A stretch of 64,000 bases of DNA from Gimesia sp. (lineage in GTDB: Bacteria > Planctomycetota > Planctomycetia > Planctomycetales > Planctomycetaceae): contig NZ_JAVJSQ010000005.1 in assembly GCF_040219335.1 (NCBI RefSeq), positions 377,501-441,500 of the forward strand, written 5' to 3'. Made by a program: the position numbers and the translations under genes. How positions within the stretch are numbered: position 1 is the stretch's first letter; each line of letters opens with the position of its first letter. A model generated the notes under the pieces. The model searched no databases. It was not told where the DNA came from and saw only the letters and a list, made by a program, of their open reading frames with translations. Below are positions 1 to 64,000 of the stretch, in pieces.

Positions 1-909
1 GCCATTATTGCGATTTTGATCGCGCTTCTGCTTCCCGCCGTACAACAGGCACGTGAAGCAGCCCGTCGCAGTACCTGCAAAAACAATCTGAAACAGCTGG
101 GCCTCGCGTTTCACAATTATCACGACACCCACCGCGTTCTGCCCCCCGCAGCGATTAATCCTGGCAGTGCTAACTGCACGTCAGTTTTTTCCACCAATAA
201 CATCATGAATCACACCTGTTTCCAGATGATTCTGCCGTTCCTGGATCAGGCACCACTTTACAATCTCTATAACTGGTCGATTCCCAGTGGACCTGCCATG
301 CATTCCAGCTGTGGACATACCGCGCCACCCACCACTGCTAACCAGTTTGGTCTGCTTGACTCAACGCTTCCGGTATTTATCTGTCCCTCTGAAAGTGGTA
401 ACCCGAAAGGCACCCAGAGCGCAGCAGGTAGCTACACCTCGAACGGTGCGCACCGTACCAGCTACGGAGTCGCCGCGAATCAGTATGACTCAGATAAAGT
501 CAGCTCCTTCCAGGGGGACACCTACTCCAAAAAAGCCGCACTGGGCCTGAATGGATCAGCCAGAATTTCTGCGATCAAAGACGGAACCAGTAATACCATG
601 CTCTTGATTGAAACTCCGTTCGAGAAAACGACCAGCGGTTCAGACGTCTATGTCGGCTTCGGTCCCTACTGGGATACATACACCCATACCAATTCCATCC
701 GTCCCACCGGACAGGGGATTAATCGCCCCCGGAATGCAGCCTACAGCCAGCGGGTTTATGGTTGGGGCGCCGGTAGTTCACACACCGGTGGTGTGCATAT
801 TCTCCTGGCTGACGGAGCCGTCCGCTTCCTGAGTGAAAATGCCGACATGACTTCCGTCGTGCAGTCGCTGATTTCTGCCAGCGGCGGTGAAGTCATCGGC
901 GAATTCTAA
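1..909 (+). CDS. DUF1559 family protein, 5' end outside window
   Basis: The frame is open from base 1, so the true start lies upstream of the window. The visible N-terminus ([20 protein letters not shown]) is the hydrophobic end of a type IV pilin-like signal, followed by the [21 protein letters not shown] block that opens the DUF1559 domain. The C-terminus has the usual '[18 protein letters not shown]' segment. DUF1559 proteins are hugely expanded in Planctomycetota and are pseudopilin-like exported proteins of unknown function. The pair with a small lipoprotein just downstream is a common planctomycete arrangement. Only the processing site and first few residues are missing. Confidence 0.93.
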
Positions 910-932
910 TATTCAAAATGCTTTATCAATGT

Positions 933-970
933 CCCGCTGCACCGTTCTGATACGGAGGCAGCGGGATTTT
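933..970 (+). terminator. Rho-independent terminator after the DUF1559 gene
   Basis: CCCGCTGC (933-940) pairs with GCAGCGGG (958-965) across a 17-base loop and is followed by ATTTT. It lies 24 bases after the DUF1559 stop codon, where a terminator is expected. The T-tract is short, so strength is uncertain. Confidence 0.65.
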
Positions 971-1069
971 CGATTCAACGCTCCCTGAACTGCCATGTTT
1001 TCGATGACTGGCACTTATCAACGGCCATCGATCCGTTGACGCACGGGGAGTATATTCACTGAAAGACAG

Positions 1070-1483
1070 ATGAAAGTCATGAAACACAGAGCGTTTGAGA
1101 AAAAAATCGTCGGCTGCCTGCTGGCAGTCGTAGCATTGACGGCTTGTTCCGGCGGCGAATCGCTGCCCGAACTGGCTACAGTAACGGGAACCGTGAGTCT
1201 GGATGGCAATCCACTGCCGGCGGCCAATGTACTTTTCCAGCCCCAGCAGGGAAAAACAGCCTTCGCGATGACCGATGAAAACGGAAAATTCGAATTGATG
1301 TATAACCAGGATGTCACTGGAGCAACTCCTGGAAATTATACCGTCAAAATTTCGAAAGAAAAAAATCCGGAAGAACCCGGCAATGAACTGCTTCCGGCCA
1401 AATACAACGAGCAGACAACTCTGAGTGCCGATGTCAAAGCCGATCAGGAAAACGATTTTCAGTTTGATCTGAAAACCAAATAA
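1070..1483 (+). CDS. Small lipoprotein with carboxypeptidase regulatory-like (Ig-like) domain
   Basis: A protein of 137 residues. Basic N-terminus, hydrophobic segment and lipobox VALTAC (residues about 22-27) point to a lipid-anchored exported protein. The rest is a single beta-sandwich of the carboxypeptidase-D regulatory type: 'VTGTVSLDGNPLPAANVLFQP', then 'TDENGKFEL' and 'PGNYTVKISK'. Such short lipoproteins regularly follow DUF1559 genes in planctomycetes. Function is unknown; an envelope or adhesion role is only a guess. The start could be the second ATG at 1079, which changes only the first three residues. Confidence 0.85.
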   Translation: MKVMKHRAFEKKIVGCLLAVVALTACSGGESLPELATVTGTVSLDGNPLPAANVLFQPQQGKTAFAMTDENGKFELMYNQDVTGATPGNYTVKISKEKNPEEPGNELLPAKYNEQTTLSADVKADQENDFQFDLKTK

Positions 1484-1526
1484 TCAGATTCGCGTTTCTA
1501 TTTTTTACAGATCCGGATTCAGCTCG

Positions 1527-2159
1527 TCAGAGTTGTTTCCGGATTTTGTAAAATCCGGTGATCGATTTCCAGGCCAGCGGGAGCACGCATAACCAGAGCA
1601 GGTAATTCAGTGTGCCCGGCAGGAAGTAAACATCAATGGGAATCCATGCATAGACCATAAACCGGGGACGAACCAGCCAGCTGTAGGGAATGGCCAGCGA
1701 ACTGCGAATCATCGCGAAAACCACGACCAGCGTATAAAACAGCAGATACAAGCCCCCGACCGTGGCATGGACCACATCAAAATGAATCAGTGTAATCGTC
1801 GTAAAAGCAACGACTAACTGGTCTGCTGTCGTATCGGTAAATGAGCCGCGATTCCCCGCCGTTCCCATGAAACGGGCCAGGGGACCATCAATGCCGTCCA
1901 GCAGCAAATGCAAAAACAGCAGTCCCAGCGCAATCAGCCGCGCTCCTTCCCAGCTTTGCCCAAAAGTAAAGCAGAACCCGATGCCGCACAGCAGTGAGAG
2001 GCCGGTCAGCAGGTTCGGCGTGATCCCGGAGCGGACAAACAGCTTCAAAATCGGCAGAAAAAAACGCTGCCGGCGGGCCTGGGACGCGTCCATCAGCGAT
2101 TGTTCGCCGCTGGCATAGACGGAGACGCGGGGCTGGGGGGCATTTTTTTGAGAAATCAT
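1527..2159 (-). CDS. CDP-alcohol phosphatidyltransferase family protein
   Basis: A 210-residue integral membrane enzyme. It contains the full family signature DG-x2-AR-x8-G-x3-D-x3-D, seen as DGPLAR...GSFTDTTAD around residues 89-111; the aspartates bind the divalent metals and the CDP-alcohol. Several hydrophobic segments surround it. The family transfers a phosphoalcohol from or to a CDP-activated lipid (phosphatidylglycerophosphate, phosphatidylinositol or similar). The acceptor cannot be told from sequence alone. It is not in an obvious operon; a zinc-ribbon gene lies just upstream on the same strand (69-base gap). Confidence 0.85.
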   Translation of the reverse strand: MISQKNAPQPRVSVYASGEQSLMDASQARRQRFFLPILKLFVRSGITPNLLTGLSLLCGIGFCFTFGQSWEGARLIALGLLFLHLLLDGIDGPLARFMGTAGNRGSFTDTTADQLVVAFTTITLIHFDVVHATVGGLYLLFYTLVVVFAMIRSSLAIPYSWLVRPRFMVYAWIPIDVYFLPGTLNYLLWLCVLPLAWKSITGFYKIRKQL

Positions 2160-2228
2160 TTCTGTGCGTTTCCTGACCAGGTCAACATCACCCCCCTGGA
2201 TTCTGTTCGCACGATTCGATTCCCGGTT

Positions 2229-2519
2229 TCAGGTCTCCTCGCCTTCCTCGAACAGTTGATCCAGAGCGCCGGATGCTTTGACCTCTTCAAAATTTTGACG
2301 AAATACTTTTTCGGATTCCGGATCCAGCTGTGGTGGCTTGTCATGTTCCTGAATGTACTGGCTCATCTGTTCCAGTCTCGGATTCGCAAAGTAATGATCG
2401 CTCATGGCCAGGGACACAATCATTTCATCATCCGTCCGGGGCCGGGTCTGACATTGGTCGCAGGGCATGAACGAGCCAAATTTGATATGGCCGCATTGAA
2501 AGCAGACAGCTTTTGTCAT
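2229..2519 (-). CDS. Small zinc-ribbon protein, unknown function
   Basis: A 96-residue acidic protein whose first 25 residues hold two CxxC-type knuckles (CFQCG and CDQCQ), a probable zinc ribbon. The remainder is hydrophilic and ends in a Glu-rich tail (FEEGEET). The ATG is preceded by GAGG at suitable distance. It reads toward the phosphatidyltransferase gene and could be co-transcribed with it. I do not recognise a named family; planctomycetes encode many short proteins with an N-terminal zinc ribbon. Confidence 0.7.
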   Translation of the reverse strand: MTKAVCFQCGHIKFGSFMPCDQCQTRPRTDDEMIVSLAMSDHYFANPRLEQMSQYIQEHDKPPQLDPESEKVFRQNFEEVKASGALDQLFEEGEET

Positions 2520-2720
2520 GGCAACCTCGGGGATTCTCTCTATAAAAATTGATCCAGAGAGCGCGTCAGATTAATTATTGTAACCCCTGGTACCACAAAC
2601 TTCAGGCAGAAACTCCCGAGATTTATTAAGTTTCCTTTTTATATGGTTCGCTTTTGATATGATAGATTCGTTTGAAGCGCGCAGAGATTGATATTTTTTA
2701 ATTTAAATTGAGAGGGAACC

Positions 2721-3656
2721 ATGGATCCGCACTCGTTTCAAAATCGGGGAAAAGGTCTTATCGCAGCGGCTCTGCTGCTGACACTCATTTTCGTTCCTGC
2801 AGGACAGGGGCGGGCAGAGAAAAAGACGGAAACCAAACCGTTTCCCGTCGTTCTCCAGAAACGCGTTGCCGATGACACGGGAAAATATCGTCCTGTCAAA
2901 GAAGCCTTCTACTGGAAACCGGAAGAGACAGCGATCATCGTCTGTGACATGTGGGACGATCATACCTGTAAACAGGCCGCCAAACGGGTTGCCGAAATGG
3001 CGCCCGCGATGAACGAAACACTCAAAGCGGCCCGGGATAAGGGAGTCTTTATCATTCATGCTCCCAGCGGACGTATGAATTTTTATGCCGATACCCCTCA
3101 GCGACAACGCGCCATCGATGCACCCTTTGTTCATGCACCTCTGGATTTCAAATGGAAATACTGGAATGACGAAAAAGAAGGGCAGCCGCTCGACTTCGTC
3201 CGGGCAGGGGGCTGTGGTTGTAAAGTGCCCTGCAAAGGCTGGGTTCCCGATGAAACCGGGCTGCGGCACTGGAAGGGCGAAAAAATTCCCTGGACCCGTC
3301 AGATCGCGACCATTGATATCGCTGACCAGGATGCCATCAGCGATAACGGCCAGGAAGTTTTTAATCTGCTCGAACAGAGGGGAATTGAGAATGTAGTTCT
3401 GATGGGCGTGCACACCAACCTGTGTGTCTGCGGCCGCCCCTTTGGATTACGACAGATGGTCTACCAGGGAAAAAATGCGGTTCTCTGCCGGGATCTCACC
3501 GATTCGCTTTTCCAGCAGAACGATCCTCCCATCAGTCATTTCCGGGGGACCGAACTGGTTGTGGAACATATTGAGAAAAAAATCTGTCCGACGATTCCCT
3601 CAACCACGTTCACCGGCAAGGCGGAATTTCGCTTTGATGAAAGTGCCACTCACTGA
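2721..3656 (+). CDS. Exported isochorismatase-like cysteine hydrolase
   Basis: A 311-residue protein with a signal peptide (residues about 10-31) before an isochorismatase-fold domain. The catalytic aspartate sits in 'AIIVCDMWDDHT' (Asp76) and the nucleophile in 'GVHTNLCVCGRPFG' (Cys235). The family hydrolyses amides or related bonds, as in nicotinamidase and N-carbamoylsarcosine amidase. An insert of about 40 residues before the core helix carries a Cys-rich GGCGCKVPCKG stretch not typical of the family. It is the first gene of a run with a sodium:solute symporter and a creatininase-family hydrolase. That context suggests periplasmic release of a small molecule that is then taken up and hydrolysed, which is inference. 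Confidence 0.88.
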   Translation: MDPHSFQNRGKGLIAAALLLTLIFVPAGQGRAEKKTETKPFPVVLQKRVADDTGKYRPVKEAFYWKPEETAIIVCDMWDDHTCKQAAKRVAEMAPAMNETLKAARDKGVFIIHAPSGRMNFYADTPQRQRAIDAPFVHAPLDFKWKYWNDEKEGQPLDFVRAGGCGCKVPCKGWVPDETGLRHWKGEKIPWTRQIATIDIADQDAISDNGQEVFNLLEQRGIENVVLMGVHTNLCVCGRPFGLRQMVYQGKNAVLCRDLTDSLFQQNDPPISHFRGTELVVEHIEKKICPTIPSTTFTGKAEFRFDESATH

Positions 3657-3697
3657 TTTCGTTGATGAGACGGCGGAATCCTGACTGGCAACCTCCA

Positions 3698-3719
3698 GGC
3701 AGCGAAACGAATCGCTGCC
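3698..3719 (+). terminator. Possible hairpin between hydrolase and symporter genes
   Basis: GGCAGCG (3698-3704) and CGCTGCC (3713-3719) form a 7-bp stem with an 8-base loop, about 40 bases after the hydrolase stop. A short T-run (ATTTTT) follows only after 11 further bases, so it may be an attenuating or processing hairpin rather than a full terminator. Confidence 0.35.
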
Positions 3720-3751
3720 CTCCTTCCTGATTTTTCTGGACAGTCTGCAAG

Positions 3752-5404
3752 ATGCATACGCTTGATTATGGTGTTATTCTGGCTTACCTGCTGGTCTCCG
3801 TGGGCCTGGGGATCTATTTCGGTCGCAATCAGACCCGGCAGGAATTTTTTGCCGCCGGAAATTCGATGGGCTGGCTGCCCGTCGGTCTGAGTGTGATGGC
3901 GACGCTGTTTTCCGCCAACAGTTTCGTGATGTACCCCTCCATCGCATATGGCAGCGGTCTGCGGATCAGCCTGTTTCTGATTTCGATTTCACTGATGGCG
4001 CCGCTGGTGCTCTGGGTCTTCATTCCCATTTATGCCCGCCTCAAATGTCAGACCGCTTATGAATATCTGGAACGCCGCTATCATGTGTCGGTTCGTTCCC
4101 TGGCCAGCGGACTCTTTATCTTTCTCAGAATCGGCTGGATGGCTTCCGCAACCTATGCCGCCTCGGTCGTCCTGGCCAACGTGATGCAGGTCGATCAGAC
4201 CATGGTCATCGTCGTCCTCGGCATCGTCTCCATTTTTTATACGATGCTCGGTGGTCTGCGGGCTGTGATGTGGACCGACGTGATGCAGTTCTTCATTTTC
4301 AGTCTCACAATTCTGCTGACACTTGGCCTGATTTTAAGCCAGACCGAGGGGGGCGTCTCGGGTGTCATTTCGACGTACTTCGAGGGACGCAGTAATGTGC
4401 TGATCGATTTCACTCCCTCGATGACACTGGAATACGGCAGTTGGGCGCTGCTCATCGGCCTGTTTCTGGAAGGACTTTCCGCATTTGGTGCAGACCAGGT
4501 TGCCGTCCAGCGCTACATCGCCGCCCGTTCCGAACGAACGTCCCAGATCGGTTTCATGATCAACATACTCGGGATGTGGACCGTAGTCCCTGGTCTGCTG
4601 GCCATCGGGATCGGACTGTACTCGCACTACCAGCACTTCCCCGAAGAGATGGTCTCAGTACTCGCCACAGAACTGGATGGGCAACTGCCTGATTGGCGCA
4701 CGGACGGGGCACCTGGTGTGTCGGTTCCCGAATATTATCAGTCGTATCCTCAATATGTGGCCGAAGACATTCGGGCTCTGAATAAGCAGGACCAGGCACT
4801 GCCGCAATATGTCCGCCTGCATTTTCCTCCCGGGGTCATTGGTCTGTTTCTGGTGGCTTTAATGGCAGCAGTCATGTCGAGTATCGACTCGGGCATTCAC
4901 TCTGTAACAACCGCGCTGATGGTCGATTTCCGCGATCGCCACATGCCACACTGGAAACCGGAGAACAATAAAACCGAAGTCCTGCAGGACCGGGCACTGG
5001 TCGTGCTGATCGGGATTCTCTCGGTGTTCCTTGCCTGTAATGTCGGCGAGATGGGGGACGTGTTTGCGATCGGTAAAAAAATGACCGCCGGTTTTGGGGG
5101 ACCGTTACTGGCGGTCTTCGTGCTGGCCCTGTTTTTCAAGAATACGACAACTGCCGGCGTCTGGGTGGGAACCTTTGTGGGGGCGGTCATTACCATCGCC
5201 CTGATGTATCTTTACTCGGACTGGTTTTCGGTCTGGTACTGGCCCATCGGTTTTGGCTTGAGTCTGGTCATCGGCCTGGGCGTGAGCCTGGTCTCCAACC
5301 TGATTCACGGAGCTCCTTCCTCAAGGGACTCGAAAGAGGAACCGCTCACATTTTGGAATGTTGTGCGTAGTCATAAGACACTTTCTCAAAAATCCAGCGA
5401 GTAA
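3752..5404 (+). CDS. Sodium:solute symporter (SSS family)
   Basis: A 550-residue, multi-spanning membrane protein with about 13 hydrophobic segments. The family hallmark 'GGLRAVMWTDVMQFFIF' lies near residue 167, and 'AVMSSIDSGIHSVTTALMVDF' near residue 372 is the later conserved SSF segment. Members import sugars, amino acids, sialic acids or other small organics with Na+. The creatininase-family gene begins 6 bases after its stop and a secreted isochorismatase-like hydrolase lies upstream, so the substrate may be an amide-containing metabolite. The extra hydrophilic loop at about residues 305-355 is long for the family. Confidence 0.92.
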   Translation: MHTLDYGVILAYLLVSVGLGIYFGRNQTRQEFFAAGNSMGWLPVGLSVMATLFSANSFVMYPSIAYGSGLRISLFLISISLMAPLVLWVFIPIYARLKCQTAYEYLERRYHVSVRSLASGLFIFLRIGWMASATYAASVVLANVMQVDQTMVIVVLGIVSIFYTMLGGLRAVMWTDVMQFFIFSLTILLTLGLILSQTEGGVSGVISTYFEGRSNVLIDFTPSMTLEYGSWALLIGLFLEGLSAFGADQVAVQRYIAARSERTSQIGFMINILGMWTVVPGLLAIGIGLYSHYQHFPEEMVSVLATELDGQLPDWRTDGAPGVSVPEYYQSYPQYVAEDIRALNKQDQALPQYVRLHFPPGVIGLFLVALMAAVMSSIDSGIHSVTTALMVDFRDRHMPHWKPENNKTEVLQDRALVVLIGILSVFLACNVGEMGDVFAIGKKMTAGFGGPLLAVFVLALFFKNTTTAGVWVGTFVGAVITIALMYLYSDWFSVWYWPIGFGLSLVIGLGVSLVSNLIHGAPSSRDSKEEPLTFWNVVRSHKTLSQKSSE

Positions 5405-5410
5405 TCTGTC

Positions 5411-6154
5411 ATGAAATTTTTAGAAATGACTGCCGTCGAACTTAAGAACGTGCCCCGCGAAGACACACTGGTGGTGCTTCCGATCGCCGCCGTCGAACAG
5501 CACGGCCCCCACATGCCGACCGGCACCGATCACTTTATCTGCACCGCGATTGCGGAAGCGGTAGAACAGAACCTGCCTGAATCGCTGCTGCTCCTGCCGA
5601 CACAATGGCTAGGAGCCAGTCAGCATCATCTCCGCTGGGGGGCAACACTGACACCCCGCGTGGAAAATTACGAAACGCTGCTCTACGAGATCTGCGAGTC
5701 AGTACTGAATGACGGCTTCCAGCGCATTCTGATTCTTAATGGTCATGGCGGAAATATCGGACCGATGCAGACCGCGCTGCGTCGTCTCCAGGTTCATTAC
5801 CCGGACTGCCAGTTGCTCGCGGCTTCCTACTGGTCTATCGCCGAACAGGAAATTGCAGCGCTGATGGAAGGGGAATGCAAAACAGTCGGACATGCCTGCG
5901 AGGCGGAAACGTCGCTGATCATGCATCTGCGTCCCGAACTCGTACACGCCGCCAAAATTGAGAACTTCAACGACTACGAACTCGACCTGCTGGACGGCGT
6001 CTATCATTGTCGCGATATGTTTCAGCGAACCAGCGCCGGGGCCACCGGCCGCCCGGATCTGGCGTCTCCGGAAAAGGGAGCCCAAATGTTTTCCGGAATC
6101 GTCGCACGGGTGACCGAGGTCCTGCAAGCCATCATTGCCAAACCGCTGACGTAG
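5411..6154 (+). CDS. Creatininase-family amidohydrolase
   Basis: A 247-residue protein. The metal-binding face is clear: 'AAVEQHGPHMPTGTDHF' (Glu29, His31, His34, Asp40) and 'ILNGHGGNIGPM' near residue 111. The family includes creatininase and the formamide hydrolases of riboflavin/F420 and mycofactocin pathways; the exact substrate is not readable here. It starts 6 bases after the symporter stop and is almost certainly translated from the same message. Confidence 0.9.
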   Translation: MKFLEMTAVELKNVPREDTLVVLPIAAVEQHGPHMPTGTDHFICTAIAEAVEQNLPESLLLLPTQWLGASQHHLRWGATLTPRVENYETLLYEICESVLNDGFQRILILNGHGGNIGPMQTALRRLQVHYPDCQLLAASYWSIAEQEIAALMEGECKTVGHACEAETSLIMHLRPELVHAAKIENFNDYELDLLDGVYHCRDMFQRTSAGATGRPDLASPEKGAQMFSGIVARVTEVLQAIIAKPLT

Positions 6155-6186
6155 AAAGCATGCTTGGAGCGGAGTAAGTAAGTTGC

Positions 6187-7119
6187 TTACTGTGGAAAGT
6201 CGTTGGTATCAAAGCGGCTCAGTTCCAGAGCACGCTGCGGATCCAGAATCGAATTGCCCACATGCGTCGTGAAACCCAGCAGACAGTCTTTGCGTTTGAG
6301 GATTTCCAGGGTTTCCTGGTTGTAGGCACCATATGGATAGCACATGATCCAGTTATGAGTCGGGGCACCAATGCGGGAGAGGAACTGCAGAGAGCGATCG
6401 ATTTCCTGTTCCTGAGTTCCCGCATCCACGGCATTCAGCCAGAAATGGTGGTACGTATGACTGCCGACATACATGCCTTCCCGAATCAGTTCTTTAAGAT
6501 CGTCGGTCGTCATATAGAGTTCTTTGCTGAACTCCGCTTCCGTTTTGCCGACATACTTCTCAAACAGACTCGTCGTAATCTCCGAGCGTAATTCGAACGG
6601 CAGTTCCCGTTGCAGCATCCGCTTGAAGAAAATAACTTCCGCGGGATCATAGCGGCTGGGCTCGGAAAGTCGGTCTCTACATTCGGTGAGATACGCTTCC
6701 GAAAAATCACGCGTTCGCAGCTCGTCCAGCAGATCCCGGGAGAGCTGTTCCACATCGTCGGCGACTGCCAGGATGTAGTGAATCGCGTTGACATCCAGCA
6801 GCGTGTGGTCTTCAATTGGTTTCGCTGGCGGAAAAAAACAGGCACTCAGATTCCGTTTGACCAGTTCCGGCAAAACGTAATCATAGTGATCCCGATAACC
6901 GTCATCAAAGGTCAGCAGGCAGGCATTGTCCGGAAAATCAGCGGCGTCACCCGTCAGACAGGCGATTAACTGGTCAGCCGAGATGATTTCATACCGACTG
7001 CTTAAATAGTCCAGTTGCCGCTGGAATCCCTCAAATTCAAGCCCCTTAATCCCGGGGTAAGACGAATTCTGGATCTCCCGGACGTAATGGTACATGACCG
7101 TTACAAATTCGGCGTGCAT
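6187..7119 (-). CDS. Polysaccharide deacetylase (NodB-like, CE4)
   Basis: A 310-residue protein with the CE4 motifs: TFDDGYRDHYD (motif 1, the two aspartates, near residue 90) and GSHTYHHFWL (motif 2, the HxxxH metal pair, near residue 218). These enzymes remove acetyl groups from N-acetylated sugars in cell-surface or wall polymers. No signal peptide is seen, so it may act on a cytoplasmic or lipid-linked intermediate. It is last in a minus-strand run with a methyltransferase (17 bases upstream) and a GT-B-like protein, divergent from the glycan operon starting at asnB. Confidence 0.87.
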   Translation of the reverse strand: MHAEFVTVMYHYVREIQNSSYPGIKGLEFEGFQRQLDYLSSRYEIISADQLIACLTGDAADFPDNACLLTFDDGYRDHYDYVLPELVKRNLSACFFPPAKPIEDHTLLDVNAIHYILAVADDVEQLSRDLLDELRTRDFSEAYLTECRDRLSEPSRYDPAEVIFFKRMLQRELPFELRSEITTSLFEKYVGKTEAEFSKELYMTTDDLKELIREGMYVGSHTYHHFWLNAVDAGTQEQEIDRSLQFLSRIGAPTHNWIMCYPYGAYNQETLEILKRKDCLLGFTTHVGNSILDPQRALELSRFDTNDFPQ

Positions 7120-7136
7120 GACAGAATCCGACTTGA

Positions 7137-8027
7137 TTATGCGTTGACCGCTTCCAGCACGTACGAAGAGGAGTACGGAACCAGTTGATGGTTGGTAATC
7201 ATCTTGTCCGAAGCGAAGCGCGCCATCTCTTTATGGATTTCAGAGATTTCAGCATCCTGCATCGTATTCACGGGGAAGGGATGGAAGTGCACCGGGTAGA
7301 CCGCTTTCACGGTGAAACCAGCCTGATGCATTTTGTTCGCCAGGTCACTGGGGGTGAACTGGTAACGGGTATCAACGCCGATTCCGGTCAGCGGATGTTT
7401 GTCGGGCTGCACGTATTCCGATTTCAGATTGCGGATACACTCAACGGCTTCTGCCTGGGTTTTGCTGGTATGCAGGGCAATCGCTTCTTCGATCAGAGAA
7501 TCCATGGTTCCCAGTTCATGTTCGATCCGGGTGAACTCGTTGATCGAGTGCACGTTGAACAGACGGTTGCGAGAACCGATGGCAATCGAACCACCCGGAT
7601 TACAGATGGTTTTCAGGAAGGCCAGAAACTGTTCCAACTGTCCCAGCGAGATATATTCGATAAAACCCTGGGCACTGATCACATCATATTTGGTTTCCGG
7701 TTCAAAAGCGAAAATGGATCCACACTGAAACTCGGCACCAGCAGAAGCCTGCTGATTATTCTCTTTGGCGATTTCGATCATGTCTTCTGCAAAGTCGATG
7801 CCCTGCGCCTGCCAGCCTTTCTGTGAAGCTTCAATTGCCAGCTGACCGGTACCGCAGCCCACGTCCAGCAATGCGGAACCAGCAGGATATTTCTTCATGG
7901 TTTCGAACACAGCCTGATGGCGGTTATGAATCGTGCTGTAGACTTCGTCCTCCGTTTTGGCCTGCCAGGCTTTGGCGTGTGATTTGAAGAAACGGTAAGT
8001 CTGATCCTGCTGCGCTTGTAATGTCAT
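7137..8027 (-). CDS. SAM-dependent class I methyltransferase
   Basis: A 296-residue protein with a clear SAM-binding motif I, LLDVGCGTGQLA, near residues 53-64, and the rest of a Rossmann methyltransferase fold downstream ('YDVISAQGFIEYI'). An AGGA ribosome site precedes the ATG. The acceptor is unknown; its place between a polysaccharide deacetylase and a GT-B-like protein suggests methylation of a sugar or glycan. Confidence 0.87.
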   Translation of the reverse strand: MTLQAQQDQTYRFFKSHAKAWQAKTEDEVYSTIHNRHQAVFETMKKYPAGSALLDVGCGTGQLAIEASQKGWQAQGIDFAEDMIEIAKENNQQASAGAEFQCGSIFAFEPETKYDVISAQGFIEYISLGQLEQFLAFLKTICNPGGSIAIGSRNRLFNVHSINEFTRIEHELGTMDSLIEEAIALHTSKTQAEAVECIRNLKSEYVQPDKHPLTGIGVDTRYQFTPSDLANKMHQAGFTVKAVYPVHFHPFPVNTMQDAEISEIHKEMARFASDKMITNHQLVPYSSSYVLEAVNA

Positions 8028-8162
8028 AATCGTATCCTGTTCGATTTACTGGTCCGATCGCCCCACGGATGACTCCGGCAGCGATTTGAGATTCTGTTAG
8101 CGGTTGGCTTAGTTCTTCCAGGTATGAGTTCAACGAAATTTCAGATAAAGTTCCGGTCTCGG

Positions 8163-9425
8163 TCAGGCAGCGCTCTGATGTGATCCAGACTCGATGGCCT
8201 GGATCACGACTTCTGCAATCCGCTGAGGGCAGTTACCATCACAGTTCCAGGCCTCGCGGATCTGTTTTCCTCTTTCCTCTTGCGCCTGTCTCGTTTCTTT
8301 CTGTATTGCCTTTAACGTTTCCACGCCTTCCTCAACCGTGATGGACAGGCTGCTCCAGTCATACAGGCTCAACGGAATCGCGTGTGTCGAATAATCGCGA
8401 TCGGTATGAAACAGGGCGACCTGCCTGCCCAGTAACGCGGCTTCTACAGCGACCGTTGATTTGTGAGTGATCAACGCATCGCAACTGTCGATGGCGACCG
8501 GTAAAGCCGTTTTGTCATCGACAAATGCGGACGAGCCCAACCGGGCGATCACGTTGTCCGCCAGTCGGGTGTCGCCGTTCGGATGCGGCCGGAGTGCGAT
8601 TTTGAGTTCGGGTTTGTCGGGCAGTACCCGTTCCAGGCTGCCGACAATCAGTTCTTCTTTTTCATCCCAGACCGGCTTCATGGCAAACAGCGCCAGCAGA
8701 TCTTCAGAACCAATTCCGTGTGCTTTGCGCCAGTCTGCGGCCTGGCTGGTGTTTTCTGAAAACTGGTGTACCCAGTCAAAATTTGGATTGCCGGTAACCC
8801 GCAAGGCTTCCGGTCGGATACCACGCCGAATCAGGTTGTCGGCTGCCTGCTGAAAAGGAACACAGACATAGTCGGCGGGAATATCGTTATGGGATCCCAG
8901 ACCAAACAGATCGAGAACACCGACAGAAGGGACGCCCCGTTCGGCAGCAACCTGGATCGAAGCGAGTTCGGCCCGTGGCGAATTCGTCGTCAGCACAACA
9001 TCCGGCTGTAAGGCGTCAAAAAAACGACGCATCGGTCCGCGGGGGAGAAACGCCTGTCTGCCTTGCTGTTGGAAGGCCTCGCGGGCACCCTCTTCGCCCA
9101 GCTGATCTTCCAGATCGGCGTAGGATAATCCCAGGTAGGCGATCGATTCTTCCAGCGAATTGACCTTACCCGGCTGATGCATTTCGCCTGCCAGACGGGC
9201 ACCGTGATTGCGGGCCCGTTCTTCATCCGACCTCAGAATGTCTTTAAAGCCCAGGGGAGAAAACCCAGCATTCCGCAGCGCAGCGGCTGCGGTGGTCAGC
9301 CCGACAACCTGCACGTCATAGCCAACCGACTGCAGGTATTTGAGCACGGGGATCAGCATGAGCACATGCCCGCCTCCATAGCTGACTGCGAGAACTCGTC
9401 TGGATTGTGTGGGGCCAGGAAGCAT
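8163..9425 (-). CDS. GT-B-fold surface-glycan protein (glycosyltransferase/epimerase-like)
   Basis: A 420-residue protein. The N-terminus (RRVLAVSYGGGHVLMLIPVL) is a GT-B-type nucleotide-sugar fold start, and the second half has an RPHPNGD motif and 'ALITHKSTVAVEAALLGRQV'. The latter resembles the donor-binding part of UDP-GlcNAc 2-epimerases, CDP-glycerol polymer transferases and capsule transferases. I cannot assign the reaction. It is the only GT-B-like open frame in the glycan locus besides the hydrolysing epimerase, which makes it a candidate transferase for the CMP-sugar made by the neighbouring genes, but this is inference. Confidence 0.72.
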   Translation of the reverse strand: MLPGPTQSRRVLAVSYGGGHVLMLIPVLKYLQSVGYDVQVVGLTTAAAALRNAGFSPLGFKDILRSDEERARNHGARLAGEMHQPGKVNSLEESIAYLGLSYADLEDQLGEEGAREAFQQQGRQAFLPRGPMRRFFDALQPDVVLTTNSPRAELASIQVAAERGVPSVGVLDLFGLGSHNDIPADYVCVPFQQAADNLIRRGIRPEALRVTGNPNFDWVHQFSENTSQAADWRKAHGIGSEDLLALFAMKPVWDEKEELIVGSLERVLPDKPELKIALRPHPNGDTRLADNVIARLGSSAFVDDKTALPVAIDSCDALITHKSTVAVEAALLGRQVALFHTDRDYSTHAIPLSLYDWSSLSITVEEGVETLKAIQKETRQAQEERGKQIREAWNCDGNCPQRIAEVVIQAIESGSHQSAA

Positions 9426-9736
9426 AAATAAGCTAAATCTATCCGAATTTTATGACTGTAATCGAGTAATCTAACCCGGTTTGCGAACTGTCGGATTAAC
9501 TTTGATCTGCTTAATTCTGTCAAGACGAATTCCGGTCAGGCAGTCAATCGAGCTGCTTCTGACTGAGTGTTCAGGTGTGGGGTAGGTTTTGGCAACTTTT
9601 TCACTTTTCCACGTTAATATTCGGTTTGGGAGCGAAAATTGCTCTTCCGCAATCAGCCGACAATGTCGAGAATACGCGACCCGGATGGGATCCGGTAAAA
9701 ATACGTGAACAGTAGCAGCAGACGAAAGGATTCGTA
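9426..9736. other. Divergent intergenic region of the glycan locus
   Basis: This stretch of 311 bases separates the minus-strand GT-B-like gene from asnB. It must hold promoters for both arms. I see no convincing open frame or terminator, and no promoter pair strong enough to name. The asnB start at its end has an AAAGGA ribosome site. Confidence 0.6.
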
Positions 9737-11575
9737 ATGTGTGGGATTATCGGTGGGTATGATCGTGAGCGACGCCCATTCGGAACTGCATTAGCGGAAC
9801 AGGCATGTGAACGGATGCGGCATCGAGGCCCCGATGATCGGGGCTGGTTCGAAGCAGAGGGCATGCTCGTCGGCAATCAGCGCCTCTCGATCCTCGATCT
9901 CGCGGGCGGACACCAGCCCATGTTTTCCGACGATCGGCAGATCGTCGTCGTGCAGAATGGTGAGATCTATAATTTCAAAGAGCTGGCCCAGGGACTGCAC
10001 TGCAAAACCACCTGCGATACCGAAGTCATTCTGCGCCTCTACGAACGGGACGGGGAAGCTTTTGTCAAACAGCTGAACGGCATGTTCTCGATTGCCATCC
10101 TCGATCTGCGCAAACAGAGTCTGTTGCTCTACCGGGACCGCATTGGGCAGAAACCACTCTATTTATATGACGATGGCAAGCGACTGATGTTTGCCTCGGA
10201 AATCAAATCCCTGTTTGCGATGGGCGTCAAAGCCGAAATGAACTGGGAAGGTTTCGATGCCTACCTGACCTACAATTTCGTGCCGCCGCCAATCACACTC
10301 TATCAGAACATCACCCATCTCATGCCCGGGCAGATGCTCAAGATCAGTCCGCAGGGAACCGAACAGAGTTGCTGGTGGAACCTGGCTGACAGCCCCGTTG
10401 AGTGTCGTACGGAAGAATCCTGGTGCGAAGAAATTATTGAAACCTTACGGTCGGCGGTACAGATCCGCCTGCGGGCCGATGTACCTCTCGGTGCATTTCT
10501 CTCGGGTGGCATCGACAGTTCTTCAGTCGTCTCGTTAATGAGTCGCGAACTGCCTCATCCCGTACAGACTTTCTGTATCGGCTTTAACGATCCCCGTTTT
10601 GATGAATCCATTTATGCCCGGGAAGTGGCAGAGCTCTGCGGTACCAGTCATACCTGTGAAGTATTGAATCCCAACCTGACTGCCAGCTGGCCGTTGACCG
10701 TCTATCACAATGACCAGCCGCACGGCGATGTCTCATTCATGCCGACACACCGCGTCAGTTCACTGGCCCGCAGGTCGGTTAAAGTGGTGCTGACCGGAGA
10801 TGGCAGCGACGAATTGTTCGCCGGTTACGACGTGCATCGCAATTTCTTCGCCGGACAGGACCTCACACTCCCTCGCGAACAGATCGAAAATGCGTATATC
10901 AGTGCGATCAGCCTGTTTCGTCCTTCGGAAAAACGGTCCCTGTATACCAGCGAAACAAGTCAAAAGCTCGCCTCCGCCGATGCGTCACAGTATGCCCGTA
11001 CGCATCTGGCCGAGTTCCGACATCTGGATCCGATCAGCCAGGCCCTGGCCCTCGATACCAAACTGCTGCTACCCGGAAACAACCTGGTTAAACCCGACAA
11101 AATGGCGATGGCAGTCTCGCTCGAACCGCGGGCACCGTACCTCGATTATCGGATGGTTAACCTCGCCTTCCGGATACCCGGTGCCTTGAAGCTCCGCAAT
11201 GGTATGACCAAATCGATCCTGAAAAAAGCCTGCGAAAAAATACTGCCCCAGAGCATTATTTACCGTAAAAAACAGATGTTTACAGTTCCCATTGGCGAAT
11301 GGTTCAAACGGGAGCTGGCCCCCTTTGTGAATGAAGTTCTGCTCTCGCCACGTTCGCTGGAGCGGGGAATCTTTCAGCCGGATCGCGTCGGCGAAATGAT
11401 CCGCGATCACCAGTCGGGGCGGATGAATCACACGCGCACGCTGCGGGCGCTGCTCGCGTTCGAAATCTGGCAGCGCACTTTTATTGATACCATGTTCGAT
11501 CATGCACCGACGTATGCAGAACTGGGTATCCAGAGTTCGGTCGAGCTGGAGGCGGTGCCCAAACAGGCCGCTTGA
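9737..11575 (+). CDS. asnB: Asparagine synthase (glutamine-hydrolysing)
   Basis: A 612-residue two-domain enzyme. The N-terminal glutaminase begins MCGIIGGYDRE with Cys2 as nucleophile after Met removal. The synthetase domain carries the ATP-pyrophosphatase P-loop 'FLSGGIDSSSVVSLMSRE' near residue 255 and 'VVLTGDGSDELFAGYDVH'. The family makes asparagine from aspartate, ATP and glutamine, but exopolysaccharide-locus paralogues often amidate sugar acids instead. Because it heads a glycan operon, amidation of a uronic or nonulosonic acid is a real alternative to housekeeping asparagine supply. Confidence 0.93.
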   Translation: MCGIIGGYDRERRPFGTALAEQACERMRHRGPDDRGWFEAEGMLVGNQRLSILDLAGGHQPMFSDDRQIVVVQNGEIYNFKELAQGLHCKTTCDTEVILRLYERDGEAFVKQLNGMFSIAILDLRKQSLLLYRDRIGQKPLYLYDDGKRLMFASEIKSLFAMGVKAEMNWEGFDAYLTYNFVPPPITLYQNITHLMPGQMLKISPQGTEQSCWWNLADSPVECRTEESWCEEIIETLRSAVQIRLRADVPLGAFLSGGIDSSSVVSLMSRELPHPVQTFCIGFNDPRFDESIYAREVAELCGTSHTCEVLNPNLTASWPLTVYHNDQPHGDVSFMPTHRVSSLARRSVKVVLTGDGSDELFAGYDVHRNFFAGQDLTLPREQIENAYISAISLFRPSEKRSLYTSETSQKLASADASQYARTHLAEFRHLDPISQALALDTKLLLPGNNLVKPDKMAMAVSLEPRAPYLDYRMVNLAFRIPGALKLRNGMTKSILKKACEKILPQSIIYRKKQMFTVPIGEWFKRELAPFVNEVLLSPRSLERGIFQPDRVGEMIRDHQSGRMNHTRTLRALLAFEIWQRTFIDTMFDHAPTYAELGIQSSVELEAVPKQAA

Positions 11576-11617
11576 TTCTCGTATTCAAACACCATTATTT
11601 CGGAACAGGTCAGACTC

Positions 11618-12307
11618 ATGGATGAGCAACGCCTATCACAATCAACGAGTCACTCTGCTGCCCGCCAGTCAGGAGGTCCTCACTTTGATCCCCGAAACAT
11701 GCCTGCAGAACCGACCGTGGTTTCTCACGAGGCTCGCACGGGTTATTTCTGGAAACGCCCCGCAGATTTCATGCTGAGTGGCCTGGCCCTGGTGGCATTG
11801 GCCCCGCTGTTTCTGGTGATCTCTTTGCTGATTAAACTCACTTCTCCCGGTCCGGTCTTTTTCCGTCAGCAGCGACTGGGGCTTAACGAACGACCATTCT
11901 CGATTTTCAAGTTTCGCTCGATGCGTGCCGGCTCCGATAAGACGGGAGCCCAGTTCACCTCTGCCAACGATGCCCGCGTGACGGGGATCGGTAAGTTGAT
12001 TCGCAAGACCAGCCTCGACGAACTGCCTCAATTAATCAATATCTTTCGCGGGGAGATGAGCCTCATCGGACCGCGTCCTTATATCGGATTTGAACTGGAA
12101 AACGCCACACCTGATGAACGCCGCAAACGGGCCAGTGTCCGTCCCGGCGTCTCAGGGCTGGCGCAGGTCTCCGGACGCAGCAGCCTGTCTCAACAGGCGG
12201 TCATCGATTATGACCTGCAATACGTGGGGCAATGCAGTCTCAAGTATGATATTCAGATCCTGATACAGACGATTCGCAAAGTGATTCGCTGTGAAGGAAC
12301 TAACTGA
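11618..12307 (+). CDS. Undecaprenyl-phosphate sugar phosphotransferase (bacterial sugar transferase)
   Basis: A 229-residue member of the monotopic phosphoglycosyltransferase family. One hydrophobic hairpin (residues about 48-75) precedes the catalytic core with 'FKFRSMR', 'KTSLDELPQLINIFRGEMS' and 'LIGPRPY'. This enzyme class loads the first sugar-1-phosphate onto the lipid carrier and so starts repeat-unit assembly. It is short (PglC/WcaJ C-terminal-domain size), without the long N-terminal membrane domain. It sits between asnB and the O-antigen ligase-like gene. Confidence 0.92.
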   Translation: MDEQRLSQSTSHSAARQSGGPHFDPRNMPAEPTVVSHEARTGYFWKRPADFMLSGLALVALAPLFLVISLLIKLTSPGPVFFRQQRLGLNERPFSIFKFRSMRAGSDKTGAQFTSANDARVTGIGKLIRKTSLDELPQLINIFRGEMSLIGPRPYIGFELENATPDERRKRASVRPGVSGLAQVSGRSSLSQQAVIDYDLQYVGQCSLKYDIQILIQTIRKVIRCEGTN

Positions 12308-12512
12308 GACTCGTAAAACGTTGATTAATGAGCAGAGCAGGATGCCGGGAGGAGGTTGTCTGCTGTTCAGGCGTGAAAAATTAGTATCGCACGGAATTTA
12401 CATTCCTGCTATTGATAAACCTGAACTGCTGCAGACTATTGCCTCTCTGGACTCCTGGTGTGATTGTTCCTGATACGATAATAATAGAAGCAGTCTGACG
12501 GAATCTGAATTT

Positions 12513-13835
12513 ATGCATATTTTTGAGGGTCTTCCAAGCCAGTTAGACTCCGGTCCGGTGATGCAGCTGAAACGCTCAACGTTCCAGGAGCTTTCATTTC
12601 GCACCGGGCTCTGGTTCGCGCTGGGCGTCGGCTTTGCGATTCCGATCTCCACCAGTCTGACCTCAGCGTTCAGCGTGGGAGTTGTAATCTGCTGGTTTCT
12701 TTCGGGACAGTATCGGGTAACCTTCGAGCTGCTCCGAACATACCGGGTCGCCACGGTTTCACTGATCCTGTTCTGCACCCTGGCAGTGGGGTTGCTCTAC
12801 ACGCCCCAGACCCTCTCACTGGCTACCAGGAACCTGTTTAAATACCGTCAGTTTCTGATGATTCCGATCTACCTTTCCTTCTTTCTCGACAGTCGAGTCC
12901 GCCTGCGCGGCATTCGCATGTTTGAGTTGGCCCTGCTGCTGACACTGGCTGTCTCCATGTTCTGCTGGATGTTTGGCATCGAATGGGATGTCCCTTCGCA
13001 CGATCATGCCATCTTCAAAAACCGGATCACCCAGAACATTTTAATGTCGTTTCTGGTCTATCTTTCTGCCTGGCGGTTTCTGGAGAAACCCCGCAAAAAC
13101 TGGTTCTGGGGCGCTGTCCTGCTGATTGCGACCGTAAATGTTCTGTTAATCGTACCGGGCCGTTCGGGCTATCTGGCGGTCGGCGTGCTGATTGGCGTGT
13201 TGATGTACCAGAAGCTGGGATATAAGGGGATTCTTCCCGCGGGCGCCTGCGTACTGGTCATCGGCATGATCTGTTATCAGTCTTCAGATCGCTTTCAGAG
13301 ACGCATCGATCTGGTGATTTCCGAGATCCGAAATTACCACCAGACGCAGGATCATGCCAGTGGCGTTAACCTGCGGATTGAGTTCCTGTTAAATGGCCTC
13401 GAACTGGCACAGTCCAGCCCGATCTTTGGTTCCGGAACGGGGAGTTTCGCTATCCGTTACGACCAGTTGATGGAGCAGAAGGGGCAGATGGTGACAGCGA
13501 ACCCGCACAACGAATATGTGATGCTGCTGGTCCAGAATGGAGCGGTGGGAGTTGGTTTGTTTCTGCTGTTGTTCTGGTTCTGCTGGCGGTCTACCCGAGG
13601 CCTCTCCGGACTGGAACCAGCGTTTGCTCAGGCGGTTGTGGGAGTGTACATGATCGTCTGTCTGGTAAATTCGCTGATGCTGGATACCACCGAGGGAGGG
13701 CTGTTTGGTTATCTGATGGGCCTGACCTGTGCAGCCGGGGTCTCCGCGAGAGGAGCCAGCCTGGGATCGCCACCTGTTGAAACAGATGCCGACGCTCCGG
13801 ACAGTCAGGCTGAAACCCTGCAAAATGCCGCCTGA
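12513..13835 (+). CDS. O-antigen ligase / polymerase family membrane protein
   Basis: A 440-residue protein with about 10-12 hydrophobic segments and one long exported loop containing 'SSPIFGSGTGSF' and 'NPHNEYVMLLVQNGAVGVGLFL'. The latter (the NPHNxY and following Gly-rich helix) is the signature of the Wzy_C/O-antigen ligase superfamily. It could polymerise repeat units or ligate glycan to lipid or protein; sequence alone does not separate these. The C-terminal tail of about 30 residues is hydrophilic. Confidence 0.85.
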   Translation: MHIFEGLPSQLDSGPVMQLKRSTFQELSFRTGLWFALGVGFAIPISTSLTSAFSVGVVICWFLSGQYRVTFELLRTYRVATVSLILFCTLAVGLLYTPQTLSLATRNLFKYRQFLMIPIYLSFFLDSRVRLRGIRMFELALLLTLAVSMFCWMFGIEWDVPSHDHAIFKNRITQNILMSFLVYLSAWRFLEKPRKNWFWGAVLLIATVNVLLIVPGRSGYLAVGVLIGVLMYQKLGYKGILPAGACVLVIGMICYQSSDRFQRRIDLVISEIRNYHQTQDHASGVNLRIEFLLNGLELAQSSPIFGSGTGSFAIRYDQLMEQKGQMVTANPHNEYVMLLVQNGAVGVGLFLLLFWFCWRSTRGLSGLEPAFAQAVVGVYMIVCLVNSLMLDTTEGGLFGYLMGLTCAAGVSARGASLGSPPVETDADAPDSQAETLQNAA

Positions 13836-14028
13836 TCCCCGGCAAAACTCCTCTGCGCGACTCACGTCTCAAGCCGGGATCGTTTCCACCTTTACACAAA
13901 AAACAGGTTGAAATATGATCCCTGCGCAGTGAATTCGCAGGAATTTTCAGACTGTCAGAGCCGTGGAATGGATGCAAAATACCGCGACTGCTCTGACTTG
14001 AAGCGCTAATCAGGAAGGGGGGCCAGGG

Positions 14029-14757
14029 ATGGCCGGTGCAGTTGGCTTAATCACGGCTCGAGGAGGCTCCAAGGGAGTCCCCCACAAAAATATCAAGGAA
14101 CTGGCAGGCAAACCATTGATCGCCTGGACAATCGAGGCGGCGCTGGCCAGTCAGGAGCTGGACCGGGTTGTGGTCTCTACAGATGACAAAGAGATCGCCT
14201 CCATCGCGCGGCAGTATGGAGCCGAAGTCCCGTTTCTGCGACCGCTCAGACTGGCCCTCGATGACTCCAGCCACGCCGATGTGGTCTTACATGCGATTGA
14301 CTGGCTCGAAGAGCACGACCAGTTCGTCGCAGAATATGTGGTCATGCTGCAGCCGACGTCTCCGTTTCGCATCGCAGCCGACATTGACGGCGCACTCGAC
14401 TTCGCCCGGCAGAAAAATGCAAAATCCGTAATTGGAATGATGCACGCACCCAGTCACCCGATCTGTATGCGTGGGATGACTGAGGACGGACTATTGGTCG
14501 AACTGACCGAACAACGGGATGAGTCACAGCTCCGCAGGCAGTTGCTGGAAGACGTCTATGCTTTTAATGGCGCCGTGTATGTTGTCCAGACAGAAGCGTT
14601 TCGTGAATCAAAAACCTTTCGGCCGGAAGGTGAGACCTACGGTTACCTGATGCCAACCGAACGATCATGGGAAATTGATACAGAGTGGGAATTCCTCGTC
14701 GCCAGCCTGTTGATGAAAAATCAGCTGCAGGTGGCACCCCGGTCTAAAGCCGCCTGA
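14029..14757 (+). CDS. legF: CMP-nonulosonate (legionaminate) cytidylyltransferase
   Basis: A 242-residue nucleotidyltransferase with the acylneuraminate cytidylyltransferase start 'ITARGGSKGVPHKNIKELAGKP' (positions 14044-14110) and 'VMLQPTSPFR' near residue 105. It activates a nine-carbon sugar acid as a CMP derivative. Because the rest of the legionaminic acid pathway follows directly, LegF is the best reading, with sialic or pseudaminic acid synthetase as the alternatives. AGGAAGGGG precedes the start. Confidence 0.87.
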   Translation: MAGAVGLITARGGSKGVPHKNIKELAGKPLIAWTIEAALASQELDRVVVSTDDKEIASIARQYGAEVPFLRPLRLALDDSSHADVVLHAIDWLEEHDQFVAEYVVMLQPTSPFRIAADIDGALDFARQKNAKSVIGMMHAPSHPICMRGMTEDGLLVELTEQRDESQLRRQLLEDVYAFNGAVYVVQTEAFRESKTFRPEGETYGYLMPTERSWEIDTEWEFLVASLLMKNQLQVAPRSKAA

Positions 14758-14801
14758 ATTCTGTTCTCCTCGCTGTTGCTTTTTTATGAATTGTGCGAGT
14801 C

Positions 14802-15953
14802 ATGCGCGAAACGATTCCGTTATCGGTACCGAGCCTCACCGGCAATGAATGGAACTACCTGAAAGACTGCCTGGACACAGGCTGGGTCTCTTCAGTCGGC
14901 TCCTATGTGGATCGTTTCGAGCAGTCAGTCAGTGAGTACGTCGGAACGCAGTTCGGCGTCGCTACAGTGAATGGAACGGCAGCCCTGCATCTGGCGCTGC
15001 TGGCGTGTGGCGTTCAACGCGGCGATGAAGTGCTGGCCCCCAGCTTCACTTTTATCGCACCCGTCAATGCCATTCATTACTGTGGAGCCGAGCCGGTTTT
15101 TATTGGATCAGATCCCGCGACCTTCAATCTCGATCCCGACAAAGTACGGCAATTCCTGACAGAAGAATGTACCCGTGAGGCGGACGTTGTTTTGAACCGT
15201 CGCACCGGTCGCAGAGTCAGTACGATTCTGCCGGTGCATATTTTCGGTCATCCGGTCGACATGGACCCACTGAATGAAATTGCAGTGGAGTTTCAGCTGC
15301 CTGTCATCGAAGACGCCTCCGAAAGCCTGGGATCAGACTATCGCGAACGCAAAACGGGCGGACTCGCGAAGGTCGGCTGTTTTTCTTTTAACGGCAACAA
15401 AATAATTACCTGTGGCGGCGGAGGGATGGTCACTACCAGCGATGAAGCACTCGCCAGTCACATTCGGCACTTGAGTACCCAGGCCAACCGCAGGCCCTTT
15501 GAATACGAACACGATGAGGTCGGATTCAATTATCGACTCACCAATATCCAGGCGGCACTCGGAGTTGCCCAACTGGAGCAGCTCGATGGCTTTCTGGAAG
15601 TCAAACGTCGTAACGCCTGTCTTTACCGTGAACTGCTGGCAGAAATTCCCCAGGTGGAACTGGCCTGGGAAGAGCCCTGGGCGCGAAGCAACTTCTGGCT
15701 CTGTGCGCTGCTCGTGCCTCCTGCGGATCGAGGGCCGCTGATGGAGTATTTACTCGAACGCCAGGTGCAGGTCCGGCCTGCCTGGAAGCTGATGCATACC
15801 CTGTCCATGTATCAGAATTGTCAGACATACCAGCTGGAAGAGACCGAAGCGGCCTATGCCCGCTGCATCTCGATTCCCTCCAGTGTGCAGCTTAGCGAAG
15901 CCGACATCCGGTACGTCGTGGAATGCATCAAAGCTTATTTCGAGTCGTCATGA
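14802..15953 (+). CDS. legC: LegC-type DegT/DnrJ/EryC1 aminotransferase
   Basis: A PLP-dependent sugar aminotransferase. The opening 'IPLSVPSLTGNEWNYLKDCL' and 'TGWVSSVGSYVDRFE' is typical of the LegC family. The PLP lysine lies in 'SFNGNKIITCGGGG' near residue 200. It puts the 4-amino group on the GDP- or UDP-4-keto-6-deoxy sugar made by LegB. I take the ATG at 14802; an in-frame GTG at 14793 would add three residues. Its stop overlaps the next start by four bases (ATGA). Confidence 0.88.
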   Translation: MRETIPLSVPSLTGNEWNYLKDCLDTGWVSSVGSYVDRFEQSVSEYVGTQFGVATVNGTAALHLALLACGVQRGDEVLAPSFTFIAPVNAIHYCGAEPVFIGSDPATFNLDPDKVRQFLTEECTREADVVLNRRTGRRVSTILPVHIFGHPVDMDPLNEIAVEFQLPVIEDASESLGSDYRERKTGGLAKVGCFSFNGNKIITCGGGGMVTTSDEALASHIRHLSTQANRRPFEYEHDEVGFNYRLTNIQAALGVAQLEQLDGFLEVKRRNACLYRELLAEIPQVELAWEEPWARSNFWLCALLVPPADRGPLMEYLLERQVQVRPAWKLMHTLSMYQNCQTYQLEETEAAYARCISIPSSVQLSEADIRYVVECIKAYFESS

Positions 15954-16588
15954 ACCAGAACCGCACACCACTCATTCTGCTCGGAGGCGGAGGACATGCC
16001 AGGGTCCTCATCGATCTCCTTCTGGAATGGGACAGCTATATGCCGGCAGGTATTCTGGATCCGGAACTCGCAGTGGGAAGTCAGATCAAAGGAGTCCCGG
16101 TGCTGGGAACCGACGAAGAGCTTCGTGCTCAGCATGAGCAGGGGATCCAGCATGCCGTGGTGGCGGTCGGCAGCACCCGCTCGACCAACTTGCGGCGGAA
16201 GCTGTACGGTCAACTCCGCGAACTCGGATTCGAACAACCACCGTTGGTTCATTCCAGTGCCATTCTCTCACCGTCCGTGATATTAGGCGAGGGAGCACAG
16301 GTGATGGCCGGTGCGATAATTCAGACAGAGACCCGGATTGGAGCCGGGGTCGTGGTCAATACGGGAGCCCGCATCGACCACGATTGTGAAATCAAACAAC
16401 ATGCGTTTCTCGCACCGGGCGTCATCCTCAGTGGTGGCGTCACCGTCGGCGAGAATGCATTCCTGGGAGCCGGTGCCGTGGTAATTCAGGGCACGCACAT
16501 CGGTAACAATGCGGTCGTCGCCGCAGGAGCCGTCGTGGTCCGGGATGTTGAGGATGGAGCCTTAGTAAAAGGAGTACCCGCGAAATGA
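15950..16588 (+). CDS. legH: Sugar O/N-acetyltransferase, NeuD/PglD/LegH-like
   Basis: About 212 residues. The N-terminal part 'LILLGGGGHARVLIDLLLEW' is the nucleotide-sugar binding motif of NeuD/PglD, and the C-terminal half is a left-handed beta-helix of hexapeptide repeats ('IGAGVVVNTGARIDHDCEI', 'GENAFLGAGAVVI'). In this context it should N-acetylate the amino sugar made by LegC. The start is chosen at 15950 because that ATG overlaps the legC stop; a more upstream ATG exists inside legC. It in turn overlaps the next gene by four bases. Confidence 0.87.
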   Translation: MNQNRTPLILLGGGGHARVLIDLLLEWDSYMPAGILDPELAVGSQIKGVPVLGTDEELRAQHEQGIQHAVVAVGSTRSTNLRRKLYGQLRELGFEQPPLVHSSAILSPSVILGEGAQVMAGAIIQTETRIGAGVVVNTGARIDHDCEIKQHAFLAPGVILSGGVTVGENAFLGAGAVVIQGTHIGNNAVVAAGAVVVRDVEDGALVKGVPAK

Positions 16589-17592
16589 GCGTATTCATCA
16601 TCGCCGAAGCAGGCGTAAACCATAATGGCAGTGTGGAAACCGCGAAGAAAATGATCGATGCCGCCGTGCAGGCCGGCGCCGATGCGATCAAATTCCAGAC
16701 TTTTAAAACGGAAAAGCTGGTCTGCAAATCAACGCCCCAGGCTGAATACCAGATGAAAAACAGCCTGAACGGGGAATCGGAGACCCAGTTTACCCTGCTC
16801 AAAAAACTGGAGATCAACCAGGAGACGCACCGCGAACTGTTCGATTACTGCGAACAGTCCGGCATCGTTTTCATTTCGACTCCCTTCGATCTGGACAGCA
16901 TCGATCTGCTGAAATCGCTGGGACTGCAGTTGATCAAGGTCCCTTCAGGCGAGATCACGAATTACCCCTACCTGAAAAAAGTCGCCCAGACTTTTAACCA
17001 GGTGGTCCTCTCGACCGGCATGGCCGATCTGGGAGAGATTGAAGACGCACTCAATATTCTGATCAACAACGGCGTCTCCCGCGAAAATATTACCGTGCTG
17101 CACTGCAATACCGAGTATCCGACTCCCATTCAGGATGTTAACCTGCGGGCAATGCTCACCATCCGCGATGCCTTTGGTGTGAAAGTTGGTTATTCGGACC
17201 ATACGCTGGGCATCGAAGTCTCGATTGCCGCAACGGCCCTCGGTGCCACCGTGATTGAGAAACACTTCACGCTCGATAAAAACATGGAAGGCCCGGATCA
17301 TGCGGCATCACTGGAACCGGACGAACTGCTGATGCTGGTACGCGGAATCCGCAACACGGAAAAATCGCTGGGCAGTCCGCTCAAACGACCTTCCGCTTCA
17401 GAGTCCAAGAACAAACCTGTGGTCCGCAAAAGCATCGTCGCTGCCGGGGATATCAAGCAGGGAGACGTGTTCACAGAAGAGAACCTCTGCGTGAAACGAC
17501 CGGGAACCGGGATCAGTCCGATGCAGTGGGATCAGGTCATCAACCAGGTGGCTCGGCGAGATTATGTCGAAGACGAAATCATTGAGTTATGA
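16585..17592 (+). CDS. legI: Legionaminate/N-acetylneuraminate synthase (NeuB family)
   Basis: A 335-residue protein with the NeuB TIM barrel: 'IIAEAGVNHNGSVETAKKMI' at the N-terminus, 'IKFQTFKTEKLV', 'LHCNTEYPTP' and 'GYSDHTLGIEV'. A C-terminal SAF (antifreeze-like) domain follows ('RKSIVAAGDIKQGDVF', residues about 275-330). It condenses phosphoenolpyruvate with the six-carbon 2,4-diamino sugar to give the nonulosonic acid. It is flanked by four-base overlaps on both sides, which indicates tight translational coupling with legH and legG. Confidence 0.93.
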   Translation: MSVFIIAEAGVNHNGSVETAKKMIDAAVQAGADAIKFQTFKTEKLVCKSTPQAEYQMKNSLNGESETQFTLLKKLEINQETHRELFDYCEQSGIVFISTPFDLDSIDLLKSLGLQLIKVPSGEITNYPYLKKVAQTFNQVVLSTGMADLGEIEDALNILINNGVSRENITVLHCNTEYPTPIQDVNLRAMLTIRDAFGVKVGYSDHTLGIEVSIAATALGATVIEKHFTLDKNMEGPDHAASLEPDELLMLVRGIRNTEKSLGSPLKRPSASESKNKPVVRKSIVAAGDIKQGDVFTEENLCVKRPGTGISPMQWDQVINQVARRDYVEDEIIEL

Positions 17593-18749
17593 GTAACCGT
17601 GTCTGCGTTGTCACCGGATCACGGGCCGAATACGGTCTGTTAAGCCCTCTGCTGGAAGCACTGCGCGCCGCTGAGAGTTTCGAGTTGCAACTGCTGGTGA
17701 CCGGATCGCATCTGTCTCCCGAATTCGGACTGACCTATCGCGAGATCGAAGCAGACGGTTATACGATTGACGAAAAAGTCGAAGTTGTGCTCAGTTCCGA
17801 TACCCCGGTCGGCATCTGTAAATCGATGGGCCTGGGACTGATCAGTTTTGCCGAAGCGTATGCCCGCCTGACTCCCGATCTGATTCTGGTGCTCGGTGAT
17901 CGTTATGAGATTTTCAGCGCCGTCTCCGCAGCACACATCAGTCGTATTCCCGTCGCTCATCTGCACGGAGGAGAAGTGACCGAAGGCGCATTTGACGATG
18001 CACTGCGGCATTCGATCACCAAGATGAGCCACCTGCATTTCACCTCCACGGACGCCTATCGCCGGCGGGTGATTCAACTGGGAGAAGCCCCCGAGCGGGT
18101 CTTCAATGTAGGGGCGATCGGATTAGATAACCTGCGTCGACTCCCTTTGCTCTCACGCGAAGATCTGGAGCAGCAGCTGGGGTTTAAGTTTAATAATCAC
18201 AATCTGTTATGCACATTTCATCCCGTGACGCTGGAGCACAATTCGTCTGAGCAGCAGGTCCAGAGCCTGCTAAACGTGCTGGAGCAGCAGGCGGACACAA
18301 ATGTCATCTTCACGAAAACAAATGCGGATACCGACGGGCGAATCATCAATCAGCTGATCGATGATTTTGCAGCGAAAAACCCGGATCGATTTCATTCACA
18401 TGTTAGCCTGGGGCAACTGCGGTATTTGTCGGTGATGCAGTTTGTGGATGCGGTCGTGGGTAACTCGTCGAGCGGCATCATCGAGGCACCTGGATTTCGA
18501 ATCGGTACGATTAACATCGGCAACCGTCAGACAGGGCGGATCAAATCGGAACTGGTCATCGATTGTGAGCCCACGGAAACAGGTATAGCGTCGGCTTTTA
18601 AAACATTGTATTCTTCCGACTTCCAGAAGCGGCGTTCGCAGGCAAGGAACCCTTATGGAGCAGGGCAGACGACGTCGCAAATTATCAGTATTCTCAAGGA
18701 GCATTTTCCCCGTCGGACGACTCAGAAATCGTTTCATGATCTGGATTAA
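17589..18749 (+). CDS. legG: UDP/GDP-sugar hydrolysing 2-epimerase (NeuC/LegG family)
   Basis: A 386-residue protein starting 'RVCVVTGSRAEYGLLSPLL', the hallmark of hydrolysing UDP-GlcNAc 2-epimerases, with 'HLHGGEVTEGAFDDALRHSI' and 'VGNSSSGIIEAP' further on. It releases the nucleotide and inverts C2 to give the substrate of the NeuB-type synthase. The four-base overlap with legI places it in the same operon. It is followed by a 67-base gap before the nucleotidyltransferase gene. Confidence 0.92.
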   Translation: MSNRVCVVTGSRAEYGLLSPLLEALRAAESFELQLLVTGSHLSPEFGLTYREIEADGYTIDEKVEVVLSSDTPVGICKSMGLGLISFAEAYARLTPDLILVLGDRYEIFSAVSAAHISRIPVAHLHGGEVTEGAFDDALRHSITKMSHLHFTSTDAYRRRVIQLGEAPERVFNVGAIGLDNLRRLPLLSREDLEQQLGFKFNNHNLLCTFHPVTLEHNSSEQQVQSLLNVLEQQADTNVIFTKTNADTDGRIINQLIDDFAAKNPDRFHSHVSLGQLRYLSVMQFVDAVVGNSSSGIIEAPGFRIGTINIGNRQTGRIKSELVIDCEPTETGIASAFKTLYSSDFQKRRSQARNPYGAGQTTSQIISILKEHFPRRTTQKSFHDLD

Positions 18750-18816
18750 GCCCGACATCGAGAAGCTGGAATCAATCAGGGAGAGGGAATCCCTGTTCGG
18801 ATAAAGTGGGCCAGGG

Positions 18817-19950
18817 ATGGACGTTATGAATGATTGTCTGATCAGCGCATCTGCAGATATCAAAGAAGCAATTCGCGCCATCGAGGCTGGCAAGAAGGGG
18901 ATCGCGGTCGTTGTCGATCCCGCGCAAAAGCTGCAGGGGGTCATTACCGATGGTGATGTGCGTCGCGGATTGCTGGCCGGTCTTCGCCTGCAGGATTCGG
19001 TGACCCAGATTATGAACTGCCGGCCAACCAGGGCCGATGTGGCCATGCCTCAGTCATCGCTCGTGGAACTGCTCGACTCCAGCGGCCTGGAAGCAATGCC
19101 GCTGGTCGATGCCGAGAATCGTGTCGTCAAAGTCGTACTCTCTTCCGAGCTGACCCGTCGGACCGACACCGGACAGGCGACGGGATACAGCTGTGCTCTC
19201 ATCATGGCAGGAGGAGAAGGGCGGCGACTGTTACCGCTCACAGAAAATCTTCCCAAGCCCCTCGTAGAAGTCGGTGGGATGCCATTGATCGAACGGCAGG
19301 TGCGTCGTCTGGCAACCGCGGGAGTGGAGCGAATTTATATCGCTGTGAACTACCTTGCCGAGATGATCGAATCTCATCTCGGGGATGGCAGCCGATTCGG
19401 GACCGAGATCGTTTTTTTACACGAGCGGGAAAAACTCGGAACCGCGGGAGCCTTATCTCTGATTGAAGAGACACCCGAAGGACCTTTGCTGCTGATGAAT
19501 GGCGATGTCTTTACATCAATCAATTATCAGTCGCTGCTCGACTTTCATCTGCAGCATGAGTCGCTGCTCACGGTCGCTGCCATCGATTATCACGTTGAAA
19601 TCCCTTATGGCGTGATTAAGACAGATGGACCGTTCGCAGTCCGCCTGGAAGAAAAACCATCGCAACAGTTTCTGTGTAATGCGGGAATCTATGCCCTCTC
19701 CCCGGAGGCCGTCAGTCAGGTCCCGCGTAATCAGCCCTATAACATGACCGACCTGATCGAGTCGAACCTCACCAGTCAACCGGGGGTCGCCGTGTTTCCG
19801 GTCCATGAATACTGGTCGGACATCGGAACTCATGCCGAGCTGGACAAGGCACGCACTGAACTCAAGCTGGCCCGCGAAACCCTGGATGGGCCGGACCAGG
19901 ATGACGAGAGTGCCGTCCATCTGCAGTTGAATCAGCGCCGGGCTGCCTGA
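18817..19950 (+). CDS. ptmE: CBS-domain nucleotidyltransferase, PtmE-like (GDP-sugar supply)
   Basis: A 377-residue fusion. Residues about 8-120 form a CBS pair ('GVITDGDVRRGLL', 'AMPLVDAENRVVKVV'), and from about 126 a sugar-nucleotidyltransferase begins with 'ALIMAGGEGRRLLPLTENLPK' trimmed to the GxGxRL/PK motif (positions 19196-19258). This two-domain layout matches PtmE of Campylobacter, which makes the GDP-linked glucosamine that starts the GDP-route to legionaminic acid. It sits directly before legB, which supports that role; substrate and nucleotide are inferred, not read. Confidence 0.83.
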   Translation: MDVMNDCLISASADIKEAIRAIEAGKKGIAVVVDPAQKLQGVITDGDVRRGLLAGLRLQDSVTQIMNCRPTRADVAMPQSSLVELLDSSGLEAMPLVDAENRVVKVVLSSELTRRTDTGQATGYSCALIMAGGEGRRLLPLTENLPKPLVEVGGMPLIERQVRRLATAGVERIYIAVNYLAEMIESHLGDGSRFGTEIVFLHEREKLGTAGALSLIEETPEGPLLLMNGDVFTSINYQSLLDFHLQHESLLTVAAIDYHVEIPYGVIKTDGPFAVRLEEKPSQQFLCNAGIYALSPEAVSQVPRNQPYNMTDLIESNLTSQPGVAVFPVHEYWSDIGTHAELDKARTELKLARETLDGPDQDDESAVHLQLNQRRAA

Positions 19951-19991
19951 ACATCACCCAAACGTCATTAAACCTCAAAAGAAACAAATCA

Positions 19992-20993
19992 ATGTCAGAG
20001 TCGTTATCAGGAAAACAAACGCTGGTCACCGGCGCTGATGGCTTTATTGGAAGCCATCTGGTTGAGCAGCTCGTCCAGGCGGGAGCCCGTGTGCGTGCGC
20101 TCGTGTATTACAATTCCTGGAATCAGATCGGCTGGTTGAACGATGTCGCTCCCGAGGTCCTGAAAAATGTGGAAATCATTCAGGGCGATATTCGCGATGC
20201 CGAGCGAATTCAACTGGCAGTCGCAGACTGTGAATATGTGTTTCACCTTTCGAGCCTGATTGCGATTCCTTACAGCTATGTCGCCGCGCGGTCGTATGTG
20301 GATACCAATATCACCGGTGCCTTGAATGTGCTGCAGGCCTGTCGTAGTTCAGACAGGCTCACGCGACTCGTGCACGTCTCGACTTCCGAGGTCTACGGGA
20401 CCGCTCAGACCGTACCCATTGATGAACAGCATCCCCTGGTGGGACAGTCTCCTTATTCCGCCAGTAAAATTGGTGCGGACAAAATGGCCGAGAGTTTTTA
20501 TCTCTCCTTCGAACTGCCCGTGGTGACCGCACGACCTTTTAATACCTTTGGTCCCCGGCAGACCGCCCGCGCTGTGATTCCGACGATCGCCAGCCAGTTG
20601 CAGGCCGGCTGCAGCGAATTAAAACTGGGAGCCCTGACACCCACCCGTGATTTCAACTTTGCGACTGATACTGCGGCCGGCATGATCTCGCTGGCCCTCT
20701 GTCCGCAGGCGGAAGGTGAGGTTGTGAATATCGGCAGTGGCGAAGAGTGGTCGATTGAAGAGACCGCGCAGATGCTGATGGAAGTCACGGGGAAAGAAGT
20801 CCCCATCATCTGTGACGAAGATCGGATTCGCCCCGAAAAAAGTGAAGTCAATCGCCTGCTGGCGGACAATTCCAAAATTCAAAAACTGACCGGCTGGCAA
20901 TCGCAGGTCTCATTTAAAGACGGTCTGGCCGCGACCGCAGAATGGATCGGACGCAACTTGCAATATTTCAATGCGGAACGTTATTCCATTTAA
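19992..20993 (+). CDS. legB: LegB-type 4,6-dehydratase (extended SDR)
   Basis: A 333-residue extended SDR enzyme with NAD motif TGADGFIGSH (residues about 13-22), the ST-rich strand 'VHVSTSEVYGTAQ' and catalytic YSASKIGADK. The 'HLSSLIAIPYSYVAARSYVDTN' segment is typical of LegB-like GDP/UDP-GlcNAc 4,6-dehydratases. It should produce the 4-keto-6-deoxy sugar used by LegC. It is the last recognisable pathway gene and is followed after 29 bases by the flippase gene. Confidence 0.85.
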   Translation: MSESLSGKQTLVTGADGFIGSHLVEQLVQAGARVRALVYYNSWNQIGWLNDVAPEVLKNVEIIQGDIRDAERIQLAVADCEYVFHLSSLIAIPYSYVAARSYVDTNITGALNVLQACRSSDRLTRLVHVSTSEVYGTAQTVPIDEQHPLVGQSPYSASKIGADKMAESFYLSFELPVVTARPFNTFGPRQTARAVIPTIASQLQAGCSELKLGALTPTRDFNFATDTAAGMISLALCPQAEGEVVNIGSGEEWSIEETAQMLMEVTGKEVPIICDEDRIRPEKSEVNRLLADNSKIQKLTGWQSQVSFKDGLAATAEWIGRNLQYFNAERYSI

Positions 20994-21022
20994 GTAATTC
21001 ACCTCTTTCAGATAAGAAGACT

Positions 21023-22537
21023 ATGTCACGTTCTGTTTCCATCTCAGCACTGTTTGTCGCGATCGCCATGATTCTCGGGCGGTTGACCGGCCTGCTGCGC
21101 GTGCTGGGACTGGCCACGGTTCTGGGGGTTTCCTATGCCAACGACCTGGCCGTGTTAATTATTTCCGTACCAGACTTTTTGAATTCCATGCTGATTGGCG
21201 GGGCGATGGCTGCGGTCCTCGTGCCTGAAATCCATCGGCGAAATCAGGCGGACTCTGGTCAGACGGCCAGCCAGTTGATTGTACAGACGATGGTCGTTGT
21301 CGCTGCCATCTCCGGAATTCTGGCACTGATTCTGGCAGCTCTGGCTCCCTGGTTTACCCAGGGGCTCGCATCCGGGTTTTCGGTGGCGCAGATCAGTCAG
21401 GCCAGCCCACTGATTGTGGTCGTCTTGTGGGCCTTCCCGATCTCGGCGGTGACGGCGGTTACCGGCGCAGTTTTGCAGTCTCAACATAAACCACTGGTCC
21501 CTGCGTATGGCAATCTGTTTTTTAACCTGATCGTCATTCTGGCGATTCTGTTCTGGGTCAACGCGGATCAGCTTCAGATCCTGGCCTGGGCGGTGGTGGC
21601 CGCGGCCGTGTTCCGTCTGGTGACGCAAATGGTCCCCTGTCTGTTTCAGGGCACTCTGCGGGGCGGGTTACAGAATTTAATGAAATTCGAAACGCTCGAT
21701 CGGCGACTGCTGGTCAAATATTTTCAGGCGCTGACCGCCATTGGTCTGGTGATCGCGTTCCCCGTCGTTTCGCGTTCCTTCGCTTCTGCCTACACGGGGG
21801 GGATCAGCCTGTTCGAATATGCCCAGAAACTGGTGGAATTACCGCGGGGACTGCTGGGGGCGATTCTGACAATGGTCATTTTCCCACGATTAAGCCATGC
21901 TTTTGCTGAAGGGAAGTCAGACGACGGTTCCCGCATGATCAGCCAGGCCTCGGGGCTGATCCTGCTGATCTCAATTCCAGTGACAGTAGTAATTTACGGC
22001 TGCGCTGAACCGATGATCTCTTTTCTGTTTCAGCGTGGTCAGTTCTCCGCATATGATGTCGCACGGACAGCAGAATTATTGCAGATCGCAATTTTAGCGA
22101 TGCCGGCCCTGATCATGTCCATTTTGACGATGGATGTCTTCTATGCCCGTCACGAAACCATGATGCCTTTTCGGTTCAGTTTGATTTCTCTGGTATGTCT
22201 GGTGGTATTTTCGCTGATTTTACGTACTTTTATGGGGATTTCCGGCGTCATGCTCGCGTTCGTGCTGACCAGCTGGTTTCATTTTCTGATGCTGACCGTC
22301 GGGCTGTATCTGAAAATGCGGGTTTCTGTCATTGAAGGAGTCAATTTAAAACATTGTGCCGCATTGGTTCTGCTGACATTCTCAGGAATCACCTTTTCCG
22401 CTATGATGTTAAGAGTGATTACGGAACCGGTAATGCTGGTTATCTATTCGGGATTCGTGGGATTATTCTGCTTTGGGGCCGTGTTGGTGATCCTGAAGAA
22501 TCACCTCCCGCGTTTCCACAGGAAGCTGTCTTTATAA
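21023..22537 (+). CDS. MurJ/MVF-type lipid-linked oligosaccharide flippase
   Basis: About 504 residues with roughly 14 hydrophobic segments. The N-terminal 'ILGRLTGLLRVLGLATVLG' and 'DFLNSMLIGGAMAAVLVPE' are typical of the MurJ (MviN) family, and 'VELPRGLLGAILTMVIFPRL' is the conserved middle motif. MurJ flips lipid II, but paralogues inside glycan loci can act as Wzx-like flippases, and no other flippase is visible here. I place the start at 21023, since the longer in-frame ATG lies inside legB. The stop overlaps the next start by one base (TAATG). Confidence 0.87.
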   Translation: MSRSVSISALFVAIAMILGRLTGLLRVLGLATVLGVSYANDLAVLIISVPDFLNSMLIGGAMAAVLVPEIHRRNQADSGQTASQLIVQTMVVVAAISGILALILAALAPWFTQGLASGFSVAQISQASPLIVVVLWAFPISAVTAVTGAVLQSQHKPLVPAYGNLFFNLIVILAILFWVNADQLQILAWAVVAAAVFRLVTQMVPCLFQGTLRGGLQNLMKFETLDRRLLVKYFQALTAIGLVIAFPVVSRSFASAYTGGISLFEYAQKLVELPRGLLGAILTMVIFPRLSHAFAEGKSDDGSRMISQASGLILLISIPVTVVIYGCAEPMISFLFQRGQFSAYDVARTAELLQIAILAMPALIMSILTMDVFYARHETMMPFRFSLISLVCLVVFSLILRTFMGISGVMLAFVLTSWFHFLMLTVGLYLKMRVSVIEGVNLKHCAALVLLTFSGITFSAMMLRVITEPVMLVIYSGFVGLFCFGAVLVILKNHLPRFHRKLSL

Positions 22538-23370
22538 TGAAGTATCTATATATCACCGATTGCCCTGAGATCGCAAAGTACGTAGATCAGTGCGGGGTGG
22601 ATCGTATATTCATTGACCTGGAACTGCTCGGCAAGGTCGATCGACAGGGAGACAGAGATACTGTCATTTCACATCATCGCGCGGAAAATATCTCTCGCGT
22701 AAAACAGGTCGTAAGTCAGGCAGAAGTCCTGGTCCGGGTCAATCCGCTGAATCCCAATTCTGCTGAAGAAATTGAGCAGGTCATTGACCAGGGCGCCGAT
22801 GCCCTGATGCTGCCCATGTTCCGCTCGGTAGAAGAAATCGAGTGGTTCTGCGATCGCGTCAATTCACGGGCTCAGGTTGTACCGCTTGTGGAGACCGTTG
22901 GTGCGATGGACCAGCTCGATCAGATTGTACAATTGCCGGGGGTCTCCCAGGTACACATCGGTCTGAACGATCTGCACCTCGACCTGGAGCTCAACTTCAT
23001 GTTTGAGCTGATGTCCAACGGCATGGTGGAGGAAATAGCATCCATTTGTCGCGAGGCGAATGTCCCCTTCGGAGTTGGTGGTATTTCGACCATGGACACC
23101 GGCCTGGTTTCCGGCCGCCTGGTATTATCCGAACATGCCCGCCTGGGTTCAGAGTGGGTGATTCTGTCTCGGTCGTTTCATCAACTGGCTCACAGCCTGC
23201 AGGAACTTCAGGAAAAGATTGACCTGCCTCTGGAACTGGAGAAGGTTGATCAGCATTTTGCAGAGCTGCTCAAGCGGTCTGATTTTGAAATTGAACAGGA
23301 TAAACAGACACTTTACCATGCGATCAATCAGGTGGCACGCGATGAACTGTCCGAGCGAAACGCCTCCTGA
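22537..23370 (+). CDS. HpcH/HpaI aldolase / citrate lyase beta-like protein
   Basis: About 277 residues forming a TIM barrel of the HpcH/HpaI type: 'DRIFIDLELLGK' early, 'VLVRVNPLNP' with the substrate arginine, 'VVPLVETVGAMDQLDQI' with the metal-binding glutamate and 'HIGLNDLHLDLEL'. These enzymes cleave or form carbon-carbon bonds with pyruvate or an acyl-CoA. The usual EH pair after the first strand is replaced by ELLGK, so activity may differ. Start ATG overlaps the flippase stop by one base, so it is translationally coupled to the glycan operon although no standard glycan step needs it. Confidence 0.8.
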   Translation: MKYLYITDCPEIAKYVDQCGVDRIFIDLELLGKVDRQGDRDTVISHHRAENISRVKQVVSQAEVLVRVNPLNPNSAEEIEQVIDQGADALMLPMFRSVEEIEWFCDRVNSRAQVVPLVETVGAMDQLDQIVQLPGVSQVHIGLNDLHLDLELNFMFELMSNGMVEEIASICREANVPFGVGGISTMDTGLVSGRLVLSEHARLGSEWVILSRSFHQLAHSLQELQEKIDLPLELEKVDQHFAELLKRSDFEIEQDKQTLYHAINQVARDELSERNAS

Positions 23371-23507
23371 GAGAGACTCACTCGCATGCTCCGCGAGTTG
23401 AAAATGTCACATGCAGCAAAATGTCGCCCCAGCCGGGGTTTCAAAAATCTGTGAACCTCCAGGTTTTCTAAGCAATTCCCATTCAAGCTGAAGGATGATA
23501 GCGACTG

Positions 23508-24452
23508 ATGAATTCCGTATTAGTAACCGGCGGTGCCGGCTTTCTGGGAAGCCACTTGTGTGACCGGCTAATCGAGCTGGGGAAGAATGTTATTTGTGTA
23601 GATAATTTCTTCACGGGAAATAAACGGAACATTGCTCATCTGATCGGCCATCCCCGGTTTGAAGTGATTCGCCACGATATCGTGCATCCGATCTACCTCG
23701 AAGTGAATGAGATTTACAACCTCGCCTGTCCCGCTTCTCCGGTTGCCTATCAGTATAACCCCATCAAAACGATCAAGACCTCAACCGTGGGTATGGTGAA
23801 CGTACTCGGTCTGGCGAAACGCTGCCGGGCCAAAGTCCTGCACGCTTCCACATCTGAAGTCTACGGTGATCCAACAGTCCACCCCCAGGTGGAAGAGTAC
23901 TGGGGCAATGTGAATCCGCTCGGGCCGCGGAGCTGTTATGACGAAGGGAAACGCATCGCGGAATCCCTGTGTGTCAATTACCATCACGCCCACAAGGTTC
24001 CGATTCGCCTCGTTCGAATTTTCAACACGTATGGACCGCGGATGGATCCCAATGACGGTCGCGTGATCTCTAACTTCATCAACCAGGCTTTACGGGGCGA
24101 ACCGATCACAATCTATGGTGACGGTCAGCAGACCCGTTCCTTCTGTTACGTCGATGACCTGATCAGTGGTTTTCTGAAGATGATGGAGCAGGAAGAAACC
24201 ACCGGCCCGGTGAACCTCGGTAATCCGGTAGAGAACACGATGCTCGAACTGGCCGAAGCGGTCCTGGAGCATGTGGATTCTTCTTCCAAACTGATCCATG
24301 AACCACTGCCTCAGGATGATCCCAAGCAGCGTTGTCCTGATATCACCAAAGCCAAGTCGTTTCTGAAATGGGAACCTCAGGTTTCACTGAAAGAAGGCCT
24401 GGGTAAAACCATCGAGTACTATCGGCAACTGATGGATCAGGAATCAGCATGA
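23508..24452 (+). CDS. uxs: UDP-glucuronate decarboxylase (UDP-xylose synthase)
   Basis: A 314-residue extended SDR. NAD motif [10 protein letters not shown] (residues 7-16), then '[19 protein letters not shown]' and the catalytic '[13 protein letters not shown]', all characteristic of UXS enzymes. It converts UDP-glucuronic acid to UDP-xylose. No UDP-glucose dehydrogenase is present in the window, so the substrate must come from elsewhere. The stop overlaps the following epimerase start by four bases. Confidence 0.92.
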
Positions 24453-25474
24453 GTCAGATTCTGGTGACAGGTGCGGCTGGATTCATCGGATTCCACGTCA
24501 CTTCTCAACTGCTCGCGCAGGGCCATCAGGTTACGGGCATCGATAACCTCAACAGTCACTATTCAGTGCAGTTGAAGCAGGACCGTCTCCAGGTCTTACA
24601 GAAGTCCGATCAGTTCGAGTTCGCTGAAATTGACCTGGTCGACGTTGCCGCCTTTGATCAACTGTTTGAGCAGCAGCAGTTTGATAAGGTGATTCATCTG
24701 GCGGCAGAAGTAGGGGTCCGTAATTCCCTGCTCAAACCGCTGGAGTATGTTCAGAGTAATGTAGTCGGGTTTGTGAATCTGCTCGAGCATTGTCGTAAAG
24801 GTCAGGTGCAGCACCTGGTCTATGCCTCGTCCAGCTCGGTCTATGGTGCGAATAAAAAGACGCCGTATGCCACGCACGACCCGGTTGACCATCCGGTAAG
24901 TCTGTATGCCGCTACCAAGCGGGCTGATGAACTCATCGCTCACAGTTACAGTCATCTGTATGATCTGCCCACAACCGGCCTGCGGTTCTTCACTGTTTAC
25001 GGACCCTGGGGCCGTCCCGACATGGCGGTGCACATTTTCACGAAGGCCATTCTGGAAGGCACACCGATCAGGGTTTTCAATCACGGGAACCTGAAACGCG
25101 ATTTCACCTATGTTGATGATATCGTGACCGGTGTCCTGGGCGTACTCGAACAGATTCCGGAACACAGCACATTTGCAGCCGAGTTCACTCCCCAGGAACA
25201 GGACCGGCAGACCGAAGCCCCTTACCGACTGTATAACATTGGTAATCACCAGCCGGTCGACCTGTCGCGTCTCATCGAAGTAATTGAGCAGCGTGTAGGG
25301 AAACCGGCGATTCGTGAAAATTACCCGATGCAGCCCGGCGATGTTCTGGAGACCTACGCTGATATTTCTGAGCTGCAGCAGGCAACCGGTTTCGCCCCTG
25401 CGACTCCCATTGAAGCAGGCATCGATCGCTTCGTGGAATGGTACCTGTCCTATTATGGCACTCCACAGGGATAG
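24449..25474 (+). CDS. UDP-glucuronate 4-epimerase-like NAD-dependent epimerase
   Basis: A 341-residue extended SDR with [10 protein letters not shown] at residues 7-16, the '[20 protein letters not shown]' block and catalytic YAATK. '[17 protein letters not shown]' is the usual signature of UDP-glucuronate 4-epimerases. It probably makes UDP-galacturonate and shares the UDP-glucuronate pool with the upstream decarboxylase, to which it is coupled by an ATGA overlap. It ends the plus-strand glycan run. Confidence 0.88.
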
Positions 25475-25516
25475 CGCTATCGGGCGATCAGAGACAGATA
25501 GACGCTTCGCGTCATT

Positions 25517-26338
25517 CTAGATCTGTTCAATAATCCGTGGAACCAATCGGGCGAGTTTTGCGCCACCCTCTGCAGCCACAGCCAGAATCTTGCTGATGTC
25601 GACCGGCTCCAGGGCATCGGGCAGACACAGGTCTGTCACAACGGACAATCCCAGCACCCGTATCGATGCATGATTAGCCACGATGCATTCCGGCACAGTT
25701 GACATACCGACACAGTCCGCTCCCATCAACCGCAGCATCCGGTATTCAGCCCGCGTTTCCAGGTTCGGACCCGCGACAGCCACAAAGACACCGGTCTGCG
25801 TACGGATCTGCAGTTCCAGTGCCGTCTGCTCGGCGACCTTGATCAATTCCTGATCGTAGGGAGCAGACATGTCCGGAAAGCGAATGCCCAGCCGGTCATC
25901 GTTCACACCCCGCAGAGGATTGTCACCCATCAGGTTGATCTGATCTTCGATGATCATGATGTCAGCCAGCCGGTACTGAGGATTCATTCCGCCGGATGCG
26001 TTGGTCACGATCAGTGTGTCCACTCCCAGAGCCTGCATCACGCGGACCGGGAAGGTGACTTCCTTCATCGAGTAGCCTTCATAGAAATGAAAGCGGCCTT
26101 CCATCGCCACCAGCGGCTTTCCATCCAGACTCCCGAACACCAGTTGCCCGGCATGCGATTCAACTGTCGAACGTGGGAAGTGTGGGATTTCCTGGTAAGG
26201 AATGGTGACGTCCTGTTCGATCTGTTTGGTGAAGTCGCCCAGGCCGGTACCCAGAATCAGACCGATGCGAGGTTTTTGACTGATCCGGGTATTGAGAAAT
26301 TCGATGGCATCGTTGACTTGTTCAACCAATCCCTGCAT
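25517..26338 (-). CDS. punA: Purine-nucleoside phosphorylase (trimeric type)
   Basis: A 273-residue enzyme with the family motifs '[12 protein letters not shown]' (phosphate binding), '[13 protein letters not shown]', 'TNASGGMNP' and '[12 protein letters not shown]' in order. It cleaves purine nucleosides with phosphate to give free base and ribose-1-phosphate for salvage. It converges with the glycan operon across 42 bases that contain a small GACGC/GCGTC hairpin (25501-25513). The acidic-protein gene lies 152 bases upstream on the same strand. Confidence 0.95.
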
Positions 26339-26490
26339 GTCATGTTCTTTCGGTGAAGGTCTTGAGGAGGCCGATTGAAGCGACGAAACTCGCAGGCTGA
26401 TGGAAGAGTCAAATGCGTGCCGCTCTCTGGAAGGTAGCAGAGCCAGGCTCGCGGATCAACCACGAGCCTCCCAGCTGATTCAGAAACGAC

Positions 26491-26766
26491 TCAGAACATA
26501 TCGTCGTCATCATCGAAATCATCGTCTTCGAAGTCGTCGTCTTCGAAATCATCGTCTTCTTCATCATCGAAGTCTTCGTCATCCTCTTCTTCGTCGTCGT
26601 CGAATTCATCATCGTCATCGAATTCATCGTCGTCGATATCTTCGAGGTCATCAAAGCCAATGTTTTCCTCATCATCGTCTAGCGAAAAGAAAACGGCGGG
26701 GAGCTTATCCGAGAACGTTTCAAGCTCTTCAGGGGATTCGGTATGAAGGGAATCAGCTAATAACAC
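26491..26766 (-). CDS. Extremely acidic Asp/Glu-rich small protein
   Basis: A 91-residue protein. The first 29 residues are ordinary; the last 62 are about three-quarters Asp or Glu, broken by single Phe residues in DDDF/DDEF-like units and ending DDDDDMF. The start is a GTG with GAGGA seven bases upstream; there is no in-frame ATG nearby. The DNA is a degenerate run of GA(T/C)GA(C/T/A) codons and is repetitive, so slippage is likely. Strand choice rests on the ribosome site and on a unique non-repetitive N-terminus. Function is unknown. Acidic tails of this kind occur in nucleic-acid-mimic, chaperone-like and metal-binding proteins, and I cannot pick one. Confidence 0.7.
   Translation of the reverse strand: MLLADSLHTESPEELETFSDKLPAVFFSLDDDEENIGFDDLEDIDDDEFDDDDEFDDDEEEDDEDFDDEEDDDFEDDDFEDDDFDDDDDMF
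26500..26665. repeat. Low-complexity GAT/GAA triplet-repeat DNA
   Basis: On the plus strand the sequence is a run of TCATCG, TCGTCT and TCGAA(A/G) units, which are Asp, Glu and Phe codons on the minus strand. It is the coding DNA of the acidic protein tail, not an independent element. Period is three, with irregular blocks of 15-18 bases. Confidence 0.8.
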
Positions 26767-27240
26767 TGTTACATCCTCGTGATTTCATTGTATGTGCTTT
26801 CCGGGTCTCTAAACGATTATTTAACGGTTCGGGGTGTCCGTTGTGAATTACCCCCGCAGGGAGCAAGTCAGCACACGGAAGTGCTGAACTGGCAGGGATT
26901 CTACGAAATCAGCCGGCCGCAAATATTCCCTTTATTTTATTTATTTTGCTTTGTCAAGTGCGAAAAAAATGAACTGAAAATATATAGAATTATTTCCGTC
27001 AGGGCGGTGGAATCACATGAGGAAAAAATCGTCGATTTGCGCCTTCAGACCAAAAAATATGGCCCGGATACTGCCAGTTTCCGGGCGGGGAATCTGTAGT
27101 GATAACATGAATAGCGGGCGAAGCAGACCCTCCCTCAGCGGGGCCTGGATTCATCGAATCTTCAAATGAATTTCATACCCGTCTCCAGGCATGCTTTCGC
27201 CAGGCAAATCCGGCCGGGGGAGGTCTCGAGGAATCCCGTT
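26767..27240. other. AT-rich intergenic region, possible minus-strand promoter
   Basis: No convincing gene in 474 bases. On the minus strand a perfect TTGACA (plus positions 26952-26957) lies in an A/T-rich tract about 190 bases before the acidic-protein start; the matching -10 is weak (TAAAGG at 17 bases). Short open frames here lack ribosome sites and family features. Confidence 0.4.
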
Positions 27241-28287
27241 TCAGCCCGGATTCAGAGCCCCGCCACAGCTCGATCCCGCCCCGGCCGTACAGCCAAAACA
27301 GTGCCGCTGAGTCACGATGGGGCGTTTCTCCAGAGATCCATAATCAAAATCTCGGATATGTCTCTGTCGGGGCGGTGAGACGGGAAGCGCAAGCATCTGG
27401 TTGAAATCACAGTCGTAGAGATAACCCTCCCAGTCGACCGAGATCAGCGAGCGACACATGACCCCCGGGACGGTCTCCGGGTTAAATGCCTGGATGAGCC
27501 GCGACATATACTCTTCCAGTCGCTCCTGTGCAACCAACTCACTTAAATAACGGCTGATGGGCATGTTGGTGATTGTAATCAGGTTCGTAAACTCGATGCC
27601 AAACCGCGATCGCAGTTGCTCTCGATAGGCAGATTCGAGCTGTCCCTGATCGGGGGGCAGGGAGTGACCCACCGGGTTAAAGACCAGTGTGAGTTTCAGG
27701 GGGGATTCGGGAGCCCCATAACCCACTTCATTGAGGCGTTTCAGGGCCTGGATCGATTTCTGAAACGCACCATCGCCCCGCTGGGCATCGGTATTCTCTT
27801 CCAGGTAGCAGGGCAGGGAAGCAACAATCTCGACTTCGTGCTCCGCCAGGAATTCCGGCAGATCCCGATAGCCCGGAGCGAGCAGAATGGTCAGATTGCA
27901 GCGATCAATGATCCGCTTGCCCATCTCGCGTCCCCGTCTGACCATCAGCCGAAAATGGGGATTCATCTCCGGGGCGCCCCCCGTCAGATCCAGGGTCTGA
28001 AAGCCGGGATGTGCCAGGGCGCGCAGACAGTGCTCGACATTCTCAATCTGCATAATCTCCCTGCGATCTGGACCTGCGTCCACATGACAGTGCTCGCACG
28101 TCATATTGCACAATCGCCCGAGGTTGACCTGCAGCGTTTCAAGAGTCTGGGCCTGTAACAGAGGAAGTTGATGCGTTTCAAGCTGCGCATCAAACGTGGG
28201 CACCTGGTCCTGAGCAGCGAGAATCTTTAACTGCTCACGGGGATCAGCCAGTTTGCTCTGTTGTCGCAACAGGGTGAGTGAAGGCAT
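27241..28287 (-). CDS. arsS: Arsenosugar biosynthesis radical SAM protein
   Basis: A 348-residue radical SAM enzyme. The cluster-binding motif CNMTCEHC lies near residues 62-69 in 'QVNLGRLCNMTCEHCHVDAG', and the C-terminus has the family-typical 'CFGCTAGAGSSCGGALNPG', probably binding an auxiliary cluster. ArsS is thought to add the 5'-deoxyadenosyl group to methylated arsenic in arsenosugar synthesis. The arsM gene lies 55 bases upstream on the same strand and two arsenosugar-type glycosyltransferases follow divergently, which makes the assignment firm. Confidence 0.92.
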   Translation of the reverse strand: MPSLTLLRQQSKLADPREQLKILAAQDQVPTFDAQLETHQLPLLQAQTLETLQVNLGRLCNMTCEHCHVDAGPDRREIMQIENVEHCLRALAHPGFQTLDLTGGAPEMNPHFRLMVRRGREMGKRIIDRCNLTILLAPGYRDLPEFLAEHEVEIVASLPCYLEENTDAQRGDGAFQKSIQALKRLNEVGYGAPESPLKLTLVFNPVGHSLPPDQGQLESAYREQLRSRFGIEFTNLITITNMPISRYLSELVAQERLEEYMSRLIQAFNPETVPGVMCRSLISVDWEGYLYDCDFNQMLALPVSPPRQRHIRDFDYGSLEKRPIVTQRHCFGCTAGAGSSCGGALNPG

Positions 28288-28342
28288 AAACGTTCCCGAT
28301 CTTCCGTTTTCGTCTCTGGGTTAAAATCGACTGTGGAGCAAG

Positions 28343-29521
28343 TCAGCAGCAGCCACTGTCCGGAGTGCAGCAGGAGTCCAGAATCTGGCTGGTCAGATTA
28401 TAATTCTTACCCTTGGTTTCCTGTGGATCCCGGATGGCATTCCGTCGGCAATCCATCTCGGTCGCCTGTTCCAGTGGAATAGCCTGGTACGGTTCCACCG
28501 GCAGGAACTGTCCCGTATAAGGGGCCTGCTGCAACAGGTTGAATGTTTTGTCGCAGACCGCGATCCGCTGTCCGCGGAAGTAGAGGTGCCCGTCGTCGTC
28601 TTCCACTTTTTTGAACGGCCCGCGATAAATCAAAGCCTGATTACGCTCGAGGCAGGGCCCCTGTTTGCCTTTATAAGCAGAGACGGTGACCGAACGGAAC
28701 TCAATTCCGTTGACGGTCTGCCAGGGCTGCTCTTCGCGTTTGAGAATTTCCATCCCGTGGAAGCCGGCTGCTTCGAAGGCCGCCAGAAATGCATCTTCCC
28801 GAAACGCGCCCGAGATGCAACCCGACCAGAGCGTCGGATCATCCCGCATCTCCTGGGGCACATCTTCATCGCAGACGATATCGCTGATGACCGCTTTCCC
28901 GCCCCGCTTCAATACCCGAAAGACTTCCTGCAGCAACTGAGCCCGGTCCGCTTCCCGCACCAGGTTCAACACGCAGTTGGAGACGACACAGTCGACGCTC
29001 TCGTCCGCGATCAGGGGCGATTCACTGCGCAGTCGCTGTTCCAGGTCACGCAGTTCCAGCCAGCGTGCCTGACTGTCGATGGGGCTGTGGGCCAGTTCCT
29101 GGTTAAGCAGGTCGAGGTCCAGCTGCAGATCCTGAATCAGGCCGCAGCGAAATTCCACGTTTGCATATCCCAGTTCTTCAGCGACCGGCTGCTGATACTT
29201 TCGCGCCAGCGCCAGCATTTCTGCATTACAGTCCACGCCGATTACCCGTCCCTCCGGGCCGACAATCTGGGAAGCGATATAACAGATCTTACCGCCCCCC
29301 GATCCCAGGTCGAGGACCGTGTCACCCGGAGAAATGTAGGGTGACGGATCTCCGCAGCCGTAATCTTTTTCGAGAATTTCTTCCGGGATGATCGACAGGT
29401 AGGCGGGGTTGTATTGTACCGGACAGCAGAGTGATTGCTCGCGTTCCTGGGCGGCACTGGCATAGCGATTGTAAACCGAGGCCTCTTCGGTTGACTGCTG
29501 TCGCGTGTTAACTGAGTTCAT
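28343..29521 (-). CDS. arsM: Arsenite methyltransferase (ArsM, arsenosugar type)
   Basis: About 392 residues. SAM motif I is 'VLDLGSGGGKICYIA', with cysteines in 'CVVSNCVLNLV' and 'SGCISGAF' at places expected to hold As(III). The C-terminus ends in CCTPDSGCC, a Cys cluster common in arsenosugar-locus ArsM proteins. It methylates arsenite stepwise using SAM. I choose the ATG at 29521, which has GGAAAGGA about ten bases upstream, over an in-frame ATG 51 bases earlier. arsS follows in the same direction. Confidence 0.91.
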   Translation of the reverse strand: MNSVNTRQQSTEEASVYNRYASAAQEREQSLCCPVQYNPAYLSIIPEEILEKDYGCGDPSPYISPGDTVLDLGSGGGKICYIASQIVGPEGRVIGVDCNAEMLALARKYQQPVAEELGYANVEFRCGLIQDLQLDLDLLNQELAHSPIDSQARWLELRDLEQRLRSESPLIADESVDCVVSNCVLNLVREADRAQLLQEVFRVLKRGGKAVISDIVCDEDVPQEMRDDPTLWSGCISGAFREDAFLAAFEAAGFHGMEILKREEQPWQTVNGIEFRSVTVSAYKGKQGPCLERNQALIYRGPFKKVEDDDGHLYFRGQRIAVCDKTFNLLQQAPYTGQFLPVEPYQAIPLEQATEMDCRRNAIRDPQETKGKNYNLTSQILDSCCTPDSGCC

Positions 29522-29756
29522 AGCGTTGCGTTTTCCTTTCCGGTTCGCCGAAACAGCGAGAGGAAGTTCCAATCAGGGGGTGTACCTGTTTCTCAGGCTC
29601 CTACAGTATAATCGACGGCGGGAAATCGATAAACATTCCCTTTCCCCTCAACAGGCGACTTCTGGATCTTTCCAGCATGGACTATGATGACGTTCCGGGC
29701 TGTGAAGCACCTCACATTTTCCGATTCCCTCTTCAAAAAAGAGTTCCCTCTACACC

Positions 29757-30500
29757 ATGGATTCTGCAGCAGCGCTCTCCGTCGTGATCCCGATCCTCCA
29801 GGGGGATACATCCTGGCGTGAACTGCTGCCCGATTTGAGTGCGTTTCCGGAATCGACCGAGTTTCTGTTCGTCTCGAATGGACCTCCGCCTGCTGACTGG
29901 GAGGCACTACTGCAGGCATTCCCACTCCGGCAGCAATGTCGCTGGCAGCAGACAGCAATCGGCCGAGCGGTGCAGATGAACCAGGGAGCCGCGCTGGCTC
30001 AAAAGCCCATTCTGCTGTTCCTGCACGCCGATTCACGTCTCTCTGCTCGTAGCGTTGAGAAACTGTTCGAGTCCCTGCAAAAGGCCCCTCAGGCGGTGTA
30101 TTATTTTAATCTGCGGTTTGAGGATCAGAGTTTTTTTCTGATGCACGCCAATCGCTGGGGTGTCTGGCTTCGCTCGCATCTTCTGGGGATGCCCTTTGGA
30201 GATCAGGGGCTTTGCCTGGAGAAGGAAGCCTTTCATTCGCTGTGCGGATTTGACGAAACAGCGGCCTATGGTGAAGATCATCTGCTGGTCTGGAAAGCCC
30301 GTCAGGCGGGACTGCAACTGAAATGCACGGGGGCAGACATTGCCACGAGCGCCCGTAAATATCGGGAGCGGGGCTGGCTCAAGGTCACACTCCAGCACCT
30401 CTGGCTCACGGCCTGCCAGGCGACACCCCAATTCTATTTACTGATGAAAGCACGGATTCGAGCATGGTTTCACGGCAAGGCGCAATCGCCGTCTTTGTAA
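29757..30500 (+). CDS. TIGR04283-type arsenosugar glycosyltransferase (GT2)
   Basis: A 247-residue GT-A enzyme: 'LSVVIPILQGDTSWRELLP' start, 'GRAVQMNQGAALAQ', 'ILLFLHADSRLS' with the DxD-like metal site and 'MPFGDQGLCLEKEAF'. This matches the small GT2 family that accompanies arsS and arsM and is proposed to work on the arsenosugar side chain. It is divergent from arsM across about 235 bases that must contain both promoters, and overlaps the next gene by 37 bases. Confidence 0.87.
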   Translation: MDSAAALSVVIPILQGDTSWRELLPDLSAFPESTEFLFVSNGPPPADWEALLQAFPLRQQCRWQQTAIGRAVQMNQGAALAQKPILLFLHADSRLSARSVEKLFESLQKAPQAVYYFNLRFEDQSFFLMHANRWGVWLRSHLLGMPFGDQGLCLEKEAFHSLCGFDETAAYGEDHLLVWKARQAGLQLKCTGADIATSARKYRERGWLKVTLQHLWLTACQATPQFYLLMKARIRAWFHGKAQSPSL

Positions 30501-31162
30501 AGACCCCGGGTTATTCCCCGTTAAAAACGAGGTTGGCAGCCGACATCGGGCAGCAGTCAGCCGAGCAGTTTCATACAAGTTCTGCCCGGGCGGTGCAGGC
30601 AGTGGTAGCTGCCGTCTCAAAGGAGAGGCAGGTTGTTCCTTACTGGGCGGTCGCGGAACCGACGGCTTGCGACGCGCCCCTCTGGAACGATTTCACAACC
30701 ATCCCTCAGGGGGCAGGGGGGCTGGGAGACAGACTGGCCCACATCAATCAGCGCTTGCTGGAGCAGCACGCGTTCGTGATTTTTCTCGGTGCAGATGCGC
30801 CGCAGTTGTCGCGCGAGATCATGCTGGAGGCAATTGAGATTCTCGACCAGTCTGTAGCACCGCCCCGGTTCGTCCTGGGACCTGCCGCAGATGGGGGCTT
30901 CTATCTGTTTGGGACGCGTGTCTGCCTGGACAAACAACTCTGGAACAGTGTGCCTTACAGCGTTAACGAGACCTCGTCAGCGCTTTGTGAGCGGCTGCAA
31001 CTTTTGGGGGCCGTGCATCAACTGCCCCGGTTGACCGATGTGGATACGGTTACAGACCTGCCTGCGCTCATTCAGGAACTACTGCAGCTGGAAACACGGT
31101 TGCCTGCCCAGCAGCAGCTGCTGGAGTGGCTTCAGGGAGACGATTTTTCCGGGAAGGTCTGA
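30464..31162 (+). CDS. TIGR04282/DUF2064-type arsenosugar glycosyltransferase
   Basis: A 232-residue protein with the DUF2064 features 'AIAVFVKTPGYSPLKTRLA', 'VIFLGADAPQLSREIM' and 'LGPAADGGFYLFG'. This family is almost always found beside the TIGR04283 GT2 and arsS. It starts inside the end of the previous gene (37-base overlap, different frame), so the two are coupled. Its last 31 bases overlap the convergent TauE gene. Confidence 0.87.
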   Translation: MVSRQGAIAVFVKTPGYSPLKTRLAADIGQQSAEQFHTSSARAVQAVVAAVSKERQVVPYWAVAEPTACDAPLWNDFTTIPQGAGGLGDRLAHINQRLLEQHAFVIFLGADAPQLSREIMLEAIEILDQSVAPPRFVLGPAADGGFYLFGTRVCLDKQLWNSVPYSVNETSSALCERLQLLGAVHQLPRLTDVDTVTDLPALIQELLQLETRLPAQQQLLEWLQGDDFSGKV

Positions 31163-31983
31163 ATTTTCGGTTGTCCATCGCCCGGTTCGATGATTTCCAC
31201 CATCGGAGGTTCATCTTCCGTAGGAACCGCCGGCTTGCCCTGGATAAGCATATACAGCGAACTGACCGCCAGCAGTAAGAGCAGGCACCGCTTAAACAAT
31301 ACCGGGTTGATTTTAGGCCCCAGCATCAGGCCCAGTTTGGTTCCCAGAAAAACAAAGGGCACAATCACCGCGGTCGTCACCAGCACGGGCAGTGTGGCGA
31401 AGCCCATCAGAGCCAGACCGATGGCCCGCGAAATGGAAATCATGATGAAGAAGCCGAAGATGAATCCCTTGTATTGTTCCTGCGTCCACGGCTGACGAAT
31501 CGCATAGATCACGATCGGCGGCCCCGCGATACTCGTCGATCCCGCCAGGAAACCGCTGCAGAACCCGGCGAATGTGCTCCAGACCGAAGAGGCTTTCTGC
31601 GGCCCTCCTTCAACATGCACCGGCTTTTGAAAGAAACCGTCAACCACAATCAGCAGGATCACCAGCCCGGTGCCCCGCACCAGGTAATCCAGATCGATCA
31701 GGGTGAACGTCAGCAGACCCAGGGGGAGTCCCACCAGCGAACCGATGATGGCTCCCGCCAGCAGTTTCAGGTTCGAATGCCTGCGGTAAGCCCAGAACGT
31801 CCAAATTACCGGCAGCACAATACTGTAAGCCACGAGCAGATTGGCTTCGCGAAAATTGAGTAACAGAGGCAGCACCGCCATCGCTACGATGGCATAACCG
31901 AAGCCAATAATTCCCTGGATCAATGCAGAACAGAAAACAGCAACGAGGACGAATAACCACAACTGTGGATCAGAAAACATCAT
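31132..31983 (-). CDS. TauE/SafE-family sulfite/organosulfonate exporter-like membrane protein
   Basis: A 283-residue protein with about eight hydrophobic segments; the repeated 'ALIQGIIGFGYAIVAMAVL' and 'GFCSGFLAGSTSIAGPPIVIYA' blocks are the two TauE inverted repeats. The family moves small anions such as sulfite, sulfoacetate or organic acids. It converges with the arsenosugar genes with a 31-base overlap of coding ends. A role in arsenic handling is not supported by anything other than position. Confidence 0.87.
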   Translation of the reverse strand: MMFSDPQLWLFVLVAVFCSALIQGIIGFGYAIVAMAVLPLLLNFREANLLVAYSIVLPVIWTFWAYRRHSNLKLLAGAIIGSLVGLPLGLLTFTLIDLDYLVRGTGLVILLIVVDGFFQKPVHVEGGPQKASSVWSTFAGFCSGFLAGSTSIAGPPIVIYAIRQPWTQEQYKGFIFGFFIMISISRAIGLALMGFATLPVLVTTAVIVPFVFLGTKLGLMLGPKINPVLFKRCLLLLLAVSSLYMLIQGKPAVPTEDEPPMVEIIEPGDGQPKIQTFPEKSSP

Positions 31984-32066
31984 TAGATTTAGCTACGTAA
32001 TAATGAGCCATGCCGCCAGCATGTCTCTGTCAGGCAAGAGTGAGCGCAGGCAGGGAGCAGACAGAA

Positions 32067-33518
32067 CTATTCCAGCAACTCGCTGCCTTTGGTTTCACGG
32101 GCAAAGTAGGGCAGAATCGCACCGACGATATACAGCATGCTCAGAATTGTTGCTGTCTGTGCCAGTGAATAGCCCCAGTCCTTTTGCATCCAGCCCCCGA
32201 TGAACAGGATCGGTGCGGCCAGGATACGACCGGCATTAAAGCAGAAGCCGGTGCCGGTGCCCCGCATACGGGTGGGATAAAGTTCGGGGAAGTAAATCGC
32301 ATAACCGGCGTGCATGCCGAGTGTCAGAAAACCAAACACGGGCAGGAAGCAGCCAATCACGGTTGCATTATGAAATACCTGGAACAGCAGTAAGGAACTG
32401 ATCAGCCCGCCCACATGAAACAGGAAAAATGCCCCCCGGCGTCCGACCCATTCGCAGATCGGTCCGAATGCCAGCAGCCCCAGTCCACCGCCAGTTGTCG
32501 CCAGGAACATTCCCAGCATCTCCCAGCGTTTGAGGGGCGCCTTGATCGTTTCCAGGTACGCTTTACTTTCATCGGGAGAGATTTCAGTCTGTCCGGGGAA
32601 CTGTTCGGCCAGGTAGTCCGCCTGAACGGCATTCAAAAACGCATTCTTTCCATAGATGTGCACACCCCAGAACGTGGCCAGCCCGATCGCAGCCAGCAGC
32701 ACGCCGATGCAGGTTCCCCTGACGTACTCGGGTAACACCAGGTCCGCGATGGAACCCATCTTTTTGCCGCCACCTTCGCGGGAGGCCTCTTGTGCCTGCC
32801 GCCAGGATTCCGGCTCGTGCATCGAACGACGGATCCAGATGATCAGAAATGAAGGCACGACCCCGAGTGCAAAGCCAATCCGCCAGGGCATGCTTTCCAT
32901 GCCGGCTTCTTTGGCATAGGCCTGAATACTTTCATTCCCGATGATAAAGGCCCCCGCCAGAATCGCGAGGTAGGTTCCCAGCACACTGGAGGCGTGAAAG
33001 ATACTCCCCACACGGGCGCGTGCTTTCGGGGGAAAGGTCTCCGCAACGAGGGTACTCGCCACCGCCCACTCGCCCCCCACACCGAGGGCCACCAGAAAGC
33101 GGAACCCGGCCAACTGCCACCATTCCTGTGACAGCGCCGAGAGACAGGTAAAGAACGAATAGAATAGAATCGTCAGCGACATCGTCTTTTTACGGCCGAT
33201 GCGGTCGCTCAAAGCGCCAAAGGCAATTCCCCCCAGCGCACCACCGATCAGGAAGGCGCCGAGTGCGATATTGTTATAGAGTGCCTTGCGTCCCGAGATC
33301 TCTTTCTCGTGTGCCTCTACTTTCTGGGGATTCTGGAGTTCCTCCCCACTTAACGGCTCAACCCGGATCAGCGAAGGCATCGCTTCGTTCATGCTGGCGA
33401 CGAAGATCTGACCTTCGAACACATCGAAGACCCAGCCCAGCGAGGCAATAATCAACACCAGCCACTGGTAACGGGAAATGCCGTGATACCATTTGTCTTC
33501 TTTGAGTTCGTCTTGCAT
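32067..33518 (-). CDS. MFS transporter (sugar/aromatic-acid porter-like)
   Basis: A 483-residue transporter with about 12 hydrophobic segments. The conserved loop 2-3 motif appears as 'GALSDRIGRKKTM', and 'VGGEWAVASTLVAETFPPKAR' is the metabolite:H+ symporter-type signature. A long hydrophilic loop (residues about 290-325) holds 'EQFPGQTEISPDESKAYLE'. It is third in a minus-strand run with a 2-hydroxyacid dehydrogenase (18 bases upstream) and a threonine synthase-like enzyme, so it may take up a hydroxy acid or related carboxylate. Confidence 0.88.
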   Translation of the reverse strand: MQDELKEDKWYHGISRYQWLVLIIASLGWVFDVFEGQIFVASMNEAMPSLIRVEPLSGEELQNPQKVEAHEKEISGRKALYNNIALGAFLIGGALGGIAFGALSDRIGRKKTMSLTILFYSFFTCLSALSQEWWQLAGFRFLVALGVGGEWAVASTLVAETFPPKARARVGSIFHASSVLGTYLAILAGAFIIGNESIQAYAKEAGMESMPWRIGFALGVVPSFLIIWIRRSMHEPESWRQAQEASREGGGKKMGSIADLVLPEYVRGTCIGVLLAAIGLATFWGVHIYGKNAFLNAVQADYLAEQFPGQTEISPDESKAYLETIKAPLKRWEMLGMFLATTGGGLGLLAFGPICEWVGRRGAFFLFHVGGLISSLLLFQVFHNATVIGCFLPVFGFLTLGMHAGYAIYFPELYPTRMRGTGTGFCFNAGRILAAPILFIGGWMQKDWGYSLAQTATILSMLYIVGAILPYFARETKGSELLE

Positions 33519-33536
33519 CAGGCTGGTACTCTCAGT

Positions 33537-34487
33537 TTAAGATTGAAAAACATTGACGGCCGGTTTGCCGCTCAGTACAAGTCGGACGTCTTCGCAGACC
33601 GCGTCTACCACCCGCTCCTGAGCTTCCAGGGTGAAGGCGGCGATATGCGGTGTTAAGATCACGTTCTCCAGTTGATTCAGGGCGCTCTGGTGGGGAGGTT
33701 CCACTTCCCGCACGTCCAGGGCCGCACCGGCCAGCTTATGTTCCAGCAACGCCTGGGTCAGTCCCCGTTCGTCGACGACTTCTCCCCGCGAGGTATTGAT
33801 GAAACAGGCCGTCGGTTTCATTTTGCTGAAATGCTGATAGGTCAGCATTCTGCGCGTATCGGGTGTCAGCGGGCTGTGACAGGTAATCACATCCGCCTGT
33901 GCCAGCAGCTCATCGAGTGAAACCAGTTTGCCGTTGAGCTCTTTCAAATGCGGTGCGTCGGCAGCAAGATACGGGTCGGCGGCGATGATGTTCATACCGA
34001 AGGCCCGGGCTCGTGTCGCAGTCAGCGTGCCAATCCGCCCCATGCCGATCAGCCCCAGCGTTTTGCCGTTCAGTTCGGTGCCGGTGAATTTGATCCGGTT
34101 CCACCCGCCGGTCAGTGTGTCCTGTCGTGCTTCGGGAATCTTGCGGAGCAGGGCCAGCATCAATCCCAACGTCAGCTCCGCCACAGAGAGTGAGTTCGCA
34201 TCGGGCGTGTAACTGACGACGATGCCTTTCTCTTTCGCGTAGGCGGTATCGACGTTATCCAGACCGGCACCGGCCCGGGCAATGATTTTCAGGTTGGGGG
34301 CTGCATCAATCAGCTCCTGGTTGACTTTCGTCTGATTCCTGACAATCAGTGCCTGGGCATCTCCAATTTTCTGCTTCAGCAGATTGACGTTCTGCCAGAG
34401 GTAGGCGTCAAATTCGACATCCAGATCTTTCATCAGATCGTTCATGGATGCCCCTTGAATATTTTCGGTCACCAGCACATTGCTCAT
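33537..34487 (-). CDS. D-isomer-specific 2-hydroxyacid dehydrogenase
   Basis: A 316-residue enzyme of the phosphoglycerate-dehydrogenase family. NAD motif 'GLIGMGRIGTLTATRARAFG', catalytic Arg in 'INTSRGEVVDERGL' and catalytic His in 'ILTPHIAAFTLEAQ' are all present. There is no C-terminal ACT domain, so it is a short form and not necessarily SerA. AGGAAG precedes the ATG. It lies 38 bases after a threonine synthase-like gene. Confidence 0.9.
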   Translation of the reverse strand: MSNVLVTENIQGASMNDLMKDLDVEFDAYLWQNVNLLKQKIGDAQALIVRNQTKVNQELIDAAPNLKIIARAGAGLDNVDTAYAKEKGIVVSYTPDANSLSVAELTLGLMLALLRKIPEARQDTLTGGWNRIKFTGTELNGKTLGLIGMGRIGTLTATRARAFGMNIIAADPYLAADAPHLKELNGKLVSLDELLAQADVITCHSPLTPDTRRMLTYQHFSKMKPTACFINTSRGEVVDERGLTQALLEHKLAGAALDVREVEPPHQSALNQLENVILTPHIAAFTLEAQERVVDAVCEDVRLVLSGKPAVNVFQS

Positions 34488-34525
34488 GGCTTACTTCCTG
34501 CTGCTCTCAGTTCGTGGCGTGGGTA

Positions 34526-35755
34526 TTAGTCAAACATCGAGTAGTCAACGGGCTCGTTGATATCGATTGACTGGTCTGCGGGAGGCAGTGGGTATTTCAA
34601 TCCGGTCGCACAGTTAAACAGGACTGCACTCTCGTCCGGGCTGACCCGGCCGGATGCCAGTTCCTGTTTGTAGGCGGCATAGGTGGCAGCCCCTTCGGGA
34701 CACATCAGGAAGCCTTCCTTCTGCGAACATTCGTCGAGGGCGGCTGAAATTTTGTCATCGTCGACGGCGGTCGCAAACCCGTTGCTTTCCCGGACTGCAC
34801 GCAGAATCAGGAAGTCACCAACGGCGATGGGAACCCGAATCCCCGCAGCAATTGTATGGGCATTCTCCCAGAGCGGGGCGTGTTCTTCACCCGCTTCGTA
34901 GGCCTTGACCATCGGGGCACAGCCGGATGCCTGGACGGCCACCATGCGAGGCAGTTTACCGGTCAGCCAGCCCATCTGTTTGAGTTCGTTAAAGGCCTTC
35001 CACATGCCGATCAGACCCGTACCGCCGCCGGTCGGGTAGAAGATCACATCGGGGACTTCCCAGCCCATCTGATCGGCCAGTTCCAGGCCCATCGTTTTTT
35101 TACCTTCGATGCGGTAGGGTTCTTTGAGTGTCGAGAAGTCGAACCAGCCGACTTTCTCTTTCCCTTCGCCCACAATTTTACCGCAGTCATTGATCAGTCC
35201 ATTCACCCGCCAGACGTTCGCCCCCTGGGCGGCGATTTCACGGACATTGATTTCCGGAGTATCACCAGGACAGAAGATGTAAGACTTCATTCCGGCCCGG
35301 GTACCATAGGCGGCCAGTGCGGCACCCGCGTTCCCGTTGGTAGGCATTGCGACTTTGGTGACGCCCAGTTCTTTGGCCATCGAGACTGCCATGCACAGAC
35401 CGCGGGCTTTGAACGAACCAGTGGGCAGACGACCTTCGTCTTTGATCCAGACCTGCCCCTGTCCTCCCTGCAGACGTGGTACGGGAATTAGTGGTGTATG
35501 AATTTCGCCCAGGCTGACAATGTTTTCCGATTTGCGAACCGGCAGGAATTCGCGATACCGCCAGAGAGTCGCCGGCCGGGCTGCCAGGTCTGCCTTACTG
35601 ACCGACTGCTTGATGCCGTCCAGATCGTATTTCACCAGCAGGGGCTTGCCTGCCTTGGACAGACCGTGCAACTGGTCGGCTTCGTATTGATCATGTTCCA
35701 TGCCACATTCAAGGTGGGTGACAAACGTGGGAGACTCGGGTAAAGCGTCTTGCAT
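34526..35755 (-). CDS. Threonine synthase-like PLP enzyme
   Basis: A 409-residue fold-type II PLP enzyme. The PLP lysine lies in 'DEGRLPTGSFKARGLCMA' and the phosphate/glycine loop in 'YPTGGGTGLIGMWKAF'. The N-terminal region with a lone 'LECGMEHD' and 'NIVSLGEIHTPLIPVP' agrees with the threonine synthase family. It heads a three-gene run with a hydroxyacid dehydrogenase and an MFS carrier, which is not the standard threonine operon, so a catabolic or specialised role (threonine dehydratase or a diaminopropionate-type lyase) is possible. Confidence 0.82.
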   Translation of the reverse strand: MQDALPESPTFVTHLECGMEHDQYEADQLHGLSKAGKPLLVKYDLDGIKQSVSKADLAARPATLWRYREFLPVRKSENIVSLGEIHTPLIPVPRLQGGQGQVWIKDEGRLPTGSFKARGLCMAVSMAKELGVTKVAMPTNGNAGAALAAYGTRAGMKSYIFCPGDTPEINVREIAAQGANVWRVNGLINDCGKIVGEGKEKVGWFDFSTLKEPYRIEGKKTMGLELADQMGWEVPDVIFYPTGGGTGLIGMWKAFNELKQMGWLTGKLPRMVAVQASGCAPMVKAYEAGEEHAPLWENAHTIAAGIRVPIAVGDFLILRAVRESNGFATAVDDDKISAALDECSQKEGFLMCPEGAATYAAYKQELASGRVSPDESAVLFNCATGLKYPLPPADQSIDINEPVDYSMFD

Positions 35756-35972
35756 GGGAACGTACCTGCTATTTGAAAGAAGAATCGATCAGACGATGTA
35801 TTAGATTTCAAGGCGGGGAATACGCGTATTTATAGTTCTGTTATCCAGCTTAAGCTCAAAATGTCAACCCATCAGCACTGTCGAATGTTTTTTCCGCAAT
35901 CACTTGACAGCAGTGGTTCTGCAGGAGAGCCGGTTCCAATCTGGGGATCGTGCAGAGGGACACTTTTCCGGG

Positions 35973-36010
35973 CAGAAAAAAAGAACGACCACCCGAAATG
36001 AGTGGTCGTT
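35973..36010 (-). terminator. Rho-independent terminator of the 36-37.6 kb MFS gene
   Basis: On the minus strand, AACGACCAC and GTGGTCGTT form a 9-bp stem with a 9-base loop, followed by CTTTTTTTCTGCC. It begins 30 bases after the MFS stop codon. Stem quality and T-run make this the clearest terminator in the window. Confidence 0.9.
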
Positions 36011-36039
36011 CGTGAACTTCAACAGTCACCGGGAGAGCC

Positions 36040-37593
36040 TTACTCGACGGGACCTTCAACACCACCGGTGTAGTGTTCGCCGTCCGGTTCTTCACCGTGC
36101 AGAACTTCTGCCTTGTAACCACCCTTCATGTAGAAGTAGATCACCAGAATCAGGTAACCAATGGCCATGACCAGCGGAACCAGGGCCGTACACTTCAGTG
36201 CCATCCGACCTCCGTAGATGCCGGCTTCTTCTACCGGGCCGATATCTTCAGGGGCAAACGCTTCCGCTCCCTGCCACCAGGTATTGAGGCTGGAAATGTA
36301 TGCATCCGATTTCCCCTCTTTATCAAGCTGTTCTACTTTCTTCTCCAGATCCTGGCCATCATTGTTCAAGACACTGACCTTGGAACCATCGAGACCTTTG
36401 ATCTTAGGGAGAAACAGGAAGCCGTTCGCTTCTGCAACGGAATAGCGTTCGTAAGTTTGAGGAGCAATTTCCTCGAGCTTTTCTGTTGCATAGTAATCCT
36501 GGTTGTAACCGATCCCGGGGCCACCCAGCAGACCGGCTGAGAGCATGCCGATACCTCCCATGGCGCCCATGGTGATCGCCCCCCCTTTGGGGAACAGTTC
36601 GCCAACCACACCCAGCATGGTCGGCCAGAGGAAGGTTTTACCCAGACCGTAAACAGTCACGGCGATCCAGACCCAGACGACTCCCTCTGAAGAGCCGATC
36701 ATGTACAGACCGACGGAACCGAAGCAGGCACTCATGAAGAGCAGACCCAGTGGATTGATTTTTTCTACAATCGGACCGGCGAAGAAACGCAGGACGAACA
36801 TGATCGCTGAAGCGTAGATGAACAGATACAGACCCTGTCCCGTAACGATGGACTCTGTGATGTTGGCAATCCAACTGTCCGTACCCAGTTCTACATAACC
36901 GACACAGGCATGCAGCAGGAGCAGGAACAACAACAGCGGGCTGGCAAACGTCATCAACATCTGGCCAAAGCTGACACCCGCCGACTTCGCTTCCGATTGC
37001 GGAAACTTCTGCTTGATCACGATGAAACCGTAGATCAGGGTCGGCACGAGAAAGACCGCCATCGGAATTTCCCATCGCATTCCGGCAACATTGCCTTTGA
37101 TGCTCGTGTAGATCGTAGCGATGATCCCGCCGATAATCAGCCCGCCCGGCCAACCAGCGTGCAGAATGTTGAGGTAGTGTGTTTTCTGGCGGGGATAAAG
37201 TGTCGCGACCAGCGGATTGATGACCGCTTCACACAAACCGTTTGCCACCGCAAACATGAACATCCCAATGTAGAGGCACCAGTAGGTCGCATCTTTCCCC
37301 ATGCTGTTGAAGATGGGAGTCGCCGCAAAGGTGACCAGGGCCGACAACACGTGCAGAATGAACGCCAGCAGCAGGATCGGTTTGTAGCCGACATTGTCGG
37401 TGATCAGACTGGCCAGCAGAATCACGACACCGAAACCAACCAGGCCGCCTCCGGTGATCGTTCCCAGGTCGAACTTGGTGAATCCGTACTGGGCCCCCCA
37501 GTCTGCGAGGATCCCGCCGCGGATGGCGAATCCGACGCCGGCGGCAATGAGAGTCATAAAACTCGCAATAAACAGCGGTTTGTTATTGTTCAT
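36040..37593 (-). CDS. MFS transporter, 517 residues
   Basis: A 12-helix carrier: the N-terminus 'ASFMTLIAAGVGFAIRGGIL' and 'GLVGFGVVILLASLITDNVG' begin an MFS bundle, and 'NPLVATLYPRQKTHYLNILHA' resembles fucose/sialic-acid-type or nitrate-type porters. A large hydrophilic insert (residues about 375-455) between the last helices is unusual. The substrate cannot be assigned. It stands alone with its own terminator. Confidence 0.85.
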   Translation of the reverse strand: MNNNKPLFIASFMTLIAAGVGFAIRGGILADWGAQYGFTKFDLGTITGGGLVGFGVVILLASLITDNVGYKPILLLAFILHVLSALVTFAATPIFNSMGKDATYWCLYIGMFMFAVANGLCEAVINPLVATLYPRQKTHYLNILHAGWPGGLIIGGIIATIYTSIKGNVAGMRWEIPMAVFLVPTLIYGFIVIKQKFPQSEAKSAGVSFGQMLMTFASPLLLFLLLLHACVGYVELGTDSWIANITESIVTGQGLYLFIYASAIMFVLRFFAGPIVEKINPLGLLFMSACFGSVGLYMIGSSEGVVWVWIAVTVYGLGKTFLWPTMLGVVGELFPKGGAITMGAMGGIGMLSAGLLGGPGIGYNQDYYATEKLEEIAPQTYERYSVAEANGFLFLPKIKGLDGSKVSVLNNDGQDLEKKVEQLDKEGKSDAYISSLNTWWQGAEAFAPEDIGPVEEAGIYGGRMALKCTALVPLVMAIGYLILVIYFYMKGGYKAEVLHGEEPDGEHYTGGVEGPVE

Positions 37594-37876
37594 GGTTGCG
37601 ACTTCTTTGTTTGATTGAGGGCGAGAATATTAAGTGCAAGGTGTGGTTCAAGTATCAAACGTTTCAAAGCGAAACTGGAAGATGCTGATCAGGAATGGAT
37701 ACTTCGAAAGGTCTTGAGCACACGACGACGACTTAGCACAACCGGCTGCCGGAAAGGCAATGTTTCGAGCGGACGCTGGTTGCAGGTTGATCAGCAACGC
37801 CAGATTCTAACCAACCCCGATTAAGATTTCCACAATACGTATGCAGGAATGCGAATGTTTGTCAGATTCCTGAATC

Positions 37877-38950
37877 TTAAGTCTCGGTGCGGTCAGGCAG
37901 CCTGCGTAAAATCAACAGACGTTCCCGCCGTTCCGCTTCAATCTGGTCGGGCAGGTGAATTTTCTGGCCTTCCCGCGTCAGTTCGAGCAGTCGCTGCCAG
38001 TGATCGAAGCCCATCCGCTTCCGCGACCAGTGCATCTCCTGCCAGATCTTGAGAAAGCACTGTTTGACCAGATAATCGGGAGTATCGAGCAGTTGATCAC
38101 AGTCCAGCCGCCATGTCTCCTGGTTCTGATCAAGGGTCGCGCGATTTAGAATCTGTGTCACATCTGCTGAAATCACTTCAGTGACTTCTTCCGCCTGTTG
38201 AGAGAGCCGATGCAAGGCCTGCACGACAGCGGGATTGAACTCTGTTTTCAGGTAGGGGAGTAACTGATGACGAATGCGATTACGGGTAAAACGCAGATCT
38301 GTGTTCGACGCATCGGTGCGAAATTCCTGGCCAAACTCCTGTAGATAATGCACAACGTCTTCGCGACTGAGATCCAGCAAGGGACGTACGAGATAGAGGT
38401 TTTCCGCCAGTAACCGAACACGGGGGATGCCTTTCAGGCCGGAGATTCCAGTGCCGCGGATGATGTGATGCAACACGGTTTCCGCCTGATCATCGAGGGT
38501 ATGCGCCACCGCAATCCGCGTGCAGTGTTCTGCGTGGGCAGTCCGGATCAGAAATTCATAGCGGGCGGACCGACTCAGTTCTTCCAGGCCGGTTGAGGAC
38601 CCCGTCTGTTGCGACGCCAGCTCCTGTTTTTCCAATAGGAGAGGCAGGTTGAATGCTCGGCAGGTCTCCTTCAGCCAGTCCGCGTCCGCATCGGAATCTG
38701 AGCCCCGCAGGCCGTGATTCAGGTGGGCTACGACCAGGGAACCGGGGCAGAAGTTGAGCTCTGTCGCTGAGACCAGTTCCATCAGGGCGCGCAGCAGTGC
38801 AATACTATCTGCACCACCCGAGACGGCAACCAGGGTTCTCTCGGCTTGTGTTGCAGGTGGACTCTTGTCTGGTAAATACGTTTGCCCGGCTGCAATCCGC
38901 TGCTCGCAGGCGCGCCAGCCGCGATTCACTGCTGAGACAAACTCATTCAT
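37877..38950 (-). CDS. tilS: tRNA(Ile)-lysidine synthase
   Basis: About 357 residues. The PP-loop ATP motif 'VAVSGGADSIALLRALM' near residue 42 and 'VAHLNHGLRGSDSDADADW' are diagnostic of TilS, as is 'RFTRNRIRHQLLPYL'. It converts the wobble cytidine of tRNA-Ile(CAU) to lysidine so that AUA is read as Ile. I use the ATG at 38950; an in-frame GTG at 38971 is also possible. No ribosome site distinguishes them. Confidence 0.92.
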   Translation of the reverse strand: MNEFVSAVNRGWRACEQRIAAGQTYLPDKSPPATQAERTLVAVSGGADSIALLRALMELVSATELNFCPGSLVVAHLNHGLRGSDSDADADWLKETCRAFNLPLLLEKQELASQQTGSSTGLEELSRSARYEFLIRTAHAEHCTRIAVAHTLDDQAETVLHHIIRGTGISGLKGIPRVRLLAENLYLVRPLLDLSREDVVHYLQEFGQEFRTDASNTDLRFTRNRIRHQLLPYLKTEFNPAVVQALHRLSQQAEEVTEVISADVTQILNRATLDQNQETWRLDCDQLLDTPDYLVKQCFLKIWQEMHWSRKRMGFDHWQRLLELTREGQKIHLPDQIEAERRERLLILRRLPDRTET

Positions 38951-38971
38951 AAGGGCAATCGTTTCTTTCAC

Positions 38972-39955
38972 TGACGGGAGACACGCAGGCAGGTCTGACG
39001 CATGAGAGCGAGATGGGAAATTGAACCAATATTTCTCACAATATACTATCGCATCCGGAAATCTCTTGTTACCATGAATCGGGAAATTTGCGAGAAGTTT
39101 CCTCTGTCATTCGAGTTACAGACAGATTCATCTCTTCGATTCCAAAAGGAACGAACTTTGGGAATCGGCTGATGTTTCCTGTTTTTTTCTGGATGTTCTG
39201 GAGTGAGCTTTTCATAATAGTTTCATTGTATTTTATTTTTAAGTTTCCTTTCGGCATTTCCTGGCTTGATCGGGAGCATTGTCACAGAACTGTTTACGAC
39301 ACGGAAACTGAACTTCAGCTGCTGTGTCAAAACAAACTCTGTGCTGTAAGAGTTTCTAAAGTAGTATCAGGTACAGTTGAATTGGAGAATCAACAATGTT
39401 TGGCATTCTCAATGAGACAATCCTTGCAATTTATGTTCTGTTCACAAAAGTGGCGAAACAATTGCCGACGCTGATTCGTTCACGGAAATCCTCTCCCTGG
39501 ACGGAAGAAAGCTCTTCCCCTGCACATGTTCAGACACAACTGACGGGGCAGCAGGAGTGGGTGCGTCAAATTCTGTCTTATCTGGGGATCGAATTACGGT
39601 CAAAGGTACCCGTCCCGGTCCGCACTGACCGGAGATACTTTCGACGGCGTTAGCAGGCACCTGCACGGGCCATCTGTTTGTTGTTCAAATTCACCAAGTT
39701 CCAGACTACTGCTGAGTTAAAGCTGTTATTTGAATTTCATATCTTTATTCAGACATCTTTAGATCGATCAGAAACTCCCGGACGCTCCTGTCATTCTGAG
39801 AAATTCCTGACAACCTGCATCGTGCACTTCCGGCCTGATCTCCAGGACTGGAGATTAAGGATTTGTACGGTATTGTCTCTGTTGTATGTTAACGCCAAAT
39901 AGCATTCTGCAGGAAAGGGACTTTTCACCAAAGGCGCATAGGAAGCACCTGGAAT
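38972..39955. other. AT-rich gene-poor region before rny
   Basis: Almost 1 kb with base composition clearly lower in G+C than its neighbours. The only open frame with a plausible ribosome site is the short one at 39396; a 128-codon frame at 39088 has no such support. No tRNA, repeat or clear terminator was found. The last 50 bases must hold the rny promoter and leader. Confidence 0.5.
39396..39653 (+). CDS. Possible small protein, unknown function
   Basis: An 85-codon frame with GGAG eight bases before its ATG. The product has a short hydrophobic N-terminus (MFGILNETILAIYVLF) and a basic tail (RTDRRYFRRR). I recognise no family, and codon use is mixed, so this may be non-coding. It is reported because the ribosome site is good and the region is otherwise empty. 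Confidence 0.3.
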   Translation: MFGILNETILAIYVLFTKVAKQLPTLIRSRKSSPWTEESSSPAHVQTQLTGQQEWVRQILSYLGIELRSKVPVPVRTDRRYFRRR

Positions 39956-41503
39956 ATGTTAACAGAAGTCGCTATTGGAGCTACTCTGGCGCTCATTGTC
40001 GGGGCCTTCATCGGTTATTTCATTGACCGCATTCGCCGCGGATCTGCCTATCAGTCTTATCAGCAGATTCTGAAACAGGCCGAACTCGATGCCGAAAACC
40101 TGCTCAAAAGCCAGAAGCTGGAAGCCAAAGAAGAGCTGCTCAAACGCCGCGAATCTCTGGAAGAAGAAGTCAACAAGCAGCGCGAAGAGCTCTGGGCCGT
40201 TGAGAAAAAGCTCAGCAAGCGTGAGAACGCGCTCGAAGATCAGCAGGCCGATTTCCTCAAAAAGGAATCCATGATTCAGGCCACCCAGTCCAAGTTGGCC
40301 TCCCGTACCAAAGCGGTCGAAGCCCGCGAACAGGAACTGGAACGTGCCCTGAAGAAGCAGCAGGAAGAGCTCTTCAAAATCAGTGGACTGGATCGCGAAA
40401 CCGCCTCACAGATGCTGCTCGACCGGCTCGAAAATGATCTCAAAAATGAAACCGGCGCACTGATTATGAAGTATCAGAGCGAGCTGAAACAGTCGTGTGA
40501 CAAGCTGGCACGCGAGACCATCGGCATGGCCGTTCAGAGGTTCGCTTCCGGACACGTGGCCGAGACCACCGTCTCCACAGTGGAACTCCCTGAAGAGGAA
40601 ATGAAAGGGCGGATCATCGGTCGGGAAGGTCGTAACATCCGGGCCTTTGAAAAAGCGACTGGCGTGGACGTGATTGTGGACGATACACCGGGGGTGGTCG
40701 TTGTTTCCGCCTTCGACAATGTCCGCCGGCAGATCGGTAAAATGTCCCTGCAGAAACTGGTCAACGATGGACGCATCCATCCCGCCCGTATAGAGGAAGT
40801 CGTCGAAGAGACACAGAAGGAACTCGAAGAATACATCCTGACCATGGGGCAGAACGCCTGTCAGGAAGTCAATATCTCCGGCGTGCATCCCAAACTGGTC
40901 GACCTGCTGGGCCGTCTGCATTTCCGTACGAGTTACAGTCAGAATGTACTCCGGCACTCAATCGAGGTTTCCGCTCTAACCGGCATCATGGCAGAACAGC
41001 TCGGCCTGGACGGGACACTCGCCCGTCGTTGTGGTCTGTTCCATGACATCGGTAAAGCCGCCGACCACGAAATGGAAGGGGGCCACCCCGCCGTCGGTGC
41101 CCAGCTGCTCAAGCGGTACGGCGAATGTCAGGAAGTCGTGCATGCCGCCGCCGGTCATCACGATGACATCCGCCCCGATTACATCTACACTGTGCTTGTC
41201 GCTGCTGCGGACGCCTGTTCTGCTTCGCGCCCCGGTGCCCGCCGCGATACGCTGGAAAAATATGTGCGTCGCCTCGAAGAGCTGGAAACGCTGGTTTGCG
41301 GCTTCCCGGGCGTCGATCATACCTATGCGATTCAGGCTGGTCGTGAAGTTCGCGTAATCGTCGATTCCGATCAGGTCAACGACCGTGAAGCAGCCAAGAT
41401 GTGCAAAGACATCGCCAAGGCGATCGAAGAAACCCTGACCTACCCGGGCGAAATCCGGGTGACCGTGATGCGCGAGTCACGTACGGTCGAATACGCCCGC
41501 TAA
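39956..41503 (+). CDS. rny: Ribonuclease Y
   Basis: A 515-residue membrane-anchored endoribonuclease. Order of domains: one N-terminal transmembrane helix ('[20 protein letters not shown]'), a long charged coiled coil (residues about 30-190), a KH domain with '[19 protein letters not shown]' and an HD domain with [11 protein letters not shown] (metal His-Asp near residue 363). It starts decay of many mRNAs. Length and layout match the family. Its stop overlaps the convergent PaiB-like gene by four bases and sits in a CCCGC/GCGGG hairpin. Confidence 0.96.
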
Positions 41504-42123
41504 GCGGGAAGATCTGCTTCCATCAGAGCAGCGATGGCCCAAGCGTCGTCGCTGCTCTGTTTTTTTAACGCATCGATCACTTTCTTCCGCCGCTCTTCCG
41601 GATGGTTCTGGCTCAGTTTGAACTTGCCTTTGATGCGTTCAATCTCAATCCGAAAGCCGACGATTCCCTTAAGCAGTCCCTCGGTGAACTCAGTCTCTGG
41701 AGTCTGCATGGACCAGGACTCAGGCTGCGAGGCTTCATAAAACTGCACGGTTTCTGCGATGACCGCTTTCAGCTCTGCGTCATCAGTGATCCGGTAATAC
41801 CGACCGTAAACGTGCACCGTCTGATAGTTCCAGGTCGGGACTGTATTCTGAGATGCATACCAGGTGGGTGAGATGTAAGCATGCGGACCATGGAAGATGG
41901 CCAGCATACTCTGATTGTCTGGAGTCTCCGCTTGCGGATTCGCCCGGGCAAAGTGCCCCAGCAGGCACCCATTCTGTCCCACCTCACGCTGCAAAAGTAA
42001 AGGCAGGTGAGAAGCAAACGGCTCTTCGCCCTGATTGCTCACCAGTGTGGCAAAGCTGTGTTGTTTGATAAACGGGTGCAGTCGGCTGACGTCGGTTTCG
42101 GCAAAAGCGGCTGGGACATACAT
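41500..42123 (-). CDS. PaiB-family FMN-binding (negative transcriptional regulator-like) protein
   Basis: A 207-residue split-barrel protein. '[11 protein letters not shown]' start, '[20 protein letters not shown]' and '[21 protein letters not shown]' are PaiB hallmarks. The family binds flavin and was first linked to repression of protease production in Bacillus; its true biochemical role is uncertain. It converges on rny with a four-base overlap of stop codons. Confidence 0.9.
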
Positions 42124-42297
42124 GGAATCAGCTGGTCCTCAGGAAGAGAGCAGGGGACGGATTGTACATTCAGTTCTGACAGCGGTTCCGGTTCGCAGGT
42201 TCGTCAGACTATCAATTCCAGGATCATTTCTTTAACTTGAAGTGACTGCCATCATTGTGAGGCGGAAACCACTCTCATGCAAAGGAGTTCCGAAATA

Positions 42298-42663
42298 ATG
42301 CCTTTTATTGATATCGATTCCGTCCAGCCCCTGGAAGTCCTGCCTGGCTGTAAAATGCGGACCCCTTTCGGGGAAAATCTGATGCTGTCTTACCTGGAAA
42401 TGGAGGAAGGGGCCATTGTGCCCATGCACCATCATCCACACGAGCAGGGGGGAATGCTCCTCAAAGGCAGGCTGGAACTGACGATGGGAGACGAAGTGCG
42501 AACTGTCGAAGCAGGGGCGATGTTCATTATTCCCCCCAACACTCCGCATCAGGCGGTTGCCGTCGATGGGCCTGCCGTAGTCCTGGATGTATTCAGCCCG
42601 GTCCGCGAAGACTACGCGGAGCTGTTTAACAAGTACATCCCGACAGAGTCAGACGAAAGCTGA
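42298..42663 (+). CDS. Cupin-domain protein
   Basis: About 121 residues forming one cupin barrel: 'MHHHPHEQGGMLLKGRLELT' holds the metal-binding His cluster and Glu, and 'PPNTPHQAVAVDGPAVVLDV' the second motif. The ATG at 42298 has AAGGAG ten bases upstream and is preferred over an earlier ATG at 42277. Small single-cupin proteins often act as sugar or metabolite-binding proteins or dioxygenases; the function here is open. Confidence 0.88.
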   Translation: MPFIDIDSVQPLEVLPGCKMRTPFGENLMLSYLEMEEGAIVPMHHHPHEQGGMLLKGRLELTMGDEVRTVEAGAMFIIPPNTPHQAVAVDGPAVVLDVFSPVREDYAELFNKYIPTESDES

Positions 42664-42673
42664 TCGCGTCAGT

Positions 42674-43132
42674 TTACGACTGGTGTTGCTGCTGGCTTTG
42701 CAGCTGTTTGAATTCGTCAGCCCTGCGGAGCAGCTCTTCTTTGGAGAGTACTTCCGTCTGGGTTGCGATATGCCATTGAATGCCAAAAGGATCCTTTACC
42801 GAGGCACTCCGCTCGCCGTAAAACTGGTCTGCCGGTCCGCGCTGGCCCAAAGCTCCTGCTTCCAGGGCTCTCTGGTAGGTGAGATCCACATCCGGTACAT
42901 AAACGTGTAAAGCTGCGGAGGTGGGCCCCCATTCCTCACAGGCATCGGCCAGCTCAACCATGGAATCGCCGATTCTCAGTGTCGCATGGCCGATCTTGTC
43001 ATCGTGGTATGAGATTAATTCAGTTGTCGCATCGAAGACGAATGTCACAAATTCAATCAGTCTCGCTGCCCCTTCTACCAGCAGATAGGGAGTGACTGCG
43101 TGGTAGCCATCGGGGGTGTAGTGGGGGGCCAT
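42674..43132 (-). CDS. VOC-family (glyoxalase/bleomycin-resistance-like) protein
   Basis: About 152 residues with the PhnB-like VOC fold: 'YHAVTPYLLVEGAARLIEFV', 'HATLRIGDSMVELADA' and a C-terminal 'VKDPFGIQWHIATQTE'. Start at 43132 is supported by AGGAG eight to ten bases upstream; a longer in-frame ATG at 43246 has no such site. Substrate unknown. It converges with the cupin gene, 10 bases apart. Confidence 0.87.
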   Translation of the reverse strand: MAPHYTPDGYHAVTPYLLVEGAARLIEFVTFVFDATTELISYHDDKIGHATLRIGDSMVELADACEEWGPTSAALHVYVPDVDLTYQRALEAGALGQRGPADQFYGERSASVKDPFGIQWHIATQTEVLSKEELLRRADEFKQLQSQQQHQS

Positions 43133-43344
43133 CTTGATTTCTCCTGAAATGCTGGGGACTGGAGGCGAAACAGGACCCGCAAAACAAACCATATTTGAAC
43201 TGATAATGTGGCCATTATACAATGGAATCTGTTTCAGGAATAGCAATTCATGTAAACTATTTTTTCCCTGTCAAAAACACTTGAAAACAAACGTTTTTTA
43301 TCAGTTGGACTCTTACCTTCACGCGAAATTTCGGGGAAAATCCA

Positions 43345-45153
43345 ATGCGACTGCTGCTCATTACTCTGCTGCTGTTTTCAGGGCTCAATCCGGTTCTGGC
43401 CGCCGGTCGACCCAATGTGATCCTGATTATGAGCGATGACCAGGGTTACGGTGAACTTTCCTGTCACGGAAATCCCCTGCTCAAAACTCCCCACCTCGAT
43501 CAGTTGGCCTCCGAGAGTGTCCGTCTGACCGACTTTCACGTCGCCCCGATGTGCACCCCGACCCGGGGGCAGTTGATGACCGGCCAGGACGCGTTTCGTA
43601 ATGCTGCCATGAATGTCAGCAGCGGACGGACGCTGCTCAGGCCCGAACTCCAGACCATGGCCAATCAGTTCCAGGCGGCCGGTTATCGCACCGGCATGTT
43701 CGGGAAATGGCATCTGGGAGACAATTATCCCTATCGTCCGCAGGATCGTGGCTTCCAGGAAACACTCTGGTTTCCCTCATCTCACATCAGCGCGGTACCC
43801 GACTACTGGATCAACGATTATTTTGATGATACCTATTTGCAAAACGGACACCGCGTGAAGCAGACCGGTTATTGCACGGATGTCTTTTTTCGTGAAATGC
43901 GGAACTGGATCCGTACCCGTGATGAATCCCTCCCGTTTTTTGCCTACCTGCCTCTGAATGCGCCCCACGGACCTCTGTATGTCCCCGATCATTATCGGCG
44001 ACCAGTCGAAGCAGCACTCCGGGAACATCCCGAGGTCGTGCAACATCTCAAGCCCCAGCGCAGAAAAGCACTGATCAGCTACCTCGCGATGTGCGCTAAC
44101 ATCGATGAAAACATCGGCAAGCTGGAACGGTTTCTGAGCGAATCGAAACTGCGCAACGATACGATCGTCATTTTTCTGACCGATAACGGGAGTACGATGG
44201 GCCCTGATTACTATAACGCCGGCATGCGTGGCAGGAAGGTGACGCTCTGGGAGGGAGGCCATCGTGTTCCCTGTTTCATTCGCTGGCCAGACGGTAATCT
44301 CGGACCGGCACGCGATGTGAACGATCTGACCCACGTTCAGGATCTGCTCCCCACGCTGGCCGAGCTCTGTGAACTTCCCCTGCCTGAGCAGCGACTGGAC
44401 GGCATCAGTCTGGCGCCGCATCTGCGGGGAGAAGTCAAATCGCTGCCGGACCGGATGCTGGTCGTTAATTACAGTCGTATGCCCTTCATCGGCAATAAGA
44501 AGAGCATGTTCCTCTCAAAGCCGCGGAAGGAAGGGGCTGCCGTCCTCTGGAAACGCTGGCGCTGGCTGGAGAACCGGGAGCTATATGATCTCAACAGCGA
44601 TCCATTGCAAAAAAAGAACGTGGCAGAACAGCATCCGGAAGTCGTCGCCCGGATGCAGGCACACCTCGATCAGTGGTGGAAAGAGCTACAACCGCATGTA
44701 GCCGAGCCGCAGCGGGTGATTATTGGCCATGCAGCGGAAAACCCTTCAATGCTCACTGCCTGTGAATGGCTGGACGTCTTTGTCGATCAGCAGGGGCAGG
44801 TGCGTCGTGGAATCCGCCGCAACGGCACCTGGCAGCTGACAGTTGCCGAGGCGGGCAACTATGAATTCGAATTGCGTCGCTGGCCCCGTGAAAGTGGATT
44901 GAAACTGAACGCGGGCACCCCCGCTGTCAAAGTCACTGATGGCCAACTCGCCGAAGGAGTGGCGCTACCAGTTGCGAAAGGCCGTCTCAAAATTGGCAGT
45001 TTCGAAGCGACGGCCAAACCGGATGCCGATGGGGAGTCGATTACGATTGAGACTCCACTGAAGCCCGGACAACTGGAACTGACAACCTGGCTCCTGGATG
45101 AGCAGGAGCAGGAGATCTGTGGTGCCTACTACGTCTATGTGAACCGAAAGTAA
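43345..45153 (+). CDS. Secreted formylglycine-dependent arylsulfatase
   Basis: A 602-residue sulfatase with an N-terminal signal peptide (residues 1-20). Metal aspartates lie in 'VILIMSDDQGYGE', and the formylglycine signature CTPTRGQLMTG starts at Cys70, the residue oxidised to formylglycine. 'GKWHLGD' and 'FLTDNGSTMGPDYYNAGMRG' are further conserved blocks. A C-terminal beta-rich extension of about 140 residues follows the catalytic domain. Such enzymes, very numerous in planctomycetes, desulfate algal polysaccharides outside the cytoplasm. It ends 10 bases from the convergent regulator gene. Confidence 0.95.
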   Translation: MRLLLITLLLFSGLNPVLAAGRPNVILIMSDDQGYGELSCHGNPLLKTPHLDQLASESVRLTDFHVAPMCTPTRGQLMTGQDAFRNAAMNVSSGRTLLRPELQTMANQFQAAGYRTGMFGKWHLGDNYPYRPQDRGFQETLWFPSSHISAVPDYWINDYFDDTYLQNGHRVKQTGYCTDVFFREMRNWIRTRDESLPFFAYLPLNAPHGPLYVPDHYRRPVEAALREHPEVVQHLKPQRRKALISYLAMCANIDENIGKLERFLSESKLRNDTIVIFLTDNGSTMGPDYYNAGMRGRKVTLWEGGHRVPCFIRWPDGNLGPARDVNDLTHVQDLLPTLAELCELPLPEQRLDGISLAPHLRGEVKSLPDRMLVVNYSRMPFIGNKKSMFLSKPRKEGAAVLWKRWRWLENRELYDLNSDPLQKKNVAEQHPEVVARMQAHLDQWWKELQPHVAEPQRVIIGHAAENPSMLTACEWLDVFVDQQGQVRRGIRRNGTWQLTVAEAGNYEFELRRWPRESGLKLNAGTPAVKVTDGQLAEGVALPVAKGRLKIGSFEATAKPDADGESITIETPLKPGQLELTTWLLDEQEQEICGAYYVYVNRK

Positions 45154-45162
45154 ATGCGATTG

Positions 45163-46041
45163 CTACTTCGGTTCCTTTTCCGAGGCATTGAGCAGTGTTT
45201 GAGCGAATGATTCCAGGTGGCGGATATTGTCACAGAAGGCGGCATACTGCATCTGGTGACGGATCGGTTCTTTAAGAGCCCGTCCGCCGACCACGAAGGC
45301 CACATCCATACCGAATTCATCGTAGAGTTCGGCGTAGTGCTGCAGAAATTCCTGTTCGTTGCGGATGTAGCTCACACTCAGCCAGAACATCCGCGGCCGC
45401 TGTTGCTCGATTGCCGCGGCCAGGGTGGAGAAGGGGAGATTGGTTCCCAGTGAAGATGCATTCCACTTAATGTCGCGGAGCACCAGTTCAACCATCGTGG
45501 TGGCCAGGCTGTAGAGATCCCCTTCCACCGCACCACCGAAGGCCACGGGAGCATCAATCGGTGGATTGGGAATCAGCGTTCGCAATTCATGCAGCAGGCG
45601 GAGGGCCAGTTCGCAACCACGCCGTTCCTGGTAGACCTCTGCTTTTCCGCACTCCCACCGATCACCGATGGTCACGAACGACCGACCGATCACCAGGTCA
45701 CAGATTGAGCTGATGCTGTGTTCCGCCAGGTATAGGTCCAGTACGATCTGACGGCATAGATCTTCTTCGCCTCTCAATAACGCCTCGGTCAGCTGTTCTT
45801 CGGCGCGATCAATCACCCGGCTGGTCTGGCCGGTGGTGGCTGGGAGTCCCAGTACTTCGGGGCGTACAAGCTCGTATTTGCTGGAGCGTAAAAATTCGAT
45901 CAGATCCGGCAGGGCAATACGGCGGTGTCCCCCAGCCGTGTACTGGGTGGGGATCACCCCTTTGTCGCACCAGCGTTTGACGGAGGATTCACTGGCCTGG
46001 ATGGCACGGGCTACCTGTTTAGACGTCAGAAATTCGTGCAT
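45163..46041 (-). CDS. MerR-type regulator with degenerate cobalamin-binding domain (LitR/CarH-like)
   Basis: A 292-residue protein. Residues 1-65 form a MerR/excisionase winged helix ('SKQVARAIQASESSVKRWCD', 'GGHRRIALPDLIEFL'). Residues about 75-160 are the helical cap and 165-285 a B12-binding Rossmann-like domain ending 'DVAFVVGGRAL'. Compared with the CarH photoreceptor, Trp129-x9-Glu139 of the Wx9EH motif is kept, but the following His is Arg140, the residue after Trp is Glu130, and the usual DxHxxG ligand site reads GDLYSLA (Tyr177). It is therefore unlikely to hold cobalamin in the known way. It is divergent from a sigma factor gene. Confidence 0.82.
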   Translation of the reverse strand: MHEFLTSKQVARAIQASESSVKRWCDKGVIPTQYTAGGHRRIALPDLIEFLRSSKYELVRPEVLGLPATTGQTSRVIDRAEEQLTEALLRGEEDLCRQIVLDLYLAEHSISSICDLVIGRSFVTIGDRWECGKAEVYQERRGCELALRLLHELRTLIPNPPIDAPVAFGGAVEGDLYSLATTMVELVLRDIKWNASSLGTNLPFSTLAAAIEQQRPRMFWLSVSYIRNEQEFLQHYAELYDEFGMDVAFVVGGRALKEPIRHQMQYAAFCDNIRHLESFAQTLLNASEKEPK

Positions 46042-46107
46042 TTGACTTGATTCTGAAGTGGACGATCTGGTCGTTATCGAAAAGGGATATAAACATTCAA
46101 TACACTG

Positions 46108-46136
46108 ATACTAGTTCGGAAACTGTAATCTGACAA
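46108..46136 (-). promoter_or_regulatory. Predicted promoter of the MerR-type regulator
   Basis: On the minus strand: TTGTCA (plus 46131-46136), 17-base spacer, TAGTAT (46108-46113), about 70 bases before the start codon. The -35 lies within a TGAC-AA-GTCA palindrome (46131-46140) that could be an operator. Found by eye, not tested. Confidence 0.45.
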
Positions 46137-46187
46137 GTCACATAATTATAAGTTCCTCAATAGTAACAGGATGCATTTAGTTTTGCT

Positions 46188-46264
46188 GAAATGAACGTTT
46201 TGGACGAATTTGTGGTTGTTTTTGTTTTCCTGCTTGCGTATAAATGGTGTAGTAGAAATGAACG
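46188..46264 (+). repeat. Direct repeat GAAATGAACG flanking the sigma-gene promoter
   Basis: GAAATGAACG occurs at 46188-46197 and again at 46255-46264, 67 bases apart start to start. One copy lies just upstream of the predicted -35 and one just after the predicted start site. The segments CGAATTT that follow each copy (46205-46211 and 46263-46269) are also similar. This could be a paired operator. Confidence 0.45.
46216..46244 (+). promoter_or_regulatory. Predicted promoter of the sigma-70 family gene
   Basis: TTGTTT (46216-46221), 17-base spacer, TATAAA (46239-46244). Transcription would start near 46251, upstream of the preferred start codon at 46290 but downstream of an earlier in-frame ATG at 46191, so it helps choose the start. 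Confidence 0.5.
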
Positions 46265-46289
46265 AATTTCGATTTTCAGGAATATGAAA

Positions 46290-47237
46290 ATGATAGTGTG
46301 TTCAAAAGATCATTGTGAGCAATCGTCCCAGCAGCTGGCACAACGTGCCCGTGAAATTCTGCAGGCCGAAATTGACTTTATCCCGAATCCCAGCTTTCAG
46401 GATTCAGATGCGGACGAAGTGATTCTGGGGCAACCCTTGCCTGAGAGTAACACTGAAATTACAGCTGCTGCCTTCACGAAACCGGGCAGCCGGGCACTCT
46501 CGACTCAAATCGCCCGTCTCTGTCGCTCAGAAGTGCTGTCTGCAGCTGACGAGCAGGATCTGTTCCGCAGAATGAACTACCTCAAGTTCAAAGCCAATAT
46601 GCATCGTTGCAAACTCGACCCGGAAGAGGTCGAACCCTGCGACCTGGAGCGAATCGAAAATCTGCTCCAACAGGCAGAGCAGGTTCGCGATCAGATCTTT
46701 CGCTGCAACATGCGACTGGTGGTCTCGATCGTCAAGAAATGCGTGACTCCGGGCGTGAGCTTCGACGAGCTACTCAGTGATGGCTGCCTGACGCTGATAC
46801 ATGCCATCGAAAAGTTCGATTATGCCCGAGGATTCCGTTTCAGTACGTACGCATACCACTCCATTTCGAACTACGCGTATCGAAAAATTGCAAATCGTCG
46901 CAAGGAACGCAACAAATTTAAACAGCTGGGTGAAGAACGCACCCTGGAAGAACTGCAGGAGCAGAAGAATCCGATGATGGTCCGCGCGGTCTGGGATGAA
47001 CTCTCCGACCTGCTCAAGCAGACGATCGACACGCTCGATCAGCGGGAACAGTTTATTGTCCGCAGCCGGTTTGCTCTCGGCAAACATCGCAAAATTCAGA
47101 CCTTTCAAAAACTGGCCGATGAACTTGGAATCTCCAAAGAACGGGTACGTCAGCTTGAACAGCGGGCCGTGGCCAAACTGAGAGCACTCGCAGAAGGATC
47201 CCGTCTGGATGCGATTCGTGAACTCGTCGGCGGCTGA
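46290..47237 (+). CDS. RNA polymerase sigma factor, sigma-70 family (divergent)
   Basis: About 315 residues. Region 2 is readable as 'MRLVVSIVKKC', 'FDELLSDGCLTLIHAIEKFD' and 'GFRFSTYAYHSISNYAYRKI'; region 4 ends with 'ELGISKERVRQLEQRAVAKL', the -35 recognition helix. Region 2.4 differs from housekeeping sigma, so it likely reads a special promoter. Start 46290 is chosen because AGG lies nine bases upstream and the predicted promoter lies between it and the earlier ATG. It is followed after 35 bases by the DUF393 gene and the fatty-acid-modifying operon, and is divergent from a LitR/CarH-like regulator. Confidence 0.87.
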   Translation: MIVCSKDHCEQSSQQLAQRAREILQAEIDFIPNPSFQDSDADEVILGQPLPESNTEITAAAFTKPGSRALSTQIARLCRSEVLSAADEQDLFRRMNYLKFKANMHRCKLDPEEVEPCDLERIENLLQQAEQVRDQIFRCNMRLVVSIVKKCVTPGVSFDELLSDGCLTLIHAIEKFDYARGFRFSTYAYHSISNYAYRKIANRRKERNKFKQLGEERTLEELQEQKNPMMVRAVWDELSDLLKQTIDTLDQREQFIVRSRFALGKHRKIQTFQKLADELGISKERVRQLEQRAVAKLRALAEGSRLDAIRELVGG

Positions 47238-47272
47238 ATATGACACTTACTCAATTACAAGAACGGTGAAAT

Positions 47273-47683
47273 ATGGATCGTGAATACTGTGAAATCGAGG
47301 CCTTCTATGACGGTGACTGTCCGCTCTGCCTGCGGGAAGTCAACCTGCTGAAGCGTTTCGATCGCCGCCACAAGATTCACTTCACTGATATTGCTGCAGA
47401 GGACTTTGATCCAGCAGTTTATGGGAAAACGCAGGCTGAATTTATGGATGAGATGCACGGACGTCTCCCCGACGGTACCTGGATCAGTGGAGTTGAAGTA
47501 TTTCGTCGTCTCTACTCGGCAATTGGTTGTCGCTGGCTCGTGGCTCCGACCCGCTTGCCGGGCATCTCACACAGTCTCAATTATCTCTACAGACATTTCG
47601 CCCGTTACAGGTTAAAATTAACAGGGCGCTGTCAGCAGGGGCAGTGTACAGTGAAGCCGTCTCAAGATAAGGTTCATTCATGA
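47273..47683 (+). CDS. DUF393 (DCC) thiol-disulfide oxidoreductase-like protein
   Basis: A 136-residue protein with the defining 'FYDGDCPLCLREVNLLKRFD' motif (Cys16 and Cys19) and 'IHFTDIAAEDFDP'. The thioredoxin-like family is of uncertain function and is frequent next to membrane-lipid or light-response genes. It begins the operon downstream of the sigma gene; its stop overlaps the next start by four bases. Confidence 0.88.
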   Translation: MDREYCEIEAFYDGDCPLCLREVNLLKRFDRRHKIHFTDIAAEDFDPAVYGKTQAEFMDEMHGRLPDGTWISGVEVFRRLYSAIGCRWLVAPTRLPGISHSLNYLYRHFARYRLKLTGRCQQGQCTVKPSQDKVHS

Positions 47684-49014
47684 AAATTGCCATCATTGGT
47701 AGCGGCATTTCCGGTTTGACGGCTGCCTGGTTTCTGCATCGACAGCACGATGTCACGATCTTCGAAGCGAATAACTACATCGGCGGACACACCAACACGA
47801 TCGAAGTCGATCTGGAGGGGGAGGAACATCCCGTCGACACCGGGTTCATTGTTTTTAACCACCAGACCTACCCGAACTTCACCCGCATGCTGGACCGACT
47901 GGAAATCACTTCACAGCCGACCAGGATGAGTTTCAGTATGAAGTGTGAACGAACCGGGCTCGAATACCGGGGCGCCGATCTGAATGGCTTTTTCGCTCAG
48001 CGAAAGAATCTGTTCAACCCTCGCTTCTTTAAACTCCTGAGTGATATTTTTCGTTTCAACAAACAATCGCTGGCCCTGCTTGAATCGGATAACGATACCC
48101 TGACGGTCGGCGAATACCTCATGCGTGAGAACTACTCCCGCGAATTCATCGATCAGTACTTTCTCCCCATGGGGTCGGCGATCTGGTCCTGCCCGGTAGG
48201 CACTTTCGAACAGTTTCCCATTCGCTTCATCGTGGAGTTCTATCGCAACCATGGCATCCTGGCGATCCGGGAACTGCCTGAGTGGCGTGTGGTTTGTGGC
48301 GGTTCACACCAATATGTCAAAGCGATCACCGCCGACTTTCGAGAGTCAATCCGTCTGCAGACCCCAATTCGCGCTGTCAGGCGTCTCTCGAAAGGTGTGG
48401 AAGTAACTCCGGTCAATGGTGCTCCTGAAGAGTTCGATCACGTGATTTTCGCCTGCCACAGTGATCAGGCTTTGAAAATCCTCGGAAGCGACGTACATCC
48501 GGTCGAACGCGAACTGCTCTCCGCATTCCCCTATGAACCGAATATTGCCCAGCTGCATACCGACACAAGCGTTCTGCCCCGCAGTGAACGTGCCTGGGCC
48601 TGTTGGAATTACTTCATGCCCCGCGGCGAGAATCGCAAAGCAACAATTACCTACAACATGAATCAGCTGCAGAGCCTCGACTCGCAGCATACGTTCTGTG
48701 TGACACTCAATGGTGAAGAGCGGGTCGATTCTTCCAGGGTCATTCGTCGTATCGAGTATGCCCACCCCATCTTTACGATCGAACGGGCTGAGACCCAGCG
48801 GCGTCACGCGGAAGTGATCAATCAGCGAAATACATCGTTTTGTGGTGCCTACTGGGGCAACGGATTTCACGAGGATGGCGTTAACAGTGCCCTGGCGGTC
48901 TGCCGAACTTTACTGGAAACAGAAGACATATGGAAAGCGGAATCTACACCGGCTGGGTTCGACACAGACGACTTAAACCCGTCGAACACAGCTTTCGCAA
49001 TCGAATCTTCCTGA
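47680..49014 (+). CDS. FAD-dependent amine-oxidase-type oxidoreductase
   Basis: A 444-residue flavoprotein. Start 'KIAIIGSGISGLTAAWFLHR' is the dinucleotide-binding motif; 'GGHTNTIEVDLEGEEHPVDT' with the following 'GFIVFNHQTYPNFTRML' is typical of the NAD(P)/FAD oxidoreductases that neighbour DUF1365 and CFA-synthase genes. In Rhodobacter-like furan-fatty-acid loci a related flavoprotein desaturates a methylated acyl chain, so a role in lipid desaturation or oxidation is a fair guess. The coding end overlaps the DUF1365 gene by 85 bases. Confidence 0.87.
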   Translation: MKIAIIGSGISGLTAAWFLHRQHDVTIFEANNYIGGHTNTIEVDLEGEEHPVDTGFIVFNHQTYPNFTRMLDRLEITSQPTRMSFSMKCERTGLEYRGADLNGFFAQRKNLFNPRFFKLLSDIFRFNKQSLALLESDNDTLTVGEYLMRENYSREFIDQYFLPMGSAIWSCPVGTFEQFPIRFIVEFYRNHGILAIRELPEWRVVCGGSHQYVKAITADFRESIRLQTPIRAVRRLSKGVEVTPVNGAPEEFDHVIFACHSDQALKILGSDVHPVERELLSAFPYEPNIAQLHTDTSVLPRSERAWACWNYFMPRGENRKATITYNMNQLQSLDSQHTFCVTLNGEERVDSSRVIRRIEYAHPIFTIERAETQRRHAEVINQRNTSFCGAYWGNGFHEDGVNSALAVCRTLLETEDIWKAESTPAGFDTDDLNPSNTAFAIESS

Positions 49015-49727
49015 TGTACCTTGATCTGGATGAACTCGATTCCGTGTTCGAGGGACGCTGGTGCTGGTCTACCCGTCGTCCGGCTCTGGCCCGGTTTCGC
49101 AGAGCCGATCATCTGGGCGATCCAACCCAACCACTGGGAGAATCGATTCGCAACTTTGTGGCAGAGCAGGGCTATTCCCGACCCGAGGGGCCGATTCGCC
49201 TGCTCACGCATTTGCGGTATTTCGGATTTGTGATGAACCCGGTCTCTTTCTACTACTGTTTTAATCGTGCAGGCACAGACTGGGAAACCGTCGTCGCGGA
49301 AGTGAACAACACGCCCTGGGGAGAACGGCACTGTTATGTGATTTCGCGGAAACAACTGGAAGCAAACGGGGACGATCAATTGATGCAGAAGGTTTTTCAT
49401 GTTTCTCCCTTCATGCCTCTGGATATGCAGTATGGCTGGAAACTGACAGAGCCCCAGCAAAAGCTGACCGTTCATATCGATAACTATCGTGAAAGTGAAA
49501 AAGTATTTGACGTAACGATGCAACTGGAACGTCGGGAGATCACAACCCGTAACCTGTGGCAGGTCCTGCTGACTTATCCGCTGATGACCTGGTACGTGTT
49601 TGCGGCGATCTACTGGCAGGCACTCCGCCTGTGGTGGAAGAAGGTTCCCTTTTATCCCCATCCCAGACATCTCTCGGCCACAGACAATCAAATTACAGGC
49701 ACAGAGCCCAACGCGAGGACCTCATGA
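48930..49727 (+). CDS. DUF1365 family protein
   Basis: A 265-residue protein with the family start 'ESGIYTGWVRHRRLKPVEHS' and 'IRLLTHLRYFGFVMNPVSFY', plus 'HVSPFMPLDMQYGW'. DUF1365 is found next to CFA-synthase-like genes in many bacteria and has no settled activity. Its start lies 85 bases inside the preceding gene in another frame; the N-terminal motif shows that this long overlap is real and not a wrong start. Stop and next start overlap by four bases. Confidence 0.9.
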   Translation: MESGIYTGWVRHRRLKPVEHSFRNRIFLMYLDLDELDSVFEGRWCWSTRRPALARFRRADHLGDPTQPLGESIRNFVAEQGYSRPEGPIRLLTHLRYFGFVMNPVSFYYCFNRAGTDWETVVAEVNNTPWGERHCYVISRKQLEANGDDQLMQKVFHVSPFMPLDMQYGWKLTEPQQKLTVHIDNYRESEKVFDVTMQLERREITTRNLWQVLLTYPLMTWYVFAAIYWQALRLWWKKVPFYPHPRHLSATDNQITGTEPNARTS

Positions 49728-51034
49728 GTACCATCAACGAATCCCCCGAGCTGACCTGGAACGCAACTGCGTCTGCCGGTCTCATGGACACGACCTGCCG
49801 CACACTGTTATTAAAGAAATTACAGTCAATGCAGCACGGCCGGATAACCCTCATCGATGGAGAGCAGGAGCAGCATTTCGGCGATCCGGATGCCGGCTTA
49901 CGAGCCGTTGTCCTGGTGCAGAATCCCCGCTTCTACCGTCGGGCTGTCCTCGAGGGAGGCCTGGGCATTGCACAATCATTGATCGACGGTGACTGGTCCT
50001 GTCAGAATCTGACGGCACTGGTGCGGATCTTCATTCGCAACCTGGAAGTCACCGATCGCTTTGAATGGGGGATGGCCTGGTTCCGACAATGTGCCGCCCG
50101 GCTGGGGCACTGGCTCAGAAGAAATACACGCCTCGGAGCGGCCCGCAACATTCATGCACACTACGATCTGGGGAATGATTTTTACCGGCTCTTCCTGGAT
50201 GAAACCATGAGCTATTCCTGTGGTGTCTTCGAACAGGAGACCGACACCATGCAGGAAGCCTCTTTGAATAAGCTGGACCGCGTCTGCCGGAATCTCAATC
50301 TGAAACCGGGCGATCATCTGCTGGAGATTGGCACGGGCTGGGGAGGGCTGGCCGTGCATGCCGCTCAGTATTATGGCTGTCGGGTGACGACCACTACCAT
50401 TTCACAGGAGCAGTATAATCTGGCGGCCGAACGAGTTGATGCCGCCGGACTCACGGATCGCGTAACACTGCTGCTGAAAGACTACCGCGATCTGGAAGGA
50501 CAGTACGATAAACTGGTTTCGATCGAAATGATTGAAGCAGTCGGTGCCGAGTTCTTCGAGACGTATTTTCAGAAGTGCTCAGACCTGCTCAAGCCGGATG
50601 GCATGATGTTGCTGCAGGGAATCGTAATCAAGGATCAGCGGTTCAAAGAATATCTCAAAAGCGTGGATTTCATCCGCCGCTACATATTCCCGGGAGGCTG
50701 TCTCCCTTCCGTGGCTGCGATCCTGGAAACAACATCGCGGGTAACCGATTTCCGACTCCTGCAACTGGAAGACATCGCTCCCCACTATGCCCAGACACTG
50801 CGCTGCTGGCGGGAAGCCTTTCATGAGCGGATCGACGCGGTCCGCGCGCAAGGCTATTCCGAATCATTCATTCGCATGTGGGATTATTATTTCTGTTACT
50901 GCGAAGCCGCTTTCGAGGAGCGTCAGTGTAACACGGTACAGATGCTGCTTGCTAAGCCGTCCTGCCGTTTCGATCCTGTACGTCATCATGCACTTCGCGA
51001 CTTGACCAAAGAAGCTGAGGAGGTGCTCGCTTGA
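49724..51034 (+). CDS. Cyclopropane-fatty-acid synthase-like SAM methyltransferase (copy 1)
   Basis: About 436 residues. After an N-terminal lipid-binding part come 'NIHAHYDLGNDFYRLFLDET' and 'MSYSCGVFEQETDTM', then SAM motif 'LLEIGTGWGGLAVHAAQYYG' and 'KLVSIEMIEAVGAEFF', all CFA-synthase hallmarks. It would methylate the double bond of a phospholipid acyl chain to give cyclopropane or branched-methyl products. The ATG at 49724 overlaps the DUF1365 stop; a longer frame from 49556 lies inside that gene and is rejected. Confidence 0.9.
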   Translation: MSTINESPELTWNATASAGLMDTTCRTLLLKKLQSMQHGRITLIDGEQEQHFGDPDAGLRAVVLVQNPRFYRRAVLEGGLGIAQSLIDGDWSCQNLTALVRIFIRNLEVTDRFEWGMAWFRQCAARLGHWLRRNTRLGAARNIHAHYDLGNDFYRLFLDETMSYSCGVFEQETDTMQEASLNKLDRVCRNLNLKPGDHLLEIGTGWGGLAVHAAQYYGCRVTTTTISQEQYNLAAERVDAAGLTDRVTLLLKDYRDLEGQYDKLVSIEMIEAVGAEFFETYFQKCSDLLKPDGMMLLQGIVIKDQRFKEYLKSVDFIRRYIFPGGCLPSVAAILETTSRVTDFRLLQLEDIAPHYAQTLRCWREAFHERIDAVRAQGYSESFIRMWDYYFCYCEAAFEERQCNTVQMLLAKPSCRFDPVRHHALRDLTKEAEEVLA

Positions 51035-51825
51035 ATCCCTGGTGGATGATTCTGATCGGCGGGGCAGGCATGTCTGCTGTAATGGGAGTTCTCTGGTTGC
51101 TCCAGAAGCGAACCGGGGATGCAGGCATCGTTGATGTCGCCTGGGGCATGGGCGTCGGCTTGCTCAGTCTGTTTTTTGTCTGGGGAAGTGTGGAAGGCGA
51201 TTTGACCAGGCGGATCATTGTCGCGACGTTGGCTCTGCTCTGGTCTTTAAGACTCAGTGGTTACATACTCTATCGCGTCTTAACCATGCCCGAAGACGGG
51301 CGTTATCAGACCCTCAAAGAGAAATGGGGAACCGCCGCCCAGGGAAAACTTTTCTGGTTCTATCAACTCCAGGCAGTCGGCAGTCTGCTGTTTGCCCTGC
51401 CGATGTTGTTGGCAGCCCAGAGTATGGCTCCGCTGGGATTTCTTGATTATATTGGAATCGTGATCTGGTTTGCTGCTATCTCAGGGGAACTCATTGCCGA
51501 TCAGCAGCTGTCCCGATTTCGTTCAGATCCGCACCAGACGGGGCAGGTCTGTCAGCGCGGACTCTGGCACTATTCCCGGCACCCGAATTACTTTTTTGAA
51601 TGGCTGCACTGGTGGGCCTACGTCTGTCTGGCCATCCAGTCGCCCTGGGGCTGGCTGACAATTCTCGGTCCAATCCTGATGCTGCATTTCATCCTCAATG
51701 TGACGGGAATTCCTCCTACGGAAGCCCAGGCCATCAAGAGCCGGGGCGAAGCCTATCGCGAATATCAGCGGACCACGAGTGCCTTCTTTCCCTGGCCTCC
51801 TAAATCAAAACAGGTGACAACATGA
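51031..51825 (+). CDS. DUF1295 membrane protein (steroid-5-alpha-reductase-like)
   Basis: A 264-residue protein with about six hydrophobic segments and the C-terminal 'GLWHYSRHPNYFFEWLHWWA' signature of DUF1295/ isoprenylcysteine-methyltransferase-like enzymes. The proposed TTG start overlaps the preceding stop (TTGA) and has GAGGAGG eight bases upstream; an ATG 15 bases later is the alternative. Related proteins reduce double bonds of lipids with NADPH. It lies between two CFA-synthase-like genes, which fits lipid modification. Confidence 0.87.
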   Translation: MNPWWMILIGGAGMSAVMGVLWLLQKRTGDAGIVDVAWGMGVGLLSLFFVWGSVEGDLTRRIIVATLALLWSLRLSGYILYRVLTMPEDGRYQTLKEKWGTAAQGKLFWFYQLQAVGSLLFALPMLLAAQSMAPLGFLDYIGIVIWFAAISGELIADQQLSRFRSDPHQTGQVCQRGLWHYSRHPNYFFEWLHWWAYVCLAIQSPWGWLTILGPILMLHFILNVTGIPPTEAQAIKSRGEAYREYQRTTSAFFPWPPKSKQVTT

Positions 51826-52931
51826 AAACTGACATGCTGGTGAATCTGGCCATTGAATGTGTGGAGCGGGGCTGGGTTCCCGACAGTCTGGTCCGACGTG
51901 CCATTCGTAGACTCTGCAGCAAACGGCTCGATAGCCTGGATGGGGGGAGTCCTGCCGCGGATGCAGAGAATCGACGTGCTTTCGTCGAGGCTGCCCTGCA
52001 GAGCCCGATTGCCCTGGTTCCGGAAAAGGCGAACGAACAACATTACGAAGTGCCTGCCGCGTTTTATGAGCAGGTGCTCGGAGCGCGGCGAAAGTATAGC
52101 TGTTGTTACTGGCCGGAAGGAGTGACGACCCTCGACGAAGCCGAGGTCGCCGCTTTGAAAGAGAGCTGCCTGCATGCAGAGCTTGAAGATGGCATGCAGA
52201 TCCTGGAACTGGGCTGCGGCTGGGGCTCGTTGACGCTCTGGATCGCTGAGCATTATCCTCAAAGTCATATCACCGCTGTTTCGAATTCTCATTCTCAACG
52301 GGTTGCGATCGAACAAATGGCGCGGGAAAGAGGCTATGCAGACCGCGTGAATGTGATCACTGCAGACATGAACGATTTCGAACCCGATCAAAAGTTCGAC
52401 CGCGTGGTCTCAGTAGAGATGTTCGAACACATGCGGAATTATGCCCGCCTGTTAAATCGCATTTCCGACTGGCTGGTCGACGATGGAAAACTCTTCGTAC
52501 ATATTTTCTGCCATCGAAACTATGTCTACGAATTCAGTGACAAGAATGCAGACGACTGGATGGCCCGGCACTTCTTTACCGGGGGGATCATGCCCGCCGA
52601 TGACTGGTTTTCCCACTTCCAGCAAGACATGCAGGTCGAACAGCAGTGGCGCTGGAACGGTCGTCACTATCAGCTGACGTCTGAAGCCTGGCTGGAGAAT
52701 CTGGACCAGCGCAGCGCTAAAGTCCTGCCGATCCTGGCAGAAACTTATGGGACACAGCAGGCTCACCGCTGGTGGATGCGCTGGCGTCTGTTTTTCCTCG
52801 CGGTCGCGGAACTGTTCGGCTACCAGTCCGGTGAAGAGTGGTATGTCTCACACTATCTGCTGAGTAAAACGAAGGTGAAGCATGATACCCCGTCACTTCC
52901 TGACAAAGTGACGGAACATTCTCTGCATTAA
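51822..52931 (+). CDS. Cyclopropane-fatty-acid synthase-like SAM methyltransferase (copy 2)
   Basis: A 369-residue protein with 'NEQHYEVPAAFYEQVLGARR' and 'KYSCCYWPEG', SAM motif 'ILELGCGWGSLTLWIAEHYP' and 'DRVVSVEMFEHMRNYARLL'. It is of the shorter CFA type, clearly different from copy 1 at 49724, with Glu of the bicarbonate-binding region conserved as EMFEH. The start overlaps the DUF1295 stop by four bases. It is the last gene of the operon and converges with the hybrid kinase gene, 10 bases apart. Confidence 0.9.
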   Translation: MKTDMLVNLAIECVERGWVPDSLVRRAIRRLCSKRLDSLDGGSPAADAENRRAFVEAALQSPIALVPEKANEQHYEVPAAFYEQVLGARRKYSCCYWPEGVTTLDEAEVAALKESCLHAELEDGMQILELGCGWGSLTLWIAEHYPQSHITAVSNSHSQRVAIEQMARERGYADRVNVITADMNDFEPDQKFDRVVSVEMFEHMRNYARLLNRISDWLVDDGKLFVHIFCHRNYVYEFSDKNADDWMARHFFTGGIMPADDWFSHFQQDMQVEQQWRWNGRHYQLTSEAWLENLDQRSAKVLPILAETYGTQQAHRWWMRWRLFFLAVAELFGYQSGEEWYVSHYLLSKTKVKHDTPSLPDKVTEHSLH

Positions 52932-52941
52932 AACAGGGATA

Positions 52942-55900
52942 TTATTCGCCCTCTGTGGACATCCCCTGCAGATCTTCTCTGACTTGGGGAAGTTCCTGCA
53001 GACAACGTTGCATTTCGATGGAGAGTTCATCGATCAATGCATCAATGTTTTCCAGGTGGTCCTCTGTGCCTGTTTGCTCGATTTCCTGTGACAACTGTTG
53101 CAGGGAGGCTGCACACAGAATACTGGTAGCTCCCTTGAGCGAGTGCGCTGCTTCAGCCACGCCTCGCGCATTGCCCTGATCTGCATACTCGCGAATATGT
53201 GCCACACGTGTTTCACCTGAGCTTTCCAGTTCCTCCACCAACGATTCAATCAGTTCCAGATTGCCGCAGCAAAGCTCAATCAATGCAGCTGTATCTATGA
53301 CGCGGTCACTGTCGATTTCGCGATCAGAAGAGACGACCGTTTCAGTTTTCGCAGATATCGTATGCTGGTGTGATGCTTTCCTGGCAAGGTACTGATCGAG
53401 CAGCTTTCTGAGCTGCGCTTTCTGCACGGGTTTACTGATGTAGTCATCCATGCCGGCTTCCAGGCAGCGTTCCCGGTCTCCTTTGATCGCATTCGCAGTG
53501 AGTGCCACAATGGGGAGGTGCCCTTCAAGCTCCCCTTGCTGTTCCATTTCACGAATTTGGCGAGTGGCTTCCAGCCCGTCCAGTTCCGGCATCTGACAGT
53601 CCATCAGTACCAGATCGTAATTGTGTTGTTTGACTGCTTCGATTGCTTCCAGTCCATTGACCGCTGTATGGCAGAGGCACCCGAACTGCTTCATCAACTC
53701 GGTGACATACATCTGGTTGATGTTGTTGTCCTCGGCCAGCAGAACCGTCGTTGCCGACAGAAATGCGTGTGCTTCCGCCTCCTGATGCGCATCGAGATCC
53801 TGTATGCGAGGCAGGCAGGACTCCTGTTGATACAGATTGCAGAGTACCTCATACAGCTTGTGTCGATTCAGTGGTTTGTGCAACAGGGCAGCAGCGCCAC
53901 TCTCCTGCAGTTCGCTGGCGTTAAGATGTGTTTCCGGCGAACGTGAGATCAGAATGACCCTGGGATCTGAGTCCTTGAGTTCGTGGGCCAGAACCCTGCC
54001 ACTCAGGTCCGGCAGTTCCAGATCGGTCATCACCAGGTCAATGATCTCTTGGTTGTCGTGTGCCCGTTCCAGAATCGAAAGGGCTTCCGCGACAGATACG
54101 GCGAGGTCTGTTTTAAGTCCCCATTCTTTGGCGAAATCGTGCAGGATCTGCAGGCACTTTTGATTGTCGTCGACGATCAGGACCCGTTTCCCAGCCAGCG
54201 GTGAGCGAATCGGGAGTGCCACCGAAGTGGGCGAGATGATTTCAAAGGGAATCTCAAACCAGAAGGTCGAACCTGCGCCTTCCTGGCTTTCGATACCAAT
54301 TGAACCCCCCATTAATTCGACCAGGTTGCGGGAGATGACCAGCCCCAGACCACTGCCGCCATAATTGCGTGTGGTCGAAGCATCGACCTGCGTAAATGAC
54401 TGGAAAAGGCGGTCCATTTTATCTTCAGAGATACCAATCCCCGTATCACTCACGGTGAAGCGGATTGTGATCTGTTGGGGCTCCTGTTCGATGGCTTCCG
54501 CACGCACGGAAACTTCACCTGTTTCAGTAAACTTGATTGCGTTGCCAACAAGGTTCACCAGTACCTGCCGTAGTCGATAACTGTCTCCCTTAAGAATCAG
54601 TCGCGTGGCTGGATCAATAGAACAGGGAAGCTCCAGACCTTTCTCAGCAGCCCGCCAGACCATGGTGCTCATGGTGTCCATCAGCAGCTTTTCGACGTCG
54701 AACTGATGCAGATCCAGGTCCAGTTTGCCGGCTTCGATTTTGGAGAAGTCGAGAATATCATTGATCAGGCCCAGCAGCGACTCACCACTGTTCCGGCAGG
54801 CATCGACGAAGTCCTGCTGCTGCCGGTTCAGGTTTGTACCGGCCAGTAATTCTGTCATGCCGATCACTCCATTGAGTGGCGTACGCAACTCGTGACTCAT
54901 ATTGGCCAGGAAATCACTCTTGGCCCGGCTCGCTTCTTCCGCGGCCTGTTTGGCGTCTTTCAGTTTTTCTTCGGTCTCTTTCTGCGCGGTGGCATCCAAA
55001 ACGAAACAGAGACAGAGATCCTCCGCTTCATCCAGGCGCGTCATACCCAATACTACGGGAACGCGACTGCCATCTTTACGGTAGTATTCTTTTTCGATCG
55101 GTTTTGCTGCACCGGTTTCCAGCATTTCCTGCAACACTTCCTGGTCGCGCTGCTGCCATTCTGTCGGCGTCAGCTCCTGGCAGTTGATCAGCCCGGCTTC
55201 CAGGTCGTCGGCAGTATAACCCAGAATGCGGAGCAGTTCGTCATTCGCCTGTTCGACACTGCCGTCAAAGCGACAGGTCATGATTCCCAGGATATCGGCC
55301 TGTCTCAATTTGCTGAACTGAGAATTGGCCATTCGCAGGGCGAACTCCGACTGTTTACGGGCCGTCACATCGACCTGGGTGGCGATGAAGTTCAGCAGGA
55401 TGTCATCGTCATCGAGCACCGGATCGATCTTGAGTTCGATCCAGTACTCGCGTCCGTCGCGATCGTAATTCACAATTTCCGTCGCGATGCTTTCTTTTTT
55501 CTGCAGGCTGTCTCTGATGCTGGTAATCGTATCTGAGTTCGCTTCCGGACCACGTAAAATATCACAGAGGTGCTGTTCCATCACCTCGTTGAGCGTGTAA
55601 CCACTCAGCGAGGTAAAGGCATCATTGACCCATTCAATATTACCCTGGGCGTCGGAGATGATCACCGAATGCTTGGTTTTACTGGCAACCAGAGACAGTT
55701 TTTTGACCTTCTGGTGATACATCTGCAATGCTTTATCGGCTTCTTTTCGCCCCTGGATATTCTCGATCAGGAAGATGAAGTGCCGTGGTTCTCCAGTTGG
55801 CAGACGGACCAGTGAAACGGTCATGTTCGTCCAGACGACCGCTTGATCCTGTGTAAGATATCGTTTTTCAACCGAGTAGGAATCGATTTCACCTGCCAGT

Positions 55901-57075
55901 AATTTTGCGATCTGGACCAGGTCTGCTTTCAGATCGTCCGGGTGAGTCAGGTTCTGCCAGTTCTTTTCCAGCAGTTCCTGATCTGTGTATCCCAGCAGAT
56001 CGCATAGTCCTTGATTGAACCGCAGCCAGCGACCATCGGGAGACACGTGGGCGATTCCCATCGCGACCTGCTCAAAGGTGCTGCGATAGTTCTGCTCACT
56101 TTCGGAAAGGGCATTTCTCTGGATCTGTTGTTCTGTGAAATCATGGCAGACGCCGACAAACAGTTTCGGCTCACCAATATCATCAAAGACCGCATGCCCC
56201 TGAGCATAGATGTAATGTACCGATCCATCCCGGTAAATCACGCGATATTCACAACTGTATGGAGTGCCGGTATCGACGCTGTTATTAAAACAGGTTTCGA
56301 CACGTTCCCTGTCAGCGGGATGCAGCCGTTTGCTGAAATCTTCGTAGTGCAGTTCCGTTTCCTCGGCAGGAACATCGAACATCTCCCGCGTCTGCCGGTC
56401 CCAGTTGAGCAGGTTGGTTTTCAGATCGAGCTCCCAGACGCCGATCTGTCCTGCTTCCAGCGCATAATCCAACCGTTCCTGGCTCTCCTGCAGCTTCGTA
56501 CCTAACAGCGCCGCGGAAGGAAGTTTGAGTGCCTCGGGAATCAGACGGATTAATACGAAGACCGTAATCCAGGAGACGATCGCGGTACTGGCCTTAATCA
56601 ACCCGGAGAAACGGTAAACGGGCCACCAGAAGATGCTCGCCTCAATCAGGTGTCCAAATCCGCAGAACAGAATGAAAGCGGCAAACAGCCAGATAGTTCG
56701 TGGGAAGGGGAGATCTTTGCGCTGCAACAGGAAGTAGAGCAGCATGACCGGAATTGTGAAATAGGCACCGAAAATGGCAATGTCAGACAGGATATGCAGC
56801 CAGCCCACATCACTCGACCAGGTACCACAATACCAGCGCTGCGGGTAATCGTTGGTGTCGAACAGTTTCGAGAAAAACGTAACCGGCCCTTCGGCTTGCA
56901 GCTCTGGTTTGGCAGCTGCTTGCGCACAATGACCGCCAGAGCAACTTTTTGCAGTCGCGGGTGCGGATGTTTCGGCAGCGATTGCAGAGGCCATCATCCC
57001 CGGCAGCAGTAAACACAACAGGCAGATAAGCCAGAGTTTTCTGGCGCGAACTTTGAGTACAGTATCCGGACGCAT
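52942..57075 (-). CDS. Hybrid histidine kinase with ethylene-receptor-like membrane domain, four PAS domains, two receivers and HPt
   Basis: 1377 residues. Order: signal or membrane helix (13-33), Cys/His-rich exported segment (CSGGHC, 45-50), three-helix ethylene-receptor-like domain (about 92-186), four PAS/PAC units (about 203-318, 325-445, 460-573, 585-700), HisKA with SHELRTP (His728), HATPase ('NLVGNAIKFTETG', 'GGSGLGLVISRNL'), receiver 1 (Asp1018), receiver 2 (Asp1159) and HPt with HSLKG (His1311). In the membrane domain Asp98, Tyr105, Pro109, Cys138 and His142 match the copper/ethylene-binding set of plant ETR1 with identical spacings, so a small-molecule or metal sensing role is likely. 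A complete internal phosphorelay is present; no separate response regulator is adjacent. Confidence 0.92.
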   Translation of the reverse strand: MRPDTVLKVRARKLWLICLLCLLLPGMMASAIAAETSAPATAKSCSGGHCAQAAAKPELQAEGPVTFFSKLFDTNDYPQRWYCGTWSSDVGWLHILSDIAIFGAYFTIPVMLLYFLLQRKDLPFPRTIWLFAAFILFCGFGHLIEASIFWWPVYRFSGLIKASTAIVSWITVFVLIRLIPEALKLPSAALLGTKLQESQERLDYALEAGQIGVWELDLKTNLLNWDRQTREMFDVPAEETELHYEDFSKRLHPADRERVETCFNNSVDTGTPYSCEYRVIYRDGSVHYIYAQGHAVFDDIGEPKLFVGVCHDFTEQQIQRNALSESEQNYRSTFEQVAMGIAHVSPDGRWLRFNQGLCDLLGYTDQELLEKNWQNLTHPDDLKADLVQIAKLLAGEIDSYSVEKRYLTQDQAVVWTNMTVSLVRLPTGEPRHFIFLIENIQGRKEADKALQMYHQKVKKLSLVASKTKHSVIISDAQGNIEWVNDAFTSLSGYTLNEVMEQHLCDILRGPEANSDTITSIRDSLQKKESIATEIVNYDRDGREYWIELKIDPVLDDDDILLNFIATQVDVTARKQSEFALRMANSQFSKLRQADILGIMTCRFDGSVEQANDELLRILGYTADDLEAGLINCQELTPTEWQQRDQEVLQEMLETGAAKPIEKEYYRKDGSRVPVVLGMTRLDEAEDLCLCFVLDATAQKETEEKLKDAKQAAEEASRAKSDFLANMSHELRTPLNGVIGMTELLAGTNLNRQQQDFVDACRNSGESLLGLINDILDFSKIEAGKLDLDLHQFDVEKLLMDTMSTMVWRAAEKGLELPCSIDPATRLILKGDSYRLRQVLVNLVGNAIKFTETGEVSVRAEAIEQEPQQITIRFTVSDTGIGISEDKMDRLFQSFTQVDASTTRNYGGSGLGLVISRNLVELMGGSIGIESQEGAGSTFWFEIPFEIISPTSVALPIRSPLAGKRVLIVDDNQKCLQILHDFAKEWGLKTDLAVSVAEALSILERAHDNQEIIDLVMTDLELPDLSGRVLAHELKDSDPRVILISRSPETHLNASELQESGAAALLHKPLNRHKLYEVLCNLYQQESCLPRIQDLDAHQEAEAHAFLSATTVLLAEDNNINQMYVTELMKQFGCLCHTAVNGLEAIEAVKQHNYDLVLMDCQMPELDGLEATRQIREMEQQGELEGHLPIVALTANAIKGDRERCLEAGMDDYISKPVQKAQLRKLLDQYLARKASHQHTISAKTETVVSSDREIDSDRVIDTAALIELCCGNLELIESLVEELESSGETRVAHIREYADQGNARGVAEAAHSLKGATSILCAASLQQLSQEIEQTGTEDHLENIDALIDELSIEMQRCLQELPQVREDLQGMSTEGE

Positions 57076-57364
57076 AATCTAATCTCATACTGGAAAGAGA
57101 AGAGCCAGCGATTCTAAAGTGCCAGACAAAATCGCTGCAGGCAGGTGATCGGATCTCCACGGAACGTATCGACGACCATTGAAATCTAGGTCAGGAAGTT
57201 TGCAGGTGAGTGAAAAACCGCAGGCTTCCCTCAAGTTGCAGGGAAATTCCTCACGCTGTGGAAGGCGGTAGAATCCTTATGACCGTTGCAGAGAATCGAG
57301 CCAGCAGAAAGAGAAGGTTCGTTCCTGACCGGTCAGATCAAAGCTGGATCAAGCAGTAATGCTG
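57076..57364. other. Intergenic region upstream of hybrid kinase
   Basis: About 290 bases that separate the kinase start from the end of the next minus-strand gene. It should hold the kinase promoter, but I see no motif strong enough to report and no open frame. Confidence 0.5.
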
Positions 57365-59743
57365 TTATTCGAGTGGTTTCAACTCCCCTTGTGGAGACGG
57401 ATTTACAGTTCGGTTGGTCTCCTCAATCAACTGCTGTTCAATCTCTTTAATTCGCAGCTCAAATGACTGCATTTGTTCTGGTTCCTCTTTGATCTCCGCT
57501 TGGATACGAGCCACTTCCTGCAGGGGTTCCAGCAGGTTGAGCAGAGCCTGAGATCGTTTCTGGTAATCCTTCTTTTCTGCCTTGATCACAGAGGGCAGGG
57601 CAGCCAGATAGACCATTGTCACAACCAGCAGGGCGATCAGGCTGGAATGTCTCAGCAGGAGAGTTCCCTCTTGCCAGATCTGCGAATCCGAGGCATTCGA
57701 CAAACGTGACCGGCGCAGGAGAGACCAACTGAGTAGAATTGACAGAGACAGCAGGACGGCGAGCCCTTCTCCATGATGAGACGTCCACTGCGGATAAATC
57801 CAGATCCATGTGGGGATCTGTTTTTGCGGTTGCCGGTTCCAGACGGCCAGCGCGAGAAATGGATTCTCATCAGCCACGGAAATATCACCGCCGAACCAGG
57901 TTTGTATTTCTGCAGGATTCAGTGAGCCTCGGAAGACCATAGAACCGGCGGGAACGATCAATAGAGTGACCAGGAAAACGAGACCACAGACAGTCAACTT
58001 GCGACGTGCAGACCACCCGGGGGAACATAAAAAACGAATCACGATGAAGACCGCCGTTCCATAAAGAACGGCGAGCAGCAGTGAAACCGGGATGAACAAT
58101 GCAAGGGAAGCGTGTAGCCAGGACTGTTCCACAATTGTCTGCAGGGGTCTATATTGAAAACAGATCAGGACAGGAATCAAGAGAACCAGCAGCAGCGAAA
58201 TTAATGGGATCCAGGTAATCTTTCCTCGCTTACGGATCATTCGTAGAGAAAAGGTTAATATCAGAATCAGACTGACCCAACCGAGCGTCAGCAGCAGGAT
58301 GTTCCAGACACGTTCCGGAAGGGCATCCGCCGGGATTACTCCCCAGAGAAACAGGCTCAGGCCCACTCCAGAAAACCAGGCAACCAGGGTTCGCCACCAG
58401 CCCGGTCGAGACGCGGTACCTGTTTCACACCAGCCAGCCCAACGAGCAGTCAACACCAGCAACAGTGAGAGTAGAAACAACAAGAGAATAAAAGGTTGAC
58501 TGAGTTCAGTCAGCGTTGTTGCGAGGGGCGCCTCGAATGCGGGTTGTGTGTCCTGCTGGGCATGATAACGGTCCAGGGCTTCCATAAAGATATTTCGCTG
58601 CAGCCACGCCTGATGCAGATCCTGCTTCAGTTTAACAGCTTCCTCAGGAGTGAACGACTCCGGATGTGTCTGCAACACCTGGAATGAATGTCCCAGTCCC
58701 AAAGTGCGGAAGCTGTATTTAAAGAATGTCAGTTCATACAGATTGTCACGGCCCTGCAACTGCTCTGCGATTCGCAATTCACGGTCTGCATTCCGTATCA
58801 CTGAGGCGTACTTTTTTTGCAGCAGATCGGATTTGCAGGAATTGTCCAACCAGCGTAGCAGTCGAATGGCAATCATTTCAGCGGGATAAATGGCATTCCG
58901 CCCTTCTGCAGCTTTGATCTGCTCGCCCCGCGGGAGTGATGTCTGTTCTAAAAAGGCCAGGGTCGCCGACCAGGTAATCGCCCCCACGTTCAGGCTTGTT
59001 TTTTTCTGTCCTGCCTCCAGTCGTTGTTCAGCCTGTGCATAGATTTTGGGGTTCGTGATTTTCAGAGTCAGACGATATTCGTCATCCCAGACCGGTTCGG
59101 CGGACTGCTGATAGAACCTGATCGCTGCCAGGTAGTCGTAGAGTGCATTCTCCGGATCATGGGCCGCACACTCCTCCAGCAGCGACAGCCAGTCCTCGGT
59201 GGACGGTTCCCACTCTGATTCATCGCTCAGCACAAACAGCAGTAACGCGCGCTGTCTCCAGAAATCGACATCTTCCGGGGCAAGTTGTGTGGCGATCGCA
59301 GCCTGTTTCAGACAGGCAGCGCGACACAGAGCCTGATATTCTGCTTCTGCCCGATCTCTGAGTTCAAACAGGTTTCCAGAAAGTTCCCTCGCGTCTTCAG
59401 TCGTTAAGATGTCCCGCTTGAGGAACTCATACTGCGGCTCGGTGAGCATCCAGGCTGCCCCCAGCGCGACCTGGGCGTCGGTCCGGGTTGCGGGGATTTG
59501 CTCAACCTGCTGCAACCAGTATTGCGCCTGTTCCTCGGGAAGTTCCTCGCTGACTGACGTCGTTTGCCCCAGCAGACGCCAGGCTTCCGCTTTCCAGTCA
59601 TGCCACAGCGAATGCCAACCTGAAGGGGACCCGCTGACGACAATAGCCAGACGCAGGCCGAGCACCACGATGACCAGGCACAAGATCAGCCGGGGCCACT
59701 TTGATTTTCCTTGCCGGTCTGTTTCCACTGAAACGCTTTGCAT
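57365..59743 (-). CDS. Large membrane protein, unknown function
   Basis: A 792-residue protein. One transmembrane helix near residues 18-37, then about 370 mostly soluble helical residues with repeat-like character (TPR-like pattern 'AAIATQLAPEDVDFWRQRAL'), then about eight hydrophobic segments (residues about 425-740) and a charged C-terminal tail with heptads (residues 745-785, likely coiled coil). No enzyme motif was recognised. It is followed on the same strand by two small membrane-protein genes upstream and may be part of one unit with them. Confidence 0.8.
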   Translation of the reverse strand: MQSVSVETDRQGKSKWPRLILCLVIVVLGLRLAIVVSGSPSGWHSLWHDWKAEAWRLLGQTTSVSEELPEEQAQYWLQQVEQIPATRTDAQVALGAAWMLTEPQYEFLKRDILTTEDARELSGNLFELRDRAEAEYQALCRAACLKQAAIATQLAPEDVDFWRQRALLLFVLSDESEWEPSTEDWLSLLEECAAHDPENALYDYLAAIRFYQQSAEPVWDDEYRLTLKITNPKIYAQAEQRLEAGQKKTSLNVGAITWSATLAFLEQTSLPRGEQIKAAEGRNAIYPAEMIAIRLLRWLDNSCKSDLLQKKYASVIRNADRELRIAEQLQGRDNLYELTFFKYSFRTLGLGHSFQVLQTHPESFTPEEAVKLKQDLHQAWLQRNIFMEALDRYHAQQDTQPAFEAPLATTLTELSQPFILLLFLLSLLLVLTARWAGWCETGTASRPGWWRTLVAWFSGVGLSLFLWGVIPADALPERVWNILLLTLGWVSLILILTFSLRMIRKRGKITWIPLISLLLVLLIPVLICFQYRPLQTIVEQSWLHASLALFIPVSLLLAVLYGTAVFIVIRFLCSPGWSARRKLTVCGLVFLVTLLIVPAGSMVFRGSLNPAEIQTWFGGDISVADENPFLALAVWNRQPQKQIPTWIWIYPQWTSHHGEGLAVLLSLSILLSWSLLRRSRLSNASDSQIWQEGTLLLRHSSLIALLVVTMVYLAALPSVIKAEKKDYQKRSQALLNLLEPLQEVARIQAEIKEEPEQMQSFELRIKEIEQQLIEETNRTVNPSPQGELKPLE

Positions 59744-59788
59744 ATCGAAAGACTAACGTCTGCAATAGCAGAGAGGATCAACGGGTTC

Positions 59789-60127
59789 TTACTGTTTTCC
59801 CCGTGATTTCAGGATTTCTTCAATCAATGTCAGTTTCTGCTGCTGGTATTTAAGCACGCGCCCATCACCATAAAGACTGAGCAGTGAAATAGGAAACGCA
59901 ATCAGAGCACAGACGGCCATCCAGAGTGGAACCCAACCCGGAAACAGATGCAGGCTGAAAATGCCTGCAGACACGAATGCCATGATCAGGTGACTGCGGA
60001 CGCGTAGTTGCTGAATGCGAATCTGCTTCCGAACCTGTGGTGCCACTCGTGCCGGGTTCTTTCCGGCCAGTTTCTGTTCAATGTCAATTTCCATCCGGAT
60101 CACTTCATCCTTCCTGGAAGAGTCCAT
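59789..60127 (-). CDS. Small membrane protein, unknown function
   Basis: A 112-residue protein with a hydrophilic start, two hydrophobic segments ('LIMAFVSAGIFSLHLF' and 'PLWMAVCALIAFPISLLSLY') and a Lys-rich tail with heptads. Its ATG directly follows the stop of the gene upstream (TAA-ATG with no gap), so the two are coupled. No family recognised. Confidence 0.72.
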   Translation of the reverse strand: MDSSRKDEVIRMEIDIEQKLAGKNPARVAPQVRKQIRIQQLRVRSHLIMAFVSAGIFSLHLFPGWVPLWMAVCALIAFPISLLSLYGDGRVLKYQQQKLTLIEEILKSRGKQ

Positions 60128-60655
60128 TTAAGTCCAGGCTTCAGCCTGTTCCCTACGCTGACATCGATACTGCATGCCCAGCAGGACAAAACCGATGATG
60201 GGCAGCACGATGTCCGTGTAAAAAATCAGCCCGGCATTTCCGGGGGCGAAGTTATGGGCTGTGATCATCTGGTAGATATGGCCACCCGCAGCGCCCAGTA
60301 GAAACATCGACGGCCCGACCACCGCGGCGGCCCGCATGCCCAGACTGCCACGGAATGCCAGAAAGCCCACCACAGCATAACCCAGGCTGGCGGTCCCCAC
60401 TTCAAACTGAAACGGACTCTGGGACCACCCGATGAAACTGGCTGCCATCTCGCCGAAGAACGAATGCATGATGAAGTTATAGAAGAAAGAACAGCCTATG
60501 GAAAAGAATAGAAACCAGGCAAACAGGGACTCAACAATGTTCGCTCGTGACAATGGTCGCGGTTTTCTCAAGAGAGAAAATCCGGAAACGATCAGCCCCA
60601 GGATCAGAAAGGTGAGAGTAAAATTTTCCATGACAAATTGAATCAGCTTACCCAT
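60128..60655 (-). CDS. DUF6790-like membrane protein
   Basis: A 175-residue protein with four to five hydrophobic segments and a conserved-looking 'GTASLGYAVVGFLAFRGSLG' and 'GAAGGHIYQMITAHNFAPGN'. The resemblance to DUF6790 membrane proteins is from memory only. Function unknown. It is the first gene of the small-membrane-protein pair. Confidence 0.72.
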   Translation of the reverse strand: MGKLIQFVMENFTLTFLILGLIVSGFSLLRKPRPLSRANIVESLFAWFLFFSIGCSFFYNFIMHSFFGEMAASFIGWSQSPFQFEVGTASLGYAVVGFLAFRGSLGMRAAAVVGPSMFLLGAAGGHIYQMITAHNFAPGNAGLIFYTDIVLPIIGFVLLGMQYRCQRREQAEAWT

Positions 60656-60992
60656 AGATCACTCTCTGTTGGAGAAAGTTGTGATAATCACATTAGTTTA
60701 CATCGTCTCAGCATTTATACAGTTGTTATCTATCGGCTATTCTATTAGGGTTGCTAAGCATCAGCCCGGTTTTTGAGAAATCAAAAGCGATTTCGCAGGA
60801 TTCAGGCACAGAGGAATGTAACTGATAATGCGAACTAAGCATAAAGATCACAGTTACTTAAGAAAAATTTATTCAATCTGGTTGAAAAACGAAGAGGAAG
60901 CCACGAGGAAGCCCCCCGAGTTTGTTAACCGCGTGCAGGCTGCATTGAAGCCCGCCGGGTGAGAACTCATAAAACAGGGGGGAACATACAAT
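60656..60992. other. Divergent AT-rich intergenic region before aspartate kinase
   Basis: 337 bases between the DUF6790-like gene (minus) and lysC (plus). It is A/T-rich and must contain two promoters. No lysine riboswitch could be recognised by eye, and no open frame is convincing. Confidence 0.5.
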
Positions 60993-62369
60993 ATGACAAA
61001 CAGTGTAGTCTGTAAATTTGGTGGAAGTTCCGTAGCGAACGCTACTCAAATCGAAAAAGTCCGTCGCATTGTCGCCGACAATCCCCAACGACGGTTTGTG
61101 GTGGTCTCGGCTCCGGGGCGAGTCCAGAAAAACGAAGAAAAGATCACCGATCATCTGCTCAATATCGCGACCCGGGGGCAGCATTTTCGCGACTCCCGCA
61201 AGTCGATCTCCGCAACCGAGAGCAAACAGGCGGTCATCGATCGTTTCAGTGGCATCATCTCTGATCTGGAGATCGAAGGCAAAGACCTGATCGAGTCGCT
61301 GAAAACCGATCTGGAGCCCAACCTGGATGGCGACAAACGGATCGCGTTCCTTGCTTCGCGGGGCGAGCACTACAATGCCCGCATCATCGCGCGGTATTTT
61401 CAGAGAAAAGGCATGGAAGCCCGCGCCTGTCTGCCGGAAGAATTTGGCTTCCTGGTGACCGACAGTTACCTGGATGCCAAAGTCGAAGAGCCCGCCTACG
61501 ATAACATTGCGGTTCTCGATCAGGAAGAGACTGACATGGTCACCGTCATCCCCGGTTTCTACGGCGTGACCGAAGCAGGAGAGATCGCTGTCTTCTCCCG
61601 AGGCGGTTCCGATCTGACCGGAGGCGAAATTGCCTACGCGATCGATGGCGACAAGTACGAGAACTGGACCGACGTGAGCGGCGTGCTCGAGTCTGACCCT
61701 CGCATCATCTCTGCCGCCCGGGCGATTCCCCGCCTGACGTTCAAAGAAATTCGTCTGCTCTCCTCCAAGGGAGTCAACGTTTTTCACCTGGACGCGATGC
61801 TCAACTGCCGGAAACGCAAAATCCCGATTCATGTTCGCAATACAAATCAGCCCGAAGCCGCTGGTACGCAGATTCTCAACGAGCGTGTGCCGGAAGAGGG
61901 CGTGGTCGGCATCGCCCGGCTGGACAACATGGCTTATATCTACCTGGAAAAGGACATGCTCTGCGAAGAGGTTGGCTTCACCGCGACATTATTAAAGATC
62001 TTCCAGAGCTACGGGATCAACACCTACCATTATCCGACGGATAAAGACGACATCGCTGTTCTGGTCAAACAGGATGACCTGAAAGGAAGCATCAACGACT
62101 TGCGGCGGGCAATTGAAAAACAGCTCAAGCCCGATTTTATGGACGTGGTCTACAATCTGTCGGTCATCACACCGGTCGGCCTGGGGCTCAAACGCAACTC
62201 CTATCCGCTGGTCGATGCGATCAACGCGCTGGGTGAGCACCATATCCCGATCGAAATGATCGATCAGAGTCCCTCACAGATCTGTTTCCATATCGGCGTC
62301 AGTCAGGCCGTCGCCGACGATGCCTTGAACATTCTGTATCGGGTCCTGATTAACGACACCCGCGCCTGA
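60993..62369 (+). CDS. lysC: Aspartate kinase
   Basis: A 458-residue enzyme. N-terminal 'CKFGGSSVANATQIEKV' is the aspartokinase signature; 'VFSRGGSDLTGGEIAYAID' and 'WTDVSGVLESDPRII' complete the kinase domain. Two C-terminal ACT domains (residues about 310-455) give feedback control. It phosphorylates aspartate at the head of lysine, threonine and methionine synthesis. The ATG has GGGGGGAA upstream. It stands alone, not in an operon. Confidence 0.95.
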   Translation: MTNSVVCKFGGSSVANATQIEKVRRIVADNPQRRFVVVSAPGRVQKNEEKITDHLLNIATRGQHFRDSRKSISATESKQAVIDRFSGIISDLEIEGKDLIESLKTDLEPNLDGDKRIAFLASRGEHYNARIIARYFQRKGMEARACLPEEFGFLVTDSYLDAKVEEPAYDNIAVLDQEETDMVTVIPGFYGVTEAGEIAVFSRGGSDLTGGEIAYAIDGDKYENWTDVSGVLESDPRIISAARAIPRLTFKEIRLLSSKGVNVFHLDAMLNCRKRKIPIHVRNTNQPEAAGTQILNERVPEEGVVGIARLDNMAYIYLEKDMLCEEVGFTATLLKIFQSYGINTYHYPTDKDDIAVLVKQDDLKGSINDLRRAIEKQLKPDFMDVVYNLSVITPVGLGLKRNSYPLVDAINALGEHHIPIEMIDQSPSQICFHIGVSQAVADDALNILYRVLINDTRA

Positions 62370-62417
62370 GTCTGAGGCCGGTCTGCCTGCTTCAATATCC
62401 CGGAGGGAACTGGCCCT

Positions 62418-63146
62418 TCAGGGCTTCCGCCACCATTCATTCAGCACCTGATCGTTAAACTCGTAGCGCACACGGCCTGCAAAGGCCCGCGCTTCGGGAC
62501 TGCGATCGTTGTGGATCAGCAGAGCAATGAGAACAGCGGCGTGCTGATAGAAGGATCGATTAAAGTCGCTGTTATACCAGAAGCGGGACTGTTGATGGAG
62601 ATGCCGAGGCAGATTCGTATGAGAGGGACGCTGGTGCAGGAAGTTCAGTGCCGACAAATGGATTTCCAGTGTGTGCTCGGGATCAATATATTTCCCGCAC
62701 ACCTGATATTCACCCGCGCGAATTAATGACGATTCAGCATAGGGATAACATTTGAAAGCCAGATCCGGGTCTTGCTCGTCCAGTGTGAAAAACAGGGAGG
62801 CCGTCTGTTGTACTTCGTCCAGTTTGCGATTGATTTTAGTAAACTCAGCAAACTCGTTAACGTCACCCTCTCCGTTCAGCAGTTTTGCTTTTGCCAGATC
62901 ACGGAAATCCTTGAGCTTCTGCAGAGCAGGGGGATATTTTGCTCCCAGTTCGATCCATTTTCTCAATACGGATGATCGACGAATCTCAGGTAACGATTCA
63001 TTCTGATGAAACCAGACATGCTTGGCCAGTGCTGCCGCATAGCGACCCGCACGCCGGTCAGCCTGGGCTTCTCTGAGAACTTTCCGCGACGACCAATCGT
63101 CGGGAGGCTGCCAGTTCTCGAAATCATCTGCGGAAGTGTCGGTCAT
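62418..63146 (-). CDS. Hypothetical protein, helical, unknown function
   Basis: About 242 residues, mostly helical and charged, with a start 'TDTSADDFENWQPPDDWSSR' and later 'RYAAALAKHVWFHQNESLPE'. The repeat-like spacing of Ala and Tyr recalls TPR-like proteins but no full repeat is clear. The ATG at 63146 has GAGGA nine bases upstream and is preferred over the in-frame GTG at 63152. It converges with lysC. No family recognised. Confidence 0.7.
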   Translation of the reverse strand: MTDTSADDFENWQPPDDWSSRKVLREAQADRRAGRYAAALAKHVWFHQNESLPEIRRSSVLRKWIELGAKYPPALQKLKDFRDLAKAKLLNGEGDVNEFAEFTKINRKLDEVQQTASLFFTLDEQDPDLAFKCYPYAESSLIRAGEYQVCGKYIDPEHTLEIHLSALNFLHQRPSHTNLPRHLHQQSRFWYNSDFNRSFYQHAAVLIALLIHNDRSPEARAFAGRVRYEFNDQVLNEWWRKP

Positions 63147-63451
63147 GCTCACGTTCCTCGCAATACAGGTCAGGGTTCTACCTGGATCAGTTTACCATAA
63201 ATGGACTGAAAGTACTCCACCGGATATCCCCGAAGGCAATTCGGGATCCTCCAGGGCGACAGGAAATTGTCAGGGCAGACAGATAAATCAGCAAGACAAA
63301 TCAAACCCTTTAGAAGTAGAGAGGCCATATGTTGGCCTGCCTGATGAGTAATGAAACAGTTTTTCGTTACTGGAACTTTTGTTTATGTTACACTTACAGC
63401 CAAGCCATAGTGACCTTTCTCTGTCCACTTCGATAATTCAAGAGTCAGAAC
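63147..63451. other. Intergenic region before the last gene
   Basis: About 300 bases. A CCCGAA/TTCGGG hairpin lies at 63229-63245 without a T-run. No convincing open frame or promoter was found. Confidence 0.45.
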
Positions 63452-64000
63452 ATGATCTTCTCACGAAATCTAATTCTTTTAACCTTCATGTTTGTATTAC
63501 TTGCAGCGCCTGCAATCGAGTCGAGTGAGCAGAAGGAGAATGCACAGAAGGACAAGCCCTTTAGTATCCCGGATAAAATTAAAAAGAAACAGGTTGGTAA
63601 GTGGGAAGCTTCGAAAGCCATGTTACTTCGGTCTGGTAAGCAGCCGGCGGTTGTTATCAATGCGAAAAGAACGAATTACGAATTAAGTGATGGTTCAGAA
63701 AAATTTACGACACCAGTGAAAGTATTCTCCGATTCAGAATCAGGGAGTGTCTGGGCGGGACGCGAACAGGTTGGATACCTGGAAACTGATAATAAAATTC
63801 TGGGTTTTCAGATCATCGAATATATGATTTTTTGGTCTGAAAGTAGCCTGAATCATGACCCGAAATCGACTTCACCTGATATTACCAATCGTTTCGAGAA
63901 AGATATCACGGGCGGCTCTTTTTACCTGGATATGGACGCAGCTAATGAAGGACAGACAAATCTGAAAGATGTGATCAAAAACCCAGAAATGTGTTCCAGG
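63452..64000 (+). CDS. Secreted protein, unknown function, 3' end outside window
   Basis: The frame opens with ATG at 63452 and stays open to the last base (183 codons), so the gene is truncated by the window. The N-terminus (SRNLILLTFMFVLLAAPAIE) is a signal peptide. The mature part begins with a Lys-rich stretch ('KDKPFSIPDKIKKKQVGKWE'), followed by beta-rich sequence with Tyr and Trp. Base composition is more A+T-rich than the neighbouring genes. No family recognised. Confidence 0.65.
   Translation, partial: MIFSRNLILLTFMFVLLAAPAIESSEQKENAQKDKPFSIPDKIKKKQVGKWEASKAMLLRSGKQPAVVINAKRTNYELSDGSEKFTTPVKVFSDSESGSVWAGREQVGYLETDNKILGFQIIEYMIFWSESSLNHDPKSTSPDITNRFEKDITGGSFYLDMDAANEGQTNLKDVIKNPEMCSR

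Follow-up and report, generated by a model that had tools for sequence, protein, structure and literature searches.

The window analysed here, a stretch of 64,000 nucleotides of Gimesia DNA, encodes on its reverse strand a hybrid histidine kinase of 1377 amino acids (52942..57075) whose membrane domain belongs to the ethylene receptor family. On balance, this protein is probably a planctomycete homologue of the ethylene receptors, in which a Cu(I) site would serve for the sensing of ethylene or a similar olefin, and a phosphorelay would carry the output. Its family membership, its seven binding residues, its domain order and the position of its relay residues within their motifs were observed directly.

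The open frame and its Pfam matches give the domain order leader, ETR1_N, four PAS, HisKA, HATPase_c, receiver, receiver and Hpt, all on the reverse strand. By plain hydropathy, residues 1-35 (56971..57075) form a signal-peptide-like hydrophobic leader, which would place the N-terminus outside the membrane. The leader is followed by a putative extracytoplasmic cysteine pair, Cys45-x4-Cys50 (CSGGHC, 56926..56943), recognized by comparing the sequences of relatives, and by a single N-terminal cysteine, Cys83, in the motif RWYCGxW (56827..56829), placed by alignment with relatives and with AzoEtr1. ETR1_N, the ethylene-binding family domain, occupies residues 90-185 (56521..56808). The PAS array extends over about residues 223-700 (54976..56409, ends approximate), where PAS_3 matched four stretches at E up to 0.1 and three at E up to 0.001, and sensory_box matched four. 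Next come HisKA (residues 718-783, 54727..54924), HATPase_c (residues 830-945, 54241..54588), two Response_reg stretches, the first at about residues 966-1085 (53821..54180, ends approximate) and the second at residues 1111-1226 (53398..53745), and Hpt (residues 1279-1351, 53023..53241). The phospho-acceptors of these domains, His728, Asp1018, Asp1159 and His1311, all lie within the expected motifs, as in a hybrid kinase with an internal phosphorelay. Among the 25 NCBIfam families shown for the kinase, the kinase-type models stayed under their own cut-offs, except for the PAS sensory_box domain. Nine PHROGs families matched the whole kinase, and the best stretch of each lay outside the membrane domain.

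The Pfam family PF25487 (ETR1_N, Ethylene receptor 1-like N-terminal domain) matched residues 90-185 with an E-value of 9.4e-36 and 122.4 bits, for a cut-off of 27, over model positions 2-97 of 97. No second Pfam family was listed over these residues at E up to 0.1, so that no different membrane-sensor family was found there. Plain hydropathy places the three hydrophobic stretches at about residues 93-118, 122-150 and 156-190. A search of solved structures by sequence gave no match at E 10.

Seven residues needed for ethylene binding by ETR1 are described in PMC11819568 and PMC6682694, and D25, I35, P36, I62, C65 and H69 are named as determinants (PMC6586836 or PMC11819568). All seven are present in the kinase by alignment: Asp98, Tyr105, Ile108 and Pro109 in helix 1 (ETR1 D25, Y32, I35 and P36; 56749..56784), and Ile135, Cys138 and His142 in helix 2 (ETR1 I62, C65 and H69; 56650..56673). 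Wang et al. reportedly found in 2006 that Y32 is among the ETR1 residues required for ethylene binding. An earlier, sequence-only reading of 56518-56808, which corresponds to kinase residues 90-186, had named five of the seven, and Asp98, Tyr105, Pro109, Cys138 and His142 were indeed found at those positions, with gaps of 7, 4, 29 and 4 and the motif CGFGH; Ile108 and Ile135, equivalent to ETR1 Ile35 and Ile62, come in addition. As a check it had proposed a profile search, in which PF25487 was matched and a different membrane-sensor family did not appear. Its description of an ETR1-type domain on a hybrid kinase with four PAS domains and an internal phosphorelay is borne out by the profile match, by residue conservation and by the comparison with AzoEtr1. 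In a crude check with ideal-helix angles, D98, Y105 and P109 fell within 40 degrees, and C138 and H142 were 40 degrees apart.

The strongest indication that the domain of the window kinase could bind ethylene is its match with AzoEtr1 of Azospirillum brasilense, residues 1-130 of which, expressed in Pichia, bind 14C-ethylene saturably (PMC11819568). AzoEtr1 was located by a protein search of a plasmid collection with the window domain, which returned 18 records, all under 60% identity, and its sequence was taken from strain Sp7. The start codon of the Sp7 frame lies inside the primer printed in PMC11819568, and frame residues 35, 75, 79 and 98 are D, C, H and K, in agreement with that paper. 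The window domain is identical to AzoEtr1 at 53 of 124 positions (43%), without any gap. D35, Y42, I45, P46, I72, C75, H79 and K98 of AzoEtr1 are spaced as in the window kinase, both proteins have a lysine in helix 3 and one N-terminal cysteine, and in both the domain is joined to PAS plus histidine kinase (PMC11819568). They differ in that AzoEtr1, with 525 amino acids, has one PAS and a kinase domain, with a separate 135-aa receiver gene adjoining (PMC11819568), whereas the window kinase unites four PAS, two receivers and Hpt in one chain behind a CX4C leader and has, among its eight neighbours tested, no response regulator next to it. The motif is CGTTH in AzoEtr1 and CGFGH in the window kinase. 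In a second Azospirillum record, A. brasilense MTCC4038, left out of the comparison, the AzoEtr1 frame is only 207 amino acids long, versus 525 in Sp7, with the same first 130 residues.

ETR1 of Arabidopsis, compared through its published residue numbers, belongs to the same PF25487 three-helix family with the seven residues equally spaced, and has CGATH in place of CGFGH. Plant receptors have two N-terminal cysteines (PMC6682694), whereas the window kinase has the single Cys83, and their signal goes to a Ser/Thr kinase, for the most part independently of histidine kinase activity (PMC11819568). SynEtr1 (slr1212) of Synechocystis and GeiEtr1/2 of Geitlerinema, compared by description, are bacterial receptors which, like the window kinase, possess an ethylene-binding domain, but their architectures differ from it. 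Cyanobacterial receptors also have one N-terminal cysteine, which may replace the disulfide of the plant receptors (PMC6682694). SynEtr1 signals by a phosphorelay, as is proposed for the window kinase, and has a known response regulator and a small RNA (PMC11819568).

The metal, the ligand (ethylene or another small molecule), the sign of the response, the partner and the physiology are predicted from homology, in the following way. Cu(I) is most likely coordinated by Cys138 and His142 in the three-helix domain at the N-terminus, where Asp98 would orient the histidine, and ethylene or a similar small olefin would enter this site from the membrane interior. The helix bundle of the dimer would rearrange on binding, and the PAS array would relay this rearrangement to the kinase core. 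Ethylene is reported to inhibit the kinase activity of ETR1, the evidence for SynEtr1 being indirect (PMC11819568); by analogy with these two receptors, ligand binding may lower kinase activity. Phosphate would travel from His728 to a receiver aspartate (1018 or 1159), from there to His1311 in Hpt, and then to a response regulator that is a protein of its own; this could be a receiver-HD-GYP protein like the one encoded next to a paralogue on contig C44 of the same genome. An output of that type would lower c-di-GMP, and attachment or biofilm could be affected. In A. brasilense, disruption of the receptor alters biofilm (PMC11819568).

We examined how widely the domain and its site occur. ETR1_N scored over its curated cut-off in 42 of 392 sampled Planctomycetota genomes and in none of 14 control genomes. 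Within the genus of the window it was found in seven of ten genomes, and the three without it count against an ethylene reading. The source genome holds three copies, in the window, on contig C44 and on contig C29, with the motifs CGFGH, CGLGH and CGTVH, respectively; the C44 domain is 81% and the C29 domain 62% identical to that of the window, and the C29 copy, counted from the first ATG within its frame of 839, has 806 amino acids. In a scan of named genomes there were 548 matching stretches; 462 of them encode a relative, and the best 80 of these 462 were kept. By title they span seven phyla (Planctomycetota, Verrucomicrobiota, Bacteroidota, Cyanobacteriota, Myxococcota, Pseudomonadota and Omnitrophota), and many are MAGs. 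The nearest named record among them is a Gimesia MAG (L051), 90% identical in the domain and 65% over the kinase, a likeness which, together with the gene order that they share, fits the Gimesia origin of the window. All seven determinants are kept in 77 of these best 80 relatives, the C138 and D98 columns being biased because the scan patterns included one or the other of those stretches; the exceptions are L081 (I135V), L108 (Y105F) and L129 (P109S, I135V). Among 32 of the 57 Planctomycetota rows, namely the best-scoring loci and the two own paralogues, with 25 weaker or unreturned rows left out, D98, Y105, I108, P109, C138, H142 and K161 are invariant, and I135 is present in at least 90%.

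The architecture scan covered 76 proteins, from 75 of the 80 loci plus the window (L052, L089, L097, L119 and L127 left out), and found ETR1_N in 76, HATPase_c in 64, HisKA in 60, a receiver in 42 and Hpt in four. The counts for HisKA and HATPase_c indicate that ETR1_N is mostly the input domain of histidine kinases. One of the scanned proteins, that of L081, has a frame of only 89 amino acids. In a tree of the quick kind, built on 98 columns only and with 50 of 107 inner branches open, the window copy falls into a set of 13 Gimesia-type and Pirellulaceae-type rows with an SH-aLRT support of 98%, and because of this grouping we see no sign of a recent horizontal origin. Three Planctomycetota genomes sharing one family code (L006, L007 and L009) have another form of the domain, with WLFxISD...CGSTH or CANTH, which is 40-41% identical to the window domain; by eye, it presumably resembles the cyanobacterial and plant form more.

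The signal-peptide-like leader with its CX4C pair is new here as a clade feature. The pair precedes the domain in all 15 Gimesia/Blastopirellula clade copies read (the window, L004, L051, L052, L053, L131-L138, L143 and L144), its second cysteine lying 33 residues (12 copies) or 38 residues (3 copies) before the common Cys83. A hydrophobic leader stands before it, measured by hydropathy in the window and seen by eye in the other copies. Among the 80 named relatives, CX4C upstream of the domain is found only in the clade members L051, L052 and L053 and in none of the 77 others; in 46 of the 80 the first start codon is at most 36 residues before the domain. Cys83, for its part, is present in 79 of the 80 and in AzoEtr1. 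The CX4C pair could bind Cu(I) or form a disulfide.

This pair is one of the features that would suit a different use of the same fold. It could be that the copper site is kept for another ligand, such as Cu(I) itself, another alkene, CO, a small hydrophobic molecule or a redox state, and if so, the kinase would be a membrane copper or redox sensor. The pair outside the membrane in 15 of 15 clade copies, as a possible Cu(I) ligand, would fit, as would the 21 different CGxxH motifs among 67 alignment rows, as if the pocket differed, and the CGFGH, CGLGH and CGTVH of the own-genome copies, which may mean different ligands. Thr68 of ETR1, a threonine also in AzoEtr1, is a glycine in the kinase and likewise in 18 of the 67 rows, which counts against an ethylene reading, and no family member with CGxGH is known to us to bind ethylene. 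However, a sensor of copper alone would have no use for Ile108, Pro109 and Ile135, which belong to the seven ETR1 residues kept in 77 of 80 relatives, and a copper-protein family was found in none of the eight neighbouring proteins tested. On the side of the ethylene reading, the source genome encodes Cu-type P1B ATPases (TIGR01511 over its cut-off in four frames), but they prove nothing, because this family matches 14 of 14 control genomes, 13 of them over the cut-off. A ligand other than ethylene or a similar olefin is regarded as somewhat unlikely.

It is quite improbable that the membrane domain serves mainly for anchoring and dimerisation, the signal being read by one of the four PAS domains through haem, flavin or another cofactor. 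Four PAS stretches do follow the membrane domain, and SynEtr1 reportedly senses both light and ethylene (PMC11819568). Nevertheless, D, Y, I, P, I, C and H are kept across seven phyla, which is unexpected for an anchor, and PAS is present in only part of the scanned proteins, versus ETR1_N in 76 of 76, these loci having been chosen by ETR1_N. A chance or convergent likeness of the three-helix domain is already refuted by the PF25487 E-value and by the gap-free identity with AzoEtr1, and its probability is negligible.

For the ethylene or olefin receptor that we favour, an output partner was sought among the neighbouring genes. Convergent to the kinase, on the forward strand, a neighbour scan found genes for an amine oxidase, DUF1365, CMAS, DUF1295 and a second CMAS-type methyltransferase (47680..52931). 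A sigma factor gene (46191..47237) lies about 6 kb from the kinase. Upstream of the kinase, both on the reverse strand, lie genes for a 792-aa protein without a Pfam match (57365..59743) and for a DUF6790 membrane protein (60128..60655). The sigma factor together with the amine oxidase, DUF1365, CMAS, DUF1295 and CMAS genes (46191-52931) resembles clusters of other bacteria for modified fatty acids under singlet-oxygen control. Of eight Gimesia-type loci read, five (L131-L134 and L051) share this arrangement of the kinase and its flanks; the outer end is cut in L131 and L051, and the kinase is shorter in L134. No lipid-gene match was found in L135 and L136 (18 kb read each) or in L052 (7.5 kb read), where DUF6790 alone was found near the kinase, along with a match to the protein at 62418 in L135 and L136. 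Because the genes are convergent and these three loci have no lipid-gene match, we do not claim a functional link between the kinase and the CMAS/DUF1295 lipid cluster, despite the order kept in five loci. All eight Gimesia-type loci have DUF6790 close to the kinase, but only two of the 80 named loci do (L051 and L052).

None of the eight kinase neighbours tested proved to be a response regulator gene, the sole regulator being the sigma factor, and this counts against the main reading. Elsewhere, the widest neighbour cluster, present at 22 of the 80 loci, appears by eye to be a small receiver protein. Its ten nearest members have 134-154 amino acids and start within 13 bases of the kinase end, which by eye parallels the 135-aa receiver gene adjoining AzoEtr1 (PMC11819568). 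Another neighbour cluster occurs at 14 of the 80 loci.

The only hint at an output, likewise a new detail, comes from the C44 paralogue (L004 3404-7493). Its end is overlapped by four bases by a gene for a receiver plus an HD domain (L004 2325-3407), assigned from Pfam and the letters and of HD-GYP type by eye, which hints at a c-di-GMP output. This gene is 98% identical in both siblings read (L143 and L144), and its protein found two partial matches, 35-38% identical, in the 80 named loci (L055 and L113). HD_5 matches are present at six places in the source genome. Between its membrane domain and its first PAS, the paralogue has an interrupted frame, with a 10-base gap relative to the two siblings, both intact; the interruption may be due to a sequencing error. 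It could further be supposed, but we consider it unlikely, that the Gimesia/Blastopirellula subfamily loads copper through the CX4C leader and passes algal or plant ethylene on to c-di-GMP through the receiver-HD-GYP partner. A plant-type hormone would then govern whether these surface-living bacteria settle or leave.

Ethylene-binding domains are well described in cyanobacteria and proteobacteria, and "other bacterial phyla" are mentioned (PMC11819568, PMC7700396). The literature on bacterial ethylene sensing, as far as these sources reflect it, centres on cyanobacteria and plant-associated proteobacteria. A search of titles and abstract starts in the open literature found no paper on ethylene receptors in Planctomycetes; reviews may list planctomycete homologues. 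The window kinase adds to a family already known from bacteria, and for that reason it is no new kind of receptor. With the intact site present in Planctomycetota, Verrucomicrobiota and Bacteroidota, ethylene or a similar gas may be sensed far beyond plant-associated bacteria. The planctomycete homologues also provide proteins in which the known binding-dead changes can be tested.

Viral contigs (IMG/VR) were scanned as well with the domain alignment, and 15 loci were obtained. The domain stands alone in 13 of them, in frames of 122-160 amino acids; L036 is a kinase, and in L043 (3848-4906) ETR1_N is joined to a STAS domain, that is, a non-kinase output, on a contig from the viral collection that may be viral or host DNA. 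L040 and L041 share an identical protein, as do L045 and L046, so that not every viral row counts as independent. All nine viral-contig proteins tested with Pfam contained ETR1_N, and PHROGs gave no family at E 0.01 for eight viral ETR1_N proteins. Over 17 viral or phage rows, L036 included, the cysteine, the histidine and both isoleucines are present in 17, the tyrosine in 16, and the aspartate and the proline in seven each. A limited literature search (titles and abstract starts) found no paper on phages carrying ETR1_N.

Among 19 flanking proteins from eight of these contigs, tail, endolysin, terminase, portal or integrase families were found in six contigs (L037, L038, L040, L046, L047 and L050) and in neither L039 nor L044. 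In L037, L038 and L047 the domain is no more than 2 kb away from endolysin genes, and in L040 the domain gene is placed between the terminase and portal genes. A holin-like, decoy or metal role is possible for the viral ETR1_N proteins. The cultured Maribacter phage Molly encodes a 289-aa protein with ETR1_N (E 1.5e-16; L146 3893-4762, Molly_1), its gene lying directly before an amidase gene, and by sequence likeness a similar gene occupies that position in Maribacter phage Colly, again beside an amidase gene (L149 2432-3301, Colly_1).
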